From NCBI RefSeq assembly GCF_000243395.2, contig NZ_CM001484.1, positions 4,295,450-4,359,449 of the forward strand: 64,000 nt of DNA, read 5' to 3'. Each line of letters opens with the position of its first letter. Position 1 is the stretch's first letter. Positions 1-64,000 of this stretch are shown here, in pieces. Both the position numbers and the translations under genes were made by a program. This DNA is from Saccharomonospora glauca K62. Its GTDB lineage: Bacteria > Actinomycetota > Actinomycetes > Mycobacteriales > Pseudonocardiaceae. The notes beneath the pieces are model-generated. The model had not been told where the DNA came from. It made no database searches and saw only the letters and a program-made list of their open reading frames with translations.

Positions 1-2201
1 TCCAGCAACAGCACCAACGAGTCGACGACTCCATCGCCACCCTGCGGGAGGCGATGGACGAGATCCGGGACGACCTGCCCGAGGAGATCGCAAGCCGTAT
101 CGGCGATCTCGAACGCGGCCTCGCCCGGCTTCCCGACGTTCGTTCCGGAATCAATCTGCGAACCTCCTCGCCCGAGGAGGTGAACGAGTACTACAACGGA
201 CTCATCGACACCGCCACGCGCCTGTTCGACACGCAGGCCCGCCTCGTTCCGGACGTGGAGGCCACCCAGAACGGTCTCATGGCGACTGAGCTCTTCCGGG
301 CCTCCGACCACATGTCGCGGGCGGCCTCACTGGCCTCGACGGCCTTCGCCCACGGCAACTTCACCTCGACCGACCACCGCATGTTCTCCGAGCTGGTCGG
401 CTCCTACCGCTCGATACTCAGCGCGGCCGCCCCCAACCTGCTCCCCGACACCCGCCGCTCCTACGACGAGCTGGTCTCGGCCGAACGCTGGGAAGCCCTG
501 CAACGCGTCGAGAACGAGCTGATCGCCCACGGCCCCGGCCATCTCGACGTGGCCGGGTTCTCCCTCACCGGCGTCGAGCTGCGCGACCTCACCAACCAGG
601 TCTCCAACGACCTCGCGTCACTCACCATCACGCAGGCCGATCGAACGGCGTCGGAAGCACTGGAGGGCGCGAGCAGCAATCTCACCAACGTGCTGCTGGG
701 CAGCGCGCTCACGCTCCTCGCCGCCCTCGCGTCGATCCTGGTCGCCTTCCGGGTCTCCAACACGTTGGTCGACCGCACCCTGATGACCCGACTCGAACGG
801 CTGCGCAACGACTCGCTCGAACTCGCCAGCACCCGACTGCCGAACATCGTGAAGCGGTTGAAGGACGGCGAGGCCGTGGACGTGAACGCCGAGCTGCCCC
901 GACTCGACCACGGTCGGGACGAGATCGGGCAGGTGGCCGAGGCGTTCAACCTCGCTCAGCTCACGGCCGTCAACGCGGCGGTCAGCGAAGCGAAGGCCCG
1001 CAAGGGTGTGAACAACGTGTTTCTCGGCATCGCCCACCGCAACCAGGGCCTGGTGCATCGCCAGCTGCAGATCCTCGACCGGATGGAGAGCCGGGAGGAG
1101 AATCCGGCGCAGCTCAAGAGCCTGTTCCAGCTCGACAACCTCGCCACCCGAGCTCGCCGCACCACCGAGAACCTGATCATTCTCGGCGGAAAGCAGCCCG
1201 GTCGGCGCTGGCGCAAGCCCGTCAAGCTCCTGGACGTGCTCCGAGCCGCGATCTCCGAGACCGAGCACTTCTCACGCGTCGAGGTGGAGCCCGTCCCCGA
1301 CGTGGCGCTCGTGGGGTCCGCGGTGGCCGACACCATTCACCTCGTCGCCGAGCTGGTGGACAACGCGACGACGTTCTCACCTCCGGGATCGCCCGTGTAC
1401 CTGAGCGGGACGAAGGTGGCGCGCGGCGTGATCATCGACATCGCCGACCAAGGGCTCGGGATGAAGGACGAGGTCCGCGAATGGGCGAACTCGATGATGG
1501 CCGAGCCGCCCGAGTTCGACGCCATGGCCATGAAGGCCGATTCGAGTCTCGGCTTGTTCGTGGTCGCGCGGCTCGCACACCGCCTCGGCGCGAAGGTCAC
1601 CTTTGACTCCTCCCGCTACGGCGGTACCCGAGCCACCGTGTTGCTGCCCACCGACGTGCTGGCCAGTGAGGAGCAGGCCACCGACACCGACTCGGGTTTT
1701 CACGCCATGCTGGCGAAGACGCCCGAGCTCAAGGTGCACGACCCAGCCGTCACGACGCCGGAGCAAGAGGCCGCGGCGGCAGCGACGCAGGCCTCGCCGA
1801 ACCCGATGTCCGCCCCGGAACAGCCCACGCACCAGTCGCCCGCTCACGCGCCTCGGTTCGAGTCGGCCGTCCCCGTGAACGGGTCGTCCCCCACGACGCC
1901 GACGTCCCGACCGGGTGAAGCGGGGACGGCCCCCGTGCGGGAGGAGGAACCTTCGGCCACGGCCGGAGTCTCCGAAACGCCCGCCGGGGGACTTCCGCGG
2001 CGAAAGGGAGGACGCGCGCTGCTGCCGAAACGAAGGCCACAGGAAAATCTCGTTGAGCAACTGCGGAACGATCCCGAATCCGCCCACAGCGACTTCGAAC
2101 GCTACGCGGACCGAACCCGCAATACGCTGACGGCGTTCCACAGGGGCACCCGCAGGGGACGCGACGCCGACGACGCGTCCCGATCGACCGAAGCTAACTG
2201 A
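1..2201 (+). CDS. Conservon-type sensor histidine kinase, 5' end outside the window
   Basis: The frame is open from base 3, so the N terminus is missing. The visible part (numbered from the internal ATG at 54) has a long helical sensory region resembling nitrate/nitrite-sensing (NIT) domains, a membrane helix at about residues 212-232 (LLGSALTLLAALASILVAF), a HAMP-like linker, and a HATPase_c domain with N box ELVDNATTF, G1 DQGLGM and G2 SSLGLFVVARL. No canonical phospho-His H box is obvious; the equivalent segment reads GIAHRNQGLVHRQL, as in conservon kinases. A Pro/Ala-rich cytoplasmic tail of roughly 160 residues ends in a basic segment. The roadblock, DUF742 and GTPase genes follow closely, the order of Streptomyces conservons (CvnA-D), where the kinase-like protein is thought to act at the membrane with the G protein. 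Confidence 0.9.
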   Translation, partial: QQQHQRVDDSIATLREAMDEIRDDLPEEIASRIGDLERGLARLPDVRSGINLRTSSPEEVNEYYNGLIDTATRLFDTQARLVPDVEATQNGLMATELFRASDHMSRAASLASTAFAHGNFTSTDHRMFSELVGSYRSILSAAAPNLLPDTRRSYDELVSAERWEALQRVENELIAHGPGHLDVAGFSLTGVELRDLTNQVSNDLASLTITQADRTASEALEGASSNLTNVLLGSALTLLAALASILVAFRVSNTLVDRTLMTRLERLRNDSLELASTRLPNIVKRLKDGEAVDVNAELPRLDHGRDEIGQVAEAFNLAQLTAVNAAVSEAKARKGVNNVFLGIAHRNQGLVHRQLQILDRMESREENPAQLKSLFQLDNLATRARRTTENLIILGGKQPGRRWRKPVKLLDVLRAAISETEHFSRVEVEPVPDVALVGSAVADTIHLVAELVDNATTFSPPGSPVYLSGTKVARGVIIDIADQGLGMKDEVREWANSMMAEPPEFDAMAMKADSSLGLFVVARLAHRLGAKVTFDSSRYGGTRATVLLPTDVLASEEQATDTDSGFHAMLAKTPELKVHDPAVTTPEQEAAAAATQASPNPMSAPEQPTHQSPAHAPRFESAVPVNGSSPTTPTSRPGEAGTAPVREEEPSATAGVSETPAGGLPRRKGGRALLPKRRPQENLVEQLRNDPESAHSDFERYADRTRNTLTAFHRGTRRGRDADDASRSTEAN

Positions 2202-2221
2202 TAGGGGGAGCGGACCCAGCG

Positions 2222-2638
2222 ATGAACGACACCGGTAATTCCGCGTCGGATCTCAACTGGCTGCTGGACGACATGGTGGATCGTGTGGTCGGGGCTCAGC
2301 ACGCCGTGGTGCTGTCGGCCGACGGTCTGCTGATGGGCAAGTCCAACGCCTTGTCCAAGGACGACTCGGACCAACTCTCCGCGATGGCCTCCAGCCTCCA
2401 AAGCCTCGCCAAGGGCGTCAGCCGTCACTTCCAGCGCGGCCCCGTGCTGCAGACCCTGGTGGAGATGGCCGAGGGCTACTTGTTCGTCTCCGCCGCCGGT
2501 ACGGGCGCGTGCCTCGCCGTGCTCGCCGAGGAGTCGGTGGACGTCGAAATGATCGCCTACGAGATGAACCGCCTGGTCAAACGCGTCGGCGACTACATGA
2601 CCGCCGCGCCGAGGAACCCGGCGGCCTCGGGGACGTGA
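2222..2638 (+). CDS. Roadblock/LC7 domain protein (CvnB-like)
   Basis: A 138-residue single-domain protein. Its NWLLDDMVDRVVGAQHAVVLS start and the following SADGLLMGKSNAL segment are typical of actinobacterial roadblock/LC7 proteins, the CvnB component of conservons. Family members bind small GTPases and often act as regulators of the cognate G protein. A G-rich ribosome binding site (around 2203-2209) precedes the ATG. The gene sits 20 bp after the kinase and 1 bp before the DUF742 gene, so it is almost certainly cotranscribed. The specific signal is unknown. Confidence 0.93.
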   Translation: MNDTGNSASDLNWLLDDMVDRVVGAQHAVVLSADGLLMGKSNALSKDDSDQLSAMASSLQSLAKGVSRHFQRGPVLQTLVEMAEGYLFVSAAGTGACLAVLAEESVDVEMIAYEMNRLVKRVGDYMTAAPRNPAASGT

Positions 2639-2639
2639 G

Positions 2640-3005
2640 ATGGACGAGCAGTGGTACGACGAAGCGGCCGGACCGCTGGTGCGGCCGTACACCATCACCA
2701 AGGGCCGAATACCGGGGCCGGAACTCACCCTGGACATCGCCACCCAGGTGATGGCGCTGTCCGGAGCGAAACGCGAGGGGTCGGGCCTCACCCCCGAACA
2801 CGTAGCGATCCTCGATCTCTGTGAACGCCCGTTGGCGATCGCGGAGATCGCGGCTCATCTGAAGGTCCCGATCGCCGTGGTGAAGGTGCTGTGCGGCGAT
2901 CTCATCGAACGAGGTCAGGTGATCGTGCGGTCGCCCTCCCGACCGACGCAAGCCCCGGATCGTCACTTACTTCAGGCGGTGCTCGATGGTCTTACCAAGC
3001 TCTGA
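2640..3005 (+). CDS. DUF742 domain protein (CvnC-like)
   Basis: 121 residues. The start with WYDEAAGPLVRPYTITKGR and the winged-helix-like segment LCERPLAIAEIAAHLKVPIA are diagnostic of the DUF742 family, the third conservon component. The fold looks like a helix-turn-helix, but DNA binding is not established for the family. The 3' end overlaps the GTPase gene by 20 bp, indicating translational coupling within the four-gene unit. Confidence 0.93.
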   Translation: MDEQWYDEAAGPLVRPYTITKGRIPGPELTLDIATQVMALSGAKREGSGLTPEHVAILDLCERPLAIAEIAAHLKVPIAVVKVLCGDLIERGQVIVRSPSRPTQAPDRHLLQAVLDGLTKL

Positions 3006-3594
3006 CGGCGGCACGACGTCCGTGGTGCCCACCCCGCTCAAAATCATCGTCGCCGGTGGCTTCGGCGTGGGCAAGACCACGCTGGTGGGTTCGGTGAGCG
3101 AGATCCCTCCTCTGTCCACAGAGGAATTGATGACGACGGCCAGCGACGGGGTCGACGACCTCACCGGGATCGAGGCGAAGCGAACGACGACGGTCGCGCT
3201 CGACTTCGGCCGCATCACCATCTCGCCGCACCTCGTGCTGTACCTGTTCGGCACGCCGGGCCAGGAGCGCTTCTGGTACATGTGGGACGAGCTCGCGCGG
3301 GGAGCGATCGGCACCGTCGTGTTGGTGGACACCCGCAGGCTCGACAGCAGCTTCTCGGCCATCGACTTCTTCGAACACCGGCAGATCCCGTTCATCGTGG
3401 CGGTGAACCGCTTCGCCGACGCGGACGACTACACCGAGGAGGAGATCCGCGGCGCCTTGGCGATCTCGCCGAACGTGCCGCTGATGTTCTGCGACGCGCG
3501 CCAGCGGGAGTCCAGCAAGCTCGTGCTGATCCGACTCGTGCGCCACGTGATGAGCAAACTGCCCAAACCCGCGATGGCGGCCTCGAACGCCTAG
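2986..3594 (+). CDS. Conservon small GTPase (CvnD-like)
   Basis: 202 residues, Ras-like G domain. G1/P-loop GGFGVGKTT lies near residue 24, the G3 equivalent is LFGTPGQERF (the usual DxxG Asp is replaced), and the G4-like segment is VNRFADADD. These variants are normal for conservon GTPases (DUF3689/ATP-GTP-binding family). It is the last gene of the kinase-roadblock-DUF742-GTPase unit and overlaps DUF742. It is expected to be a membrane-associated switch controlled by the roadblock protein and the kinase-like partner. A strong hairpin follows 15 bp downstream. Confidence 0.93.
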   Translation: MVLPSSDGGTTSVVPTPLKIIVAGGFGVGKTTLVGSVSEIPPLSTEELMTTASDGVDDLTGIEAKRTTTVALDFGRITISPHLVLYLFGTPGQERFWYMWDELARGAIGTVVLVDTRRLDSSFSAIDFFEHRQIPFIVAVNRFADADDYTEEEIRGALAISPNVPLMFCDARQRESSKLVLIRLVRHVMSKLPKPAMAASNA

Positions 3595-3608
3595 GCCCGA
3601 ACTCGCTG

Positions 3609-3641
3609 AAGGCCACCTCCCCGTCCGTGGGAGGTGGCCTT
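3609..3641 (+). terminator. Hairpin terminator after the conservon
   Basis: Perfect 13-bp inverted repeat AAGGCCACCTCCC / GGGAGGTGGCCTT around a 7-nt loop. It starts 15 bp after the GTPase stop. There is no long T tract, as is usual in high-GC actinobacteria. It lies between the conservon and the convergent TetR gene, so it may serve both. Confidence 0.8.
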
Positions 3642-3705
3642 CGCCGTGGGCGAGTCGAACCCGGCGGGCGACTGTTCGCGGACGAGGTGCCGTGGCGGCC
3701 GCGTA

Positions 3706-4425
3706 CTACGGTGTGGTCGACGTGGCTCGCGCGAGCAGCCCGTCGACGAAGGCCCGAAGCCCTTGCAGGTAGGTGTCCCGCGCCGAGAGGGTGACCCATT
3801 CCCCACCGAGAGAGGTCAGGTGCGGAAACCGGGTCGTGCTGAGATCGGCGAAGAAATCGTCGCGGTCGACGGGGCGCACGTCCTCCGGAGGTCGCCCCGC
3901 GGAACGCGCCCGGACCAGGATCTCGCCGACCGTGTAGTACCACAGGCTGCGGAAGACGTACACGGCCTGCGCGGGAGTACAACCGCCGGCGACGGCGCCC
4001 TCCACGATGGCCTCGACCAGCCGGAGGGCCGAGTCGCCGACCCGGACGACGAAGCCGTCCGCGGTGAGGATCTCCGCGGCCCACGGCCAGGCCGCGAGCG
4101 CGTCGTGGATGGCGGCCGTGGCCACGACGATGCGTTCCCGAGGATCGCTCGGCAGGTCGGGTAGCGGTACCCGGTCGGCGTACTCGCGGATCAACAGGAG
4201 CAGCAGGTCCTGTTTGCTCCGCACGTGGTGATACAGGGTCGTCGTTCCGACGCCGAGCTCGGCGGCCAGTTGCCGAACGGTCAGTTTCTCCCAGCCGTCG
4301 CGGTCGATGAGCCGACGGGCCGCCGCGAGGATCTGCGCGCGGGAGGTCACCGGCGGCCTGCCCGCACGACTTCGCGATTCGTTGCGTCGGACCACCGCCC
4401 CATCATGCCCCTCCCGCTCAGCCAC
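3706..4425 (-). CDS. TetR family transcriptional regulator
   Basis: 239 residues from a GTG. The N-terminal TetR helix-turn-helix is clear: ILAAARRLIDRDGWEKLTVRQLAAELGVGTTTLYHHV is read across residues about 29-65 (only part is diagnostic: LGVGTTTLYHHVRSKQDLL). The C-terminal ligand domain resembles TetR_C. It is transcribed divergently from an EmrB/QacA-type MFS pump 104 bp away, the classic local repressor/efflux arrangement. The ligand is probably a drug or toxic metabolite taken by the pump (inference). An internal GTG about 10 codons downstream is an alternative start. Confidence 0.88.
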   Translation of the reverse strand: MAEREGHDGAVVRRNESRSRAGRPPVTSRAQILAAARRLIDRDGWEKLTVRQLAAELGVGTTTLYHHVRSKQDLLLLLIREYADRVPLPDLPSDPRERIVVATAAIHDALAAWPWAAEILTADGFVVRVGDSALRLVEAIVEGAVAGGCTPAQAVYVFRSLWYYTVGEILVRARSAGRPPEDVRPVDRDDFFADLSTTRFPHLTSLGGEWVTLSARDTYLQGLRAFVDGLLARATSTTP

Positions 4426-4473
4426 CCGGCACTCGCCGTTGTGTGTTCGACAGCACTCCGCTTCGGTGCTACA

Positions 4474-4491
4474 TTTCGGAACATGTTCGAA
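4474..4491. promoter_or_regulatory. Probable TetR operator between regulator and pump genes
   Basis: An 18-bp imperfect dyad TTCGGAACATGTTCGAAA, containing the perfect 10-bp palindrome GAACATGTTC (4478-4487), sits in the 104-bp divergent intergenic region, 39 bp before the MFS start. It is the only clear dyad there. Size and position fit a TetR dimer site; binding is inferred. Confidence 0.55.
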
Positions 4492-4529
4492 AATTATGCT
4501 GGGGGACGGCGCGGGGAGGCCGGGCCGCG

Positions 4530-5963
4530 ATGACGAACACGGAATCGGCGCCCGACGGCCCCCGTCTGGCCGGAAACACTCGTTCCGGACTCACCCTTGC
4601 CTCGGTAGCGGTCGTTCAGTTCCTCGTGTCCGTGGACCTCACGATCGTGAACGTCGGACTTCCCCGGATCGCCGAAGGTCTCGGGTTCGACGGCGTGGGC
4701 CTCACCTGGGTCGTCCACGCCTACGCCCTCACCTTCGGAGGGCTGCTCCTCCTGGGCGGGAAGATCGCCGACCGGTACGGCCACAAACGCGTCCTGACAT
4801 TGGGGCTCACCGTGTTCGCCCTCGCCTCGCTCGCCGGCGGTTTCGCCACGGAACCGGGCCACCTGATCGCCGCGCGCGCGGTTCAGGGCGTGGGCGCCGC
4901 CGCACTGGCGCCTGCCGCGCTCGCGCTACTGACCGCGACCTTCCCGTCGGGCGCCCCTCGCGTCAAGGCCTTCGGGATCTGGAGCGCGATGAACGCCGCC
5001 GGAGGCGCCCTCGGGGTTCTGATCGGCGGCCTGCTCACCGAGTACGCCGGTTGGCAGTGGGTCATGTTCGTCAACGTTCCGATGGCGGGCTGCGCATTGG
5101 CACTGACCTGGCGCGGAGTCTCCGTCGACCGGCCCGCCGCCCGCCGTGGCCGCCCGGATGTGCCGGGGGCCGTGCTCGCCACCGCGGGGATGACCCTGCT
5201 CGTGTTCGGCATCGTCCGGACCGAGCGGTATTCGTGGACGTCGACGACCACGTTGGCGACCCTGCTCATCGCCGTCGTCCTGCTGGCCGCGTTCCTTCAC
5301 GTCGAGCGCACCACCTCCCGCGACCCGCTGATCCGGCTCGGGTTGTTCACCAACCGGTCGGTGGCCGGCGCCAACGCCTACAACCTGCTGCTCGGCGCCG
5401 CCATGGCCTCGGCCTTCTACTTCGTGTCCCTCTACCTCCAACGAGTGCTCGGCAGCGGCCCGGCACTGGCCGGTGTCCAGTGCCTGCCGTTCGCGATCGG
5501 GGTGATCGTGGGCTCCGTCCTCGCCGTCAAACTCGGACTCCGGGTGCCCCGCCGAACCCTTCTGGTCATCGGCGGTGTGGTGACCGCGGCGGGATTCGCG
5601 TGGTTCGGGACGCTGAGCGCCGACGGCTCGTTCCTCGCCGACGTCCTGGGCGCGTCGCTCGTCACCAGCGTCGGATTCGGGCTCTGCCTCGGACCGGTCG
5701 TCTCCACGGCCACCGTGGGCGTCGCACCCCACGAAGCCGGTACCGCGTCGGGCCTGCTCAGCAGCACCAGGCAGATCGGCGCGTCACTCGGCCTCGCCGC
5801 CCTCGGCACCACCGCCCACGACCACACCGGAGGAAGCACCACGGCCGAGGCACTCGCCGGAGGCTACGCACTGGGCATGACGATCTGTGCCGTGCTGCTG
5901 CTCGGGGCCGCGTTCGTCGCCCTCACCGTGTTGCCGCGCACGGACCCGAAACCGGCGACGTAG
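4530..5963 (+). CDS. MFS drug efflux transporter (DHA2/EmrB-QacA type)
   Basis: 477 residues. Start chosen at ATG 4530, preceded by a GGGAGG-type site; a longer frame back to 4443 runs through the operator. Motif A is visible (GKIADRYGHKRVL), as is the DHA2 segment DLTIVNVGLPRI in helix 1 and the motif C-like GGALGVLIGGLLTE in helix 5. About 14 membrane helices are expected. The protein should export hydrophobic compounds using the proton gradient. Substrate unknown; divergent pairing with the TetR gene suggests induction by the substrate. Confidence 0.92.
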   Translation: MTNTESAPDGPRLAGNTRSGLTLASVAVVQFLVSVDLTIVNVGLPRIAEGLGFDGVGLTWVVHAYALTFGGLLLLGGKIADRYGHKRVLTLGLTVFALASLAGGFATEPGHLIAARAVQGVGAAALAPAALALLTATFPSGAPRVKAFGIWSAMNAAGGALGVLIGGLLTEYAGWQWVMFVNVPMAGCALALTWRGVSVDRPAARRGRPDVPGAVLATAGMTLLVFGIVRTERYSWTSTTTLATLLIAVVLLAAFLHVERTTSRDPLIRLGLFTNRSVAGANAYNLLLGAAMASAFYFVSLYLQRVLGSGPALAGVQCLPFAIGVIVGSVLAVKLGLRVPRRTLLVIGGVVTAAGFAWFGTLSADGSFLADVLGASLVTSVGFGLCLGPVVSTATVGVAPHEAGTASGLLSSTRQIGASLGLAALGTTAHDHTGGSTTAEALAGGYALGMTICAVLLLGAAFVALTVLPRTDPKPAT

Positions 5964-6222
5964 CACCCACTTCGAGGGCGACTCCCAATTGGTCCTAAAA
6001 GGATCGACCGACTTCGGAACGTAGCCGCCTGCCAGTTCATTGTGGATATCGAAATTCGCCGGGCGCGGCCGGTCGGCACGGCAGCGAGTTCGACCGCACC
6101 TCGCGGTGGTCCGTCGCGACCCGAACACGAAGCGTAGCGGTGTTCGAGCCACCGGTTGACCGGCTCTCGCCTCCCGCCTGTCTCACGAAAGTTGCCGCAC
6201 CGGTCGACTAGGCTCCCTCCGC

Positions 6223-7416
6223 ATGCCGGGTAGGGTCGCACGTTGGACCGTGGTGGACTTGTTCTCCGGTGCTGGCGGAGCCAGCGCCGGTTTTCACGCA
6301 CATCCGGATTTCGCCGTTGTCGCCGCCGCGGACGCGCAACTGGGAAAACCCAGCAGCCCTCCCGGAAAACTCGGCTGCAACGACACCTATCGCACCAACA
6401 TCGGCATCTCCCCGCTCGAAATCGATCTGGGCAGGTCGAGCGGGGACGAACTCAAGGAAATACTGCGACTGGCGGAACCGCCGACCGTACTGATCGCGTG
6501 TCCCCCTTGTACGGGATTCTCCCGCACCAACGCCACCAATCACCTCCGCGACGACCCCCGGAACAGCTTGGTGAGCCACGTAGCCGAGTACGTGAAATCA
6601 CTCCGGCCGTCGATAGTCGTCATGGAGAACGCCAGGGAATTGCTCATGGGCCGCTTCGCCCATCACTTCCGCTCCCTCAAGGAACGAATCGAGGAACAGG
6701 GTTACGAGGTCCGAGCTCGAACCCACTTCCTCAACGAGTTCGGACTACCCCAGACACGGGAACGCGCGTTGGTCGTCGCCGCGCGTAAGCCGCTTCGCGT
6801 GCGCACCCTGGAAGAGTTGTGGGAGGGCTTTCGGATCGACGAGAAGGCCACCCACGTGCGCCGCGCCATCTGGGAGCTACCGCCGGTCAAGGCGGGGCAG
6901 ACACACCCCGACGACCCCATGCACGTGTCCCCCACCTTCCGGAAGAGCACCTCGCTGAAAAGACTCAAGGCGATTCCGCGCGACGGCGGCTCTTGGCGCG
7001 ATCTGACCCGCTCGAAAAGAACGCGTCGATTCATGACACCGGTGATGCGTCGCCTGGAGGAGGCGGGGAAGTTCGGCAGCTTTCCCGACGTGTACGGACG
7101 CCTGTGGTGGGATCGCCCTTCCGTCACCATCAAGCGGGAATGCAGCCATGTCGGCAACGGCCGGTACGCCCATCCCGAACAGGACCGACTCTGCACCGTA
7201 CGCGAGATGGCCATCCTTCAGGGATTCCCCGCCGACTACGTCTTCGAGGGCAGCGTCAACAACCGCTACCGCCATATCGGCGACGCGGTTCCCCCGTTGA
7301 TTTCCCGCCAACTCGCCAGTGTCTGTGAATGGGTTCTCAGCGGAAGGAAACCCGACATCGAGGAAACCATCCTGCCCAACACCCACCTGTCGGTCGGCGA
7401 CATACTGCGCAGCTAG
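6223..7416 (+). CDS. DNA (cytosine-5) methyltransferase
   Basis: 397 residues. Motif I is DLFSGAGGASAGF (near residue 10), motif IV with the catalytic Cys is CPPCTGFS (canonical PCQ has become PCT), motif VI is VMENARELL, motif VIII is QTRERALVVAARK, and motifs IX-X include REMAILQGFP and NRYRHIGDAVPPLISRQLA. All parts needed for C5-cytosine methylation are present, so the enzyme is probably active. A short-patch repair (Vsr) gene follows after 117 bp, but no restriction endonuclease is adjacent. The target sequence cannot be read from the protein. A TAGGCT box ends 8 nt before the ATG, so the leader is very short. Confidence 0.93.
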   Translation: MPGRVARWTVVDLFSGAGGASAGFHAHPDFAVVAAADAQLGKPSSPPGKLGCNDTYRTNIGISPLEIDLGRSSGDELKEILRLAEPPTVLIACPPCTGFSRTNATNHLRDDPRNSLVSHVAEYVKSLRPSIVVMENARELLMGRFAHHFRSLKERIEEQGYEVRARTHFLNEFGLPQTRERALVVAARKPLRVRTLEELWEGFRIDEKATHVRRAIWELPPVKAGQTHPDDPMHVSPTFRKSTSLKRLKAIPRDGGSWRDLTRSKRTRRFMTPVMRRLEEAGKFGSFPDVYGRLWWDRPSVTIKRECSHVGNGRYAHPEQDRLCTVREMAILQGFPADYVFEGSVNNRYRHIGDAVPPLISRQLASVCEWVLSGRKPDIEETILPNTHLSVGDILRS

Positions 7417-7533
7417 CTCGCCGCGACGAGGAAACCAGCTTTCCCGGCGCGTACAATCCGGCGAAGCTGACCCGCCCGACCGAAAACGGTCACGACGTTC
7501 GCTCGGCCCACGGACACGAGGCTCGGTGATGAC

Positions 7534-7959
7534 ATGGGTGCCGCCGGGAGAAACCCCGCTGCCTCCTCGCCCTCCGTGACGGCTCGCATGCGGTCGCAGC
7601 GAGAACGGGACACGACGACCGAGCTTCGCATCCGCAGGTTGCTCTGGCGGAACGGACACCGGTACCGGAAGCACTACCGGGCTCTTCCCGGCCTACGTCG
7701 CGAGGTGGACATAGCCTTTCCGGGGAAGAAAGTCGCCGTCTTCGTCGACGGTTGCTTCTGGCACGGCTGCACGGAGCACAAATCCACCCCGAAGGCCAAC
7801 CGGAAGTGGTGGCTCGACAAGATCGAGGAGAATCGTCGTCGCGACCGGGACACCGACGAACGCCTGAAGAAGCTGGGCTGGACGGTGTTACGAGTCTGGG
7901 AACACGAAGATCCACATTCCGCTGTGGACAGAATTGTGCGCTTGCTGACCCAAGGGTGA
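7534..7959 (+). CDS. vsr: Very short patch repair endonuclease (Vsr)
   Basis: 141 residues, normal for Vsr. The N-terminal RERDTTTELRIRRLLWRNGHRYR segment is family-typical. The catalytic core VDIAFPGKKVAVFVDGCFWHGC carries the Asp of the active site (first D) and FWH histidine, followed by the conserved KWWLDKIEENRRRDRDT helix and LRVWEHE. The enzyme nicks 5' of T in T:G mismatches produced by deamination of 5-methylcytosine. It lies directly downstream of the C5 methyltransferase, so it probably protects that enzyme's target sites from C-to-T mutation. Confidence 0.93.
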   Translation: MGAAGRNPAASSPSVTARMRSQRERDTTTELRIRRLLWRNGHRYRKHYRALPGLRREVDIAFPGKKVAVFVDGCFWHGCTEHKSTPKANRKWWLDKIEENRRRDRDTDERLKKLGWTVLRVWEHEDPHSAVDRIVRLLTQG

Positions 7960-8266
7960 TCGTCCGGATCGAACCGATCGACTCGATCCGAGCGGCACCG
8001 CGACGGATGCCGCTTCCCGTGCTAGCAGAGCTACGCCGCCGCCAAGAATGCACCCCGCCTCCGCGGGCACTCCGGTATTAGCAAGATCACCTCCGTGTAT
8101 CCTCCATACCCCGGAGACACATATCCGAGATTGCCGAGAACCGTGCATCGACGAAAATTTGGCCAAGCGTTTCAGCAATTTGCTCATATGAGCGGAACGA
8201 CCTGTCGGCCGCTGGACGAATGGCTCGGTCTCCGCACGTTGCCGCATGACCATTGATGGGGTACTC
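7960..8266. other. Intergenic region, vsr to lipoprotein hydrolase
   Basis: 307 bp without a convincing gene. An 8-bp hairpin CGGATCGA / TCGATCCG (7965-7990) could be a weak vsr terminator. The 3' half (about 8130-8200) is richer in A/T than the surroundings and probably holds the promoter of the next gene. No RNA gene or riboswitch was recognised. Confidence 0.5.
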
Positions 8267-9169
8267 ATGTTTCGAAATGTCAAGTCGACCGCCGTCGCCG
8301 CGATGCTCTGCGCCGTGACCGGGGCCGCACTGGCCGGGTGCGACGAGGGGTCGGAGTCGGAGGCGGAGGCACCGAAGTCCTCGGCGAACGCCGAAGCCGG
8401 CAAAGAAGCGTCCTCCGGGGCGGAGAAGATCACCGTCGAGGGGCACTCGGTGAACGTCTCCTGCTCGGGTGAGGCCGCCGAGGACCAGCCGGTGGTCGTT
8501 CTGCTGCCCGGCCTCGGCGACGACGTGAGCAAGATGGCCGATCTGCAGCAGACCCTGAGCGAGAAGACCAAGGTCTGCTCCTACGACCGGCTCGGCCAGG
8601 GTGAGAGCGACCAGCCGGAGGACGTGCAGACCCTCGACAGCGTCGACAAGCTCCTCACCGGGGTGCTGGACAATGTCGCCGAAGACCGTCCGGTCGTGCT
8701 GGCCGGGCACTCCCTGGGGGGCCTGCTCGCCGCTCAGTACGCTCCCGCCCACACCGACCGGGTCGTGGGACTCGTCCTCATGGACGCCACGCCTCCGTCC
8801 ACTCTCGACGACACCAAGGAGGCCATCCCGGAGTCGGCCAGCGGTCCGGCGGCCGAGCTGCGTGCCCAGACCATCGCGATGTACAGCGGTGAGAACCCGG
8901 AGATGCTCTCCCTCGAAGGGGCGAAGGTGGGGTCCGCCGGGGACATGCCGGTGGAAGTGATCGAGCACGGGCAGCCCTACCTCGCCGAGCTCCCCGAGTA
9001 CGGCGAGCTGCTGGAGAAGGCGTGGGGCGAGGGACAGCGCAAGTGGCTCGAACTGTCCGAGAACAGCAACCTGACCACCGCGAGCGAAAGCGGCCACCAC
9101 ATCTACGTCGACCAGCCCGACGTCGTCGTCGAGGCCGTTGAGCGCGTCCTGGCCGAAGCCGGGAAGTAA
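8267..9169 (+). CDS. Alpha/beta-hydrolase lipoprotein
   Basis: 300 residues from ATG 8267, chosen because GATGGGG precedes it at suitable spacing (an in-frame ATG at 8246 lacks one). A lipoprotein signal ends in lipobox LAGC, so the protein is tethered outside the membrane. A Ser/Glu/Ala-rich linker follows. The hydrolase fold shows LLPGLGDDV (oxyanion region), nucleophile elbow GHSLGG, and catalytic His in SGHHIYVDQP near the C terminus; the acid is likely in the LMDATPP segment or later. The substrate, perhaps an ester or amide, is unknown. Confidence 0.88.
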   Translation: MFRNVKSTAVAAMLCAVTGAALAGCDEGSESEAEAPKSSANAEAGKEASSGAEKITVEGHSVNVSCSGEAAEDQPVVVLLPGLGDDVSKMADLQQTLSEKTKVCSYDRLGQGESDQPEDVQTLDSVDKLLTGVLDNVAEDRPVVLAGHSLGGLLAAQYAPAHTDRVVGLVLMDATPPSTLDDTKEAIPESASGPAAELRAQTIAMYSGENPEMLSLEGAKVGSAGDMPVEVIEHGQPYLAELPEYGELLEKAWGEGQRKWLELSENSNLTTASESGHHIYVDQPDVVVEAVERVLAEAGK

Positions 9170-9247
9170 CGGAACGGAACTCGGTTCGCGCGGCCCTTTC
9201 CCGCGGACCGACTTCCGCTCGAATCATCGAAAACGCGAGGAAGCCCG

Positions 9248-9285
9248 TTGCCGTGCCGGATCACGCTCTCGACCCGGCACGGCAA
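9248..9285 (+). terminator. Hairpin after the lipoprotein hydrolase
   Basis: Perfect 12-bp inverted repeat TTGCCGTGCCGG / CCGGCACGGCAA with a 14-nt loop, about 80 bp after the hydrolase stop. It reads as a factor-independent terminator lacking a T tract. Confidence 0.6.
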
Positions 9286-9293
9286 GGGAGCCG

Positions 9294-9407
9294 ATGCGAG
9301 GTTCGCCGGGCGCAGCGCTTGAGGACGTCTTCGGTGAGAAGTCCGAGTGGTTCCCCTGGGTAAAGGGTGAGCCGCTGTCGCCGCGGGGCGTCCGGCATCC
9401 GGGCTGA
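9294..9407 (+). CDS. Possible 37-residue protein of unknown function
   Basis: An ATG frame of 37 codons begins 3 nt after an AAGGGAG sequence that overlaps the right arm of the preceding hairpin. The middle of the peptide (ALEDVFGEKSEWFPWVKGEP) has a natural-looking, aromatic-containing composition rather than the Arg/Ala/Pro bias of spurious GC-rich frames. It ends just before tRNA-Lys. It could be a small protein or a remnant of a larger gene. Weak call. Confidence 0.25.
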   Translation: MRGSPGAALEDVFGEKSEWFPWVKGEPLSPRGVRHPG

Positions 9408-9419
9408 TCCGGACTTCGT

Positions 9420-9495
9420 TGGTGGGCCGCCTGGGACTCGAACCCAGAACCTATGGATTAAAAGTCCACAGCTCTGCCAATTGAGCTAACGGCCC
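9420..9495 (-). tRNA. tRNA-Lys (anticodon UUU)
   Basis: On the minus strand a full cloverleaf starts GGGCCGTTAGCTC and has the anticodon loop CTTTTAA (anticodon TTT), a T-loop region GGTTCGAGTCC, and acceptor 3' strand GCGGCCC followed by discriminator A. The CCA end is encoded (9420-9422). The first and last acceptor pairs close correctly, with one G-U pair. Decodes AAA/AAG. Confidence 0.97.
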
Positions 9496-9676
9496 GCCCT
9501 GGAGTGTAGCGTCGAGCGGGTGCGGCGAGCGCAGGAGGCGGTCGTTGGACCGAGCACCGCAGCTCACCGCGTCCTCAAGCGGCGGGCACGAGCGGGTACG
9601 GCGTTCGAAGACACGTGCCCCGGTCCGCACGCCGTTGTGCGGCGCGGGGCACGCGGTGAACTCCCGAAGGAGCTTC

Positions 9677-9742
9677 TCAGCACTTTCCGCAGCAGCCGCA
9701 GTTCGGACCGCTGCAGGAACCGCAGCAACCACACCCACTCAT
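9677..9742 (-). CDS. 21-residue Cys-rich peptide, metallothionein-like
   Basis: A 21-codon frame with ATG at 9742 and TGA at 9677-9679. Eight of 21 residues are Cys, arranged as two exact copies of C-G-C-C-G-x-C (residues 4-10 and 15-21) joined by SGPN. The rest is Gly/Ser plus a single Lys. A GAGAGGG sequence lies 11 nt upstream and a TAGCGT -10-like box at 9786-9791 (minus). Paired CxCC clusters are how metallothioneins and copper-binding peptides hold Cu(I)/Zn, so a thiolate metal or redox role is inferred. The gene is too short for routine annotation and lies about 180 bp upstream of tRNA-Lys on the same strand. Chance is possible, but the perfect duplicated motif argues against it. Confidence 0.55.
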   Translation of the reverse strand: MSGCGCCGSCSGPNCGCCGKC

Positions 9743-10042
9743 GGCAATCACCACCCTCTCGGGACGTGTTCCGTGCCAGCCCCTGACGCTATGAGTCCCC
9801 CACCGCACGCGGCACCACTACCAGGGTGAATCGACCGGTAGCTCTCCGTGAAGCTCCTCGCCCGTTCCGGCCCGTCGCGCCGGGGCCCGGCGACTCCGGC
9901 GCGAAGTCGCTCCCTCGACCCGCCCACCGCTGGTCACGGCACGTACCGGGGCATGTTCGAAACGAACGTCGCGGTCCGAAATCGCACGCGGTCCGCGGGC
10001 TGGTCGGGCTGAGTTCCCGCCGGACGTGTCACACTGCGCAAC

Positions 10043-11128
10043 GTGGAGTACCAACTCACGGCCGAACTCGCCTCCCCACCCGAGGCGCCGGACCTGGACC
10101 CGTTGCAGCAGGTCGGCGTCGTCTCGCTGCTCGACGAGCGGTTGAACAACCTCGCGAGCATCGAGGGCCCGGACGGCATGGAGATCGTTCCGGTTGAGCA
10201 CTCCATCGAAGCGCATCTCGGTGGTGCCGTGGTGAACTGGCTGCTCGACGCGCCCGCCCTGGTGTTCGCCGAGGACGCCACCCGCTCCGTGCTGGAGCAG
10301 CTGATCGACGAGATCGACCTGCTCGCGGGCTGGGAGGTCAAGCACTGCGCGGTGACCGCGACCGACGACCAACTCGCCAGCGCGCTGGCGGTGTCGCTCG
10401 ACCCGGACGAGTTCCCCGACGGACTGCCCTCGGACCTCGACGACACCGGTCTCGCGCGCACCTTCGTGCTCGACTCGGGGGAGACCGACGAGATCGCCTC
10501 CGCCATGTCCGAGGCCGAGCTGGTCGACCGCAGAGCGAGCCTGCTGCGCGCGAGCACCTACTTGAAGGCCTTCGGCCTCGACGTCTTCGGCGTGGCCGAC
10601 GAGGAGCGCGCGAGGTACGTGGCCGGGGCGCTGATGCACGGTGTCGAGATGCTCATCGACGAGTTGTTCGGCGACGTGCAGATGCTGGAGGACGAGGACG
10701 CCACCGCCGACGAGGTGGAGGCCCTGTGGGCGGTGGACGAGTTACCTCAACAGTACGTGGACCGGTACAGCGCGCTGTTCGCCAAGCAGTTCCTCGTCAC
10801 CACCTCGATTCTCGGGCACCGGCTCACCAGGGAAGGCTGGGGCGGGCCGTTGTCCGTGGCCGAGGCGCTCGCGTTGCGTATCGCGGAGTCGCGCGCCGAG
10901 GTGGAACTCGATCTCGCCGAGATCCTGGACCCCGACGAGATCGACGGCGTCTACACCGCCTTCAACGAACGCGCCCTGGCCGGGCTCGACCTCGACCTGC
11001 TGTACACGGTCCCCGAGTCCGAGCTCACCGCCGACCTGGCCTTCCCCAGTTGGTTCAGGCCACGCGCCGAGTCCGGCGACACCACGCCGCACCCGTACCT
11101 GGCCGACGAGGACGACGGCGAGGACTGA
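10043..11128 (+). CDS. Conserved acidic protein of unknown function
   Basis: 361 residues from a GTG; very acidic (many Asp/Glu, for example MLEDEDATADEVEALWAVDEL), with no signal peptide or membrane helix, so cytoplasmic. Mostly helical with no catalytic motif that I recognise. A CACACT box ends 7 nt before the GTG and there is no ribosome binding site, suggesting a leaderless start. The length, codon use and non-random composition support a real gene. No function proposed. Confidence 0.75.
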   Translation: MEYQLTAELASPPEAPDLDPLQQVGVVSLLDERLNNLASIEGPDGMEIVPVEHSIEAHLGGAVVNWLLDAPALVFAEDATRSVLEQLIDEIDLLAGWEVKHCAVTATDDQLASALAVSLDPDEFPDGLPSDLDDTGLARTFVLDSGETDEIASAMSEAELVDRRASLLRASTYLKAFGLDVFGVADEERARYVAGALMHGVEMLIDELFGDVQMLEDEDATADEVEALWAVDELPQQYVDRYSALFAKQFLVTTSILGHRLTREGWGGPLSVAEALALRIAESRAEVELDLAEILDPDEIDGVYTAFNERALAGLDLDLLYTVPESELTADLAFPSWFRPRAESGDTTPHPYLADEDDGED

Positions 11129-11434
11129 CGAGGACCGGCCTCCTTTCGGCTTGGGCTTTCCGAGTGATTCCCGTGGGCGGCGCGTTCCGGCGTTAACCGA
11201 AAACGCTTCACGATTCAAGACTGCACAGGGCAGCGCCTCCCACCTAGCGTGCGGGCCTACCCCTCGCCCTCTGCGCGACCACGGCTCCGGCGGGGCCGGA
11301 GTGGAAGAGGTCCCGGTCCGCGCGGGCTGACACGGCGGGCGGCGTGAGGGCGGCCGCCGAGCCCGAGAACCCGCGATCGCGAGGTGTCTCAAGCCCGCGC
11401 GGCCGGGACCCGCGCCGTCGCTCGGCTCCCGACC
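11129..11434. other. Intergenic region between convergent genes
   Basis: 306 bp between the plus-strand acidic protein and the minus-strand DUF6328-like gene. Only a short GC hairpin (CTCCGG / CCGGAG near 11285-11301) was seen. No gene, RNA or clear terminator could be supported. Confidence 0.4.
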
Positions 11435-11899
11435 TCACTGCCGGTTCCCGCCCCGGAGCAGGTGGGGAACGACGAACCACAGCAGCGTGAACCCTCCTCC
11501 GACGACGACCCAGAGCACGATCATCACGACGGTCCCGAAGATCACCTTGCCGATCAGGGAGACCGTGAGCGTGACGGCCACCGCGAGGCAGCCCAACCCC
11601 GCCACGACCACCCGGTTGCCCACCCGCAGGATCTCGGTGCGCCGCCCCTCCCGGAAGAGCAGCCGGTGCCAGGCGGCGGGTGCCGTGAGCAACGCGGTGG
11701 CCGTCGCGGTGAAGAGCACCGTCACCAGGTAGAGGACCTTCTCGAAACCACTCGCGTCGCGGAACAACTCCGTGAACGCCACGGCGAGCAGGAAGCCGAA
11801 GAGGATCTGCACCCCCGCCTGCGCGACACGCAGCTCGGCGAGCAGCTCGCCCACGTTACGCGCGAGCTGCTGGTGTTTCGGCTCCCCGGTCTCGCTCAC
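11435..11899 (-). CDS. DUF6328-like small membrane protein
   Basis: 154 residues from GTG 11899. A soluble N terminus (EPKHQQLARNVGELLAELRV) is followed by four hydrophobic segments, including ILFGFLLAVAFTELF, VLYLVTVLFTATATALL, VVVAGLGCLAVAVTLTVSL and a C-terminal IFGTVVMIVLWVVV. This pattern fits the actinobacterial DUF6328 family of unknown role. The start overlaps the stop of the EamA gene by 4 bp (GTGA), so the two are translationally coupled; longer upstream in-frame starts lie inside EamA and are not credible. Confidence 0.8.
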   Translation of the reverse strand: MSETGEPKHQQLARNVGELLAELRVAQAGVQILFGFLLAVAFTELFRDASGFEKVLYLVTVLFTATATALLTAPAAWHRLLFREGRRTEILRVGNRVVVAGLGCLAVAVTLTVSLIGKVIFGTVVMIVLWVVVGGGFTLLWFVVPHLLRGGNRQ

Positions 11900-12834
11900 G
11901 TACCCGCCTTGACCCGTTCCTCGGGAACCACCACCGTGTCCGAACGAGACCGTTCGTGCCAGCCCAACGCGGTGATCGAACACACCACCACGGCCAGGCC
12001 GAACCACTGCGTGGCCGACAGGGTCGAGTCGAGCACGGTGACACTGATGATCGCCGCGGTGGCCGGGAAGGCCAGTTCGGCCAGCGTCGCCCGCGCCGCC
12101 GGGGTGGCCTGCATTCCCACGTAGTAGAGGCTCAACGCGAGCAGTCCGGGCACCACGGCCAGCAACACCAGGCCCACCGCGTTGTCCCAACCCACCGCGA
12201 ACGGATCACCCTGCACCGCCACAATGATTGCCGCCACCGGCAGTCCGACGGTGAACCGCAGCGCGGTCACCTCGCGGGGCTGCAGCTTCGTCGACACCAA
12301 CCTGCCGAGCACGGTGCCACTCGCCCACAGCGCCGCGGCACCGAGTGCGAGCAACGCCGTCCGCAGGGCCGAGACCCGGATGTCGAGCGGGTCCTCGAAC
12401 GCCAGCAGCCACGCACCCGCCAACGCGGGAACGGCGAAAAGCAGGTAACCGGGCCGCAGCCGCTCCCCCAGGACGACGAAGGCGGCCAGCATCGCGAACA
12501 GTGGTTGGAGTTTCTGCAACACCAGCGGGGTGACCGGGTCGCCGCTTTGGAAGGCCGCGGTGAACAACGCGGTGGCCAACGCCGACGCCCCACCGCCGAT
12601 CAGTAGGACCGCCACCCACTCCCGTGGCCCGCACCGCGCCAGCGCCCGCAGCGCCGAGGGCAGGAACGGCAACAGGAGTACGGCCACGATGAGGTGTTCC
12701 CAGAACACCACGGGCGCGGCGGGAAGGTCCTCGGCCAGGGGAAGCCTGAGCAGTCCGTCGGTGCCCCACAGCGCCGCGGCGATGGCCACGAGCCAGGTGC
12801 GGTCGGTCCGATCCGATTCGGGCGATGTCATCAC
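11896..12834 (-). CDS. EamA-family (DMT) transporter
   Basis: 312 residues with two EamA repeats of about five helices each; typical segments are AALWGTDGLLRL near the start and FVVLGERLRPGYLL at the end of the first half. Family members export amino acids or other metabolites. On the minus strand TAGCCT ends 6 nt before the GTG at 12834, with no ribosome binding site, so the mRNA is probably leaderless. It shares a 4-bp overlap with the downstream DUF6328-like gene. Confidence 0.88.
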   Translation of the reverse strand: MMTSPESDRTDRTWLVAIAAALWGTDGLLRLPLAEDLPAAPVVFWEHLIVAVLLLPFLPSALRALARCGPREWVAVLLIGGGASALATALFTAAFQSGDPVTPLVLQKLQPLFAMLAAFVVLGERLRPGYLLFAVPALAGAWLLAFEDPLDIRVSALRTALLALGAAALWASGTVLGRLVSTKLQPREVTALRFTVGLPVAAIIVAVQGDPFAVGWDNAVGLVLLAVVPGLLALSLYYVGMQATPAARATLAELAFPATAAIISVTVLDSTLSATQWFGLAVVVCSITALGWHERSRSDTVVVPEERVKAGT

Positions 12835-12949
12835 GAACCCAGGCTACGAGCGGTAACCGCCCATGGGGACTGTGAGATCAGGCAGTGGAACACCCTCCGA
12901 CGTGTGATGTCGCGTTGCGACTCCCACCGCCGTCTGGTTAGCACGGTTT

Positions 12950-13516
12950 ATGCGCAACCGAATCGCCGCCCTGTTGGTGACGCTCACGGCCGCCACGGCC
13001 GTCACCACCGTGGCCCTGCCCGCGTCCGCCGCGGAGTACGGCATCACCGCCGTGGTCACCACGTTCCAAAGCGACCACCGCTTCGGCGACGCCGTCACCT
13101 ACGACCCCGATCTCGTTCCGGTGGGCTCCCTGGTCGGCGTCGCCACGGTGACCGAGGAAGAAGGCATGGTCACCGAACTGAAGGTGCGTGGCCTCGTGCC
13201 CGATCGCGAGTACGGCGCGCACGTCCACGTCAACCCCTGCGGTGCGACCGGGGACGACGCCGGACCCCACTACCAGCACGTCCGGGACCCGAAACAGCCG
13301 TCCACCGACCCCGCCTACGCCAACCCCGAGAACGAGATCTGGCTCGACTTCACCACCGACGCGCAGGGTGCGGGAGAGGCTCGTTCCGAGGTCGCCTGGT
13401 CCTTCGGTGATCGGCGTCCCGCCTCCGTGGTGATCCACGAGCACCGTACCTCCACCGCCGAGGGGAAGGCCGGAACCGCGGGCGCACGCCTGGCCTGCGT
13501 CGACGTGTCGTTCTGA
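12950..13516 (+). CDS. Secreted Cu/Zn superoxide dismutase-like protein
   Basis: 188 residues with a Sec signal peptide (LLVTLTAATAVTTVALPASA, cleavage near residue 27). The HVHVNPCG motif matches the Cu-ligand HxH and disulfide Cys of SodC, GPHYQH gives further possible ligands, and ACVDV near the C terminus supplies the second Cys. Several residues of classical SodC are altered, for example the RAC-type C-terminal signature, so dismutase activity is likely only by family resemblance. It probably acts outside the cell against superoxide or as a copper-binding protein. Confidence 0.8.
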   Translation: MRNRIAALLVTLTAATAVTTVALPASAAEYGITAVVTTFQSDHRFGDAVTYDPDLVPVGSLVGVATVTEEEGMVTELKVRGLVPDREYGAHVHVNPCGATGDDAGPHYQHVRDPKQPSTDPAYANPENEIWLDFTTDAQGAGEARSEVAWSFGDRRPASVVIHEHRTSTAEGKAGTAGARLACVDVSF

Positions 13517-13524
13517 CCGATCAC

Positions 13525-13560
13525 GGGCCCGCTGCGCCGTCCCCGAGGCGTGGCGGGCCC
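13525..13560. terminator. Bidirectional hairpin between sod-like and hxlR genes
   Basis: GGGCCCGCTGCGCC (13525-13538) pairs with GGCGTGGCGGGCCC (13547-13560), with 12 of 14 positions matched. It lies between two convergent genes. A second short stem CCTGAC / GTCAGG at about 13565-13583 overlaps the 3' end of the HxlR gene. Confidence 0.65.
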
Positions 13561-13578
13561 TACCCCTGACAGTGCGGG

Positions 13579-13965
13579 TCAGGCCCGTTGCGCGGCGTCG
13601 TAGCGCGCTCGGGCCGCCGCGATGTCCGCGCGGTGTCGCTGTGCCCAGTCGGTGAGGGAGCGCAGCGTGCCGTACAACTCGCGCGCCATGTCCGTGAGTT
13701 CGTACTCCACCTTCGGCGGCACCGTCGGGTAGACGGTGCGCCGCAGCAACCCGTCGCGTTCGAGCCTACGCACCGTGAGCGTCAGCATGCGCCTGCTGAT
13801 CCCCTCGACCGCGCGCTCCAGCTCGGTGAACCGCACCGGTCCGTGCGCGGCGGCGACGAGCACCCCGATGCTCCACTTTCCCGCGACGTGGTCGAGAACT
13901 TCGGCGAGCGGGCAGGCCTCCTCCTCGATGACCTGGGCGGTCACATTCGTGTGACTCCGGGACAT
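13579..13965 (-). CDS. HxlR-family transcriptional regulator
   Basis: 128 residues, single winged-helix domain. CPLAEVLDHVAGKWSIGVLV carries the family-typical N-terminal Cys followed by the GKW segment; the recognition region reads GISRRMLTLTVRRLERDGLL and the wing is YPTVPPKVEYELT. The ATG has a good GGAAGGAGG site. It is divergent from an MFS pump 76 bp away, so it probably represses that pump in response to a drug or electrophile (inference). Confidence 0.92.
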   Translation of the reverse strand: MSRSHTNVTAQVIEEEACPLAEVLDHVAGKWSIGVLVAAAHGPVRFTELERAVEGISRRMLTLTVRRLERDGLLRRTVYPTVPPKVEYELTDMARELYGTLRSLTDWAQRHRADIAAARARYDAAQRA

Positions 13966-14041
13966 GAAAGTGCCTCCTTCCGACCGCCGCGATGGTCACA
14001 CATGATGACTCCTGTTACAAGTCGTGCACCATGGAGTCGAA

Positions 14042-15478
14042 ATGGAACCATCGACCATCGCGCTCCCATCCCGGACTCGCTGGCTGGCGCTGGTCGTCCT
14101 GTGTGCGGGCGCGCTGATGGCCATCGTCGACGAGACGATCGTCGCCGTGTCGCTTCCGGTGATCCAGTCGGACCTGGGGTTCACTCAGGCGGGCGCGAGC
14201 TGGATCACCGGCGCCTACCTCGTCGCCTTCGCGGGTCTGCTGCTACTCGCGGGGCGACTCGGTGACCTCGTCGGACGGCGCCGGGTGTTCCTCGTCGGCC
14301 TCGCCGGTTTCACCGTGTCGTCGGCCCTGTGCGGGCTGGCCCCGAACCCGGTCGTGCTCGTGGCGGCCCGGTTCGTCCAGGGAATCGGTGGCGCCGCGAT
14401 GACGGCTGTGCTCCTCGGGATGATCGTCACCCTGTTCACCGAACCCGGCGAGCGAGCCAGGGCCATCGGAGCGTTCAGCTTCGTGCAGGCGTCGGGCGGC
14501 ACCCTCGGCGCCCTGATCGGTGGTCTCGTCACCGAGGCACTGAGTTGGCACTGGATCTTCTACCTCAACGTGCCCCTCGGGGTACTGGCGTTCCTCCTCG
14601 CTCTGCGGGTCCTGCCGGGGGACGAGGCCCCGCACACCCGGCAACGGTTGGACGTTCCGGGGGCGGTACTGGCCACCGGAGGACTCGCCACGCTCATCTA
14701 CGCGATCACGGGGCTGGAACGGACCGGTTGGGAGGAGGCGTGCGCCTTCGGCGTCGTGGCCGCCGCCCTGCTCGGCGGTCTCGTACTCCGTCAGAGGAAG
14801 ACCGACGCACCGCTGCTGCCGCTGCGGCTGCTGCGGTCACGGCGGCTCGTGGGCGCCAACGTCGTCCTGCTCCTGCTCGTGGCGGCCATGTTCGGCTTCA
14901 TGTTCCTCACGATGCTCACCGTGCAGCGGGTGTTCTCCTTTGACACTCGCCAGGCCGGGCTCGCGATGGCTCCGGTGTCCGTGGCCATCGCCGTGCTGTC
15001 GCTGATCGTGACCCCGAGACTCAACACCCGCTTCGGGGAACGTCTCGTGCTGCCGGTGGGACTCACCGTCATCGCGGTCGGCTTCGCGCTCCTGGCCACA
15101 CTGCCGCCCGACGCGAGTTACGTCCCGCACCTGTTGCCCGCGCTGATGCTGCTGGGCACGGGCTTCGGCCTCGCCATGCCGTCGCTGATGTCGCTCGGCA
15201 TGGCCGAGGCGACGCCGCGGGACTCCGGCGTGGCGTCCGGGCTGTTCAACACGACGCAACAGGTCGGTGGGGCGTTGGGGTTGTCGACCCTGCTCGTAGT
15301 GGCGACGGCACACGCCGACGCACGGCTGGCCGAGGGCACGCCGGAGCCCCTCGCGCTGCTCGACGGCTACCGCCTCTCCTTCGGCATCGGGGTGGGGCTC
15401 GTGCTCACGGCTTGCGCGATGACTCTGGTTCTCCTCTCTCGTCGGGGACCCGGAACGGAACGACCGGCACGCTCCTGA
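14042..15478 (+). CDS. MFS efflux transporter (DHA2 type)
   Basis: 478 residues from ATG 14042, chosen for GGAG at 5-nt spacing (a GTG at 14024 is less good). Motif A is GRLGDLVGRRRVFL, helix 1 has MAIVDETIVAVSLPVIQ, and motif C-like GGTLGALIGGLVTEAL is in helix 5. Fourteen helices are expected. The substrate is unknown. It is divergent from the HxlR gene. Confidence 0.92.
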   Translation: MEPSTIALPSRTRWLALVVLCAGALMAIVDETIVAVSLPVIQSDLGFTQAGASWITGAYLVAFAGLLLLAGRLGDLVGRRRVFLVGLAGFTVSSALCGLAPNPVVLVAARFVQGIGGAAMTAVLLGMIVTLFTEPGERARAIGAFSFVQASGGTLGALIGGLVTEALSWHWIFYLNVPLGVLAFLLALRVLPGDEAPHTRQRLDVPGAVLATGGLATLIYAITGLERTGWEEACAFGVVAAALLGGLVLRQRKTDAPLLPLRLLRSRRLVGANVVLLLLVAAMFGFMFLTMLTVQRVFSFDTRQAGLAMAPVSVAIAVLSLIVTPRLNTRFGERLVLPVGLTVIAVGFALLATLPPDASYVPHLLPALMLLGTGFGLAMPSLMSLGMAEATPRDSGVASGLFNTTQQVGGALGLSTLLVVATAHADARLAEGTPEPLALLDGYRLSFGIGVGLVLTACAMTLVLLSRRGPGTERPARS

Positions 15479-15535
15479 CGGCCCGGACCGGCGGCCCCCC
15501 GCAAGCTCACCGATCCGACCAGCGACAATGGGGAG

Positions 15536-16675
15536 GTGACCGCGACCCTGTCCAAGCCCGCCCTGAGGATCGGCCCCTACCAGGTCGATCCTCCGGTCGT
15601 GCTCGCTCCCATGGCCGGCATCACGAACGTCGCGTTCCGCCAGCTCTGCCGGGAATACGGCGCCGGACTCTACGTCTGCGAGATGATCACCGCCCGCGCC
15701 GTCGTCGAGCGGCATCCCGGCACGATGCACATGATGACCTTCGGGCCCAACGAAAAGCCCAGGTCGGTGCAGCTCTACGGGGTCGACCCGGCCACCATGC
15801 GCGAAGCCGTGAAAATCATCGTCGGCGAAGGACTGGCCGACCACATCGACGCCAACTTCGGCTGTCCCGTCGCCAAGGTGACCCGCAAGGGCGGTGGCGC
15901 CGCGCTGCCGTACAAGCGGAAGCTGTTCGCCAACATCGTGAGGGCCTCGGTGGAGGCCGCCGAGCCCGCCGGCGTGCCGTTCACGGTGAAGTTCCGCGTC
16001 GGCATCGACGACGAGCACCACACGTTCCTCGAAGCCGGCCGCATCGCCGAGGCCGAGGGGGCCGCCGCCGTGGCCCTGCACGCGCGCACCGCCGCGCAGC
16101 GGTACTCGGGGAAGGCCGACTGGTCGCAGATCGCGCGGTTGAAGGAAGCCGTCACGAGCATCCCCGTGCTGGGCAACGGCGACATCTTCACCGCTCACGA
16201 CGCGCTGCGCATGGTCGCCGAGACCGGATGCGACGGCGTCGTGGTGGGCCGGGGGTGTCTCGGCAGGCCGTGGCTGTTCGGCGAGCTGGAGGCGGCGTTC
16301 GCGGGCAAACCGATCCCCGAGGGGCCGAACCTCGGTGAGGTCGCCCGCGTGTTGCGACGCCACGCCGAACTGCTGGTGCGGCACGACGGCCCGGACAAGG
16401 CCATGCGCGACCTGCGCAAGCACATGGCGTGGTACTTCATGGGCTTCCCCGTCGGCTCCCAGCTCCGCCGCCGGTTCGCGATGGTGTCGTCGCTTGACGA
16501 GCTCGACGAGCTGATCGCGCAGCTCGACCACGACGCGCCGTTCCCCGCCGACGCGCTCGGGCCCCGCGGTCGCCAGGGCTCACCGGGCAAGGTCACGCTC
16601 CCGCACGGCTGGCTGGACGACCCGGACGACCCGTGCGTGCCCGAGGGCGCCGACATGATGCATTCGGGCGGCTGA
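15536..16675 (+). CDS. dusB: tRNA-dihydrouridine synthase B
   Basis: 379 residues. APMAGITNVAFRQL starts the TIM barrel, followed by the FMN-binding and substrate motifs NFGCPVAKVTRKGGGAALP (catalytic Cys in GCP), ALHARTAAQRYSGKADW and NGDIFTAHDAL. It reduces uridines in tRNA D loops using FMN and NADPH. GACAAT (15524-15529) ends 6 nt before the GTG and no ribosome binding site is positioned for it, so translation is probably leaderless. The C-terminal helical RNA-binding domain is intact. Confidence 0.95.
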   Translation: MTATLSKPALRIGPYQVDPPVVLAPMAGITNVAFRQLCREYGAGLYVCEMITARAVVERHPGTMHMMTFGPNEKPRSVQLYGVDPATMREAVKIIVGEGLADHIDANFGCPVAKVTRKGGGAALPYKRKLFANIVRASVEAAEPAGVPFTVKFRVGIDDEHHTFLEAGRIAEAEGAAAVALHARTAAQRYSGKADWSQIARLKEAVTSIPVLGNGDIFTAHDALRMVAETGCDGVVVGRGCLGRPWLFGELEAAFAGKPIPEGPNLGEVARVLRRHAELLVRHDGPDKAMRDLRKHMAWYFMGFPVGSQLRRRFAMVSSLDELDELIAQLDHDAPFPADALGPRGRQGSPGKVTLPHGWLDDPDDPCVPEGADMMHSGG

Positions 16676-16771
16676 CCGGACCACGCGACCGCTTCCGCCC
16701 GATCCACGGGTTATCCGCTTGCGAAAAGCAAGCACGCTTCACAACCGCCAGGGTGACGTACCATGCGCACC

Positions 16772-17458
16772 ATGGGGCGGCGAAGCTACGGGCAGTACTG
16801 CGGCCTCGCCCACGCCGTCGAACTCGTGGGCGAACGCTGGGCCCTGCTCATCGTCCGCGACCTGCTGGTCGGTCCCAAACGGTTCACCGACCTGCGCAAG
16901 GGGCTCGTACGCGTTCCCACCAACATCCTCTCGGCGCGGTTGAAACAGCTCGAAGCCGACGGGATCGTCCGGCGGCGGGTGCTGCCCCGGCCCGCCAGCG
17001 CGGTCGTCTACGAACTCACCGACTACGGGCGTGACCTCGAAGACATCGTGCTCGCCCTCGGTCGCTGGGGTGCGCGAACACTCGGCGAGCCACACCGGGA
17101 CGACGTCGTCACCACGGATTCGGTTGTCACCGCCCTGCGCGCGACGTTCCGGGCGGAACGCGCACGGGGAGTCCACCGGGTCGTCGAGCTGCACCTGGCG
17201 GATGTCGTCGTGACGGTCCGGATCAGCGACGGCGTGCTGACCGTGTCCGAGGGAGAGACCGATCACGCCGACGCCGTGGTGAAGACCGGGCCGATGCTGC
17301 GTGCCGTCCTGGCGGGCGAGATCACCCCCGAGGACGCCGTCGCCAGCGGCGCGCTGGCGGTGTCGGGAGACGCCTCGGCAGCGAGTGTGTTCGGCAGCGT
17401 CTTCGCCCTCGACCCCGCGCCGGCAGGAGCGTCCAGGGTGCCGGAAAGCCAGCACTGA
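16772..17458 (+). CDS. HxlR-type regulator fused to an SCP2-like domain
   Basis: 228 residues. Residues about 1-100 form an HxlR winged helix (GQYCGLAHAVELVGERWALL, then RVPTNILSARLKQLEADGIV). Residues about 120-220 resemble a sterol-carrier-protein-2 fold (VVVTVRISDGVLTVSEGE, MLRAVLAGEITPEDAVASG), which probably binds a lipophilic ligand. TACCAT ends 7 nt before ATG 16772, so this start is preferred over ATG 16763, which overlaps that box. No obvious target lies next to it. Confidence 0.85.
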   Translation: MGRRSYGQYCGLAHAVELVGERWALLIVRDLLVGPKRFTDLRKGLVRVPTNILSARLKQLEADGIVRRRVLPRPASAVVYELTDYGRDLEDIVLALGRWGARTLGEPHRDDVVTTDSVVTALRATFRAERARGVHRVVELHLADVVVTVRISDGVLTVSEGETDHADAVVKTGPMLRAVLAGEITPEDAVASGALAVSGDASAASVFGSVFALDPAPAGASRVPESQH

Positions 17459-17673
17459 CAGTGAAACAGCACTGCGCCATTTTCGTGATACGAGCCACGC
17501 GGAACACATTGCGTCGACGAGCACAAGCCGGTATAGCAACGCAGAGTAAGAAGTTCACGCCATGGTGTCGTCACAACCGGCTGATATACGTACGATAACG
17601 AAAGCCCGCCTCGCGGCGATCAACAAGCAGATGTGGGAGCCCCACAGGGGAAACCTGAGTGAAGGGAGCGTGC

Positions 17674-20157
17674 GTGTCCGACGATCACGGCACTCCCGGC
17701 CTTACTTCTCAGGCGCAGGAATGGCGAGCACGCGCACAGCGCAACCGCGAGGAAGCTGAGAGGAAGCGGCGCCGGGCACTCGACACCCAGGGTGGTATCA
17801 GCGTCGCCGAGATGCTCGCCAGACACGCCGCCGAACGTGGCACGTCGGAGTCGAACGGACGCACGCGTCCGTCGCGACTGCACCGACGAGCCGCCGAGCA
17901 GAACGACACCGTGCTGCCGCGGGGCGCCCGACACGCCGCCGACGAGCCGGACGTCGAGGAAACTCCGAGCGAGCCGCCCACGCGCACCGGCCGCCACCAG
18001 CGGCCGAGCGTGCCCGAACCGCCGGTCGTGACCGCGCGGCCGCCGGAGCGGCCGCGGGGCGCGAACCCACCGGCTCCCGCGAGCCTCGAACGCCGGGACT
18101 CCGGTCGGCCCCAGCCGGTACGGCCGGAGCCGCCCCTGCGCCGCCCCGCTCCGCTCGACGAGGAGCACGCGGACGTCGACCGTCCGCGTGCTCACGGAAC
18201 CCAACCACCCCAAAGGCCCGAGCCGACACCGCGCTCCGGGTACTTCCCGATGCCCGAACCCGGCTTCGGCGAGCCGCCGCGGCACATCCCCGTACGCGGT
18301 GACACCTCCGTGCGGGACCACCCCGCGGCACAGCGACCCTCCGCCCGGTTCCCGACTCCTCCGCCCCCGACCCGGCCCGGCCCTCCGCCCCCCGGCATCG
18401 GGGCCAGGCTCGACGCCCCACCGGAACGCAAGGGCGAGACGCCGCCTCCCCCGTCGCGGGCCCCGGAACCCCCGAACCGCAGGCCGCCCGCGCCCACGAA
18501 CGGCAATCCGCTGCCTCCGAGGGCTCCGCGCCCCGTACCGGCACCGCCGCCCCCGCCCCCGGCGCCCCTCAAGCCCCCGGTCCCCGCCGAGCCCGACCCC
18601 GTCGTCGCGCCCGAGACCCCGCCCGTCGCGGAGGACCCGGCACCGGCGCCGCCCGCACCTCCGAAGCCTCGGCGCCGTCCCGCGCCCGAGGAACCGGAAC
18701 GGTCACTCGAGGACCGGCTCACCATGACCGACCAGTTGGAGCCGGTCGACGACGCCACCAAGTACCGCCGCAAGATCGACGAGTCGCTGGCGCGTTTCTC
18801 GGCCGCGCACGACGAACTCGAGGCGGAGGAGCGCAAGAAACGGCAACGGCGGCAGCGTCTCCTCGAACACACGATGACCGCGTTGCAGCGCGTGGTCCCG
18901 GTGGGTTCGAGGTCGCCTCGCCGAGGCAACGCCCGCCGTACCAACACCGACCCCGACGACGACGGTGAACCTGCACCGGCCGAGCCCGCCGAGGAAGCCC
19001 CCGAGAAAACCGCCGACCCCGAACCCGAACCGGCGTCCACCCCACGGAGCAAGGCCCGTAAGCGCCGAGTCCTCGCTTCGCGCGCGACCGCCGTCGTGAT
19101 CGCGACGCTGGTGTTCCTCGGCACCGGCATCGGCTGGGGAGCCAAGACGTGGTTCGAAAGCCAGTTCAACGAGATCGCGGCCCTGGACGAGAACTCCTCG
19201 GACATCCGCCAGGCCGCCGAGCAGCTCGGCGACGAGAACTTCCTCATCGTCGGGTCCGACACCAGGGAGGGCGCGAGCGCCGAGGACAACGTCGGAACGG
19301 CCGAAACGGTGACCGGCGCACGGTCCGACACCGTGATGCTCGCCCACATCCCCAAGGACCGGAAACGCGCCGTCGTGGTGTCGTTCCCGCGCGACCTGGA
19401 GATCACCCGGCCCGAGTGTCAGCGCTGGGACTCGGCCACCGGCGAGTACGGCGAGGTCGTCCCCGCGGCCGAGGAGGTGAAGCTGAACTCGGCGTTCAAC
19501 GTCGGCGGCCCCCGGTGCGTGACGAAGGCCATCCAGCAGATCTCCGGTATGAAGATCAACCACTTCGTCGGCATCGACTTCCAGGGCTTCAAGGGCATGG
19601 TGGACGCCGTCGGCGGGGTGACCATCCACTTCACCGAGCCCATGGAGGACGCCGAACTCGGGCTGATCGTCGCGGAGACCGGGGACGTGGTGCTCAAGGG
19701 CGATCAGGCCCTGAGCTACGTACGAGCCCGCAAGGTCTACGGCGACCCGACGTTCTCCGACTACGGCAGGATGCAGCGCCAGCAGCAGTTCCTGTCGTCC
19801 CTGCTGCGCAAGGTCATGTCCAGCGACGTGCTGTTCGACATGGGCAAGATGACCAGCTTCGTGCAGGAGTTCGCGCGGTCCACGTTCGGCGAGAACATCG
19901 GCGTCGACCAGATGATCACCCTCGCGCAGTCGATGCGGGGCATGGACGCGGGCAAGGTCACCTTCCTCACGGTCCCGACCGTCGGCGAGGCCAACGAACG
20001 CGGCAACGAGGTGCTGCTGGAGTCCGCGGCCGAGGAGCTGTTCCAAGCGCTCATCGAGAACACCCCGCTGCCCGGTGAGGAACCGACCCAGCAGCCGAAC
20101 GACCAACCCCCGGCGGACTCCGACTCCGCCACCACCCAGCAGGCCGCGACCGCATGA
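17674..20157 (+). CDS. LytR-CpsA-Psr (LCP) family protein with long Pro-rich cytoplasmic region
   Basis: 827 residues from GTG 17674, chosen for GAAGGGAG at good spacing. Roughly 460 N-terminal residues are cytoplasmic, Pro/Arg/Glu-rich and low-complexity, followed by one helix (AVVIATLVFLGTGIGWGA) and an external LCP domain: IVGSDTREG, ARSDTVMLAHI, SFPRDLEI, KLNSAFNVGG, HFVGIDFQGFKGMVDAVGG and ALSYVRARK. LCP enzymes transfer undecaprenyl-linked glycopolymers such as arabinogalactan to peptidoglycan. An LCP gene sits at this position in mycobacteria too. The first 60 residues are charged and helical (EWRARAQRNREEAERKRRR). Confidence 0.92.
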   Translation: MSDDHGTPGLTSQAQEWRARAQRNREEAERKRRRALDTQGGISVAEMLARHAAERGTSESNGRTRPSRLHRRAAEQNDTVLPRGARHAADEPDVEETPSEPPTRTGRHQRPSVPEPPVVTARPPERPRGANPPAPASLERRDSGRPQPVRPEPPLRRPAPLDEEHADVDRPRAHGTQPPQRPEPTPRSGYFPMPEPGFGEPPRHIPVRGDTSVRDHPAAQRPSARFPTPPPPTRPGPPPPGIGARLDAPPERKGETPPPPSRAPEPPNRRPPAPTNGNPLPPRAPRPVPAPPPPPPAPLKPPVPAEPDPVVAPETPPVAEDPAPAPPAPPKPRRRPAPEEPERSLEDRLTMTDQLEPVDDATKYRRKIDESLARFSAAHDELEAEERKKRQRRQRLLEHTMTALQRVVPVGSRSPRRGNARRTNTDPDDDGEPAPAEPAEEAPEKTADPEPEPASTPRSKARKRRVLASRATAVVIATLVFLGTGIGWGAKTWFESQFNEIAALDENSSDIRQAAEQLGDENFLIVGSDTREGASAEDNVGTAETVTGARSDTVMLAHIPKDRKRAVVVSFPRDLEITRPECQRWDSATGEYGEVVPAAEEVKLNSAFNVGGPRCVTKAIQQISGMKINHFVGIDFQGFKGMVDAVGGVTIHFTEPMEDAELGLIVAETGDVVLKGDQALSYVRARKVYGDPTFSDYGRMQRQQQFLSSLLRKVMSSDVLFDMGKMTSFVQEFARSTFGENIGVDQMITLAQSMRGMDAGKVTFLTVPTVGEANERGNEVLLESAAEELFQALIENTPLPGEEPTQQPNDQPPADSDSATTQQAATA

Positions 20158-20159
20158 CG

Positions 20160-20203
20160 GCCGTACAGCTTCGGTTCATGCAGGGTTCACCGAGCTGTAC
20201 GGC
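20160..20203 (+). terminator. Hairpin after the LCP gene, enclosing a PHO box
   Basis: Starts 3 nt after the LCP stop. GCCGTACAGCT (20160-20170) pairs perfectly with AGCTGTACGGC (20193-20203), extended by a bulged CGG/CCG. The loop contains most of the phoU PHO box. The position suggests the LCP terminator, sharing DNA with the phoU promoter. Confidence 0.65.
20174..20195 (+). promoter_or_regulatory. PHO box of phoU
   Basis: Two tandem 11-bp units, GTTCATGCAGG and GTTCACCGAGC, match the actinobacterial PhoP direct-repeat consensus beginning GTTCA. The box ends 27 nt before the phoU -10 box TAGAGT (20223-20228). PhoP control under phosphate starvation is inferred. Confidence 0.75.
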
Positions 20204-20235
20204 AGGGGTGCTAACCCGGACGTAGAGTGAGCCTC

Positions 20236-20898
20236 ATGCGCGAGGCTTACCACGTCGAACTGGAGAACCTGGCCACGAAGCTGGCCGACATGTCCGCTCA
20301 GGTGGCGGATGCCATGGAGCGGGCCACCAAGGCCATGCTGGAGTCGGACCTCGAACTCGCCGAGCGGGTCATCAGCGACGACGCGCTCGTCGACGACGCC
20401 CGTGCCGACTGTGAGGAGCAGGCCTACGCGCTGCTCGCCCTGCAAGCGCCGGTGGCCACCGACCTGCGGATCGTGCTCGCCGCCATCCACGCCGCCGAGA
20501 GTCTGGAGCGGATGGGCGACCTCGCCCTGCACGTCGCCAAGGCGACCCGACGCCGCCACCCCGAGCCGGTGCTGCCCGACAACGTGCGCCCGTACTTCGC
20601 GGACATGGGCAAGATCGACGTTCGGTTGGCCCGCCGCGTCGAGCGCATCATCAAGACCCGCGACATCGAGGCAGCCCGCAGCCTGGAGGCCGACGACGAC
20701 CAGGTCGACGACATCCACCGCCACTTGTTCAGCGTCATCATGGACAAGAACTGGGAGCACGGCGTCGCCACGGCCGTGGACGTGACCCTGCTCGGCAGGT
20801 TCTACGAGCGGTACGCCGACCACGCCGTGTCGGTGGCTCGCCGGATGGTGTTCGTGGCCACAGGGCGTATGCCGGGCTACTCGATCGCCGAGCCGTGA
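20236..20898 (+). CDS. phoU: Phosphate signalling regulator PhoU
   Basis: 220 residues, two PhoU three-helix repeats; REAYHVELENLATKLADMSAQV opens repeat 1 and the metal-binding E/D motifs are in AAESLERMGDLALHVA and LLGRFYERYADHAVSVARR. PhoU restrains the PstSCAB-linked PhoR sensor when phosphate is plentiful. TAGAGT ends 7 nt before ATG 20236 with no ribosome binding site, so the mRNA appears leaderless; GTG 20227 overlaps the -10 box and is unlikely. It precedes pstSCAB but has its own promoter and PHO box. Confidence 0.95.
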   Translation: MREAYHVELENLATKLADMSAQVADAMERATKAMLESDLELAERVISDDALVDDARADCEEQAYALLALQAPVATDLRIVLAAIHAAESLERMGDLALHVAKATRRRHPEPVLPDNVRPYFADMGKIDVRLARRVERIIKTRDIEAARSLEADDDQVDDIHRHLFSVIMDKNWEHGVATAVDVTLLGRFYERYADHAVSVARRMVFVATGRMPGYSIAEP

Positions 20899-21024
20899 AA
20901 CACCCGAAAAGCTGCTTGCCCCACACCGGGTGTCCATGTTGCGTACCGCTGATGGCCCATTCGGCGCTAACGCTGCGTCACGTCTTTGTGATGTCGCCGT
21001 GACGTTCGACGGATGTCCGACTTC

Positions 21025-21046
21025 GTTCAGCTTCTGTTCACCAACG
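21025..21046 (+). promoter_or_regulatory. PHO box of pstS
   Basis: Two tandem 11-bp units GTTCAGCTTCT and GTTCACCAACG. A TAGCGT -10 candidate (21074-21079) begins 27 nt after the box, identical geometry to the phoU promoter. Expected activator PhoP; binding is inferred. Confidence 0.75.
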
Positions 21047-21144
21047 CTGTCCTGCCGCGTCACGTGGCGCCCATAGCGTCCAGCATCGTGAGCATCCCCC
21101 GAGGTCGGCAGCGACCGGCCTCCACCTTTCGGAAGAGGTCTACT

Positions 21145-22242
21145 GTGAAGCGTTACCCCCTGGGCCGCGTCGTCGCCCTTCCGGCGGCTGCCGCTCTCAC
21201 CCTCGGCATCGCGGCCTGCGGTTCGGCCAACGAGCAGGGCGGTGGACAAGGCGGCGACGACTCGGGACTGTCCGGCACGATCTCGGGCGCCGGCGCCAGC
21301 TCGCAGGAAGCCGCGCAGAAGGCGTGGCAGGCAGGCTTTCTGAACAGCAACCCCGACGTGACGGTGAACTACGACCCGATCGGCTCCGGCGGCGGTCGGG
21401 AGCAGTTCATCAACGGAGGTTCCGACTTCGGCGGCAGTGACGCCTACCTGGATGACGAGGAGCTGGCCGCGGCCAAGGAACGGTGCGGCGACGTCGTGGA
21501 GATTCCGACGTACGTGTCGCCGGTCGCGGTGATCTTCAACCTGGAGGGCGTCGAGGAGCTGAACCTCAAGCCCGAGACCATCGCGAAGATCTTCAACCAG
21601 AAGATCAAGAAGTGGAACGACCCGGAGATCGCCGCCGACAACCCGCAGGTCGATCTCCCCGACCTCGCCATCACCCCGGTCAACCGCTCGGACGAGTCGG
21701 GCACCACGGAGAACTTCGTCGAGTACCTCAAGGCTACCGCGGACGAGGAGTGGCCGTACGAGGTCAGCGGCGACTGGCCGGTGAAGGGCGGCGAGGCGGC
21801 CCAGGGCACCTCGGGCGTCGTCCAGGCCGTCAGCAACGGCAACGGCACCATCGGTTACGCCGACGCCAGCCAAGCCGGCGACCTCGGCACGGTGCGGATC
21901 GGGGTCGGTGACGACTTCGTGGCCTACTCGCCGCAGGCCGCCGCCAAGGTGCTGGAGGTCTCCGAGCGCATCTCCGGCCGCGGCGACACCAGCTTCGCCT
22001 ATGAACTCGCGCGCGACACCACCGAGGAGGGGACCTACCCCATCGTCCTGGTCTCGTACGCCCTGGCCTGCACCAACTACGATGACCCGGCGAAGGCCGA
22101 ACTCGTGAAGTCGTACTTCAACTACATGATCAGCCCCGAGGGGCAGCAGGCTGCGGCGGACAACGCCGGTTCCGCTCCCATCTCCGACGCGCTGCGCGAG
22201 GAGATCCAGCCCGCTGTCGACGCGATCGGCTCCGGAAGCTGA
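21145..22242 (+). CDS. pstS: Phosphate ABC transporter substrate-binding lipoprotein PstS
   Basis: 365 residues from GTG 21145 with GAAGAGG upstream. Signal peptide ends at lipobox IAAC, so it is anchored outside the membrane. The phosphate-binding loops are visible: GAGASSQ near the start of the mature protein, DPIGSGGGREQFINGGSDFGGSD, and NRSDESGTTENFVEYL. First gene of pstSCAB, controlled by an upstream PHO box. In-frame extension to 21013 would run through the promoter and is rejected. Confidence 0.96.
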   Translation: MKRYPLGRVVALPAAAALTLGIAACGSANEQGGGQGGDDSGLSGTISGAGASSQEAAQKAWQAGFLNSNPDVTVNYDPIGSGGGREQFINGGSDFGGSDAYLDDEELAAAKERCGDVVEIPTYVSPVAVIFNLEGVEELNLKPETIAKIFNQKIKKWNDPEIAADNPQVDLPDLAITPVNRSDESGTTENFVEYLKATADEEWPYEVSGDWPVKGGEAAQGTSGVVQAVSNGNGTIGYADASQAGDLGTVRIGVGDDFVAYSPQAAAKVLEVSERISGRGDTSFAYELARDTTEEGTYPIVLVSYALACTNYDDPAKAELVKSYFNYMISPEGQQAAADNAGSAPISDALREEIQPAVDAIGSGS

Positions 22243-22362
22243 CACTGACAACCACAATCGTTCGGGTGGTCACCGAACCCAGGTGACCACCCGAACGCCG
22301 TGTCCGGGGGTCGTGGCACGTAATGACGCGGGCATCGCGACCAGCACCAGAAGGGATGGCAA

Positions 22363-23307
22363 TTGCCCAGCAAAGCGGAAGGGCCGCGGGCGCGAAAAGT
22401 GCCGCAGCGGCCGGGTGACCGCATCTTCGCTGGCGCCTCCACAGGCGCGGGCGTCCTGATCCTTGTCGTACTCGCGGGTGTCGCGGCGTTCCTCCTCGTG
22501 GAGGCATGGCCCGCGCTCGTCGCTCCCGCGGAGGACATCCCCGGCGGGGAAGGACTCGCCGTCTACATTTGGCCGCTGCTGTTCGGCACCCTGCTCTCGG
22601 CGGTGTTCGCCCTCCTCATCGCCGCACCACTCGCGGTCGCCATCGCATTGTTCGTCACCTACTACGCCCCGCGCCGCGTCGCGCAGGTCCTGGGATACGT
22701 GATCGACCTGCTCGCGGCCGTGCCGAGCATCGTCTACGGCCTGTGGGGCTTCAACCAGCTCGCGCCGCTCACCGTGGAACCGACGAGCTGGCTCGCGGAG
22801 CACCTCGGCTTCATCCCGTTCTTCGCGGGCCCCCCTTCCGCCACGGGCCGCACGATGCTCGTGGCCATCCTCGTCCTCGCCGTGATGATCCTGCCGATCA
22901 TCACGGCCGTCGTGCGTGAGGCGTTCCTGCAGACACCGCGGCTGCACGAGGAGGCGGCACTCGCGCTGGGCGCCACCCGGTGGGAAATGATCAGGATGGC
23001 GGTGCTGCCGTTCGGCCGGTCGAGCATCATCGGTGCGTCGATGCTGGGCCTCGGCCGTGCACTCGGCGAGACCATGGCGGTGGCCATCGTGCTGTCGGTG
23101 TCCGGTGGTGTCACCTTCAACCTCATCAGCACGGGCAACCCAGGGACCATCGCGGCCAACCTCGCGCTGCAGTTCCCCGAATCCACCGGCCTTTCCGTCA
23201 ACACGCTGATCGCGTCCGGGCTGGTGCTCTTCGCGCTCACCCTGATCGTGAACATGGCCGCCCGCGCGGTGATCGAGCGGCGCAAGGAATTCTCGGGAGC
23301 CAACTGA
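22363..23307 (+). CDS. pstC: Phosphate ABC transporter permease PstC
   Basis: 314 residues starting at TTG 22363, with AAGGGA 7 nt upstream; no in-frame ATG/GTG fits better. About six helices; permease domain has EAALALGATRWEMIRMAVLPF, the EAA loop that contacts PstB. The stop overlaps the pstA ATG (TGATG). About 120 bp separates it from pstS, with an inverted repeat GGTGGTCAC / GTGACCACC-like at roughly 22265-22290 that may attenuate read-through so that PstS is made in excess (inference). Confidence 0.95.
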   Translation: MPSKAEGPRARKVPQRPGDRIFAGASTGAGVLILVVLAGVAAFLLVEAWPALVAPAEDIPGGEGLAVYIWPLLFGTLLSAVFALLIAAPLAVAIALFVTYYAPRRVAQVLGYVIDLLAAVPSIVYGLWGFNQLAPLTVEPTSWLAEHLGFIPFFAGPPSATGRTMLVAILVLAVMILPIITAVVREAFLQTPRLHEEAALALGATRWEMIRMAVLPFGRSSIIGASMLGLGRALGETMAVAIVLSVSGGVTFNLISTGNPGTIAANLALQFPESTGLSVNTLIASGLVLFALTLIVNMAARAVIERRKEFSGAN

Positions 23308-24398
23308 TGTCCAGCTCGACCACCTCTCCCGACACCGACCGCACCGACCTGCACACCCCGCTTTCCGGGGTGCCGCTCACCCACGGGCAGCTCCCGAAGT
23401 ACGGGGCGTGGCTCGTGCTGGCGGTCGCCGTGCTCGCGGGTCTGGCGCTCTGGCAGTTCGCCGACTGGAACATCGCCGGCGCGGCCGTCGTCGCCGCCAT
23501 CGGCTACACCGTCGTCGTCTACGCCTGGGCTCGCGCGGTCGAGGGCGCTCGCAAGGCCAAAGACCGACTCGTCACCGCCCTCGTCACGGGCGCGTTCCTC
23601 CTCGCCCTGCTGCCGTTGGTCTCGGTCGTGATCACCGTGGTGTCCAAGGGGCTCGCCCGTTTCGACACCGAGTTCTTCACGTACTCGATGCGCGGCATCC
23701 TCGGCGAGGGCGGCGGTGTGCACCACGCCATCATGGGCACGCTGATCATCACCGCGCTCGCCACGGTGATCTCGGTGCCCGTGGGCATGCTCACCGCGAT
23801 CTACCTGGTGGAGTACGGGCGCGGCAAGCTCGCCAAAGCCATCACGTTCTTCGTCGACGTCATGACCGGTATCCCGTCGATCGTCGCCGGTCTGTTCGCG
23901 TACGCGCTGTTCGCCCTGGTCTTCGGGCCGGGCGTACGCATGGGCATCATGGGCGCCATCGCACTGAGCGTGTTGATGATCCCCGTGGTCGTGCGCTCGA
24001 CGGAGGAGATGCTCAAGCTCGTGCCGAACGAGCTGCGTGAGGCGTCGTACGCGCTCGGGGTACCCAAGTGGCGCACTATCCTGAAGGTGGTGCTGCCGAC
24101 CGCCCTGGCCGGGATCGCGACCGGTGTCACCCTCGCGATCGCGAGGGTCATCGGGGAGACCGCGCCGTTGCTGGTGACGGTGGGTATCACCACCGGCGAC
24201 AACTTCGACCCGTTCGACGGCCGCATGGCCACGTTGCCGGTCTTCGCGTACTACCAGTACGTCGCCCCCGGCACCCCGCCCGAACCCGCACTGGACCGAG
24301 CCTGGGCAGCGGCGCTGTTGCTCATCGTCATCGTGATGGCACTCAACCTCGTCGCCCGGCTCATCTCCCGACTGTTCGCGCCGAAGACCCGCGGCTGA
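23307..24398 (+). CDS. pstA: Phosphate ABC transporter permease PstA
   Basis: 363 residues. Start at ATG 23307, overlapping the pstC stop by one base. An N-terminal extension with two extra helices precedes the canonical permease domain ([60 protein letters not shown]). Forms the membrane channel with PstC. A ribosome binding site AGGAAG for pstB follows 25 bp downstream of the stop. Confidence 0.95.
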
Positions 24399-24423
24399 AG
24401 CTCAAACACGGATAGGAAGCACT

Positions 24424-25203
24424 GTGGCAAAGCGCATCGAGGTCAAGGATCTCGACATCTACTACGACAAGTTCCTCGCCGTGCAGGGCGTGTCGATGAC
24501 GATCCAGCCACGGTCGGTCACCGCGTTGATCGGTCCTTCCGGCTGCGGCAAGTCCACGTTCCTCCGCACGCTCAACCGCATGCACGAGCTGGTGCCGAAC
24601 GCACGGGTGGAGGGCCAGGTCTTCATGGACGACCAGGACCTCTACGGGCCGAACGTGGACCCCGTGCGGGTGCGCACGCAGATCGGCATGGTCTTCCAGC
24701 GGCCCAACCCGTTCCCCACGATGTCGATCTACGACAACGTGGCCGCGGGGCTCAAGCTGAACAACCGGAAGATGAAGCGCTCCGACATGGACGACATCGT
24801 TGAACAGTCGCTGCGCTCGGCCAACCTGTGGAACGAGGTCAAGGACCGGCTGAACAAGCCCGGCTCGGGGCTTTCCGGTGGGCAGCAGCAGCGCCTCTGC
24901 ATCGCCAGGGCCATCGCGGTGCAGCCGGACGTCCTGCTGATGGACGAACCGTGTTCGGCGCTCGACCCGATCTCCACGCAGGCCATCGAGGACCTGATGT
25001 TGGAGCTGAAGGAGAACTACACGATCGTGATCGTCACGCACAACATGCAGCAGGCTGCCCGCGTGAGCGACGCGACCGGGTTCTTCAACCTCAAGGGCGT
25101 CGGCCAGCCCGGCGAGCTCGTGGAGATCGACGAGACCGCCAAGATCTTCTCGACCCCGAAGCACAAGGCCACCGAGGACTACATCTCCGGCCGCTTCGGC
25201 TGA
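24424..25203 (+). CDS. pstB: Phosphate ABC transporter ATPase PstB
   Basis: 259 residues, standard length. Walker [11 protein letters not shown] loop [11 protein letters not shown], signature LSGGQQQRL, Walker [14 protein letters not shown] and switch His in VTHNMQQA are all intact. Couples ATP hydrolysis to phosphate import by PstSCA and takes part in PhoU/PhoR signalling. Last gene of the operon; a hairpin follows. Confidence 0.97.
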
Positions 25204-25218
25204 CACCGGCCTCGGCCA

Positions 25219-25260
25219 CGAGGGGTGTGGACGGGCGAAAAGGCCCGCTCACGCCCCTCG
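25219..25260. terminator. Bidirectional hairpin between pstB and mshD
   Basis: CGAGGGGTGTG (25219-25229) pairs with CACGCCCCTCG (25250-25260), 11 bp with one G-U pair. The right arm overlaps the last codons of the convergent mshD gene. Confidence 0.7.
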
Positions 25261-26172
25261 TTCGTACTGGACGTCGGTCTCGACGACGTCGAAGCCGAGC
25301 TTGCGGTAGACGGCGAGGGCGGGCGCGTTGTCCCCTTCGACGTAGAGGATGACCTGTTCCGGGCCGCGCTCCCGCAGGTACCGCAGGCCGGCGAGGGTCA
25401 GTGCCTTGCCGAGCCCCCCGCCCTGGGCGTCGGGGTCGACACCGACGACGTACACCTCGCCGACGGGCCGTCCGCCGAAACGATGCGGGTTCGCCGGGTG
25501 CACCTTCGTCCAGTGGAAACCGATCACCCGCCCGTCGGCGTTCTCGGCGAGGAAGAACCCCTCCGGATCGAACCAGCTCTCGCGCTGTGCCTCCCGCAGC
25601 GCGGCGATATCGAACGCACTCTGCTCCGGGTGCCAGTCGAACGCTCGGGCGTTGACCTCGATCACGGCCCGTTCGTCCCGCCCCGGTACGAACGTCCGCA
25701 GTCGCACACCGTCGGGCAGGGCGGGCTCCGGCCACTCGTGCTCGGCCGCGGTCGCCCCCATGACCAGCAGTTCCCTGGCTCGCGAGAGCCCGAACCGCTC
25801 GGCGAGGCGGGCGGCGGCGGGATGGTCGCCGTGCGACCACACCCGGAGCGGCCCGCTGCTTCGCCGCAGCACCTCCTCCAACGCCGCCGCCCCGTGGCCG
25901 CGCCGCCGATGCGCCGGGTGCACGATCAGCTCGGCCACCTGCCGTCCGAAGGCGTCCCCACGCTGATCGAGGTGGGCGTAGGCCGCGAGCGCGGTGGTGG
26001 GCCCCTCCCCGACGAGGCCCAACAGGTGTCGGGGGCCCGCGAACTCCCCGGGAAGCGAGCCACCGGGCTCGACGTCCGGCCTACCGTCGGTCTCGCGGGC
26101 AGCCAGCAACAGCGCCCGCACGTCCTCGGCCCGCTCGCCCGTCAACTCGTCGGCCCACACGAAATCGCGCAT
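25249..26172 (-). CDS. mshD: Mycothiol synthase (MshD)
   Basis: 307 residues with tandem GNAT domains. The active C-terminal domain has VYVVGVDPDAQGGGLGKALTLAG (acetyl-CoA pyrophosphate loop) and LYVEGDNAPALAVYRKLGF; the N-terminal copy has LIVHPAHRRRGHGAAALEEV. It acetylates Cys-GlcN-Ins to finish mycothiol. On the minus strand TAGGGT ends 6 nt before the ATG, indicating a leaderless start. Located between pstB and glnR as in mycobacteria. Confidence 0.95.
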   Translation of the reverse strand: MRDFVWADELTGERAEDVRALLLAARETDGRPDVEPGGSLPGEFAGPRHLLGLVGEGPTTALAAYAHLDQRGDAFGRQVAELIVHPAHRRRGHGAAALEEVLRRSSGPLRVWSHGDHPAAARLAERFGLSRARELLVMGATAAEHEWPEPALPDGVRLRTFVPGRDERAVIEVNARAFDWHPEQSAFDIAALREAQRESWFDPEGFFLAENADGRVIGFHWTKVHPANPHRFGGRPVGEVYVVGVDPDAQGGGLGKALTLAGLRYLRERGPEQVILYVEGDNAPALAVYRKLGFDVVETDVQYERGA

Positions 26173-26197
26173 GACCCAACCCTAGCCCGGTGAAGGG

Positions 26198-26890
26198 TCA
26201 CCGGGACGGCACGAACCGCAGGTGGGACCGCTGCCTCAACCGCAGCGCGAACGCGCCCGCGACGACGGCCAACAGCACCACCGTGCAAAGCGCTCCGTGC
26301 GCCAACCCCCGCAGCAGGTACGCCTCGTCCACGCCGTCGACCGCGTACGTGGCGATCTCCCGGCTGAACCAGAACGGCAGCATCTTGGCGAGCAGGGTCG
26401 TGGGATCGGCCATCATCTGCAGCCCGGTCACGGCGAGCAGGATGAGCGTCCCCTCCAGTTCCCTGGGGAACACGGCGCTGAGGGCGAGTCCGAAGGGAGC
26501 CGAGATCAGCACAGTGATGGCCATGATGAGCGCCACGGAGCCGTGCCGGACGCCGGACTGGTCCACCAGGATCAACACGAAGTACGGGGTCGAGAGCACG
26601 ACGCCCACGAGCCACAGCGCCCCGAGCCTGCCGAGGTAGAGGTGATGGCTGCGGTAGCCGGACAGGCGCAGTCGCGGCTCCAGCGACCTGCCGGAGTTCC
26701 CCGCGAACAGCGCGGCCGTGCTCAGCGCCCAGCCGAGGCCGAGGCAGACGAAACGGATCGACTGCCCGAGGTGATCCCCACGCCTGCTGAGATAGAACGC
26801 CAACGGCAACAGCAACAGGATCACCAACACCGAACGGCGCCGCAGCACCTCTCGCAATGCCATCTCGGCGACCGTGACGACCTTGTTCAC
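26198..26890 (-). CDS. ABC transporter permease
   Basis: 230 residues from GTG 26890, which overlaps the ATPase stop by 4 bp (GTGA). About six helices, including VLVILLLLPLAFYL, ALIMAITVLISAPFGLALS and GTLILLAVTGLQMM. ABC-2-like. Third gene of the PadR-ATPase-permease unit; likely an exporter whose substrate is unknown. Confidence 0.85.
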   Translation of the reverse strand: MNKVVTVAEMALREVLRRRSVLVILLLLPLAFYLSRRGDHLGQSIRFVCLGLGWALSTAALFAGNSGRSLEPRLRLSGYRSHHLYLGRLGALWLVGVVLSTPYFVLILVDQSGVRHGSVALIMAITVLISAPFGLALSAVFPRELEGTLILLAVTGLQMMADPTTLLAKMLPFWFSREIATYAVDGVDEAYLLRGLAHGALCTVVLLAVVAGAFALRLRQRSHLRFVPSR

Positions 26891-27714
26891 GCGACAGCCC
26901 TCCTAGCCGGGGTCAGATCGAGCACGGTGTCCACGCGGTCGAGCTGGCTCAGCAGGTGGGTCACCACCACGACGGCCTTGCCGGCGTCCCGCCATTCCCA
27001 CACGTGCTGCCAGAAGTCCAGATAGGACCCTCGGTCGAAGCCCTGGTACGGCTCGTCGAGCAACACGATGTCGGGGTCGCCGAGACCGGCGAGCACGAGA
27101 TTGAGTTTCTGCCGAGTACCGCCGGAGAGGTGACGTGCCTGATGCCCTCGCTCGGGTTGCCAACCCAGCTCCGCTGCCCTGCGACGCCCGGTGTCCGTGG
27201 CGCGGCGCCGGGTCAACCCGCGTCCGGCTCCGATGAGGACGAAGTGCTCGTCGGCCGACAGGAAGTCGGCCGTGCCGCCGTTCTGCGGGCAGTAGCCGAG
27301 CGTCCCGTAGGCCCGGACCTCACCGTCGTCGGCGCTCACCAGCCCGGCGCAGATACCGAGGAACGTGCTCTTGCCGCAGCCGTTGGCGCCGACGACGGCC
27401 ACGATCTGGCCCGCCCGCACCGTGAGGTCGACACCGGACAGCACCGTCCGGCGACGGTACTTCTTCGTGATGCCCCGGACGTCCAGCAGCACCCGGCCGG
27501 GCGGACGCCGCGTCCGGCCGATGCTGTCGACCACCACGTCGGCGTACGTCTGCGGGCTGCCGAACGACTGCACCGGCGGTTCCCCGCTGTCCTGCAGGTG
27601 GGTGGCGGTCTCGGCGACCACCTGCCGTAGGACGGGCGGCGCCACTCCTCGCCTTCGCAGCTCGTTCGCGAAAGCGGCGAGCCAGCCGTCGTACTGCGTC
27701 CTGCGCGTCGTCAT
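26887..27714 (-). CDS. ABC transporter ATPase with N-terminal HAAS-like region
   Basis: 275 residues from ATG 27714 (ATGA overlap with the PadR stop). Residues about 55-275 are an ABC ATPase: Walker A GANGCGKST, signature LSGGTRQKL, Walker B DIVLLDEPYQGFD, His VVVVTHLLSQ. The first 65 residues (LAAFANELRRRGVAPPVLRQ, then SFGSPQTYADVVV) are not part of the fold and resemble the HAAS signalling domain usually encoded next to PadR regulators. Signature RQKL and substitution of the Q-loop region are ordinary for this subfamily. Confidence 0.9.
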   Translation of the reverse strand: MTTRRTQYDGWLAAFANELRRRGVAPPVLRQVVAETATHLQDSGEPPVQSFGSPQTYADVVVDSIGRTRRPPGRVLLDVRGITKKYRRRTVLSGVDLTVRAGQIVAVVGANGCGKSTFLGICAGLVSADDGEVRAYGTLGYCPQNGGTADFLSADEHFVLIGAGRGLTRRRATDTGRRRAAELGWQPERGHQARHLSGGTRQKLNLVLAGLGDPDIVLLDEPYQGFDRGSYLDFWQHVWEWRDAGKAVVVVTHLLSQLDRVDTVLDLTPARRAVA

Positions 27715-28046
27715 CAGCGTCCTTTCCCCAGGATCGAGTCCACGCCGTGGCGGAAGGCGTGCCACTCCGCAGCGGCGTCCCGCAAGGCCACTTCGCCTGC
27801 CGGGGTGATCCGGTAGTACTTGCGGGCCGGACCGACGGTTCCCTCACGCCACGTCGCGGTGATCAACCCTCGGCGTTCGAGGCGCAACAGCAGCGGGTAC
27901 AGCGTGCCCCCCTTGATGGCGCCCAGTCCGGCCTCCTCCAGCGCGGCGGCGAGCTCGTACCCGTACGACTCCCGGCGCCGCACCAGCGCCAGCACACACA
28001 GCTCCAACACGGCGCGTAACCACTGAGCCCGTCGATCGTGCTGCAC
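27714..28046 (-). CDS. PadR-family transcriptional regulator
   Basis: 110 residues from GTG 28046. Winged helix with YGYELAAALEEAGLGAIKGGTLYPLLLRLERRGLI and the wing EGTVGPARKYYRIT (only family-typical parts quoted). First gene of a three-gene unit with 4-bp overlaps to the ATPase and permease. Two palindromes just upstream are probable autoregulatory sites. Confidence 0.92.
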   Translation of the reverse strand: MQHDRRAQWLRAVLELCVLALVRRRESYGYELAAALEEAGLGAIKGGTLYPLLLRLERRGLITATWREGTVGPARKYYRITPAGEVALRDAAAEWHAFRHGVDSILGKGR

Positions 28047-28065
28047 GGGCGTGAACGGTAACAGC

Positions 28066-28092
28066 AGACTAAGTAGTCTCGCTACCTAGTAG
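28066..28092. promoter_or_regulatory. Probable PadR operator (two adjacent dyads)
   Basis: Perfect inverted repeat AGACTA-AG-TAGTCT (28066-28079), then CTAC-CTA-GTAG (28082-28092). They lie 20-46 bp before the PadR start, where promoter elements should be. Adjacent dyads would let two PadR dimers bind. Confidence 0.6.
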
Positions 28093-28102
28093 GCCCGAAG
28101 AA

Positions 28103-28130
28103 AGCCATCCCGCCCTCGGACGGGATGGCT
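28103..28130 (-). terminator. glnR terminator
   Basis: Perfect 10-bp stem AGCCATCCCG / CGGGATGGCT with an 8-nt loop, beginning 17 bp after the glnR stop on the minus strand. It separates glnR from the PadR operon. Confidence 0.75.
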
Positions 28131-28146
28131 CGACGGTCTCGTGGCG

Positions 28147-28884
28147 TCAGCGGGAGGCCAGCTCCCGATCCCGAGCCACCCCTTCGGTGAGCTCGGACGC
28201 CTTCGTGGTTTTCGGGCGTTCGAACTTGTACCCGACGTTGCGCACCGTGCCGATCAGCTGCTCGTGCTCGGGGCCGAGCTTGGCACGCAAGCGGCGGACG
28301 TGGACGTCGACCGTGCGCGTCCCGCCGAAGAAGTCGTACCCCCATACTTCCTGGAGCAGCTGTGCCCTGGTGAACACGCGCCCCGCGTGCTGCGCGAGGT
28401 ACTTCAGCAGCTCGAACTCCTTGTAGGTCAGTTCGAGCGCCCGCCTGCGCAGCCGCGCCGTGTAGGTGGCCTCGTCGATCACCAGATCGCCCACCCGCAA
28501 TTCGGTACCGGCCGTAGCCGACGCGCTCTCGCGGGTGGTGACCAGCCTCAGGCGGGCGTCCAGCTCCGCGGGCCCGGCGGTGGGGAGCACAATGTCATCG
28601 GTGCGCCATTCCGAGCTCACGGCCACGAGTCCGCCCTCGCCCACCACGGCGATCACCGGCGTGGAGTTGTCCGCCTCGCCGGCACCCTTCAACAGGCGGC
28701 ACAGGCTCTTGGCCGACGCCAGGTCGCTACGAGCGTCGACGACGACGACGTCGAGGTGTCCCGCGTCCAGGAGGGCGGTGACCTCGGGTGCGCGTACCCG
28801 TACCGTATGCGGCAGCAGCTCAAGTGAGGGAAGAACGGAGGTGGCTCGCTGTTCCGGGGTCAACATCAACAGGTCCAGGCTCAT
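28147..28884 (-). CDS. glnR: Nitrogen regulator GlnR (OmpR-type orphan response regulator)
   Basis: 245 residues from ATG 28884, preceded by GAGG. The atypical receiver ([55 protein letters not shown]) lacks the full phosphorylation pocket, as in known GlnR proteins. The DNA-binding domain [40 protein letters not shown] and [10 protein letters not shown] is nearly identical to GlnR of mycobacteria and Amycolatopsis. It controls nitrogen assimilation genes. No kinase gene is adjacent, as expected. Divergent from lmeA. Confidence 0.93.
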
Positions 28885-29009
28885 CGCCACCACCTCGCAC
28901 GACAGGCTTTCCACCGAACACCGAAACGATGTCTCGGTTCAATCGAGAATAGTGTCGCCTTCCACGGCCACAGGGGTTCTGGAACCGGCGTCACACCAAT
29001 TCGGGTTCG

Positions 29010-29912
29010 GTGAAACATGCTTTTAACAGAACGGATGTGATCGTGGACACCGCGGTAACACAAACGGCGCAGTCGGACGGAACGAGGAGCCGGCGTCGAG
29101 TGAAGCGCATCGTGATCGTGCTGGTCGTACTCGTGGGGCTGCTCGTGGGCGCCGACTTCGCGGCGGCCGCCTTCGCCGAGCACACCGTGTCGCAAAAGGC
29201 TCGCGAACAACTCGAACTGAGCCAGGACCCCGCGGTCGAGATCCACGGTTTTCCGTTCGCCACTCAGGCTTTGTCCGGCGAATACGATCACATCGACATC
29301 AGCGCCGACGGAGTACGGGTGGACCCGTTGCGGGACGTCTCCGTGCGCGCGGATCTTTACGACGTCACCGCCCCGATCTCCGATCTCACGTCGGGAAACG
29401 TCGACAACATCAAGATCGGCAGGCTCGCGGGGGAAATCACGCTCAAGGCCAGCGACATCGCTCGGGTGGCGCCGCTGACGAACATCGACGACCTGCGCAT
29501 CGAACCGTCCTCGAAGGCGTACGTGCTCCACGGCGAGGGCGTCGACGAGGAGCAGGCGGCGCAGATCGAGCAGGACAGTGACGAGTCGACCGCGGGAGTA
29601 CGGCTGTCCGGCAAGGTCGACGTCGCGGGCGAACGCATCGAGATCTTCGCCTTCGCGATGATCGAGCTCGACGGCACCGTCATCCGCATCACGCCGCACC
29701 GCCTCCAGTTCGGCAACGACCGCGAGACCACCGTCGTGCCGGAGGCAGTGCAGAAGGCACTGCTGCCGACCTTCGAGGCCGACATCAACGCCGGCGACAT
29801 GCCGTTCACGGTGACCCCCACCGCCATCAGGGTCGACTCGGGCTCCCTGACCCTGCACGGCGAGGCGGAGAACGTCACGTTCGCCAACGTCTCCGGCGCG
29901 TTCGGCGGGTGA
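29010..29912 (+). CDS. lmeA: LmeA-like phospholipid-binding protein (DUF2993)
   Basis: 300 residues with a cytoplasmic N terminus, one helix (IVIVLVVLVGLLVGADF) and an external DUF2993 domain: VEIHGFPFATQALSGEYDHI, KIGRLAGEITLKASDIARV, VTPTAIRVDSGSLTLHGEA. The mycobacterial counterpart LmeA takes part in lipomannan elongation and sits at the same place beside glnR. Start uncertain: GTG 29010 is used, GTG 29037 is also possible; neither has a strong ribosome binding site. Confidence 0.85.
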   Translation: MKHAFNRTDVIVDTAVTQTAQSDGTRSRRRVKRIVIVLVVLVGLLVGADFAAAAFAEHTVSQKAREQLELSQDPAVEIHGFPFATQALSGEYDHIDISADGVRVDPLRDVSVRADLYDVTAPISDLTSGNVDNIKIGRLAGEITLKASDIARVAPLTNIDDLRIEPSSKAYVLHGEGVDEEQAAQIEQDSDESTAGVRLSGKVDVAGERIEIFAFAMIELDGTVIRITPHRLQFGNDRETTVVPEAVQKALLPTFEADINAGDMPFTVTPTAIRVDSGSLTLHGEAENVTFANVSGAFGG

Positions 29913-29919
29913 GCGACCC

Positions 29920-30348
29920 ATGACCGGAATCCTCGTGCTCGTGGGCACGCTCCTCGTCGGCGCGCTCGCGGGCACGGGGCTGTCCCTACGCAACGGGAGG
30001 ATCCGCCGCCCCGCCATGGCTTCCGACTCGACGCCCCCACCCACCCCCGTCGCCGACGCGCTCGTTCCCGGCGCGGTGACGCTCGTCCAACTGTCGACCA
30101 CGTTCTGCGCGCCTTGCCGTCACACGCGGGCGGTGCTGTCGCGGATCGCCGAGAGCACGGCCGGGGTCGCGCACGTGGAGTTCGACATCGCCGACCGGCC
30201 TCAGCTCGCCGAGGACCTGCGGGTCATGCGCACCCCCACCACGATCGCCTTCGACGACAAGGGCACCGAACTGCTGCGAATCGGCGGGGTACCGAAGCTC
30301 GACGCGCTCCGCGCCGCCTTGGCCCCCCACGTTCGTCTCACAGACTGA
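29920..30348 (+). CDS. Membrane-anchored thioredoxin-like protein
   Basis: 142 residues. An N-terminal helix (ILVLVGTLLVGALAGTGLSL) is followed by a thioredoxin fold with active site TFCAPCRHT, cis-Pro in RTPTT and IADRPQLAEDLRV. The CAPC motif and anchor suggest a thiol oxidoreductase facing the outside, though the Arg-rich segment after the helix makes cytoplasmic orientation possible. A thioredoxin gene follows lmeA in M. tuberculosis as well (thiX). Confidence 0.88.
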   Translation: MTGILVLVGTLLVGALAGTGLSLRNGRIRRPAMASDSTPPPTPVADALVPGAVTLVQLSTTFCAPCRHTRAVLSRIAESTAGVAHVEFDIADRPQLAEDLRVMRTPTTIAFDDKGTELLRIGGVPKLDALRAALAPHVRLTD

Positions 30349-30389
30349 ACGCCGTTTCCGGAGCGGTATCGCCTGAGTACGCTGAGCGC

Positions 30390-30509
30390 GTGACCAGGCT
30401 GCCTCTCTACCTCCTGACGCAACGGCGCGCCGTCGACCTGTGCCGCGTGCGGAGCAGCCTGTGTCCGTCCGACAGCACGGAGGGAAATCGGCCGACGTAC
30501 TGGAGGTGA
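30390..30509 (+). CDS. Cysteine-type leader peptide upstream of sulfur operon
   Basis: 39 codons from GTG 30390. TACGCT (30378-30383) ends 6 nt before the GTG, so it is a leaderless short frame. The peptide contains LLTQRRAVDLCRVRSSLC, matching the putative leader-peptide family found before actinobacterial sulfur genes (pattern RRxVDLxRVxSxLC). Its TGA (30507-30509) is one base before the next ATG, and its last codons form the GGAGG ribosome binding site of that gene. Such leaderless Cys-containing frames act as cysteine-responsive attenuators in mycobacteria; the same role is inferred here from the two Cys codons and the overlap. Confidence 0.75.
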   Translation: MTRLPLYLLTQRRAVDLCRVRSSLCPSDSTEGNRPTYWR

Positions 30510-30510
30510 C

Positions 30511-30945
30511 ATGTCCGCAGAGGCATCCGTGGACCCTCGTGGCCCCCGGTTCGCGGCTGCGATCACCACAGTCGTCCTCGCGATCGTGCTGGTCAGCGGA
30601 TGGTGGCCGCTGCTGGCCTTCCAGACCGTGGTGTTCGCCCTCGGTGCTTTCGGTGGACTTCGCATGGCCCCGTATTCGGTGCTCTACCGCGTGCTGATCG
30701 CCCCCAGACTGCGACCGACGACCGAACGTGAGGACGCCGCGCCGCTGCGTTTTGCCCAGGGGGTCGGATTCGGGTTCGCCCTCGTCGGGGTCGTCGGCTA
30801 CGTGACCGGGATTCCCGCGGTAGCGCTGACCGCCACGGCGTTCGCTCTGCTCGCCGCGTTCCTCAACGCGGCGTTCGACTTCTGTCTCGGCTGCGAGGTG
30901 TATCCGCTGCTGCGGCGGGTCACACCACGAGACAAGCGCGCATAA
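30511..30945 (+). CDS. DUF4395 membrane protein
   Basis: 144 residues with three or four helices (AITTVVLAIVLVSGWW, LLAFQTVVFALGAFGGL, GFGFALVGVVGYVTGI, LTATAFALLAAFLNAAF) and the family's FCLGCEVYPLL signature, where two Cys lie near the membrane. DUF4395 proteins are commonly encoded beside rhodanese-type sulfurtransferases, as here. A role in thiosulfate or sulfane sulfur handling is inferred. The ATG has GGAGG at ideal spacing, supplied by the leader peptide frame. Confidence 0.88.
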   Translation: MSAEASVDPRGPRFAAAITTVVLAIVLVSGWWPLLAFQTVVFALGAFGGLRMAPYSVLYRVLIAPRLRPTTEREDAAPLRFAQGVGFGFALVGVVGYVTGIPAVALTATAFALLAAFLNAAFDFCLGCEVYPLLRRVTPRDKRA

Positions 30946-31006
30946 GGCGTCCGTAGAGGCAACCCGGTCATTTTCGTTTTGTCGATGGAAGAAAGTGAGT
31001 GCCGCC

Positions 31007-31846
31007 ATGAGCCGTGAAGACGTGCTGGTCACCACCCAGTGGGCCGAGGAGAACCTCGGCACGCAGGGAGTCGTGTTCGTCGAGGTCGACGAGGACACCA
31101 CCGCCTACGACGGCGGCCACATTCCGGGCGCCGTCAAGATCGACTGGAAGAACGAGCTCCAGGACCCCGTACGGCGAGACTTCGTCGACCGCGAGGGCTT
31201 CGAGAAGCTGCTGTCGGAGAAGGGCATCGCCAACGACGACCTGGTGATCCTCTACGGCGGCAACAACAACTGGTTCGCGGCGTACGCCTACTGGTACTTC
31301 AAGCTGTACGGCCACGAGAAGGTGAAGCTGCTCGACGGCGGCCGCAAGAAGTGGGAGCTCGACGGTCGTCCCCTGTCCACCGACCCGGTGACCCGCGAGC
31401 GCACGGACTACAAGGCCAAGGAGCAGGACCGCTCGCTGCGCGCGTTCCGTGACGAGGTCGTGGACGCCATCAACAAGAAGAACCTCGTGGACGTCCGCTC
31501 GCCCGACGAGTTCTCGGGCAAGCTGCTCGCCCCGGCCCACCTGCCGCAGGAGGCGGCCCAGCGCGCGGGCCACATCCCCAGCGCGATCAACGTGCCGTGG
31601 TCGAAGGCGGCCAACGAGGACGGCACCTTCAAGTCCGTCGAGGAGCTCGAACAGCTCTACAAGGAGGCGGGCCTGGACACCTCCAAGCCCACCATCGCGT
31701 ACTGCCGCATCGGTGAGCGTTCCAGCCACACGTGGTTCGCGCTGCACGAGCTGCTCGGCCTTGAGGACGTGAAGAACTACGACGGTTCGTGGACGGAGTA
31801 CGGCTCGCTGGTCGGCGTGCCGGTGGAGACGGGAGAGCGGCGATGA
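31007..31846 (+). CDS. Thiosulfate sulfurtransferase (rhodanese), CysA2-like
   Basis: 279 residues, two rhodanese domains. The start at ATG 31007 matches the family; a GTG at 30995 has a slightly better-placed GGAAG and is possible. The inactive N domain includes ILYGGNNNWFAAYAYWYF; the active loop is CRIGERSSHTW with the catalytic Cys near residue 231. Very close to mycobacterial CysA2/CysA3. Transfers sulfane sulfur from thiosulfate to thiol acceptors. Overlaps the DUF1416 gene by 4 bp (ATGA). Confidence 0.94.
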   Translation: MSREDVLVTTQWAEENLGTQGVVFVEVDEDTTAYDGGHIPGAVKIDWKNELQDPVRRDFVDREGFEKLLSEKGIANDDLVILYGGNNNWFAAYAYWYFKLYGHEKVKLLDGGRKKWELDGRPLSTDPVTRERTDYKAKEQDRSLRAFRDEVVDAINKKNLVDVRSPDEFSGKLLAPAHLPQEAAQRAGHIPSAINVPWSKAANEDGTFKSVEELEQLYKEAGLDTSKPTIAYCRIGERSSHTWFALHELLGLEDVKNYDGSWTEYGSLVGVPVETGERR

Positions 31847-32148
31847 CGGACGGCTGCGGAGCGCCGGTACAGACGGCCCTGTCCGACGACGAGGACACTC
31901 GCGGACAGGTCGTGGTAGCGGGCAAGGTCACCGGCGCGGGCGGCCCGGTCGGCGGCGCGTACGTGCGCCTGCTCGACTCGGCGGGTGAGTTCACGGGCGA
32001 GGTCCAGGCGTCACCGGAGGGGGACTTCCGGTTCTACGCCGCGCCGGGTACGTGGACGGTACGCGCGCTGCATGCCTCGGGCAACGGCGAGGCCAGTGTC
32101 CGGGCCGACGGGCCCGGCGTGCACCGGGTGGCCGTCACCGTCGCCTGA
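31843..32148 (+). CDS. DUF1416 protein (SseC-like)
   Basis: 101 residues. MTDGCGAPVQTALSDD start with a Cys at residue 5, then a small beta-sandwich-like domain (VVVAGKVTGAGGPVGGAYVRL, GDFRFYAAPGTWTVRALH). This is the SseC family that accompanies CysA2-type sulfurtransferases in actinobacteria; biochemical role unproven. Translationally coupled to the sulfurtransferase; last gene of the sulfur operon. Confidence 0.92.
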   Translation: MTDGCGAPVQTALSDDEDTRGQVVVAGKVTGAGGPVGGAYVRLLDSAGEFTGEVQASPEGDFRFYAAPGTWTVRALHASGNGEASVRADGPGVHRVAVTVA

Positions 32149-32161
32149 GAAATCGTCCCGC

Positions 32162-32193
32162 GAGGCCACCCCACCGCACGGTGGGGTGGCCTC
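32162..32193 (+). terminator. Terminator of the sulfur operon
   Basis: GAGGCCACCCCACC pairs with GGTGGGGTGGCCTC, a perfect 14-bp stem with a 4-nt loop, 13 bp after the DUF1416 stop. Confidence 0.85.
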
Positions 32194-32259
32194 GTGCTGT
32201 GTCGGGGCTCTCAGGGGCCGGACACGTCCCGGACCGGGTCAGCGGGTTATCCTTCCGCC

Positions 32260-32355
32260 GTGGAGTTCATCTTTACGACCCTGATGGTGTTGATCGTCAT
32301 CGCGTCCGTGTGGTTCAGCGCCTACGTGGTGTACCGCCTGTACGCCGACAACTGA
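32260..32355 (+). CDS. 31-residue single-helix membrane protein
   Basis: A 31-codon frame from GTG 32260. The peptide is one hydrophobic helix (FTTLMVLIVIASVWFSAYVV) with an acidic residue before it and RLYADN after it, a plausible small membrane protein. TATCCT (32248-32253) ends exactly 6 nt before the GTG, the same leaderless layout as neighbouring genes. It lies alone between the sulfur operon terminator and the nitrobindin-like gene. Function unknown; too short for standard annotation. Confidence 0.6.
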   Translation: MEFIFTTLMVLIVIASVWFSAYVVYRLYADN

Positions 32356-32443
32356 CACCTTTGACGAGAACACCGGCCGACACCGACCGGGGCCTCCCGG
32401 TCGCCATCGACCGAACGCCGAGACAGCGAGCCACGACGACGTC

Positions 32444-33058
32444 ATGACAAGCGGCGACGACGCTATCCGAGCTGCCGCGGAGCGAGCCGAGAAGACCGCC
32501 CACCGCAACCTGCCGCAGTTCGACGACCTGCCCATTGCCGGTGACACCGCGAACCTGCGCGAGGGAGCCGGGCTCGACGACGCCTGTCTCGCGCTGCTCC
32601 CGCTCGTCGGGGTCTGGCGCGGTGAGGGCGAGGTCAGCTACCCCACGCTGGACCGCACGTACCGATTCGCCCAGCAACTCACCATCGCCCACGACGGCAG
32701 GCCCTTCCTCTACCACGAGTCGCGCACCTGGCTGCTCGACGACGACGGCGGCATACTGCGGCTGGCCGCGCGGGAGACGGGCTGGTGGCGCCCGCAACCC
32801 GACGACACCATCGAGCTGTTGCTCTCCCACTCCACGGGCATCGTCGAGCTCTACTACGGCAGGCCCAGGAATCAGAAGGCGTGGGAACTCGGCACCGACG
32901 CCGTGGTGCGCTCGGCCAGCGCCAAGGAGGTCACGGCGGCCAAGCGCTTGTACGGCCTCGTCAACAACGGCGACCTCGGCTGGGTCGAGGAACGCGCCAT
33001 GATGGGGCAGCCGATGGCCCCGCACGCCTCCGCCGTGCTTCAGCGCGTGGTCGGCTGA
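32444..33058 (+). CDS. Nitrobindin/FABP-family beta-barrel protein
   Basis: 204 residues. The GVWRGEGEVSYPT motif (GxWxGxG) opens the barrel, and the heme-type nitrobindin framework continues with YRFAQQLTIAHDGRPFLYHESRTW, ETGWWRP and a C-terminal strand ASAVLQRV (motifs quoted in part). It corresponds to the mycobacterial FABP-like protein at the same locus (Rv0813c, from memory). Whether heme is bound depends on a C-terminal His; PHASAVL offers one. A lipid or heme-NO role is possible. Confidence 0.88.
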   Translation: MTSGDDAIRAAAERAEKTAHRNLPQFDDLPIAGDTANLREGAGLDDACLALLPLVGVWRGEGEVSYPTLDRTYRFAQQLTIAHDGRPFLYHESRTWLLDDDGGILRLAARETGWWRPQPDDTIELLLSHSTGIVELYYGRPRNQKAWELGTDAVVRSASAKEVTAAKRLYGLVNNGDLGWVEERAMMGQPMAPHASAVLQRVVG

Positions 33059-33068
33059 GCACCCTCAC

Positions 33069-33917
33069 TCACGCGTACAGCGCTTCGTAGGCCTCGCACA
33101 GCTCCCGGTGCAGCGCCGTGGAATCGGGCAGCCGGATGCCGTCGAGCGTGTGCACCCTCGTCACCTTCCGCACCGACGACGCGAGGAACACCCCGTCGGC
33201 GGACGACAGCTCCGCGGCCGGGATGTTCTCCACCTTCACCCCCCAGCCCACGGCCTCGGCGGCTCGGAAGACGGCCCGCTGGGTGGTTCCCGGCAGGATG
33301 CCGACCGTGGGCGGCGGCGTGTAGAGCGTGTGGTCCCTCACCACGATCACGGTCGACGTCGGCCCTTCCAGCACCGAACCGTCGGTCGTCGTGAAGATGA
33401 CGTCGTCGGCCCCGCGGCGTTCCGCCTCGCGCAACGCGGCGAGGTTCACCGCGTACGACAGCGTCTTGGCACCGAGGAGCAACCACGGTGCGCGCTCGGC
33501 GATGTCCGGGCCGTACCCCCGGTTCAGCAGCGCCACCGCGATGCCCTCGTCCCTGGCCTTCTTGATCTTCTCGTCGATCTCCATGCCCAGCGCGTAGCAG
33601 AACGGCTCGGCGTCCGGGTCGCCCTCCGAGCCGCGCGTGTAGACGAGTTTGACGGCGATCTCCGAGGACCCCCGCCAGTTGTCGATCACCTGCTGCACGG
33701 CGCCTTCCCACGCCGCCAGGTCGGGCTCGGGGAGATCGAGCATGGCGGCCGACCGGGCGAGCCGGTCGAGGTGCGGTCCCAGCTCCCTGGGTTTGCCGTC
33801 CACGACAAGAACCGTTTCGAAGATGCCGTCACCGCGAAGCACTCCGGTGTTGTCCACCCGGACGTACGGTTGAGCGGGGTCTCCGAGGGAACCGTCGAGA
33901 AAGGCCAGTACGCGCAT
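33069..33917 (-). CDS. Class IV aminotransferase / aminodeoxychorismate lyase-like
   Basis: 282 residues, PLP fold type IV. GDGIFETVLVVDGKPRELGPHLDRL, the Lys region KTLSYAVNLAALREAERRGADD and TTDGSVLEGPTSTVIVV, then TVGILPGTTQRAV (quoted in part) match the family. The reaction is either 4-amino-4-deoxychorismate to 4-aminobenzoate plus pyruvate, or a branched-chain amino acid transamination; the neighbouring folate-type YgfZ gene favours the former slightly. TACGGT ends 6 nt before the ATG (minus), so it appears leaderless. Confidence 0.88.
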   Translation of the reverse strand: MRVLAFLDGSLGDPAQPYVRVDNTGVLRGDGIFETVLVVDGKPRELGPHLDRLARSAAMLDLPEPDLAAWEGAVQQVIDNWRGSSEIAVKLVYTRGSEGDPDAEPFCYALGMEIDEKIKKARDEGIAVALLNRGYGPDIAERAPWLLLGAKTLSYAVNLAALREAERRGADDVIFTTTDGSVLEGPTSTVIVVRDHTLYTPPPTVGILPGTTQRAVFRAAEAVGWGVKVENIPAAELSSADGVFLASSVRKVTRVHTLDGIRLPDSTALHRELCEAYEALYA

Positions 33918-33966
33918 GGAACCACCGTACTCACCGACCGTGGGCGGTCCAGCCTACGATCGGGGC
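33918..33966. promoter_or_regulatory. Compact divergent promoter with two leaderless starts
   Basis: Only 49 bp separates the two start codons. The minus-strand -10 TACGGT occupies 33924-33929 and the plus-strand -10 TACGAT 33955-33960, each 6 nt from its start codon. The -35 region of each promoter must overlap the other promoter's -10, so RNA polymerase can hardly occupy both at once. Confidence 0.6.
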
Positions 33967-35097
33967 ATGGCGTATGAGTCTCCGCTGCTGAGGCGTTCCG
34001 GCGCCGTCGCACCCCCCGAAGACCACCCCGAAGCCGGTGTTCCGTGGCACTGGGGCGACCCCTTCGCCGAGCAGCGCACCGCCAGCCGCGGCGTGGCCGT
34101 CGTCGATCGCTCGCACCGCCGGATCATCACCGTGACCGGCGAGGAACGGCTCTCCTGGCTGCACCTGGTGATCTCCCAGCACGTCACCGCGTTGCCCGAC
34201 GGCGAGGGCACCGAGGCGCTCGTGCTCGACAGCCAGGGCCGCATCGACGCGCACATGGTGCTCGCCCACGTCGACGGCACCGTCTTCCTCGACACCGACC
34301 CCGGCGCCACGGCCACCACGGCACTGCCGAGAAGCGACGAGAAACAGCCGCTCCTCGCCTACTTCGAGGCCATGAAGTTCTGGTCGAAGGTCGAAATCGC
34401 CGACGCGAGCGACGACTGGGCGCTGCTGACCCTGCTGGGGCCCGAGACCTTCGACCTGCTCGCGCGTTTCGGCATCGAGCTCGACAAGCGCCCCTACGCG
34501 GCCGGCCGGTTCTCCGAGGTCGTGGCGCGGCGGATGCCGTGGCCCGGCCCGTCGAGCGTGGATCTGCTCGTGCCCACCTCGGAGCTCGAAGCCTGGTGGG
34601 TGCGGCTGACCGACGCCGGAGCCCGCCCGGCAGGGTCGTGGACGTTCGACGCGCTGCGCGTGGAATCCCTCCGCCCCAAGCTGGGCGTCGACACCGACGA
34701 GCGCACGATCCCGCACGAGGTGAACTGGATCGGCTCGGCCGCCCACGTGGCGAAGGGCTGCTACCGAGGACAGGAGACGGTCGCCAAGGTGCACAACGTG
34801 GGCCGACCGCCGCGCAACATGGTGCTGCTGCACCTCGACGGCTCACAGGAGATCTACCCCGAAACGGGCGATCCCGTGCTGTTGGGCGACCGCACCGTCG
34901 GTCGGGTCGGTAGTGTGGCCCAGCACCACGAACTGGGCCCCATCGCGTTGGCCCTGCTCAAGCGCTCCACGCCCATGGACGTCCAACTGACGGCGGGCGA
35001 GCAGGATCGTGCGGTGCAGGCCTCGGTGGACCCCGACTCCGTGCCTCGGGAGCACATCGCCCCCGGACGGGAGGCCGCACAGCGCCTACGCGGCTGA
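33967..35097 (+). CDS. YgfZ-family folate-binding protein
   Basis: 376 residues from ATG 33967; TACGAT ends 6 nt upstream, so leaderless. The GcvT/YgfZ fold is shown by VVDRSHRRIITVTGEERLSWL, the family signature KGCYRGQETVAKVHNVGR with the key Cys near residue 262, and a C-terminal barrel. YgfZ proteins help make or repair iron-sulfur clusters using tetrahydrofolate. Divergent from the aminotransferase gene, as in mycobacteria. Confidence 0.9.
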   Translation: MAYESPLLRRSGAVAPPEDHPEAGVPWHWGDPFAEQRTASRGVAVVDRSHRRIITVTGEERLSWLHLVISQHVTALPDGEGTEALVLDSQGRIDAHMVLAHVDGTVFLDTDPGATATTALPRSDEKQPLLAYFEAMKFWSKVEIADASDDWALLTLLGPETFDLLARFGIELDKRPYAAGRFSEVVARRMPWPGPSSVDLLVPTSELEAWWVRLTDAGARPAGSWTFDALRVESLRPKLGVDTDERTIPHEVNWIGSAAHVAKGCYRGQETVAKVHNVGRPPRNMVLLHLDGSQEIYPETGDPVLLGDRTVGRVGSVAQHHELGPIALALLKRSTPMDVQLTAGEQDRAVQASVDPDSVPREHIAPGREAAQRLRG

Positions 35098-35148
35098 CGT
35101 GCTCACGTTCCACTGGTGGATTCCAACGTCGTAGAGCAGGATGACCAC

Positions 35149-35730
35149 GTGATCGAAGTCCGGCCCGGCGGACGCCGTCGAATCGACCGAGTGCTGGCCG
35201 CCGACTACGCCCGCGACCTCGACCGCCTCCCGATGTCGACATTGCGCGAACGACGTGACGAGGCGGCACAGGAGGAGACCGACCTCTCCTACCTACGACG
35301 GCTGCTCCACGCCCGGATCGACATCGTGAAGGCGGAGCAGCAGCGCCGCGCGTCCGGCGGACAAACACGGGTGGTGGACCAGCTCACCGCGATCCTCGCC
35401 GACAACGCGTTGGGACCGGCCACGGGCTCGGGTCGCTACCAGAAACTGGAACCGTCGAGGGCGGGCGAGTACCGGCGCAGCGCGGAAGCGCTCGTGGGTG
35501 ACGCCGATCTCTCCGACGTCACCTCGCTGTCCGACGCCAAGCTCGCGGAGACCCTGGAGAGCTATCGGGAACAGGAGAGATCCGTCTCGCAACGCCGACG
35601 TGAGGTCCAAGCCGTCGTAGATTCGTTCAACGCGGAGATCGCACGCCGTTACGCCCAAGGGGTGGCGTCGGTCGACGAACTACTGGAGAGCGAACGCCGC
35701 CGGAGTCATTCGGGCAACGACGAGGACTGA
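35149..35730 (+). CDS. rsiG: RsiG-like c-di-GMP-binding anti-sigma factor
   Basis: 193 residues from GTG 35149 (AGGA 7 nt upstream); GTG 35116 is an alternative. Two long helices carry the RsiG c-di-GMP motif E(x3)S(x2)R(x3)Q(x3)D. The second copy is exact (ERSVSQRRREVQAVVD). The first is ETDLSYLRRLLHARID, with His where Gln is usual. In Streptomyces, RsiG with c-di-GMP sequesters the sporulation sigma factor WhiG; such genes are often labelled aerial mycelium formation proteins. No sigma gene is adjacent. The Asp/Ser-rich C terminus is unstructured. Confidence 0.82.
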   Translation: MIEVRPGGRRRIDRVLAADYARDLDRLPMSTLRERRDEAAQEETDLSYLRRLLHARIDIVKAEQQRRASGGQTRVVDQLTAILADNALGPATGSGRYQKLEPSRAGEYRRSAEALVGDADLSDVTSLSDAKLAETLESYREQERSVSQRRREVQAVVDSFNAEIARRYAQGVASVDELLESERRRSHSGNDED

Positions 35731-35742
35731 GAACGGATCCAC

Positions 35743-36708
35743 ATGAGCTTCGCGACAGGCAATCCCGTGCTGGTCGAGGTAATGCGGTCGGGTTTCACCG
35801 AGAGCGTGCACCGAGGTGCCGTGGTCGTCACGGCGCCCGACGGCACGGTTCGCGCCGCCCTCGGTGACGTGGACACGCCGGTGTTCCCGCGCTCATCGAA
35901 CAAGCCGTTCCAGGCACTCGGCATGCTGAAGGCGGGGCTGGAGATCGACGACACCGATCTCGCGCTCGTCTGTGCGTCGCACTCGGGGGAGCCCGGCCAC
36001 GTCAACCGCGCCCTGGCGATGCTGGCCGCCGCGGGGCTGAGCGAGGACGACCTGCACTGCCCGCCCGAGCCGCGGCGAGCGGCCATGAACTGCTCCGGCA
36101 AGCACGCCGGGATGCTCACGACCTGCGTGCAGCGGGGCTGGTCGACGGCCGACTACACCGACCCCGAGCACCCGTTGCAGCGCACGATCGCCGACACGGT
36201 GGTCGAGCTGACGGGCGAGAAGATCGCCGCCGTCGGTGTCGACGGGTGCGGCGCTCCTCTGTTCGCGTTCTCGCTCACCGGGCTCGCGAGGGCGTTCTCC
36301 TCGGCCTCCCGCACCAGGGTCGGCGAGGTCATGCGCACGAACCCCTGGCTCGTCGCGGGCACCGGCCGGGAGGACACGCTGCTGATGCTGGCGGTGCCGG
36401 GCCTGCTGTGCAAGGGAGGCGCCGAGGGCGTGCACGCCATGACGCTGCCGGACGGCACCACGGTGGCCCTGAAGACCGACGACGGCGCGTCGCGAGCGCG
36501 GGGGCCGCTGCTCGTGGCCGCGTTGCGGGCGCTCGACGCCGTACCCGACAACCCCGCGGCCCGCTCGGTGCTCGACGGCCTCGGGCGGGGTTCCGGGCTC
36601 GTGCTGGGCGGCGGCCGGGAGGTCGGGGAGCTACGCGTGACCACCGAGTTCGCAACCGAGCTGGCGCGTCAGTTGAACCGCTCCCGCGAGGCCAACTCGC
36701 TCCAGTAG
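35743..36708 (+). CDS. L-asparaginase (Rhizobium/actinobacterial type, PF06089)
   Basis: 321 residues, cytoplasmic. The motifs of this class, FPRSSNKPFQAL, CASHSGEPGHV, NCSGKHAGML and GVDGCGAPLFAFSL, are intact; the Ser-Lys pairs and the Cys residues around the metal site are those of ReAV-like enzymes, unrelated to the E. coli type. Hydrolyses asparagine to aspartate and ammonia. 12 bp after rsiG, probably same transcript. Its last 40 bp overlap the convergent gene. Confidence 0.9.
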   Translation: MSFATGNPVLVEVMRSGFTESVHRGAVVVTAPDGTVRAALGDVDTPVFPRSSNKPFQALGMLKAGLEIDDTDLALVCASHSGEPGHVNRALAMLAAAGLSEDDLHCPPEPRRAAMNCSGKHAGMLTTCVQRGWSTADYTDPEHPLQRTIADTVVELTGEKIAAVGVDGCGAPLFAFSLTGLARAFSSASRTRVGEVMRTNPWLVAGTGREDTLLMLAVPGLLCKGGAEGVHAMTLPDGTTVALKTDDGASRARGPLLVAALRALDAVPDNPAARSVLDGLGRGSGLVLGGGREVGELRVTTEFATELARQLNRSREANSLQ

Positions 36709-37574
36709 TCGCGCAGGTTCTCGAACGGCTCGGCGATCTCCTCGACGGCTTCCCGCCGCAGGGCGTCGAGGATGGCGTGCACTTCCTCGGCGCTCGTGTC
36801 GGTGGCGAGCACGGGGTCCTCGATCAGCTGGACGAGACCGCCGTAGTCGAGTTCCACGGCCGAGTGAGGGTGGAAGCTCGACAACCACCGGTTGGTCTCG
36901 GCGAGGATGCGGGCCGGCCCCGTGTCACCGAGCGCATCGCGTACCAGCACCTCCGCCTCCGTGATGCGCCGCAGTGCGTCGCCCATGGCCACCCGCCACG
37001 ACACCTCGCGGATGGGGTCCGACGGCCCGCTGCCCAGCACGATCCGCCGTTCGTCGGGATCGACGATCGTGAACCACGGCAGGGGCACGGTCCAGTTGGT
37101 CGACAACACGTGCATGCTCGACCCGTACAGGTCCCGCAGCGCGGTGCGTGACCGGCTTCTCACCAACTCGGGAGTGAGCCCCTTCGCGTCGAGCACGGCG
37201 TTCCGCAACGCGGGGGGCGCGTCGTCGAGGAAGCTCGCCAGCGCGGCGGCCGAGCGCGCCCTGATCTCCAACGGGCACACGAGCGGCTCCGAGGGCAGCT
37301 CCACCGACTCGTCGCTGATCGGCACCTCGCCGGGTTCGATCACGAGCACGTCGGTGAGCAGGCTCGGCGCGGCCCGGCCGTCACGTGTCTCGGCGGGCAA
37401 CGTGTAGGAGGGTGACACCTGTGATTTCAGCCATAGCCACTGCTCGTGAGCTATCGCTTCGTTGGGTGTCATGTCGGACCGTTCCACCGCCGCGAGCAGC
37501 GTCTCGTCCGGCGGGTCGCCGAAGGACGACAGCGGTTCGTACACCCTCAGGTAGGCCGCGAACGGTCGAAGCAC
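36669..37574 (-). CDS. DUF8083-like conserved actinobacterial protein, unknown function
   Basis: 301 residues from GTG 37574. The start LRPFAAYLRVYEPLSSFGDPP is highly conserved in actinobacteria and defines a family of unknown role (DUF8083-like, from memory). No signal peptide or membrane helix. CACGAT ends 6 nt before the GTG, suggesting a leaderless mRNA. The frame extends 96 bp further upstream but that part has biased composition. The 3' end overlaps the asparaginase gene by 40 bp in the opposite direction. Confidence 0.8.
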   Translation of the reverse strand: MLRPFAAYLRVYEPLSSFGDPPDETLLAAVERSDMTPNEAIAHEQWLWLKSQVSPSYTLPAETRDGRAAPSLLTDVLVIEPGEVPISDESVELPSEPLVCPLEIRARSAAALASFLDDAPPALRNAVLDAKGLTPELVRSRSRTALRDLYGSSMHVLSTNWTVPLPWFTIVDPDERRIVLGSGPSDPIREVSWRVAMGDALRRITEAEVLVRDALGDTGPARILAETNRWLSSFHPHSAVELDYGGLVQLIEDPVLATDTSAEEVHAILDALRREAVEEIAEPFENLRDYWSELASRERFN

Positions 37575-37780
37575 CCGTGAATCGTGACATGAGTCGCCCT
37601 CTCGCCGGGCACCGGCTGGTCTGTTGAGGGCCTTGCGGGGGATACTGTCAGCGTTCGCACACCGTGCCACGTCGCATAAGCACCCTCGGGCACGGTACGG
37701 TGTGTTCAGGAAAGTAGTCGAGACGACGCGGGGCCGCCGATTCCCCCGGCCGCCCCGCCCCTGTGCAAGGGGGTCGAGCC

Positions 37781-37969
37781 ATGGGGCGCGGCCGAGCTAA
37801 GGCCAAGCAGACAAAGGTGGCCCGGGAGCTCAAGTACAGCGTTCCCACCACGGACTTCGATGCACTGCAGCGTGAGCTGTCGGGCAAGTCGTCTAACGAC
37901 GACAGCCGCGAGGACGAGGATCGGTACGAGGACCCGTACGACGACGGGTACGACGACTACCGCCGCTGA
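37781..37969 (+). CDS. DUF3073 small protein
   Basis: 62 residues from ATG 37781, with AAGGGGG upstream. MGRGRAKAKQTKVARELKYS is the invariant start of the family; TDFDALQRELSG follows, then an Asp/Glu/Tyr-rich tail (DRYEDPYDDGYDDYRR). Basic head and acidic tail; present in nearly all actinobacteria (Rv0810c in M. tuberculosis, from memory). Function unknown, possibly nucleic-acid associated. Confidence 0.93.
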   Translation: MGRGRAKAKQTKVARELKYSVPTTDFDALQRELSGKSSNDDSREDEDRYEDPYDDGYDDYRR

Positions 37970-37973
37970 TCCG

Positions 37974-38029
37974 ACGCGGACGCGAGGGTGGATGCGGAAG
38001 GCACCTCGAATCCACCCTCGCGTCCGCGT
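37974..38029 (+). terminator. Very long hairpin after DUF3073
   Basis: A perfect 20-bp inverted repeat: arms 37974-37993 (ACGCGGACGCGAGGGTGGAT) and 38010-38029, with a 16-nt loop, starting 4 nt after the stop codon. It is much longer than other terminators in the window. Confidence 0.75.
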
Positions 38030-38053
38030 GTGCTGCGCATCGAGTCCGTGGCG

Positions 38054-38088
38054 GGCGTTCGCCGGCACTCACCGTGCCGGCGAACGCC
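38054..38088. terminator. Second hairpin in tandem
   Basis: GGCGTTCGCCGGCAC (38054-38068) and GTGCCGGCGAACGCC (38074-38088) form a perfect 15-bp stem with loop TCACC, 25 bp after the first hairpin and 30 bp before the next gene's -10 box. Confidence 0.65.
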
Positions 38089-38129
38089 GGGCCAGTCATG
38101 CCGTCATCCCGGTGACCTAAGCTGCGGCT

Positions 38130-39038
38130 GTGGACACCGTGGAGCCAGTGGACTCACCAGTGAGGGTCGGCCTCGTCGGCGCCGGGTCATGGGCCCGGCG
38201 GGTGCACGCACCGGGCCTCGCTGATCACCCCGCCACCACGTTGAGCGCCGTGTGGACGCGCAGGCCCGAGGCCGGCGCCGAGCTGGCCGAGGCATACGGC
38301 GCGACCGCCTGCGACACGTTCGCCGACCTGCTCGGCACCGTCGACGCCGTCGCCTTCGCCGTTCCGCCCGCCGTGCAGGCGGAACTCGCCGTCACCGCGG
38401 CGGAAGCCGGCAAACACCTGATCTTGGAGAAGCCGCTCGCCGCCGACCTGGCCGGGGCCGAGCGCGTGGCGCGGGCCGTGTCCGGGTCCGGCGTGGTGGC
38501 GCTGCTCATGTTGACTCTGCGTTACGCCCTGCGCACCCGCGACTGGCTGGCCGGTCTCGCCGACACCGGAGGCTGGACCGGCGGGAGCGTCCGGTGGCTC
38601 TCGGGCGCCCTGCTCGGGGAGAAGTACGGCAAGGCCGCGTGGCGGCACGAGGTGGGCGCGCTGGGTGACATCGGACCGCACGTGTTCGACCTCATCGACG
38701 CGGCGCTCGGCGAGATCACCGCGGTGGTCGCGGCCCGTCGCGACCCCGGTGGGACGTGGCACGTCATGCTGGAACACGACGGCGGCGCGACCAGCACGGT
38801 GAGCCTGGCGTCGCGATTGCCGATCATGCCGACGGCCATCGAGTTCGCCGTCCACGGACAGCACGGCCTGCGCCTGCTCGGCAGGGAGCCCGACGGCGAG
38901 GCGGCGTCGTTCACCTCGCTGCTCGACGACTTCGCCGCGATGATCGACTCCGGTGTGCGGGAACACCCCTGTGACGTGCACAGGGGTGTTCACCTGCAAC
39001 GCATCCTCGAAGAGTGCCGCAAGCACGTCGAGGGCTGA
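38130..39038 (+). CDS. Gfo/Idh/MocA-family oxidoreductase
   Basis: 302 residues. Rossmann start VGLVGAGSWARRVHAPGL (GxGxxA), the ALILEKPLA-type Lys-Pro motif as HLILEKPLAADL (catalytic Lys), and the HEVGALGDIGPHVFDLIDAA active region. NAD(P)-dependent oxidation of a sugar or inositol derivative; substrate unknown. TAAGCT (38118-38123) ends 6 nt before the GTG, so leaderless. Its 3' end contains a 13-bp hairpin. Confidence 0.9.
   Translation: MDTVEPVDSPVRVGLVGAGSWARRVHAPGLADHPATTLSAVWTRRPEAGAELAEAYGATACDTFADLLGTVDAVAFAVPPAVQAELAVTAAEAGKHLILEKPLAADLAGAERVARAVSGSGVVALLMLTLRYALRTRDWLAGLADTGGWTGGSVRWLSGALLGEKYGKAAWRHEVGALGDIGPHVFDLIDAALGEITAVVAARRDPGGTWHVMLEHDGGATSTVSLASRLPIMPTAIEFAVHGQHGLRLLGREPDGEAASFTSLLDDFAAMIDSGVREHPCDVHRGVHLQRILEECRKHVEG
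38961..38991 (-). terminator. Hairpin inside the oxidoreductase gene, probable tctA terminator
   Basis: GAACACCCCTGTG (38961-38973) and CACAGGGGTGTTC (38979-38991) form a perfect 13-bp stem with a 5-nt loop. It lies 55 bp beyond the tctA stop on the minus strand, within codons of the convergent gene. A terminator for tctABC is the simplest reading. Confidence 0.5.
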
Positions 39039-39045
39039 CCGATCC

Positions 39046-40563
39046 TCAGGCGGTCGGGGCCTTCTCCCGCTCCTGCTTGCGTGGCAGCAGCCGCCGCAGC
39101 GCCGGCCAGGCCAGGACCAGCGCCACGACCACGTAGACCGTCACCGCCATCGGCGAGTTGACGAGCCCGACGAGATCACCGTTGCTGATCTGCAACGCCC
39201 TCCGCATCTGCAACTCGGCGGCGGGGCCGAGGATCACCCCGATGATCGCGGGCAGCACGGGCAGCCCGAACCGCCGCATCACGAAGCCGATCACACCGAT
39301 GCCGAACAACAGCAGCAGGTCGATCACCTGGCCGCCCACCGAGTACGCGCCGACGGAGGCGAAGAACAGGATCCCCGCGTACAGGTAGGGCCGGGGGATG
39401 CGCAGCAGCTTCGCCCACAGCGGCGCCATCGGCAGGTTGATCACGAGCAGCAGCGCGAGCCCCACGAAGAGACTGGCGATCAGCGTCCACACGAGCTGGC
39501 CCTCGTGGTCGAACAGCAGCGGGCCGGGCTGGATGCCGTACTGCTGGAACGCGGCCAGCATCACCGCGGTGACGGCCGTGGTCGGCAGCCCGAGGGTGAG
39601 CATGGTGGTCAGCGTGCCCGCCGCCGACGCGCTCGCGGTGGACTCGGGACCGGCCACTCCCTCGATGGCTCCCTTGCCGAACTCGTCCTTGTGCTTCGAC
39701 AGGCGCCGCTCGGCGACGTACGACAGGAAGGTGGGGATCTCCGCGCCCCCGGCCGGGATCGACCCGAACGGGTAACCGATCACCGAGCCTCGCAGCCACG
39801 GCTTCCAGGTGCGCCGGAGGTCCTCCCGACCGAGCCACGGTGTGCCCGTCGGCAGCGGTTTCTCCGGTGTCTGCCGCAGGTGAGCGGCCACCCACAGAGC
39901 CTCGCCCACGGCGAACAGGCCCACGGCCACGATCACCACGTCGACGCCGTCGGCCAGGTGCAGCGAGCCGAACGTCAGCCGGGCCTGCCCGGTCATCTGG
40001 TCGAGCCCGATGAGCCCGAACGTCAGGCCGATGAGTAGTGAGGCGAACCCACGTACCCTGGAGCGACCGAGCACCGAGGTGACGGCGACGAAAGCCAGCA
40101 CCATCACCGCGAAGTAGTCCGGGGCACCGATGTCCACCGCCAGTGACGCCACCACGGGCGCCAACAGCACCAACGCGATCGTGCCGAGCAGCCCGCCGAC
40201 GAAGTTGCCGATGGCCGCGGCGGCGAGCGCCTGCGGGGCCCGCCCCCGTTTCGCGAGCGGGTAGCCCTCGATGGCGGTCACCACCGAGGCGCTCTCACCG
40301 GGGGTGTTGAGCAGGATCGACGTGGTGGACCCGCCGAACATGCCGCCGTAGTAGATACCGGCGAACATGATGAACGCCCCCGTGGGGTCGAGGCCGTAGG
40401 TGACGGGCAGCAGCAGGGCCACCGCCATCGCGGGCCCGATGCCGGGCAACACGCCGATGGCCGTGCCGAGCACCACCCCGATGGCCGCGAACAGCAGGTT
40501 CGTCGGGGTGAGAGCGGTGCCGAAGCCGTCGAACAGGTTGGAAAGCGACGCTGCGACGTCCAT
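39046..40563 (-). CDS. tctA: Tripartite tricarboxylate transporter large permease TctA
   Basis: 505 residues, about 12 helices. [20 protein letters not shown] and the TctA motif [21 protein letters not shown] are intact, as is the repeat-like [13 protein letters not shown] and [18 protein letters not shown]-type region. Couples ion gradient to uptake of a tricarboxylate or related organic acid delivered by TctC. Last gene of tctCBA, 3 bp after tctB. Confidence 0.93.
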
Positions 40564-40566
40564 CGA

Positions 40567-41118
40567 CTACAGCACCTCCATCAGGGGACCACCGGGCAGG
40601 GGAACTCCCAGCAGCTCGTTGAACACGATCCACGTCACCACCGACAGCACGGCCGCGACGAGGGGATCGCGCACCGAGTTGCGGCTGCCCAGGGCGTACG
40701 CGGCGCCCCAGAACATCAACGCCGACGACAACGGGAACCCCACGACGTCGATCAGCGCGGCGTTGACGAGGAACGCGGCGGCCAGCAGCAGGATCGTCCT
40801 GGTGTCGGTGGGCGCCGACAGATCGACGTCCTCCCCGCCCTCGGCCTCGCCTCGGCCGCCCCGAAGGACGTCCCGAGCCAGCAAACCGGAGACGAGCAGC
40901 AGCAATGTGCCCACGACGACGGGCACGGCCTTCGGTCCGAGCGGTCCGCGCTGCGCGAAGTCGGTGGGCAGGCTCAGCGCGTCCACGACGACCAGGACCC
41001 CGAGCACGAACAGGAAGGCGCACAGTCCCAGCTCGCCACGCCCGCGCCACCAACCTCCGCGAGTTGGCTTCTCGTCCGCGCCGGGGTCGTCGGTGGTGTT
41101 CACGACGGATGTGCTCAT
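40567..41118 (-). CDS. tctB: Tripartite tricarboxylate transporter small permease TctB
   Basis: 183 residues with four helices (LGLCAFLFVLGVLVVVDAL, VVVGTLLLLVSGLLA, ILLLAAAFLVNAALIDVVGF, VAAVLSVVTWIVFNELLG). TctB family by size, topology and position. ATG overlaps the tctC stop (ATGA). Confidence 0.92.
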   Translation of the reverse strand: MSTSVVNTTDDPGADEKPTRGGWWRGRGELGLCAFLFVLGVLVVVDALSLPTDFAQRGPLGPKAVPVVVGTLLLLVSGLLARDVLRGGRGEAEGGEDVDLSAPTDTRTILLLAAAFLVNAALIDVVGFPLSSALMFWGAAYALGSRNSVRDPLVAAVLSVVTWIVFNELLGVPLPGGPLMEVL

Positions 41119-42113
41119 GCCAGACCCAACTCCTTCAGCACCGAGGCGACGCGTTCGTTCTCCTCGGCGAGGAACCGCGCGAACTCGTCGCCCGTGGAGA
41201 ACGCGTCGCTCCAGCCGTTGACCCGCAACGCCTCACGCCACTGCTCGGTGTCGTGCATCGCGGTGAACAGGTCGATCAGCTTCTGCCGATCCCGCTCCGA
41301 CAACCCCGGCGGGGCAACGATGCCGCGCCAGTTGGTGAAGCTGACGTCGACCCCGACCTCCTGCAGGGTGGGCGCGTCGATACCGGGCACCCGCTCCGGA
41401 CTCGTCACCGCCAGCGCTCGCAACTCACCCGCCTCGATCTGGTCGCGGGTCTCACCGATGCCGGACACTCCGAACGCGACCTTGCCGCCGAGCACCGACG
41501 CCATCAACTCTCCGCCGCCGTCGAACGGCACGTAGTTGACCTTCTTCGGGTCGAGGCCGATGGCCTTGGCCGTCAGCATCGGCGCGAGGTGGTCGGGACC
41601 ACCGGGTGAGGAACCACCGCCCACGGGCACCTCGCCGGGATTCGCCTTCCACGCGTCCAGCAGCTCGTGGATGTCCTCGTAAGGCGAGTCCTTGCCGACC
41701 ACGATGATGTCGGCTTCCTCGGTCAGCTTCACGATGGGCGTCGTGTCCTGCAGCGTGGAAGGCGACGAGTTCGTGTAGACGGAGCCGACGACGCCGAGCC
41801 CCATCGACATGGCGAGCTTGCCGTTGCCGCGTTCGGCGACGAGCCGTCCCAACGCGACGGTGCCACCCGCGCCCGGCAGGTTGAACACTTCGGTCGGCCC
41901 GTTGAGATCGCTCTCCTCCAGCACCTTCACCGCCGTGCGAGCGGTGATGTCGTAACCACCGCCGGGCGTGTTGGGCACCATCACCCGCAGGCCCCGGATA
42001 CGAGAACCCGTGTCGTCACCACCGGACGAGACGAGCGGGGGCACCAGCAGGACGAGCAGCAGCGCGCCGAGGACCGCGAGCCACGTCTTCGGTTGGCGCA
42101 ATTCCCACCTCAC
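41115..42113 (-). CDS. tctC: Tripartite tricarboxylate transporter substrate-binding protein TctC
   Basis: 332 residues from a GTG with an N-terminal signal or anchor (TWLAVLGALLLVLLVPPLV). The TTT binding-protein motifs VPNTPGGGYDITART, GAGGTVALGRL, GGGSSPGGPDH and VPFDGGGELMASVLGGKV are present. First gene of tctCBA; divergent from a DcuS/CitA-type sensor kinase that probably senses the same substrate. Confidence 0.93.
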   Translation of the reverse strand: MRWELRQPKTWLAVLGALLLVLLVPPLVSSGGDDTGSRIRGLRVMVPNTPGGGYDITARTAVKVLEESDLNGPTEVFNLPGAGGTVALGRLVAERGNGKLAMSMGLGVVGSVYTNSSPSTLQDTTPIVKLTEEADIIVVGKDSPYEDIHELLDAWKANPGEVPVGGGSSPGGPDHLAPMLTAKAIGLDPKKVNYVPFDGGGELMASVLGGKVAFGVSGIGETRDQIEAGELRALAVTSPERVPGIDAPTLQEVGVDVSFTNWRGIVAPPGLSERDRQKLIDLFTAMHDTEQWREALRVNGWSDAFSTGDEFARFLAEENERVASVLKELGLA

Positions 42114-42246
42114 TGTGAGCAGGCTGTTCCTTCGTCAGCGCGTCATCGTGCCCCGGGGGCGCCTTCGAGTCGCGCTTGTGGACGTAACGCTCGTTGTGGT
42201 CTTTGTGGTCATCCGATCCCGGCCTCCCCGCTGTCATAGTGACCGG

Positions 42247-43830
42247 GTGGGTAGCAAGGGTTCCTTGGCCAGGCAACTCCTCGGGTGGCACCTGTCGCTG
42301 GTGTTCGCGCTGCTCGGCTGCGTCACCGTGTACTCGGTGATCCAGTCGAAACACAACTTCACCGAGGACGAGGGCCGGGCGTTGTTGTCCGTGGCGGAGA
42401 GCGTGGCGGCGACACCGGGCGTACGGGTGAGCCTCGCCGACCCCGTGAACCGCGACCCGTTGTCGATCTTCGCCGAGAGCGCCCGGAGCCTGTCCGGGGC
42501 GGACTTCGTCACCGTCGCGGGCCCCGACCGGACCGTGCTCGCCTCACCCGACCCCTCCCAACGGGGGAACCCGCTGCCGCTCGGCGAGAGCACGGTGACC
42601 TCCGGACATGCGTGGGTGGGCGAGGTGAACGGCTCCCTCGTCGCACACGTGCCCGTGTTCGGGGAGCGGGGCGACATGCTCGGAATCGTCGCCGCGGGCA
42701 AGGCCGAACCCGGCTTCTTCGCGGGCATCACCAACCGGCCCGCCGACGCCCTCGCCCTGCTCGGCATCGCCCTCGTGCTGGGGGTGACGGGATCACTGCT
42801 GCTCGCGTGGCGGGTGAAACGGCAGACCCTCGGCCTCGAACCGCGGGAGATCACCGGTCTCGTGGAACACCGCGAGGCACTCCTGCACGGCATCAAGGAA
42901 GGCGTGGTGGGGCTCGACCAGCAACACCGCATCACGCTCGTCAACGACCACGCGCGGGAGCTGCTCGCACTACCCGACGACTGTGTCGGCACCGCCGTCG
43001 ACGACCTCGACATCAGCGGCCGGCTCCGCGACGTGCTCACCGGGCGGACGGACGGCGCCGACCAGATCGTGCTGCGGGCGGGCCGGGTGCTCGTGCTCAA
43101 CCGCATGCCGGTGTCACGCGGCGGACGCAGACTCGGCGCGGTGGTCACCCTCCGCGACCGCACCGAGCTCGTGACCCTGCGGGAGGAGCTGGCCGCCACT
43201 TCGCGCACCACCGACACACTGCGTGCTCAGGCACACGAGTTCTCCAACCGCCTGCACACCATCGCCGGACTCATCGAACTCGGCGAGTACGACGAGGTGC
43301 GCAACTACGTGAATCTCGTGAACAGGACACACGAGGAATGGCACGAACGCGTGAGCGAGCGGATCGGGGACACCGCCGTCGCCGCGCTGCTCATCGCCAA
43401 GTCGAGCCTGGCCGCCGAACAGGGCACGGGCCTGCGGCTGGCCGACGAGAGCCACCTGTCGGAGACCGACGACCGCATGTCGGCCGACCTCGTGACGGTG
43501 GTGGGAAACCTCGTCGACAACGCCCTCGACGCCGTGCGCGGCGCGCCCGACGCCTGGGTCGAAGTGGACATTCGCGAGCGGAGCTCGGCCGTCACGGTGG
43601 TGGTGCGCGACTCCGGACCCGGCGTCGCGCCGGAGATCGCCACCGAGGTGTTCGCGCACGGATTCACCACGAAAGCCGCCGAACACGGAGGACAACGTGG
43701 CCTGGGGCTGGCGCTCACCCGGCAGGCGTGCCGTCGTCGGGGCGGGCACGTCGAACTACGAAACGACGGTGGCGCGGTGTTCACAGCGGTCTTGCCCTAC
43801 GCCACGGCAGCGGAGAAGGTATCCCCGTGA
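42247..43830 (+). CDS. DcuS/CitA-family sensor histidine kinase
   Basis: 527 residues. CATAGT (42235-42240) ends 6 nt before GTG 42247, a leaderless start; the frame remains open 279 bp further upstream but that would cover the promoter. TM1 SLVFALLGCVTVYSVI, an external PASTA-free PDC/CitA-like sensor (residues about 40-170), TM2 ALALLGIALVLGVTGSLLLA, a cytoplasmic PAS domain, then H region ALRAQAHEFSNRLHTIAGLIELG with the phospho-His in HEFSNRLH, and HATPase (VVGNLVDNALDAV, DSGPGV, GQRGLGLALTRQ). Likely controls tctCBA. Confidence 0.9.
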   Translation: MGSKGSLARQLLGWHLSLVFALLGCVTVYSVIQSKHNFTEDEGRALLSVAESVAATPGVRVSLADPVNRDPLSIFAESARSLSGADFVTVAGPDRTVLASPDPSQRGNPLPLGESTVTSGHAWVGEVNGSLVAHVPVFGERGDMLGIVAAGKAEPGFFAGITNRPADALALLGIALVLGVTGSLLLAWRVKRQTLGLEPREITGLVEHREALLHGIKEGVVGLDQQHRITLVNDHARELLALPDDCVGTAVDDLDISGRLRDVLTGRTDGADQIVLRAGRVLVLNRMPVSRGGRRLGAVVTLRDRTELVTLREELAATSRTTDTLRAQAHEFSNRLHTIAGLIELGEYDEVRNYVNLVNRTHEEWHERVSERIGDTAVAALLIAKSSLAAEQGTGLRLADESHLSETDDRMSADLVTVVGNLVDNALDAVRGAPDAWVEVDIRERSSAVTVVVRDSGPGVAPEIATEVFAHGFTTKAAEHGGQRGLGLALTRQACRRRGGHVELRNDGGAVFTAVLPYATAAEKVSP

Positions 43831-44165
43831 TCCGCGTACTGGTGGTCGACGACGACTTCATGGTGGCGAAGGTGCACAGCGGATACGTCGACCGCACGCC
43901 GAACTTCACCGTGTTCGGAAGCCGGCGTCCGGGCACGGCGCCCCTGCCCAAGGGGCTCACCGAGCAGACGGCGGAGCTGGTGAAAGCCGCTCTGACCGAC
44001 CACCCGGAGGGGCTTTCGGCCATGGAGTGCGCGCACGCCACGAGCTTGTCCCGGCCGAGCGCGAGACGGTATCTGGAGCACTTCGTCGAAACCGGCCGGG
44101 CGGAGGTGCGACTGCGTTACGGCAACACCGGTCGTCCCGAGCGGCAGTACCACTGGCGAGGCTGA
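43827..44165 (+). CDS. CitB/DcuR-type response regulator with most of the receiver deleted
   Basis: 112 residues from GTG 43827 (GTGA overlap with the kinase stop); normal relatives have about 220-230. Residues 1-30 are a proper receiver start (VLVVDDDFMVAKVHSGYVDR) and residues about 31-112 are the normal C-terminal output region (PLPKGLTEQTAELVKAAL, GLSRPSARRYL-like LSRPSARRYLEHFVETG, RPERQYHWRG). The central receiver part is missing, including the phospho-acceptor Asp and the conserved Thr/Lys. The join near codon 31 is in frame. It either cannot be phosphorylated or is a decayed gene; the helix-turn-helix could still bind DNA. Confidence 0.75.
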   Translation: MIRVLVVDDDFMVAKVHSGYVDRTPNFTVFGSRRPGTAPLPKGLTEQTAELVKAALTDHPEGLSAMECAHATSLSRPSARRYLEHFVETGRAEVRLRYGNTGRPERQYHWRG

Positions 44166-44181
44166 GCGAGACGTCGCGGTG

Positions 44182-44898
44182 TCAGCGCTCGTACAGGGCG
44201 GCCTCGTTGGGCGCCCGCGGCCCCTCCGGAGGAGGCACCACGGTGTATCCCAGGCTTCCGAGCACCGCGGCCGCCGTGTCGGGTGAGTCGCGGACCACGG
44301 CGCGGGTCTGCAACAGCCGCCAGCGGCGTCGGCCGCTCCTCACTGCGGCTTCCCAGCCGGGGCAGGCGTCGAAGTTGAACTCCCTCAGCAGCATTTCGAG
44401 GAAGTCCTCCAGACACGGCCGATACCGCGTACCGCCGACGGGGATGTGCACTTGCGACAACAGTCCCTTGTGCTTCGGATTGCAGCGCGCGAGCAGCACG
44501 GAGGCGGCTCCCCGCTCGGCGTGCACGTTCCAGTGAGCGGCGGGCACGCTGCGAGCGTCGTGGAGATAGTCCAGCCGCAACAGCGGGGTGCCTTCCTGAA
44601 GCGACCTCACCTCGAAGCTCGACTTACGCACGGCGAGGTGGGAATCGGCGTGGTCGGGAGCGCACCAGTAGTACAGGTTCAGATCGGCCACGTGGGCGCC
44701 GTCGTGAAGGAGCCGGATGCTCTGGGACTTCTCGGCGCTGCCGGGTCGGATGACCCGCCATTCCCGCTTCCGGATCACCTTCAGACGCCGTTCCTCGGGG
44801 TCCGCCTCCCGGAACGGCGGAAGCACGGAGTCGAGCAGGTCTTGGATCTGTTGGGCGAAATCGGTCGTGGCGTGGTCGAGATCGAAGGACACGCTCAC
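44182..44898 (-). CDS. Conserved hypothetical protein
   Basis: 238 residues, no signal peptide or helix. Features seen are LKVIRKREWRVIRPGSAEKSQ, a mid region LYYWCAPDHADSHLAVRKSSFEVR, HWNVHAERGAASVLLARCNPKHKGL, and a C-terminal basic segment. I do not recognise the family. Its ATG overlaps the stop of a 60-residue protein gene by 4 bp (ATGA), so the two act as a pair. Possibly a two-gene toxin-antitoxin-like or partner unit, but nothing direct supports that. Confidence 0.65.
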   Translation of the reverse strand: MSVSFDLDHATTDFAQQIQDLLDSVLPPFREADPEERRLKVIRKREWRVIRPGSAEKSQSIRLLHDGAHVADLNLYYWCAPDHADSHLAVRKSSFEVRSLQEGTPLLRLDYLHDARSVPAAHWNVHAERGAASVLLARCNPKHKGLLSQVHIPVGGTRYRPCLEDFLEMLLREFNFDACPGWEAAVRSGRRRWRLLQTRAVVRDSPDTAAAVLGSLGYTVVPPPEGPRAPNEAALYER

Positions 44899-45077
44899 TC
44901 GCCGAGCAGGAACGAGATCTCGTCGAGCCGCTGAAGCGCGTCGCGTTCCTCGGAAGTGGCGACCTCGCTGCGCACGCGCTCACGCAACTCCTCGGGCGTG
45001 AGCCGCAACCGCTGCAACAGCACTTCACGACTACGGAGTAGTTCCTCGGTAGTCACATCGATCACGGCCACCGTCAT
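44895..45077 (-). CDS. 60-residue helical protein coupled to a hypothetical gene
   Basis: 60 residues from ATG 45077, chosen for the strong GGGGAGG site 5 nt upstream. TTEELLRSREVLLQRLRLTPEELRERV and SEERDALQRLDEISFLLGE (segments) are charged amphipathic helices. Small size, helical charge pattern and translational coupling to a larger downstream gene recall antitoxin-type organisation, but no known antitoxin signature is seen. Confidence 0.6.
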   Translation of the reverse strand: MTVAVIDVTTEELLRSREVLLQRLRLTPEELRERVRSEVATSEERDALQRLDEISFLLGE

Positions 45078-45231
45078 TTTCGCCTCCCCTCGCGAGTTCA
45101 TTGTCCCCCACCCAGCGACAGGTTCGAGGCACTCTCAGCCACTTCAGTACCCGATTGGGCGAAGCCCGAACCTCTGGCCAGGCGTTTCTGCCCACCCCGA
45201 AGGAAATCCATTCGAACAGGTGTACGAATCA

Positions 45232-45387
45232 CCGTGTCCGCAAGTTACGCACGCGTGTCCTCAATCTGCGAACGCGTGTTCGCACTTCTCGTACGGGAGC
45301 CCCGGCGACACCTGGGGTTCGGGGGTCCCTGAAGTGCGAACACGCGTGCATAACCTGCGGACACGCGTGCACAGGCTGAGGACACGG
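45232..45387. repeat. 57-bp imperfect inverted repeat built from 21-bp tandem units
   Basis: Left arm 45232-45288 and right arm 45331-45387 are imperfect reverse complements of equal length around a 42-bp spacer that itself can form AGCCCC / GGGGTT. Each arm consists of about 2.5 tandem units of 21 bp related to GCGAACACGCGTGCATAACCT; the core GACACGCGTGC recurs in each. The element ends 4 bp before the purM stop codon and fills the 313-bp gap between purM and the 60-residue gene. It could be a purM terminator or a dispersed intergenic repeat. Confidence 0.8.
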
Positions 45388-45390
45388 CGG

Positions 45391-46461
45391 TCAGAAGCGG
45401 GGGTGGTCTCCCGTGAGCGTGACGCGCGGGCCGTCCGGGTCGTCGGACGGGCGAACCTCGCCCAGCACCCACGCGGGCAAGTGCCTCGCGGTGAGCAGCG
45501 CCAACGCCCGATCCACGTCCTCCGGCGACACGACGACCACCATGCCGACGCCCATGTTGAACGTGCGCTCCATCTCGTCGCGCTCGACCCGACCGCGCTG
45601 CGCGATCACCGCGAACACCGGGTCGGGCGTCCAAGTGTTCCGTTCGAGCTGGGCGACGACGCCGTGGGGCAGCACCCGCGCGAGGTTCGCCTGCAACCCA
45701 CCCCCCGTGATGTGCGCGAACGTGCGCACCTCGGTCTCGGCCACGAGGGCGAGGCAGTCTTTCGCGTAGATCCGGGTGGGTTCGAGCAGCTCCTCGCCGA
45801 GCGTGCGGCCGAACTCCTCGACGTGCCCCTCCAACGGCATGCGCGCGATGTCGAGCAGCACGTGCCGGGCGAGCGAGTACCCGTTGGAGTGCAGGCCCGT
45901 GGAGGCGAGCCCGATCACGACGTCCCCCGGCCGCACCAGGTCCGGCCCGAGCACGGCCGACGCCTCGACCACGCCGACGCCGGTGGCGGACACGTCGTAG
46001 TCGTGCTCGCCCATCATGCCGGGGTGCTCCGCGGTCTCCCCGCCGAGCAGCGCGCACCCGGCGCGCACGCAGCCTTCCGCGATCCCCGAGACGATCGCCT
46101 CGATCTTTTCGGGGATCACCTTGCCGACCGCGATGTAGTCCTGCAGGAACAGCGGCTCCGCGCCGGTCACCACGAGGTCGTCCACCACCATCGCCACGAG
46201 GTCGATGCCGATGGTGTCGTGCTTGTCCAGCGCCTGCGCCACCGCGATCTTGGTGCCGACCCCGTCGGTGGAGGAGGCGAGCAGTGGTTCGGTCCACCGT
46301 CCCGTCTTGAGCGCGAACAGCCCGGCGAAACCACCGACACCGCCCACCACCTCGGGCCGCGACGCCCGCGCGGCATGGGGTTTGAGCAGCTCGACGGCTT
46401 TATCGCCTGCGTCGATGTCAACACCGGCGGCGGCGTACGTGGCGCGCGCGGACTCGCTCAC
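45391..46461 (-). CDS. purM: Phosphoribosylformylglycinamidine cyclo-ligase (AIR synthetase)
   Basis: 356 residues from GTG 46461 with GGATGGAG upstream. TYAAAGVDIDAGDKAVELLKP, SSTDGVGTKIAVAQALDKHDTIG, GGETAEHPGMM, GLASTGLHSNGYSLAR and AHITGGGLQANLARVLP are the family motifs. Converts FGAM to AIR with ATP, step 5 of purine synthesis. 30 bp downstream of purF, same operon. Confidence 0.96.
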   Translation of the reverse strand: MSESARATYAAAGVDIDAGDKAVELLKPHAARASRPEVVGGVGGFAGLFALKTGRWTEPLLASSTDGVGTKIAVAQALDKHDTIGIDLVAMVVDDLVVTGAEPLFLQDYIAVGKVIPEKIEAIVSGIAEGCVRAGCALLGGETAEHPGMMGEHDYDVSATGVGVVEASAVLGPDLVRPGDVVIGLASTGLHSNGYSLARHVLLDIARMPLEGHVEEFGRTLGEELLEPTRIYAKDCLALVAETEVRTFAHITGGGLQANLARVLPHGVVAQLERNTWTPDPVFAVIAQRGRVERDEMERTFNMGVGMVVVVSPEDVDRALALLTARHLPAWVLGEVRPSDDPDGPRVTLTGDHPRF

Positions 46462-46491
46462 GAAAGCGGCTCCATCCTCATTCCGTAACGA

Positions 46492-48042
46492 CTAGGGACG
46501 CCGAACGGCATCCTCGGCACCGTACCCCGAGGCCGAGGTGGGTAACTGACTCGGCTTGTCCCCCCAGCTCTCCTCGGAGTCGTCGGAGGAGCCGAGGTTC
46601 TCCAGCAGATGCTTGCCGATCAGTTCCTCGTCGGGGAGCGGGATCGGGTACTTGCCGTCGAAGCAGGCGGTGCACAGCCGGGACACGGGCTGCTCGGACG
46701 CGGCCACGAGGCTGTCCAACGAGACGTATCCGAGCGAGTCGGCCCCGATCGAACGGCGGATGCCGTCGAGATCGGCCCCGTTGGCCACGAGTTCGGCCCG
46801 CGAGGCGAAGTCGATTCCGTAGAAGCAGGGCCAGCGAACGGGCGGCGAGGCGATGCGGACGTGTACCTCGACGGCTCCCGCCTCGCGCAGCATCCGCACG
46901 AGCGCGCGCTGCGTGTTCCCCCGCACGATGGAGTCGTCCACCACGACCAGCCGCTTGCCGCGGATGACCTCGCGCAACGGGTTGAGCTTCAGCCGAATGC
47001 CCAGTTGGCGAATGGTCTGGGAAGGCTGGATGAAGGTGCGCCCGACATAGCTGTTCTTCACCAACCCCGAGCCGTACGGGATGCCCGACGCCTGTGCGTA
47101 GCCGATGGCGGCCGGGGTGCCCGACTCGGGCACGGGGATGACCAGGTCCGCGTCCGCGGGGTGTTCGCGCGCCAGCCTGCGGCCGATCTCGACGCGGGTG
47201 GCGTGCACACTGCGTCCCGCGATCACCGTGTCGGGGCGAGCCAGGTAGACGTACTCGAAGACGCAGCCCTTGGGCTCGGGGACGGCGAACCGGGAGGACC
47301 GGATGCCGTCCGCGTCGATGGCGATGAGCTCGCCGGGCTCGACCTCGCGCACGACGGACGCGCCGATGATGTCCAGTGCCGCGGTCTCGCTCGCCACCAC
47401 CCAGCCGCGTTCGAGCCTGCCGAGCACGAGTGGCCGGATACCGTGCGGGTCACGAGCGGCGTAGAGCGTGTTCTCATCGGCGAACACGAGGCAGAACGCC
47501 CCCCGAACGCTCGGCAGGAGTTCGAGGGCCGCCGCCTCGATGCCGCGGTCGGCGGCGGTGTGGGCCAACAGCCCGCACAGCAGGTTGGAGTCGGTGGTCG
47601 CACCGCCGCGCTCGACGACTCCGAGTTCCCTGGCTCGTTCGTGCAGCTCGTGCGTGTTGACCAGGTTTCCGTTGTGGCCGAGGGAGATCCCCGTGTCGGC
47701 GGTGGTGGTGCGGAAGATCGGCTGGGCGTTCTCCCACGTCCCCGAGCCGGTGGTGGAGTAGCGGCAGTGGCCGACGGCGACGTGCCCCTGCAACGACGAC
47801 AGCACCTGCTCGTCGAAGACCTGGCTGACCAGGCCGAGATCCTTGAAGACGACGATCCGCTTGCCGTCGGACACCGAGATGCCCGCGGCCTCCTGACCTC
47901 GGTGCTGCAAGGCGTACAGGCCGTAGTACGCCAGCTTGGCGACATCCTCACCCGGCGCCCACACACCGAAGACGCCGCATTCCTCGCGAGGCTCCGGCTC
48001 CAGAGGTTCCGGTTCCACCTGATCCGCCCGGACCTGATCCAC
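46492..48042 (-). CDS. purF: Amidophosphoribosyltransferase
   Basis: 516 residues from GTG. A 21-residue propeptide precedes the catalytic Cys22 (EECGVFGVW), which must be exposed by cleavage. Glutaminase motif LQHRGQEAAGI, PRPP loop VVDDSIVRGNTQRA, and Cys-containing RLCTACFDGKYPIP typical of the iron-sulfur-cluster type. Commits PRPP to purine synthesis. Not leaderless: the -10-like TAGACT lies about 40 nt upstream of the GTG. Confidence 0.96.
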   Translation of the reverse strand: MDQVRADQVEPEPLEPEPREECGVFGVWAPGEDVAKLAYYGLYALQHRGQEAAGISVSDGKRIVVFKDLGLVSQVFDEQVLSSLQGHVAVGHCRYSTTGSGTWENAQPIFRTTTADTGISLGHNGNLVNTHELHERARELGVVERGGATTDSNLLCGLLAHTAADRGIEAAALELLPSVRGAFCLVFADENTLYAARDPHGIRPLVLGRLERGWVVASETAALDIIGASVVREVEPGELIAIDADGIRSSRFAVPEPKGCVFEYVYLARPDTVIAGRSVHATRVEIGRRLAREHPADADLVIPVPESGTPAAIGYAQASGIPYGSGLVKNSYVGRTFIQPSQTIRQLGIRLKLNPLREVIRGKRLVVVDDSIVRGNTQRALVRMLREAGAVEVHVRIASPPVRWPCFYGIDFASRAELVANGADLDGIRRSIGADSLGYVSLDSLVAASEQPVSRLCTACFDGKYPIPLPDEELIGKHLLENLGSSDDSEESWGDKPSQLPTSASGYGAEDAVRRP

Positions 48043-48125
48043 GAAGAGGCTCCCTACGTTGAGAACGGGCCGCCCCTAGTCTAGGCACGAAAGCCAGAGG
48101 GGCGACCCGTCCCGTGATCTGGAGC

Positions 48126-48542
48126 TCATGCGGTGGCACGAAGCCACTTGGCCCGGCCGCGGGGACCGCTGACCCAGCAACCCCGCCCGGTCGCACCGCG
48201 GGAAAGCGATTGCGACGCGGAGCTGTCGGGCAGTTCGAGCAGCGCGTCGACCACCTCTCGAATGTGGCCTTCCCGCCGCCACAGCAGCGTGGTGGGCGCG
48301 AGGACGTCGACCTCGTCGGCGGGCATCCGCATGGCCGTGACCTCGTCCTCGGCGTCGAGCCGGACGACGTCGACCACGGTGCCGTGCACCCGGACCCCGA
48401 CGACGCTGATGATCTCGCCCTGCGCGTCGCGCGGGTGCACGAACTTGTATCCCCGCTCGATGAGCCTGCCGAGCGCGTTCTCCACCTCGGCGGCCGCCGC
48501 GTCCTCGGGCGTTCCGGCGTCGATCTCAGCGGGCGAGGTCAT
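48126..48542 (-). CDS. Conserved hypothetical protein in the DUF397 operon
   Basis: 138 residues from ATG 48542 (an ATG at 48554 is also in frame). Soluble; AAAEVENALGRLIERGYKFVHPRDAQGEII and VVRLDAEDEVTAMRMPADEVD (segments) suggest a small alpha/beta domain. Overlaps the DUF397 gene by 17 bp, so cotranscribed with it. C-terminal basic tail. Family not recognised. Confidence 0.6.
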   Translation of the reverse strand: MTSPAEIDAGTPEDAAAAEVENALGRLIERGYKFVHPRDAQGEIISVVGVRVHGTVVDVVRLDAEDEVTAMRMPADEVDVLAPTTLLWRREGHIREVVDALLELPDSSASQSLSRGATGRGCWVSGPRGRAKWLRATA

Positions 48543-48774
48543 CGAACTCACCATCCTTGGCCCCCGCGAGGAACGCGGCGATCTCGGCCTTCGTGTAGAC
48601 CAGCGCCGGGCCGTGCGGATCACGGGAATTACGGACGGCCACGTCTCCCGAGGCTAGGCGAGCGACCTCCACACAGTTGCCCATGGAGCCGCTGTGGGAG
48701 CTCTTGCGCCAGGTCACGTCCGTCAGAGAACCGGCGGAGACGGCCGCGCCCCCACTGCTGATCGCCCTGTCCAT
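48526..48774 (-). CDS. DUF397 domain protein
   Basis: 82 residues from ATG 48774. LTDVTWRKSSHSGSMGNCVEVARL, VAVRNSRDPHGPALVYTKAEIAAFL (quoted in part) is the DUF397 signature. These proteins are nearly always next to XRE/DUF5753 regulators in actinobacteria and affect differentiation (whiJ-like loci); several authors propose antagonism between the two partners. The XRE gene is 218 bp upstream. Confidence 0.92.
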   Translation of the reverse strand: MDRAISSGGAAVSAGSLTDVTWRKSSHSGSMGNCVEVARLASGDVAVRNSRDPHGPALVYTKAEIAAFLAGAKDGEFDDLAR

Positions 48775-48811
48775 GATCCTCACCTTCCCGACTGAAAACC
48801 CTTCGGAGGAT

Positions 48812-48885
48812 GCATCTGCACGTGCATTTGGTTGTGCACGCACGGTAACACCCTCGCCTGCAGGTGTGAATGCACGTGCAGATGC
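48812..48885. promoter_or_regulatory. Palindrome array upstream of the DUF397 gene
   Basis: GCATCTGCACGTGCATT (48812-48828) recurs as its exact reverse complement at 48869-48885. Each arm holds the 10-bp palindrome TGCACGTGCA (48817-48826 and 48871-48880), and a related GTGCAC lies between them at 48834-48839. The array sits 38-111 bp before the DUF397 start and after the XRE gene. A likely operator for the XRE regulator; binding untested. Confidence 0.6.
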
Positions 48886-48991
48886 GCGAGCGGCAAGATT
48901 AATCACATAGTGACATGGATCACTTTGGGCAACCTTTCCGCAGTTCAGCACGCAAGTTGATCACCTGCGGAAATATGAACGCAAAAGTAGG

Positions 48992-49867
48992 TCAGCTCTC
49001 GGAGAGGACCTTGGAGATCAACTGTCGGGACCGTTCCGGGGTCTCGGCGTCCAGGGCGAGCCGATCGAGCGACCTCCCGATCAGCTCGATCTCGTCCGGC
49101 CGCTCCAGGTAGATGCCACCCGCGATGTGGTCGACGTAGCCGATGTTGGGCAGCTCCGGCTGCGCGAAACGCAGGAGGGTGAACGGGCCGTCGGCGGCGT
49201 ACCCGCTGCGGTCGTACGGGACCACCTGCACCGTGATGTTCGGCAACGTGGTCGCCTCCAGCAGCCGCTTGAGCTGCTCCCGGTGCACCTTCCGACCACC
49301 AACGGGGCGGCGGAGCACCGATTCGTCGAGCACCACCCACAACCTCGGCGCGTCGGGCCGCAGCAGCAGCCGCTGGCGCCGCATCCGCAGCGCGACCCTC
49401 GACTCGGCCTCCTCGCTCGCCGCGTCGGGGACGCCGTGCGTGATCACCGCCCGCGCGTAGTCCTCGGTCTGCAACAGGCCCGGCACGAACTGCAGCTCGT
49501 AGGTCTGGATGCGCGAGGCCGCCTCCTCCAGGCCGAGGAACGGCTCGAACCACTTGGGCGTGTAGTCGTTGAACTTCTGCCACCAGCCGGGCTGGTTGGC
49601 CTCCCTGGCCATTTCGAGCAGCACGTCGCGCTCGCTCGAGTCCGTGACGCCGTACAACGTCAGTAGGTCGGCGACGTCCCGCTCCTTGAAGCCCACCCGA
49701 CCCAGCTCGATTCGGCTGATCTTCGACTCGGAGGCGCGGATGTGGTAGCCCGCTTCCCCTCGGGTGAGGCCCGCCTGCTCACGCAACCGACGCAGTTGCG
49801 CACCGACGATCATTCGACGAGCGGTGGGGGTACTGGGTTCGGCCCCGGAACCGCTTCGCGCAGCCAT
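48992..49867 (-). CDS. XRE-family regulator with DUF5753 domain
   Basis: 291 residues. N-terminal helix-turn-helix (MIVGAQLRRLREQAGLTRGE, then IRASESKISRIELGRVG) followed by DUF5753 (ETYELQ-type IQTYELQFVPGLLQTEDYARA, LRMRRQRLL, VVLDESVLRRPVGG, TVQVVPYDRSGYAADGPFTLL in part). Pairs with the downstream DUF397 gene. Likely binds the TGCACGTGCA palindromes in between. Confidence 0.93.
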   Translation of the reverse strand: MAARSGSGAEPSTPTARRMIVGAQLRRLREQAGLTRGEAGYHIRASESKISRIELGRVGFKERDVADLLTLYGVTDSSERDVLLEMAREANQPGWWQKFNDYTPKWFEPFLGLEEAASRIQTYELQFVPGLLQTEDYARAVITHGVPDAASEEAESRVALRMRRQRLLLRPDAPRLWVVLDESVLRRPVGGRKVHREQLKRLLEATTLPNITVQVVPYDRSGYAADGPFTLLRFAQPELPNIGYVDHIAGGIYLERPDEIELIGRSLDRLALDAETPERSRQLISKVLSES

Positions 49868-50012
49868 TCTCGCTGTCGTTTCCTTCCCAAGTCTGCTCGT
49901 TCCGCAGGCACGGCCGGTGAATGGTATCCGGAAGAACGCACCTGATCATCGAAAGTACCGCGCGATTCGACACCGCCCCAACCGTCACGGCGAGGTTTCG
50001 CGCACGGCGCCA

Positions 50013-50393
50013 CTACAGCCGGACGATCGGCAGCCAGCGCGAGATGTCGGCGCGTGTGCCGGACGCCGTGACCCTGCCGTCCTCCACCGCGTCGGTCCAC
50101 TCCGAACGCCCCAGGGCGAGTTCCAACCAGGTCCGGGGGTCCGTCTCCACGACGTTCGGGGGCGTACCGCGCGTGTGGCGGAGGCCGGCCACGCACTGGA
50201 CGGCCGCGAACGGAGGGACCCGCACCTCGACGCTGCGACCGGGAGCCACGGAGGCGAGCGTCCGCAAGCTCAACCGGACGGCCTTCGCCAACTCCGCCCG
50301 CGCGGGCTCGGGCTCCTCACCGTCGAGCCACGGAACCACGGCCTCGCACGCGGCACGCAACTCGCCGGGATCAATCAAGCGTGAAGACGGCAT
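50013..50393 (-). CDS. Sterol-carrier-family protein
   Basis: 126 residues from ATG 50393; TACTGT ends 6 nt before it, so leaderless. The CVAGLRHTRGTPPNVVETDP and VTASGTRADISRWLPI motifs are those of the actinobacterial sterol carrier family protein normally found beside purF. Small soluble SCP2-like fold; ligand unknown. Confidence 0.85.
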   Translation of the reverse strand: MPSSRLIDPGELRAACEAVVPWLDGEEPEPARAELAKAVRLSLRTLASVAPGRSVEVRVPPFAAVQCVAGLRHTRGTPPNVVETDPRTWLELALGRSEWTDAVEDGRVTASGTRADISRWLPIVRL

Positions 50394-50448
50394 GTTCCCA
50401 CAGTAAGCTGGTGATAACTGCCGGCACGGACACCACCTGGGGAAGTAC

Positions 50449-51057
50449 ATGGGCCAGCGCGACGACTCACACCGCCTCGTGCCCGAACAAGCCGCTGCCG
50501 TCCGCAAGCCCGAGATCACGGCCGAGATGCGGGCCAACGCGAAGGCGAATCCCGGCAGCTGGCTGTACGTGATCGACGAGGCGTTCGACCCGAACGGCAA
50601 CGTGCCCTCGTGGGCGGTTGTCGGCGCCTATCCGGTCAACGACCGGGGCGAGATCGTGGACGACTTCCACTTCAACAACCACTACCGGCCTTCGCCGCAG
50701 GCTCTCGGCTTTCCCGCGCCCAGCAGCGAACTGGAGTACCTTCTCCAGCTCGTCTACGCACGACACCGCCCCGAGGAGGACCTCGCGCCCGCGGTGCTCG
50801 ACGCCGAGCTGTACGTCTTCGCCTACACACCCTCGCAACGCACCCTGGTCGGTTTCCACGACCTGGACGGCAACGTGGTGGTCCCCGCCTACACCGCGAA
50901 GTCGCTCGCGCCCCGCGACTGGCCGCACGCCAGGAAGGTGCGCGGCGGGGACATCATCGAGCTGCTCGGCGGCTGCCCGCTCGCCCTGAACCCGGACGAC
51001 GTCATCACGGCCCTGGTGACTCCGGAGGAGCTCCGGCGCGCCGCCCGCTGGCGCTGA
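50449..51057 (+). CDS. Type VII secretion system-associated protein
   Basis: 202 residues from ATG 50449 with GGGGAAG upstream. ITAEMRANAKANPGSWLYVID, then NHYRPSPQALGFPAPSSELE, match the family annotated as type VII secretion-associated (name recalled from public annotation, not verified here), which has an SseB-like second half. No ESX/ESAT-6 gene is in this window, so the partner is elsewhere. Cytoplasmic. Confidence 0.7.
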   Translation: MGQRDDSHRLVPEQAAAVRKPEITAEMRANAKANPGSWLYVIDEAFDPNGNVPSWAVVGAYPVNDRGEIVDDFHFNNHYRPSPQALGFPAPSSELEYLLQLVYARHRPEEDLAPAVLDAELYVFAYTPSQRTLVGFHDLDGNVVVPAYTAKSLAPRDWPHARKVRGGDIIELLGGCPLALNPDDVITALVTPEELRRAARWR

Positions 51058-51340
51058 ACGCGGCAGGGCCGCCGTTTCCCGATCCCGTCCGCGACTCGTC
51101 GCGAGGGATCGCGCTCCCGTTCCGCGCGCCTTGGCGGCCCCGACGGAACGGACGCCGACGTCTTGAAAAAACCTATCCTCCTTTCGTCGGTAATTAGTCA
51201 AGAAATTTACCCACTCGGCCTAAAGTCTTCACGCCAACTAGTGACAACCTCGGCGTGCTGTGCTCACAATCAACCGCTGAACCGCCACGTTGAGTGAGCG
51301 GTTCACAGCGAGGGCACAGTTCGAGGAAAGGACAGTTCCG

Positions 51341-52204
51341 ATGGGCATCGGACGGAGAAGATGGCGGATCGCCGCCGCCACCGTCGCCGCATCCGTCAGC
51401 GCGCTCCTGCTCGGCGCACTGACCCCCGCGGCGGCCGAGGTCGCCCCCAGCGCGAACGACCGGCCCCAGATCGACCACCCCATGGGTTCGCAGATCAGGA
51501 AGCACGAGGGCGACAACTCGAACTCGTACACGAAGCGGCGCGCTCTGGAACCGCGGGGGCTGAACTCCGACGGCATGCAGGCCTACGCCACGGTTCCGGG
51601 CATCGACGTCAGTAGTTGGCAAGGAAACGTCGACTGGGCTTACTGGTGGAATCAGGGCAAGCGATTCGCATACGTCAAGGCGACCGAGGGAACGAGTTAC
51701 AAGAATCCCTATTTCGCGCAGCAGTACAACGGTTCGTACAACGTGGGCATGATCCGAGGCGCGTATCACTTCGCGCTTCCGGACGTGTCGTCCGGCGCGG
51801 CCCAGGCCAATTTCTTCGTCGACAACGGCGGCGGTTGGTCCGCTGACGGCAAGACGCTTCCGGGTGCTCTCGACATGGAGTACAACCCGTACGGCGCGAC
51901 CTGCTACGGCCTGTCGAAGGCGCAGATGGCGGCGTGGATCAAGGACTTCCACGACACCTACCACGCGCGCACGGGCCGCTGGCCGGTCATCTACACGTCG
52001 ACGAGCTGGTGGAGCCAGTGCGTGGGCACCTCGGGCGACTTCTCCAGCACCGCGCCGCTGTGGGTGGCGCGCTACGCCTCGTCGGTGGGTGAACTGCCGT
52101 ACAACTGGGGCTACCACACGTTCTGGCAGTACACGTCGAGCCCGATCGACCAGAACTCGTTCAACGGCGCCTACGAGAGGCTTCAGGTCCTCGCCACCGG
52201 CTGA
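51341..52204 (+). CDS. Secreted GH25 lysozyme
   Basis: 287 residues from ATG 51341 (GAGGAAAGGA upstream). A Sec signal with basic start GIGRRRWRIAAATVAASVSA ends near AAAEV. The GH25 barrel shows GIDVSSWQGNVDW (catalytic Asp), FAYVKATEGTSY, GAYHFALP, ALDMEYN (catalytic Glu) and FWQYTSS. Cleaves the muramic acid-glucosamine bond of peptidoglycan; probably wall turnover or defence. A TGAACCGC / GCGGTTCA stem (51278-51305) lies in the leader. Confidence 0.93.
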   Translation: MGIGRRRWRIAAATVAASVSALLLGALTPAAAEVAPSANDRPQIDHPMGSQIRKHEGDNSNSYTKRRALEPRGLNSDGMQAYATVPGIDVSSWQGNVDWAYWWNQGKRFAYVKATEGTSYKNPYFAQQYNGSYNVGMIRGAYHFALPDVSSGAAQANFFVDNGGGWSADGKTLPGALDMEYNPYGATCYGLSKAQMAAWIKDFHDTYHARTGRWPVIYTSTSWWSQCVGTSGDFSSTAPLWVARYASSVGELPYNWGYHTFWQYTSSPIDQNSFNGAYERLQVLATG

Positions 52205-52235
52205 GGCTCGTTCCTTCCCCGAAAGTCACACGACG

Positions 52236-52261
52236 AAGCCCCGCTCTCCCGAGCGGGGCTT
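52236..52261 (+). terminator. Terminator of the lysozyme gene
   Basis: AAGCCCCGCTC / GAGCGGGGCTT, 11-bp stem, 4-nt loop, followed by TCT; 32 bp after the stop. Confidence 0.88.
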
Positions 52262-52489
52262 TCTCGTGTTCTCGCCGCTTTCGGCCTCACCACCGCCGAG
52301 GGACCACGGGGTGGCATGGCTCACCGATCGTATTCGGGAAAACGCGTCCTTCCACGTCCCGCACATGAAACCCTGGGGGGCCGGACCTACGTCTGAGAAG
52401 AGCAGACACTCACAGCCGCCCACGGACACCGACATCGGCGCGACAGCGGAGAGCGTCACTGGGGGGCACCGTCCACGGAAGGCAACACG

Positions 52490-53500
52490 ATGACGTATCC
52501 ACCGCAGCCGCCCTGGCAACCGCCCTACGGACAACAACCGGGCCAGGGCATGCCGCCGTCCGGGCAGTTTCCGAGCGGAACACCACACGGTGGGCAGCAC
52601 CCTCAGTACGGTCACCCACAGCCGCCGTTCGGACAACCCGGTGGTTTCGGGCAGACTCCGAAGAAGAGCAAGACCGGCCTGGTTGTCGGAGTCGGAGTCG
52701 GTGCCCTCGCCCTCGTCGCGTTCCTCGTCACCGGACTCGTCGCCCCCGGTTTCCTCCTCGGCGACGACGAAGCCACGAGCGACGACGCCGCTGCGGCCGG
52801 TGCGCCGCCCCAGCCCGGCGGCCCGAGCTCCGCGATGGTGCCGACCCAGGCCGCGCCGGCCTCGGACACCGATCCGACGTCAGTGCTCACCAACTTCCTG
52901 GAGGCCGTGAACACTGGTGACTCCACCACGGCGATGGGGATGGTGTGCGAGGAGGTCCGGTCCGACATCCAGGCGACGGTGGACACCGTCATCGCGAGTT
53001 CGGGACAGTTCTCCCCGGCGGGAGAGTTGCTGGAACAGCCCACCCAGGACGGTACGGCCTACCTTCTCGACCTGGAGGGAACCTCGAACAACAAACCGGT
53101 GACCGGATTGCTGGCAGCCGCGCAGTTCAACGACCCACCACGCCTCTGCGTAGCCGGTTTCAGCATATTGGACCCGGAGGCCTGGGAACAAGAGGCCAAA
53201 GCGGAGAAAACACAATTCCTGGAGAAATTCCATGACGCCCTGAATTCCGGGGACTCCAACACCCTGACCGGAATGATGTGCAGCCAGCCGGACGAAGGAG
53301 CCGCGGAAGCCGTCCAGGAAGCGGTCTCTCTCGGCGGGGAATTCCGCATGGAGAACACCGAAGTCGACGCAATCAGCGGAAACACCGAGTTCGTGAACTC
53401 GAATGATGACACCCTCTGGATTTTCGTGCAGAGGGACCCGGCGGACCCGGATGCGGAAGGACTTTGCGTCCTTCGCGCCCAAATCGATTACGGCGATTGA
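52490..53500 (+). CDS. Membrane-anchored protein with duplicated DUF4878-like domain (copy 1)
   Basis: 336 residues. An N-terminal Pro/Gln/Gly-rich cytoplasmic stretch of about 55 residues, basic KKSKTG, one helix (LVVGVGVGALALVAFLVTGL), and an external part with two similar domains, each beginning with a FLEAVNTGDSTTAMGMVC / FLEKFHDALNSGDSNTLTGMMC motif. The conserved Cys may form a disulfide with LCVAG / LCVLR. A paralogue follows 76 bp downstream. Family resembles DUF4878 or Rv0361-like proteins; function unknown. Confidence 0.75.
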   Translation: MTYPPQPPWQPPYGQQPGQGMPPSGQFPSGTPHGGQHPQYGHPQPPFGQPGGFGQTPKKSKTGLVVGVGVGALALVAFLVTGLVAPGFLLGDDEATSDDAAAAGAPPQPGGPSSAMVPTQAAPASDTDPTSVLTNFLEAVNTGDSTTAMGMVCEEVRSDIQATVDTVIASSGQFSPAGELLEQPTQDGTAYLLDLEGTSNNKPVTGLLAAAQFNDPPRLCVAGFSILDPEAWEQEAKAEKTQFLEKFHDALNSGDSNTLTGMMCSQPDEGAAEAVQEAVSLGGEFRMENTEVDAISGNTEFVNSNDDTLWIFVQRDPADPDAEGLCVLRAQIDYGD

Positions 53501-53576
53501 CCAAAGAAGCGAAAGCGTCCCCGAGCCCCGGAGAGCACTCTTCGTCGAAATTCCCAGCACCAGGAAGGCAACACGG

Positions 53577-54560
53577 ATGACATACCCATCTCAACCTGGG
53601 CAGTCTCCCTACGGCGTACCGACACAGGGCGGTAACCAGTACGGCCAGTACCCCGCGTACGGTCAGCAGGGCGGATTCGGTCCTCAGGGCCCTCAGCCAC
53701 CGAAGAAGAGCAAGACCGGCCTGTGGGTCGGGCTTTCCATCGCCGTCGTGGCCGTAGTCGCCTTCGTCATCACCGCCTTCGTCGCGCCCGGATTCCTTCT
53801 CAGCGACGACGATGACTCCGACAAATCCGACAACTCGGCCGGCGGCGAGAGCCAGAGTCAGACCAGCGACCCCTCCGCGATCGCCCAGCAGATCAGCCAG
53901 GCGCTCTCCTCCGGTGACACCGCCACGCTGACGGGACTGGCCTGCCCCGACGCGAGCTCGATGGTGCAACAGGCCATCCAGATGGCGGGCCAGTTCGGCC
54001 AGGTCACGATGAACGGGCAGCCGCAGGTCAGCGGAAACCAGGCGATCGCGCAGGGCACCGCCGCCGTCAACGGCAAGACCTACCCCGTCAGCGCCACGCT
54101 CGTCCGGCAGGGTGACAAGTGGTGCTGGCAGGACGCGGACATCGAGGTTCAGGGGGCCGGTGGCATGGACAACGCGCCCACGGACATGTCGTACCCCGGT
54201 GAATCGCCGGGGGTGTCTTCGGACGACACCTCGGGAACGAACGGCGACGTCGGTGCCACCGGCGGCTCCCCCGCGGACAGCGAGACGTTCGTCAACGTGA
54301 TCCACACCCTCCTGAACTCGGGTGACATGGAGAGCCTGGAGAAGTTGGCATGCCCGGCGTACAGCGACTCCGTGACATCAGTTCTCGAGGAAGCCCTCTC
54401 CACGGGGGACACCTACGAACTGGACGAGGTGGAGACGATCACGACGGACGTCGGGGCTTTGGGTACCTTCGTCGGAAGCAAGGGAGAGCTCTCGGTGAGC
54501 GGGAGGCCCGAGGGCGGCTCGTTCTGCATCTATCACGCGTCCTATTTCCCGGCGTCTTGA
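53577..54560 (+). CDS. Membrane-anchored paralogue with duplicated domain (copy 2)
   Basis: 327 residues from ATG 53577. Same plan as copy 1: Tyr/Gln/Gly-rich head beginning MTYPSQPGQSPYG, PKKSKTGL, a helix (VGLSIAVVAVVAFVITAF), VAPGFLLSDDD, then two domains each with a SGD motif (QALSSGDTATLTGLAC, HTLLNSGDMESLEKLAC). The sequence before each start (GGAAGGCAACAC, GGAAGGCAACACGG) is nearly identical, so the two genes are a tandem duplication including the ribosome binding site. Confidence 0.8.
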   Translation: MTYPSQPGQSPYGVPTQGGNQYGQYPAYGQQGGFGPQGPQPPKKSKTGLWVGLSIAVVAVVAFVITAFVAPGFLLSDDDDSDKSDNSAGGESQSQTSDPSAIAQQISQALSSGDTATLTGLACPDASSMVQQAIQMAGQFGQVTMNGQPQVSGNQAIAQGTAAVNGKTYPVSATLVRQGDKWCWQDADIEVQGAGGMDNAPTDMSYPGESPGVSSDDTSGTNGDVGATGGSPADSETFVNVIHTLLNSGDMESLEKLACPAYSDSVTSVLEEALSTGDTYELDEVETITTDVGALGTFVGSKGELSVSGRPEGGSFCIYHASYFPAS

Positions 54561-54561
54561 T

Positions 54562-54604
54562 GAGAAAGGGCCTGGGAGCGCAAGGTGCTCACAGGCCCTT
54601 TCTC
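54562..54604. terminator. Bidirectional terminator between copy 2 and purL
   Basis: GAGAAAGGGCCTG (54562-54574) and CAGGCCCTTTCTC (54592-54604) form a perfect 13-bp stem between convergent genes; the right end carries TTTCTC. Confidence 0.8.
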
Positions 54605-54616
54605 GTCGTCGAAGGA

Positions 54617-56917
54617 TCAGGCGAACAGCGCGGGCAGCGTGCCCTCCCAGGCCTCCCGCAACTCGTCGAGGCTAAAGTCGGCCACGTCCTGGATCTCCAC
54701 GGCGTTTGACTCGGGGTCCACGACCCCCGTCTTACGCCACGGCAGGCCCCGTGCCGAGCACATCTCCGTGAAACGCAGTTCCTCCGTCCTCGGCACGGCC
54801 ACGAGCACCCGACCGGCCGATTCCGAGAACAGCTGCACGAACGGATCGACGTCCGGGTCCAGCACGATCCGGGCGCCGCACTGGCCGATAAGGGCCATCT
54901 CGACGATGGTCTGCGCCAGTCCACCGTCGGACACGTCGTGGGCCGCGGAGATCATGCCGTCACGCGAGCCCGCCACGAGGATCTCGGCCAACAGCCGTTC
55001 CCGCTCCAGGTCGACCTTCGGGGGCAGCCCACCGAGGTGATCGTGGATCACCTGGGCCCACGCCGACCCTCCGAACTCGTCGTGGGTCTCACCGAGCAAC
55101 AACAGGCTCTCGCCCGGTTCCGTGCCGATACCGGTGGGAATGCGCCGCCGGACGTCGTCAATCACCCCGAGGACCCCGACCACCGGGGTGGGCAGGATGG
55201 CCTTGTCGCCGGTCTGGTTGTAGAAGCTCACGTTGCCACCGGTGACGGGGATGCCGAGTTGCGCGCACCCGTCGGCCAACCCGTGCACGGCCCGCTCGAA
55301 CTGCCACATGACACCCGGATCGCGCGGCGAGCCGAAGTTGAGGCAGTTGGTGACGGCCATCGGTGTCGCGCCGCTGGTGGCCACGTTGCGGTACGCCTCG
55401 GCCAGCGCGAGCTGGGTGCCCACGTACGGGTCGAGGTAGACGTAACGGCTGTTGCAGTCGGTGGCGACGGCGACCCCGCGCCCCGTCGACTCGTCGATCC
55501 GGATCATGCCCGAGTCGGAAGGCTGCGCCAGCACGGTGTTGCCCCGCACGTAGCGGTCGTACTGCTGCGTGACCCACTCCTTGGAGGCCAGGTTCGGCGA
55601 GGAGATCATGCGCAGCAACGTCTCCCGCAATTCCTCGGGCGTGGACGGGCGCGCGAGCTTGTCCGGCGTGTCGGCCTGGAGGTCGTCCTGCTCGGCCGGG
55701 CGCGCGTACGGGCGGTCGTACACCGGGCCCTGGTGCGCCACCGTGCGCGGCGGCACGTCGACCACGGTCTGCCCGTGCCAGTCGATGACCAGCCGGTCGC
55801 CGTCGGTGACCTCACCGATGACGGTCGCGGTGACGTCCCACTTGCGGCACACCTCCATGAAGGCGTCCACATCGGACGGCCGCACGACCGCGCACATCCG
55901 CTCCTGCGACTCGCTGGACAAAATCTCCGCCGGGGTCATCCCCTCCGCACGCAGCGGAACCCGGTCGAGGTCGATGTGCATGCCGCCGTCACCGGCCGCG
56001 GCCAGCTCCGACGTGGCGCAGGCGAGCCCGGCTCCACCGAGGTCCTGGATGCCCACCACGAGCTTCTTGGCGAATAGCTCCAGCGAGCACTCGATCAGCA
56101 CCTTCTCGGTGAACGGGTCGCCCACCTGCACGCTCGGCAGCTTCTTGCGTCCCCCGGAGTTCTCGTCGCCCGAGAACGTGTCGCTGGCGAGGACGGACAC
56201 GCCACCGATGCCGTCGAGCCCGGTACGGGCACCGAACAGGATGATCTTGTTACCCACTCCCGAGGCGTGGGCCAGGTGCAGGTCCTCGACGCGCATGGCC
56301 CCCACGCAGAGCGCGTTGACCAGGGGGTTTCCCGCGTAGCTGGGGTCGAACACGACCTCGCCGCCGATGTTCGGCAGACCGAGGCAGTTGCCGTACCCGG
56401 CGATACCGGCCACCACACCGGGCAGGACACGACGCGTGTCGGGAGCGTCGGCGGGCCCGAAGCGCAACGGGTCGGCCACCGCCAGCGGCCGGGCGCCCAT
56501 CGCCAGGATGTCGCGCACGATGCCGCCGACCCCGGTGGCCGCCCCCTGATAAGGCTCTACATAGGACGGATGGTTGTGGCTTTCCACTTTAAACGTGACG
56601 GCCCAGCCGTCACCGATGTCCACCACGCCGGCGTTCTCGCCGATACCGGCGAGCATCTTGGAACGCATCTCCGGTGTCGTGGTCTCGCCGAAGTAGGCGA
56701 GGTGCTTCTTGGACGACTTGTACGAGCAGTGCTCGCTCCACATCACCGAGTACATGGCGAGTTCGGCGTCCGTGGGCCTACGCCCGAGGATCTCGCGGAT
56801 ACGCGCGTACTCATCGTCGGCCAGTCCCAGTTCCGCGTACGGCTGGACCTGGTCCGGCGTCTGCTCGGCGAGTGCGGTGGTGTCGACGGCGGGGGTGTCC
56901 ACGTGAGGTGCTGCCAC
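54617..56917 (-). CDS. purL: Phosphoribosylformylglycinamidine synthase subunit PurL
   Basis: 766 residues, small (PurS/Q-dependent) type. [16 protein letters not shown], the ATP/FGAR motif [42 protein letters not shown] (in part) and the second half [20 protein letters not shown] are intact. Makes FGAM from FGAR with ATP and ammonia from PurQ. TAGTCT ends 6 nt before the GTG at 56917, so it has its own leaderless promoter despite lying 26 bp after purQ. Confidence 0.96.
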
Positions 56918-56943
56918 GAGACCAGACTAACCGCAGGCTCTCG

Positions 56944-57633
56944 TCAGGCCGACGTGACCAGCGGCTTCACCGCGTCGAGTGCGGAGTAGAACACACCCAG
57001 TCCGTCGTCCGACGGCCCCGTGAGCGCGTCGATGGCGTGCTCGGGGTGCGGCATGAGGCCCACGACGCGGCCATTGGCACTGCACACGCCCGCGATGTCC
57101 CGGCGGGAGCCGTTGGGGTTGCCGTCCACGTAGCGGAACACGACGCGGCCCTCGCCCTCCAGCTCGTCGAGCGTCGCCTCGTCGGCCATGTAGCTGCCCT
57201 CGCCCGACTTGAGCGGGATGAGGATCTCGGCGCCCTGCTCGTACCGCGTGGTCCAGCTCGTGGTGTTGTTCTCCACCCGAAGCCACTGGTCACGGCATAC
57301 GAAGTGCAACTTGTCGTTGCGCACCAGCGCCCCCGGCAACAGCCCCGCCTCGCACAGGATCTGGAAGCCGTTGCAGATGCCGAGCACGGGCATTCCCTTG
57401 CCCGCGGCCTCGATCACCGAGCCCATCACGGGGGCGAAGCGGGCGATGGCGCCGCACCGCAGGTAGTCGCCGTAGGAGAAACCTCCGGGGACGACCACCG
57501 CGTCGACGCCCTTGAGATCCGCGTCACCATGCCACAGCGGCACGGCCTCGGCCTCCGATCGCGTCACCGCGCGGGCGGCGTCGACGTCGTCGAGCGTGCC
57601 GGGGAAGGTGATGACACCGATGCGGACGCTCAT
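56944..57633 (-). CDS. purQ: Phosphoribosylformylglycinamidine synthase subunit PurQ (glutaminase)
   Basis: 229 residues from ATG 57633 (ATGA overlap with purS). Class I amidotransferase: [13 protein letters not shown], nucleophile elbow [10 protein letters not shown] (Cys), and catalytic His in [10 protein letters not shown]. Supplies ammonia to PurL. Confidence 0.96.
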
Positions 57634-57869
57634 GACTCGATCCTCCGGATCGTCCACTCCTCGATCACCGGGTTGGCGAGGAAGCCCTCCGCGATCTTGG
57701 CGAGCGTCTCGTCGTCGACACTGTCGTCGACCTCCAGCTCGAAGTGCCTGCCCTGACGGACCTCGGTGACCCCGGAGAACCCGAGCCGACCGAGCGCACC
57801 GGCCACGGCCTGACCTTGGGGATCGAGAATTTCGGGCTTGGGCATGACGTCGACGACTACTCGGGCCAC
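57630..57869 (-). CDS. purS: Phosphoribosylformylglycinamidine synthase subunit PurS
   Basis: 79 residues. [39 protein letters not shown] are the family signature. Bridges PurL and PurQ. Start GTG with AGGAG 9 nt upstream. First gene of purSQL. Confidence 0.95.
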
Positions 57870-57919
57870 GACAGGCTGCTCCTAGACTCTGCGCAGGTCA
57901 ATGCACGTCGAGCGTAACC

Positions 57920-57956
57920 CAGGGGCCGAGAAGCCCCCGACACCCCTCGGCCCCTG
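57920..57956. terminator. Hairpin upstream of purS
   Basis: CAGGGGCCGAG (57920-57930) / CTCGGCCCCTG (57946-57956), perfect 11-bp stem. It lies beyond the MFS gene on the minus strand and could stop read-through into purSQL. Confidence 0.5.
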
Positions 57957-58089
57957 AGCCGCGTTCGTCACCGACGACTACACGACGAAAGACGTGTGAG
58001 TGCCCCGCGACGTTGCTCGCGGCGAGACTAATCGAGGAATGATTCGCCGGATCGGCGCAATCGCGTCGCGGTCGGGACGCTCCGTGACC

Positions 58090-58123
58090 GGCGATCCGCT
58101 CGTGTCGAGCCGAGCGGATCGCC
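58090..58123 (-). terminator. Terminator of the MFS (sugar-acid) gene
   Basis: GGCGATCCGCTCG (58090-58102) / CGAGCGGATCGCC (58111-58123), 13-bp perfect stem, 8-nt loop, 9 bp beyond the MFS stop on the minus strand. Confidence 0.75.
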
Positions 58124-58132
58124 GGTGGAAAC

Positions 58133-59461
58133 TCAGGCGTTCGAGACGGTCTCCAGCCGCTCGGACGGCTGCTCGTGCTGCGAGCGGGTCAGCACCCGGC
58201 GCAGGCCGAAGGCGCCGAAGACGCCGATCACCGACACGACGATGAGGAAGATGAGCCCGGTGAGGGGAGAGCCGGTGGCGTCCACGACGGCCGCGATCCC
58301 CATCGGGCCGAACCCACCACCGAGGTTGCCGATGCCGTTGATGGCCCCGATACCGGCCGCCGCGGCGGCGCCGGTGAGAAACCTCGGTACGAGCCCCCAC
58401 ATCACCGGCTGCGCGGCGTAACCGCCGATCGACGCGACGCAGATGCCGATCATCTGCACCACCGGCGACGACACCAGCGCCGCGATCGTGAATCCTGCCG
58501 CCGAGAAGCCCAGCATCCACGCGAGCCAGCCGAACGGCGTGCCCCGCGTCCGCGCGAGCCTCGGCACGGCGAGCAACCCCGCCATCACGCACACGTACGG
58601 GATGGCCGACACGAGTCCGATCTCCAGGCCGGAAAGACCCCCGAAGCCCTCGACGATGGTCGGCAGCCAGAACGCGAGCCCGTACGTGGCGAGCGGGAAG
58701 CACAGGAAGAAGACCGCCATCGCCAGCACCCTGCGGTCGCCGAGGACCTTCCACGGGTTGTGCGGCTGGTCGCCCGCCTGCGCGTTCTCGGCGTCGAGCA
58801 CGCTCTTCAACGTCCGACGCTCGTCCTCGTCGAGCCACTTGGCGCTGTCGGGGTCCTTCGGCAACAGCCACAGCACGACGGGGGCCGCGAGCACCGCCGG
58901 GACACCGGTCGCGACGAAGATCCACTGCCAGCCGTCGAGGCCCCACACGCCGTCGAGGTCGTTGAGCGCCCCCATCAACGGGTTGCCCACGATGAACGAG
59001 ATCGGCCCCGCGAGCATGAACAGGCCGATGGCGGAGCCGCGGTGGGTCGAGGGGAACCACCGGGTGAGGTAGTAGATGACGCCGGGGAAGAACCCGGCCT
59101 CGGCGGCGCCGAGAAGGAATCGGGCGAGGTAGAACTGCCAGGTCTCGGTCACCAGGGTCGTCGCGATGGTGACGAGGCCCCACGTGATCATGATGCGGGC
59201 GATCCAGCGATGCGCCCCGAAACGGTGCAGTGCGAGGTTGCTCGGCACCTCCAGCACCGCGTAGGCCGTGAAGAAGAACACCTGGCCCAACGTGAAGACC
59301 GTGGCGGAGAGCCCGAGTTCCTCTTGAAGCGTGAGCTTCGCGAAACCGACGTTCGACCTGTCGATGTAGGCGATCACGTACAGGATCGCGAGCAGCGGTA
59401 GCAGTCGCAGCGTGATCGCGCGGATCGTGCGCGGTGAGACCCGCGAGGTGTCAGGGTGCAC
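58133..59461 (-). CDS. MFS transporter of the ACS (organic acid/sugar acid) family
   Basis: 442 residues from GTG 59461 (GGGGAAG upstream). AYIDRSNVGFAKLTLQEELG, VFFFTAYAVLEVPSNLALHRFGA (in part), and AEAGFFPGVIYYLTRWFP are ACS/phthalate-permease family motifs. Likely imports a hexuronate, aldarate or aromatic acid. Divergent from a catabolic operon; an IclR-type operator lies at 59486-59499. Confidence 0.92.
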   Translation of the reverse strand: MHPDTSRVSPRTIRAITLRLLPLLAILYVIAYIDRSNVGFAKLTLQEELGLSATVFTLGQVFFFTAYAVLEVPSNLALHRFGAHRWIARIMITWGLVTIATTLVTETWQFYLARFLLGAAEAGFFPGVIYYLTRWFPSTHRGSAIGLFMLAGPISFIVGNPLMGALNDLDGVWGLDGWQWIFVATGVPAVLAAPVVLWLLPKDPDSAKWLDEDERRTLKSVLDAENAQAGDQPHNPWKVLGDRRVLAMAVFFLCFPLATYGLAFWLPTIVEGFGGLSGLEIGLVSAIPYVCVMAGLLAVPRLARTRGTPFGWLAWMLGFSAAGFTIAALVSSPVVQMIGICVASIGGYAAQPVMWGLVPRFLTGAAAAAGIGAINGIGNLGGGFGPMGIAAVVDATGSPLTGLIFLIVVSVIGVFGAFGLRRVLTRSQHEQPSERLETVSNA

Positions 59462-59485
59462 CGTTGTCTTCCCCGATCGCTAATG

Positions 59486-59499
59486 TCCGAAATATCGGA
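59486..59499. promoter_or_regulatory. IclR-type operator before the MFS gene
   Basis: TCCGAAATATCGGA, a near-perfect 14-bp palindrome (one mismatched pair), 25 bp from the MFS start. Matches the two other copies in this cluster. Confidence 0.75.
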
Positions 59500-59592
59500 C
59501 CACGTCCGTCATTACGTTTGGCGGAACCGTAAGTGCAGCCCCTTGCGCTGTCAACGGTCGACCCCTAATCTCGTTCGCAGCTACGGATAGTA

Positions 59593-59606
59593 TCCGAAAT
59601 TTCGGA
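59593..59606. promoter_or_regulatory. IclR-type operator before the catabolic operon
   Basis: TCCGAAATTTCGGA, perfect palindrome. It starts on the last base of a TAGTAT -10 box (59588-59593) and covers the likely transcription start, a repressor position. Confidence 0.8.
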
Positions 59607-59614
59607 CAAGATTG

Positions 59615-60586
59615 GTGGATGCGGTGGAACGGTCGCGATCCTTCCTGCGCTCGCTCGGACTGCCCTCGACAGATCCCGGCGAGCTCCCGAGCAGCACGAA
59701 ACGCTTCCCCGACGGCGCCGCCTACCGCGTCGAGATCCCCAGCGTCGAGGGGGTCGAGGCGATGGAGGCCGTCTTCGACGAGGCCGACGCCCGAGGAGTC
59801 ACCGTCCATCGGGTCTCCCAGGGCAGCGGCGGCATGTTGCTCACCCAGACCGAACTGACGGCCATGGCCGCGCTCGCCGAGGCCCGAGGAGTGGAGCTCA
59901 GCCTGTTCGCCCGTCCCGTGGCGGGCTGGGACACCGGGGCCGCCTCGCTCGCCGAGGGCGGTGGACCGGTGGCGGCGCAGGCACGCGGCGTCGAACAACT
60001 CGTGCACGTGCTGGAGGACATCCGCCGCACGGCGGAAGCGGGCGTGCGCAGCGTCCTCGTCACCGACCTCGGGGTACTCTCCGTCGCCTCCCGGATGCGC
60101 GAGGCGGGCGAGCTGCCCTCCGATCTCCAGTTCAAGGTCAGCGTGCAGATGGGACTCGCCAACCCGGCGGCCATCCGCATCGCCGAGGAACACGGGGCCA
60201 ACACGTACAACGTGCCCACCGACCTCTCGCTGGCGCAGCTCGCCGCGGTGCGGGCGGCCATCGACATCCCCATCGACATCTACGTGGAAGCACCCGACGA
60301 CCTCGGCGGGTTCGTCCGACACTTCGAGATCGCCGAGATCGTGCGGGTCGCCGCGCCCGTGTACCTGAAGTTCGGGCTGCGTAACGCCCCGAACATCTAC
60401 CCGAGCGGCACGCACCTCACCGACACCGCCGTCAGGCTCTCCCGCGAACGCGTCCGTCGCGCCGAGATCGGCCTGGAGACCCTCGCCCGCTACGCCCCCG
60501 ACGCCGTGGCGTCCACGCTGCCGGCGCAGGATCTGGCCGTACCGAACACCACCGCCGTCACCGAAGCGACGAGGAGCGCGTCATGA
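59615..60586 (+). CDS. U32-like TIM-barrel protein in sugar-acid operon
   Basis: 323 residues from GTG 59615 (TTG 59612 and GTG 59624 are alternatives). Resembles proteins annotated as U32-family peptidases: QMGLANPAAIRIAEEHGANTYN, PIDIYVEAPDDLGG, LKFGLRNAPNIYPSG (in part). It contains no Cys at all, so it lacks the Cys-containing U32 signature and any Fe-S cluster; protease activity is doubtful. Overlaps the next gene by 4 bp. As the operon has a dehydratase and an aldehyde dehydrogenase but no recognisable aldolase or second dehydratase, this protein may do a missing step (inference). Confidence 0.7.
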   Translation: MDAVERSRSFLRSLGLPSTDPGELPSSTKRFPDGAAYRVEIPSVEGVEAMEAVFDEADARGVTVHRVSQGSGGMLLTQTELTAMAALAEARGVELSLFARPVAGWDTGAASLAEGGGPVAAQARGVEQLVHVLEDIRRTAEAGVRSVLVTDLGVLSVASRMREAGELPSDLQFKVSVQMGLANPAAIRIAEEHGANTYNVPTDLSLAQLAAVRAAIDIPIDIYVEAPDDLGGFVRHFEIAEIVRVAAPVYLKFGLRNAPNIYPSGTHLTDTAVRLSRERVRRAEIGLETLARYAPDAVASTLPAQDLAVPNTTAVTEATRSAS

Positions 60587-61746
60587 AGATCACCAATGTC
60601 GAGACCTTCGTGATGGGCACGCCGTGGCGTGACCTGACCTTCGTCCGGGTCACCACCGACGAGGGGCTGACCGGTGTCGGCGAGACCCGCATGCTCGGGC
60701 ACACCGAGGCACTGAAGGGGTATCTGTCCGAGGCCGTGCCCCGGCACGTGATCGGCGCCGACCCGTTCGACATCGAGGCACTCGTACAGCGCATGAAGCG
60801 CGGCGACTACGGCAGGCCCGGCGAGATCATGATGTCCGGGATCGCCTGTGTCGAGATGGCCTGCTGGGACATCGTGGGCAAGGCCCTCGGCCAGCCGGTG
60901 TGGCGGCTGCTGGGCGGCAAGGTGCGCGACCGCGTCAAGGCCTACGCCAACGGCTGGTACACCGTCGAGCGCACGCCGGAAGAGTTCCACGCCGCCGCCA
61001 AGCGGGTCGTCGAGCGTGGTTACCGCGCGCTGAAGTTCGACCCGTTCGGCCCCGGCCAGTGGGAGCTGGAACCTCGGGAACGCACTCGGTCGATCGAGCT
61101 CGTCGAGGCCGTGCGCGACGCCGTGGGCCCCGACGTGGAGATCCTCGTCGAGATGCACGGCCGCTTCGCCCCCGCGGAGGCGGTGCGTATCGCCCGCTCG
61201 CTCGCGAAGTTCGACCCGAGCTGGCTGGAAGAGCCCGTGCCGCCGGAGAACCTCAAGGCGCTGGCGAAGGTCGCCGCGCAGGTGGACGCCCCGGTGGCGA
61301 CCGGTGAGCGCATCCACGAACGGGCGGAGTTCCGCGAGCTGTTCGAGCTCCAGGCCGCCGACGTGATCCAGCCCGACATCGGCCACCTGGGCGGCATCCT
61401 GGAGACCCGCAAGCTCGCGGCCACGGCGGAGACGCACTTCGTGCTGGTGGCACCCCACAACGTGGGTGGGCCGGTGCTGACGATGGCCAACCTGCACCTG
61501 GCGGCGTGCACCCCGAACTTCAAGATCCAGGAGCACTTCAACGACTTCGCCGACGAACACGTCAAGCGGGCCGCACCCGGCCTGCCGCCGGTGGAGGACG
61601 GTTACTTCGCACTGCCGACGGCGCCGGGGCTCGGCGTGGAGCTCGACACCGACTTCGTGGCCGAGCATCCGTTCCAGGCCGCGCGCTTCGACCTGTTCGC
61701 CGAGGACTGGCAGTTCCGGGGTACCAAGAAGGACGGTGACGCATGA
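60583..61746 (+). CDS. Enolase-superfamily (MR/MLE) sugar-acid dehydratase
   Basis: 387 residues. GEIMMSGIACVEMACWDIVGKALGQP (in part), KFDPFGPGQWEL, the metal/catalytic site LVEMHGRF, EEPVPPENL, ATGERIH and QPDIGHLGG with APHNVGGPV near the end match galactonate-dehydratase-like enzymes (Glu/Glu/Glu metal ligands; His in EMHGRF and APHN as acid/base). Probably dehydrates a sugar acid to a 2-keto-3-deoxy acid; exact sugar unknown. Coupled on both sides by ATGA overlaps. Confidence 0.9.
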   Translation: MKITNVETFVMGTPWRDLTFVRVTTDEGLTGVGETRMLGHTEALKGYLSEAVPRHVIGADPFDIEALVQRMKRGDYGRPGEIMMSGIACVEMACWDIVGKALGQPVWRLLGGKVRDRVKAYANGWYTVERTPEEFHAAAKRVVERGYRALKFDPFGPGQWELEPRERTRSIELVEAVRDAVGPDVEILVEMHGRFAPAEAVRIARSLAKFDPSWLEEPVPPENLKALAKVAAQVDAPVATGERIHERAEFRELFELQAADVIQPDIGHLGGILETRKLAATAETHFVLVAPHNVGGPVLTMANLHLAACTPNFKIQEHFNDFADEHVKRAAPGLPPVEDGYFALPTAPGLGVELDTDFVAEHPFQAARFDLFAEDWQFRGTKKDGDA

Positions 61747-63116
61747 CCGAGGTGACCGACGCTCTGCTCGGCGCGGCGGCAAAGGCCGCCCGGCCGTGGG
61801 CGGAGCTGCCCGACGAGACGCGCGCGGCAGCGCTGGAGGCCGTCGCGGACGCCCTCGACGCGGCCGCCGACGAGCTGGTGCCGCTGGCTCGGGAGGAAAG
61901 CCACCTGCCCGAGGGCAGGCTGCGCGGCGAGCTGGTGCGCACCACGTTCCAGTTGCGCTCGTTCGCGGGCCAGGTGCGTGAAGGATTCGAGGTCATCGAG
62001 GACGACGCCGACCCCGACTGGCCCACCGGCCCTCGGCCGGCCCTGCGGAGGGTGCTGGTGCCGCTCGGCCCCGTCGTGGTGTTCGCGGCGTCGAACTTCC
62101 CGTTCGCGTTCTCCGTGGCGGGCGGCGACACGGCGTCGGCGTTGGCCGCGGGCTGCCCCGTCGTGGTGAAGGCCCATCCGGGACACCCGAAGCTCTCGGA
62201 CGCCACGGCCGAGATCGTGCGTACGGCGCTGACCTCCGCCGGCGCTCCCGAAGGGACGTTCGCGCTGTTCCACGGCGAGGCCGACGGCCGCGACGCCGTG
62301 CTCGACCCGCGCACGAAGGCGGTGGCCTTCACCGGCTCGTTGCGGGGCGGCCGGGCCCTCTACGACCTCGCCGTGTCGCGGCCCGAACCGATTCCGTTCT
62401 ACGGCGAGCTCGGCAGCGTGAACCCGGTGTTTGTCACCAGGGCCGCCGCCGAGGCTCGCGCCGAGGAGATCGCGACGGGGTACGTGGACTCGTTCACCCT
62501 CGGCACCGGTCAGTTCTGCACCAAGCCCGGCCTGCTGCTCGTGCCGTCCGACTCGCGGCTGCCCGAACTCGCCGCGGAGCACGCCCGCGCCAAGGGGGCC
62601 ACCGCGATGCTCAACGACCGCATCGCCGAGGGCTACACGGCGGGCCTGGAAGCCCTGCGCGGACACCCCTCGGTGCGGGTGCTGGTGGAGGGCACGTTCG
62701 GCGAGGACGGCCCAACGCCGACGCTGCTCGCCACGACGGCGGCCGACCTGCTCGCCCACCCCGACGCGCTCGCCACGGAGTGCTTCGGTCCGACGTCGCT
62801 GGTGGTGACCTACGACGACGACGAGCAACTGCTCGCGGTGGCGCGCTCGCTGGAGGGCCAGCTCACCGGCACCGTGCACGGTGAGGAGTCCGACGAGATC
62901 GCCCGCCCCCTGCTGACCGAGCTGGCCGAGCGGGTGGGTCGTGTGCTGTGGAACGGCTGGCCCACGGGCGTGTCGGTCACCCCCGCCATGCACCACGGTG
63001 GGCCGTACCCCGCCACCACGTCGCCCCTGCACACGTCGGTGGGCATCACCGCCTCGGCGCGGTTCCTGCGTCCGGTCGCGTTCCAGAACGTGCCCCCGCA
63101 CCTGCTGCCGCGGTGA
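61743..63116 (+). CDS. NADP-dependent aldehyde dehydrogenase (ketoglutarate semialdehyde type)
   Basis: 457 residues. VVVFAASNFPFAFSVAGGDTA (in part), KAHPGHPKLS, FTGSLRGGRAL, FYGELGSVNPVF (catalytic Glu) and GQFCTKPGLLL (catalytic Cys) are typical of 2,5-dioxovalerate/ketoglutarate semialdehyde dehydrogenases of the NADP(+) group. It would finish the conversion of a sugar acid to 2-oxoglutarate. Last gene of the operon. Confidence 0.92.
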   Translation: MTEVTDALLGAAAKAARPWAELPDETRAAALEAVADALDAAADELVPLAREESHLPEGRLRGELVRTTFQLRSFAGQVREGFEVIEDDADPDWPTGPRPALRRVLVPLGPVVVFAASNFPFAFSVAGGDTASALAAGCPVVVKAHPGHPKLSDATAEIVRTALTSAGAPEGTFALFHGEADGRDAVLDPRTKAVAFTGSLRGGRALYDLAVSRPEPIPFYGELGSVNPVFVTRAAAEARAEEIATGYVDSFTLGTGQFCTKPGLLLVPSDSRLPELAAEHARAKGATAMLNDRIAEGYTAGLEALRGHPSVRVLVEGTFGEDGPTPTLLATTAADLLAHPDALATECFGPTSLVVTYDDDEQLLAVARSLEGQLTGTVHGEESDEIARPLLTELAERVGRVLWNGWPTGVSVTPAMHHGGPYPATTSPLHTSVGITASARFLRPVAFQNVPPHLLPR

Positions 63117-63130
63117 GACTCCCGTGGTCG

Positions 63131-63168
63131 AAGGCCGCCTTTCCCCTCCCCTCGGGAAAGGCGGCCTT
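63131..63168. terminator. Bidirectional terminator between operon and iclR gene
   Basis: AAGGCCGCCTTTCCC (63131-63145) / GGGAAAGGCGGCCTT (63154-63168), perfect 15-bp stem, 8-nt loop, between convergent genes. Confidence 0.85.
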
Positions 63169-63176
63169 TCCCCGTC

Positions 63177-63950
63177 TCAGGGGGTCGCGGGACGACCACC
63201 GAGCCTGCGAGTCAGCTCGGCTGCGCCCTCCCGCACCAACTTCTCCCAGCGGGGCCACGCCTCGTCGGAGTGGCGGGAGGTGGGGATGGAGATGCTCATG
63301 GCCGCCATCCACTCGCCCGTCGCGTCCACCACGGGCGCCGCGACGCAGCCCGCGTCGGGGTTCGACTCGCTGCGTTCGTGAGCCACACCCGTCTCTCGCA
63401 CCTTCGCGAGCTGCTGCCGCAACGCGGTGCGCGAGGTGATGCTGTTCTCGGTGAGCGCGACGAGGCGGTGTCCCTTCAACCGCGCCGACAACTCCTCCTC
63501 GGAAAGTCCCGCCAACAGGACCTTCCCGACCGCCGTGCAGTGCGCGGGCAGCCGCCTGCCCACCTCGGAGATGAGCCGCACGGAATGAGTTGAGTCTACT
63601 TTGGACACATAAACGACTTCGAGGCCGTCGAGCACGGCGACGTGCACGGTCTCCCGACACTCCGCGGCGACCTGACGCGCGACGGCGTCGGCCTCGGCGG
63701 TGAACTCCAGCCGTTGCTGGTAGCGCGCCCCCAGTTCGAGCAGTTTCGGCCCGAGCCGGTACGTGGTCTCCTCACCCGACCGGCGCACCAGGTAGTGCCG
63801 CTCGACGAGCGTGGTGAGCAGTTCGTGCGTCGTGGACCGAGGCAGTTCGAGCCGACTCCCGATCTCACTCGCCGACAACGTGACGTCGTCGCCGAGGAAG
63901 AGCTCCAGGATGTCGGCGGCGCGGAGAACAGCGGGCACGAGACGAGCCAT
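63177..63950 (-). CDS. IclR-family transcriptional regulator
   Basis: 257 residues from ATG 63950. N-terminal winged helix (VLRAADILELFLGDD, LSASEIGSRLELPRSTTHELL), C-terminal effector domain (VHVAVLDGLEVVYVSKVDS, PAHCTAVGKVLLAGL, NPDAGCVAAPVVDATGEW). TATGCT (minus) ends 6 nt before the ATG, so leaderless. A matching operator covers its -35 region. Probably represses the catabolic operon, the MFS gene and itself until the inducing sugar acid appears. Confidence 0.93.
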   Translation of the reverse strand: MARLVPAVLRAADILELFLGDDVTLSASEIGSRLELPRSTTHELLTTLVERHYLVRRSGEETTYRLGPKLLELGARYQQRLEFTAEADAVARQVAAECRETVHVAVLDGLEVVYVSKVDSTHSVRLISEVGRRLPAHCTAVGKVLLAGLSEEELSARLKGHRLVALTENSITSRTALRQQLAKVRETGVAHERSESNPDAGCVAAPVVDATGEWMAAMSISIPTSRHSDEAWPRWEKLVREGAAELTRRLGGRPATP

Positions 63951-63972
63951 TCGCCCAGCATACCAGACGGTG

Positions 63973-63986
63973 TCCGAAACTTCGGA
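63973..63986. promoter_or_regulatory. IclR autoregulatory operator
   Basis: TCCGAAACTTCGGA, imperfect only at the centre, 23-36 bp upstream of the inferred leaderless start of the IclR gene, where the -35 box should be. Confidence 0.8.
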
Positions 63987-64000
63987 CAACGGTCGAGGTA

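Follow-up and report, generated by a model that had tools for sequence, protein, structure and literature searches.

The question raised by this locus is whether a very short, cysteine-dense open reading frame in Saccharomonospora glauca K62 is a gene and, if so, what its product is likely to do. Direct translation of the minus strand from 9742 to 9677 of the window (the whole 64,000-nucleotide stretch of DNA that was analysed) gave a 21-residue peptide, MSGCGCCGSCSGPNCGCCGKC, which runs from an ATG start to a TGA stop codon and carries eight Cys residues in the layout CGCCGSC-SGPN-CGCCGKC, exactly as the first-pass annotation had translated it, SGPN turn included. The same annotation had considered Cys clusters of this density rare by chance; among 338 nested ATG-started ORFs of 15–60 aa in the window, it was the sole ORF with at least four Cys and at least 20% Cys. 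The features of the locus are as follows.

9677..9742, minus strand: microprotein ORF encoding MSGCGCCGSCSGPNCGCCGKC followed by the stop codon, with two CxCCxxC clusters and a four-residue turn between them (sequence, homologues, purifying selection)
9743..9755, minus strand: G-rich, putative ribosome-binding region (GGGTGGTGATTGCC before the ATG; sequence read directly)
9786..9791, minus strand: putative -10-like element TAGCGT (TANNNT), 21 nt after the conserved box
9813..9829, minus strand: conserved box TCACCCTGGTAGTGGTG (consensus TCVCYCNNNNRGYGGTR) at about -51 to -35, probably an activator or regulator site
9659..9674, minus strand: small hairpin immediately 3' of the stop codon (folding and alignment)
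9612..9655, minus strand: strong GC-rich hairpin without a T run, probable transcription terminator (folding and alignment)
9420..9495, minus strand: tRNA-Lys(ttt), downstream neighbour, outside the gene

Conservation of the reading frame far exceeds chance. A tblastn-type search found the peptide in all 12 congeneric genomes with E-values of 6.2e-4 or better; at E ≤ 10, 25 of 41 genomes were matched in all, the weak matches outside the family falling between E 0.56 and 3.1. Across the 12 Saccharomonospora orthologues, the first, second and third codon positions are variable at 3, 3 and 11 of 18 codons, respectively, and the mean dN is 0.052 vs a mean dS of 0.69, values that derive from 54 nt and from non-independent pairs (61 usable of 65 non-identical pairs). 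Cys codons alternate between TGC and TGT in these orthologues, and the DNA flanking the ORF has diverged, except for conserved blocks upstream and downstream. Frameshifts or Cys codon loss in relatives had been named in the first-pass annotation as evidence that would count against the gene; the Cys residues were instead found to be kept while their codons vary synonymously.

The upstream conserved block contains a 17-nt box, TCVCYCNNNNRGYGGTR, common to the upstream regions of the gene in different genera. It scored at least 12 of 13 in 29 of 33 representatives, compared with an expectation of 0.22 in dinucleotide shuffles and 0/33 in downstream controls; the consensus was derived from the very representatives on which it was scored, which had been hand-picked (34, one dropped as too short, with some genera included twice). 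A TANNNT element begins 21–22 nt past the end of the box in 28 of the 33. It is missing at that spacing in Actinopolyspora, Saccharopolyspora, Actinoalloteichus, Halopolyspora and copy 1 of Lentzea, the last of which lacks the box too. In the window, the box has one match vs 0.05 expected, and the possible -10 box of the first-pass annotation is supported by TAGCGT lying 21 nt after it, an arrangement shared by most of the representatives from other genera. Judging from general promoter knowledge, the box would occupy a class II activator position, and its fixed spacing to the -10 element is suggestive of activator binding at about -43. The purine-rich upstream site that had also been proposed was retained in part: GGGTGGTGAT, immediately 5' of the ATG, is indeed G-rich and is weak as a Shine-Dalgarno sequence, while GGAGG-like sites occupy the equivalent position in many other genera.

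A wider role for the box was also considered. With up to two mismatches it gave 33 matches in the S. glauca genome vs 47 in the reversed control, so that no regulon was found, and a stricter, genus-type motif occurred once in the same genome and once in each of two reversed controls. One of two one-mismatch sites (L162) appears to sit in coding sequence. The box matched none of the regulator sites known to us, which, together with the absence of a regulon in this search, leaves metal induction unsupported. A generic sigma-70 and terminator consensus scan of 9300–10300 returned nothing.

Downstream of the stop codon, the region 9610–9679 folds with -43.7 kcal/mol (z -5.1). In an alignment of 8 of the 12 Saccharomonospora loci, the consensus structure has 21 pairs, three of them with changes on both sides; most pairs are invariant, and with a total covariation term of +0.64, which is slightly unfavourable, the large stem counts as conserved and not as covarying. 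Two of four aligned pairs in the small hairpin have changes on both sides, and the fold of one truncated fragment (L001) was not significant (z -0.95). With conservation and with promoter-like and terminator-like signals of its own, the microprotein gene proposed in the first-pass annotation is upheld, and we are all but certain that the MSGCGCCGSCSGPNCGCCGKC ORF is a real gene.

In order to define the distribution of the gene, a profile (A1) of 15 rows was searched against genomes of increasing distance. At E ≤ 0.1 it matched 198 of 297 genomes of the family and 43 of 46 genera; the other 99 genomes gave no match at this threshold, and the gene is therefore either dispensable or too diverged there. 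Some genomes of the family have two or three copies, with two copies in most genomes of one genus (g8). At E ≤ 0.01, 14 of 200 genomes in the order sample were matched, all from the same family, and the single match among 296 genomes of the phylum sample was the genome of the window itself; neither sample gave a match outside the family. A wider profile (A2) matched nine further genomes among 296 from the class at E 0.005–0.04; these were rejected as homologues because the stretches seen lack the eight-Cys pattern and match in part and by chance. In named genomes, a pattern scan found at least 118 stretches; of those listed, 117 are standalone ORFs and one is a fusion to a peroxiredoxin. The pattern required eight Cys, GP and one Gly, so invariance at these positions is by construction. 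Almost all of the named loci among the matches listed are titled Pseudonocardiaceae. The titles outside this family include Nocardia and Rhodococcus (L064, L137) and Melainabacteria (L099), and the last was placed in the family of the window by the genome search. A tblastn search of plasmid and phage sequences with the peptide gave no match.

The features that are kept across the family were examined in 23 weak or off-pattern loci, of which 20 were chosen as low-ranking or late-listed and three as failing the pattern. Eight Cys are kept in all 23 (one has nine) and the canonical Cys spacing in 22, while the turn Pro has been lost in eight, with R, H, A or S in its place. Retention of the eight Cys alongside loss of the Pro indicates that the Cys frame is what is kept. 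All 23 loci were found by profile or tblastn, searches that favour kept Cys; even with this bias, it is informative that the Cys stay while the Pro is lost. The claim of two identical clusters accordingly needs to be divided: it holds in the window (CGCCGSC and CGCCGKC) and as a feature of the genus, and does not hold family-wide, where the constant is the CxCC-xx-C spacing and not the letters. Non-Cys core positions are filled solely by G, S, N, A, T, K and P in the 61 unique pattern-selected cores among the matches listed; in the weak or off-pattern loci, four of 23 carry His or Arg in the turn, and aromatics are absent from those cores. Two characteristics of metallothioneins were thus found, namely a very high Cys content in CxC, CC and CxxC arrangements (8 of 21 residues, with CxCCxxC occurring twice) and few or no aromatic or His residues between the Cys. 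Among the matches listed, all ORFs but the peroxiredoxin fusion (117 of 118) stop no more than one residue past the last Cys. The N termini are variable, 34 of 86 unique peptides among the matches listed being 20–23 aa and 52 being 25–36 aa long when starts are picked by Shine-Dalgarno score. One member of the family (L216) has a ninth Cys at its C terminus (MGGCNCCSACTGHGCGCCASCC).

We think it fairly probable that the gene is monocistronic and that its product is an ultra-short, cytosolic peptide resembling metallothioneins, with a metal-thiolate function likely. The two CxCC-xx-C arms and the Gly-containing turn, usually x-G-P-x, would supply eight thiolates that could wrap a small metal-thiolate cluster. 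The metal would more likely be Cu(I) than Zn(II), a guess that draws on the small uncharged residues between the Cys and on CxC pairs like those of fungal Cu-thioneins. The peptide may then buffer or detoxify a thiophilic metal and possibly scavenge oxidants. Transcription would start at the dedicated promoter with an activator bound at about -43 and would end at the GC-rich hairpin. We infer the transcription start, translation, metal binding, the identity of the metal and the activator. That so small a size can suffice is shown by the fungal Cu-thioneins of 26 aa and seven Cys described in the available excerpt of PMC4755600.

The surroundings of the gene differ between genera. The first-pass annotation had suggested synteny with tRNA-Lys, and the tRNA, which was the sole Rfam match at the locus, adjoins the gene in 10 of the 12 Saccharomonospora loci; the synteny does not extend to other genera (0 of 8 scanned loci). 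As named by eye, the commonest neighbour is a convergent α/β-hydrolase-like gene (61 of 118 loci among the matches listed), and other neighbours are genus-dependent, such as a thioesterase with a MetE-like gene beside Lentzea copy 2 and tRNA-Lys in Saccharomonospora. Inspection by eye of the 14 commonest neighbour clusters revealed no metal gene, metal sensor or efflux pump as a conserved neighbour. In the window, a 361-aa acidic protein without a Pfam match is encoded divergently from the peptide gene at 10043–11128 on the plus strand, and among the matches listed only L094 and L125 have a homologue of it close to the peptide. A secreted Cu/Zn superoxide dismutase-like protein (Pfam Sod_Cu, 2.6e-8) is encoded 3.2 kb from the peptide at 12950–13516 on the plus strand, with a homologue also near the peptide in S. 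saliphila (L117), which is one of the 118 named loci among the matches listed. Divergent TetR/MFS and HxlR/MFS regulator-transporter pairs lie at 3706–5963 and 13579–15478.

Near-identical Cys modules were also recognised in larger proteins. In IMG/VR, tblastn confirmed four of the 43 candidates that a pattern had proposed, and 10 loci came from a DNA pattern; a viral scan without the GP turn returned at least 120 stretches, nearly all of which, among the matches listed, are low-complexity TGC repeats. The eight-Cys (or seven-Cys) modules lie at L181:5001-5057, L182:1786-1854, L183:3881-3937 and L184:1581-1625 and in L188–L197, and the phages that carry them include some of 34–41% GC. The L182 module is inside a Mu-like protein I/head maturation protease (Pfam 3.4e-13) and the L181 module inside a 2'-5' RNA ligase-like protein (1.3e-12). 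L190 resembles the head maturation protease phrog_80 (6.2e-6), as does L183 more weakly (0.0038), while L184 and its look-alikes are low-GC phage proteins without a family match. A seven-Cys version (CSCSNCTGPGCGCCGNCK) also occurs as a standalone 42-aa ORF with a GGAGG site at L193:4379-4423 on the minus strand of a 129-kb IMG/VR contig. Finally, at L055:180-233 (minus strand; also L186), the module forms the N terminus of a Thermoplasmata peroxiredoxin (NCBIfam 6.5e-27, PDB 5ovq 3.1e-22), a fusion that is absent from the other 59 of 60 related genomes searched. The modules in the phage proteins and in the peroxiredoxin share CxCCxxC[ST]GPxCGCCxxC or a close variant with the window peptide; they are embedded in larger proteins of unrelated hosts, whereas the window peptide is standalone. 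On a comparison of 20 residues, these modules may be homologous to the peptide or may have arisen by convergence.

Such modules bear most directly on the alternative that the peptide is a docking knuckle structured by Zn(II) or another metal, which would fold around one or two ions and function as partner or subunit of another protein instead of buffering metal. The fixed spacing CxCCxxC-x4-CxCCxxC argues for it, as does the recurrence of the module in the L181, L182, L183 (weakly phrog_80), L184 and L190 phage proteins and in the L055 peroxiredoxin. However, loss of the turn Pro in the weaker loci and the freely varying residues between the Cys suit a metallothionein better, and the N-terminal extensions differ among genera; we therefore regard a docking knuckle as rather unlikely. 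The modules of the phage proteins and the peroxiredoxin are explained as well by a structural Zn knuckle or by a redox tail as by a metallothionein. Another alternative is a thiol redox or oxidant-sink microprotein that would not primarily bind metal and whose eight thiols would alternate between the reduced and the disulfide form, perhaps together with mycothiol. The Cys-dense sequence, the Sod_Cu-like gene 3.2 kb away with its homologue in S. saliphila and the one peroxiredoxin fusion are consistent with such a role. It is nevertheless improbable, considering that the dismutase neighbour recurs in a single named locus among those listed, that the fusion is unique among the 60 related genomes and that CxCC clusters are typical of metal-thiolate peptides.

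The remaining explanations treat the ORF as a regulatory or precursor sequence. Poly-Cys leaders are known in mycobacteria, and a cysteine-responsive leader peptide (attenuator uORF) for a downstream gene would be compatible with the 20 of 98 testable loci, among the matches listed, in which the next downstream ORF is on the same strand within 400 nt, for example the MetE-like gene beside the second Lentzea copy. Among those 98 loci, however, 72 have a convergent ORF next downstream and six a same-strand ORF further away, which points to an autonomous gene and not to a leader peptide. Moreover, the gene in the window is followed by a terminator-like hairpin and then by the tRNA, and a leader has no need for conservation of Cys spacing at the amino acid level, so that a leader function appears very improbable. 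An equally remote reading is that of a RiPP precursor, in which the GG before the Cys-rich core would resemble a leader/core junction. The N-terminal extensions of many Saccharopolyspora and other members do end in GG; yet just two residues separate Met from the first Cys in many genera, including that of the window, the recurring neighbours are genus-dependent, and by eye none of the 14 commonest neighbour clusters is RiPP-enzyme-like.

The metallothionein-like reading can be extended to the embedded modules in a proposal that we consider doubtful and put forward tentatively. In it, a portable and hitherto unnamed metal knuckle with eight Cys (CxCCxxC-[ST]GPx-CGCC-xx-C) would fold by itself around metal in about 20 residues, and the peptide would be its free-living form. 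The peptide would serve the whole family as a housekeeping metallothionein under a dedicated promoter controlled by an activator, and the knuckle would have been joined to head-associated proteins of phages, to an RNA-ligase-like protein of a phage and to a peroxiredoxin of an archaeon. Recurrence of a near-identical module in phage proteins would call for an explanation of its presence in virion-associated proteins. The peptide also makes a clean test case of two thiolate arms within a minimal 20 residues, for which nature supplies variants, and the conserved promoter with its 17-bp box provides a handle on its regulator.

Comparison with known families placed the peptide outside existing models. 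None of 41 members matched a Pfam family, the metallothionein models including SmtA/BmtA being unmatched, and a search of NCBIfam with one member gave a single irrelevant match at E 7.5, with metallothionein models again unmatched. Three peptides had no match in PHROGs, and a PDB profile search with A1 had none. Within the partial coverage of the literature, no description of the peptide was recognised; a search with the motif mostly met unrelated abbreviations and DNA strings, and the available excerpt of PMC7767326 on Amycolatopsis tucumanensis contains nothing about such a peptide.

Like SmtA and BmtA, the members are small bacterial Cys-rich proteins. However, SmtA and BmtA contain a zinc-finger fold, according to the excerpted text of PMC7558416, whereas the present family lacks a Pfam or NCBIfam match to such models. 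The mycobacterial Cu-metallothionein MymT, in the parts of PMC7558416 and PMC7387436 that describe it, is a 4.9-kDa product of a previously unannotated ORF that is needed for Cu resistance in its own species. The window peptide can be likened to MymT, by that description alone, as an actinobacterial small Cys-rich protein; it is smaller, at about 2 kDa vs 4.9 kDa. The same portion of PMC7387436 states that only two bacterial metallothioneins had been functionally investigated, and the present peptides, if metal-binding, could extend bacterial metallothioneins to a large antibiotic-producing family.

The fungal Cu-thioneins of Neurospora crassa and Agaricus bisporus, as they appear in the excerpt of PMC4755600, may be considered a close formal analogue, without a claim of sequence homology. 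They are likewise very short, Cys-dense and standalone, with small spacers and CxC ending in xx-C. Their seven Cys follow the pattern [CXC]-X5-[CXC]-X3-[CXC]-X2-C, in contrast to CxCC-xx-C-x4-CxCC-xx-C in the bacterial peptide, and they comprise 26 aa, compared with eight Cys in 20–23 aa in the shortest bacterial members. According to the same excerpt, these 26-residue fungal proteins were once considered the shortest metallothioneins; if it binds metal, the peptide from S. glauca would be shorter still.
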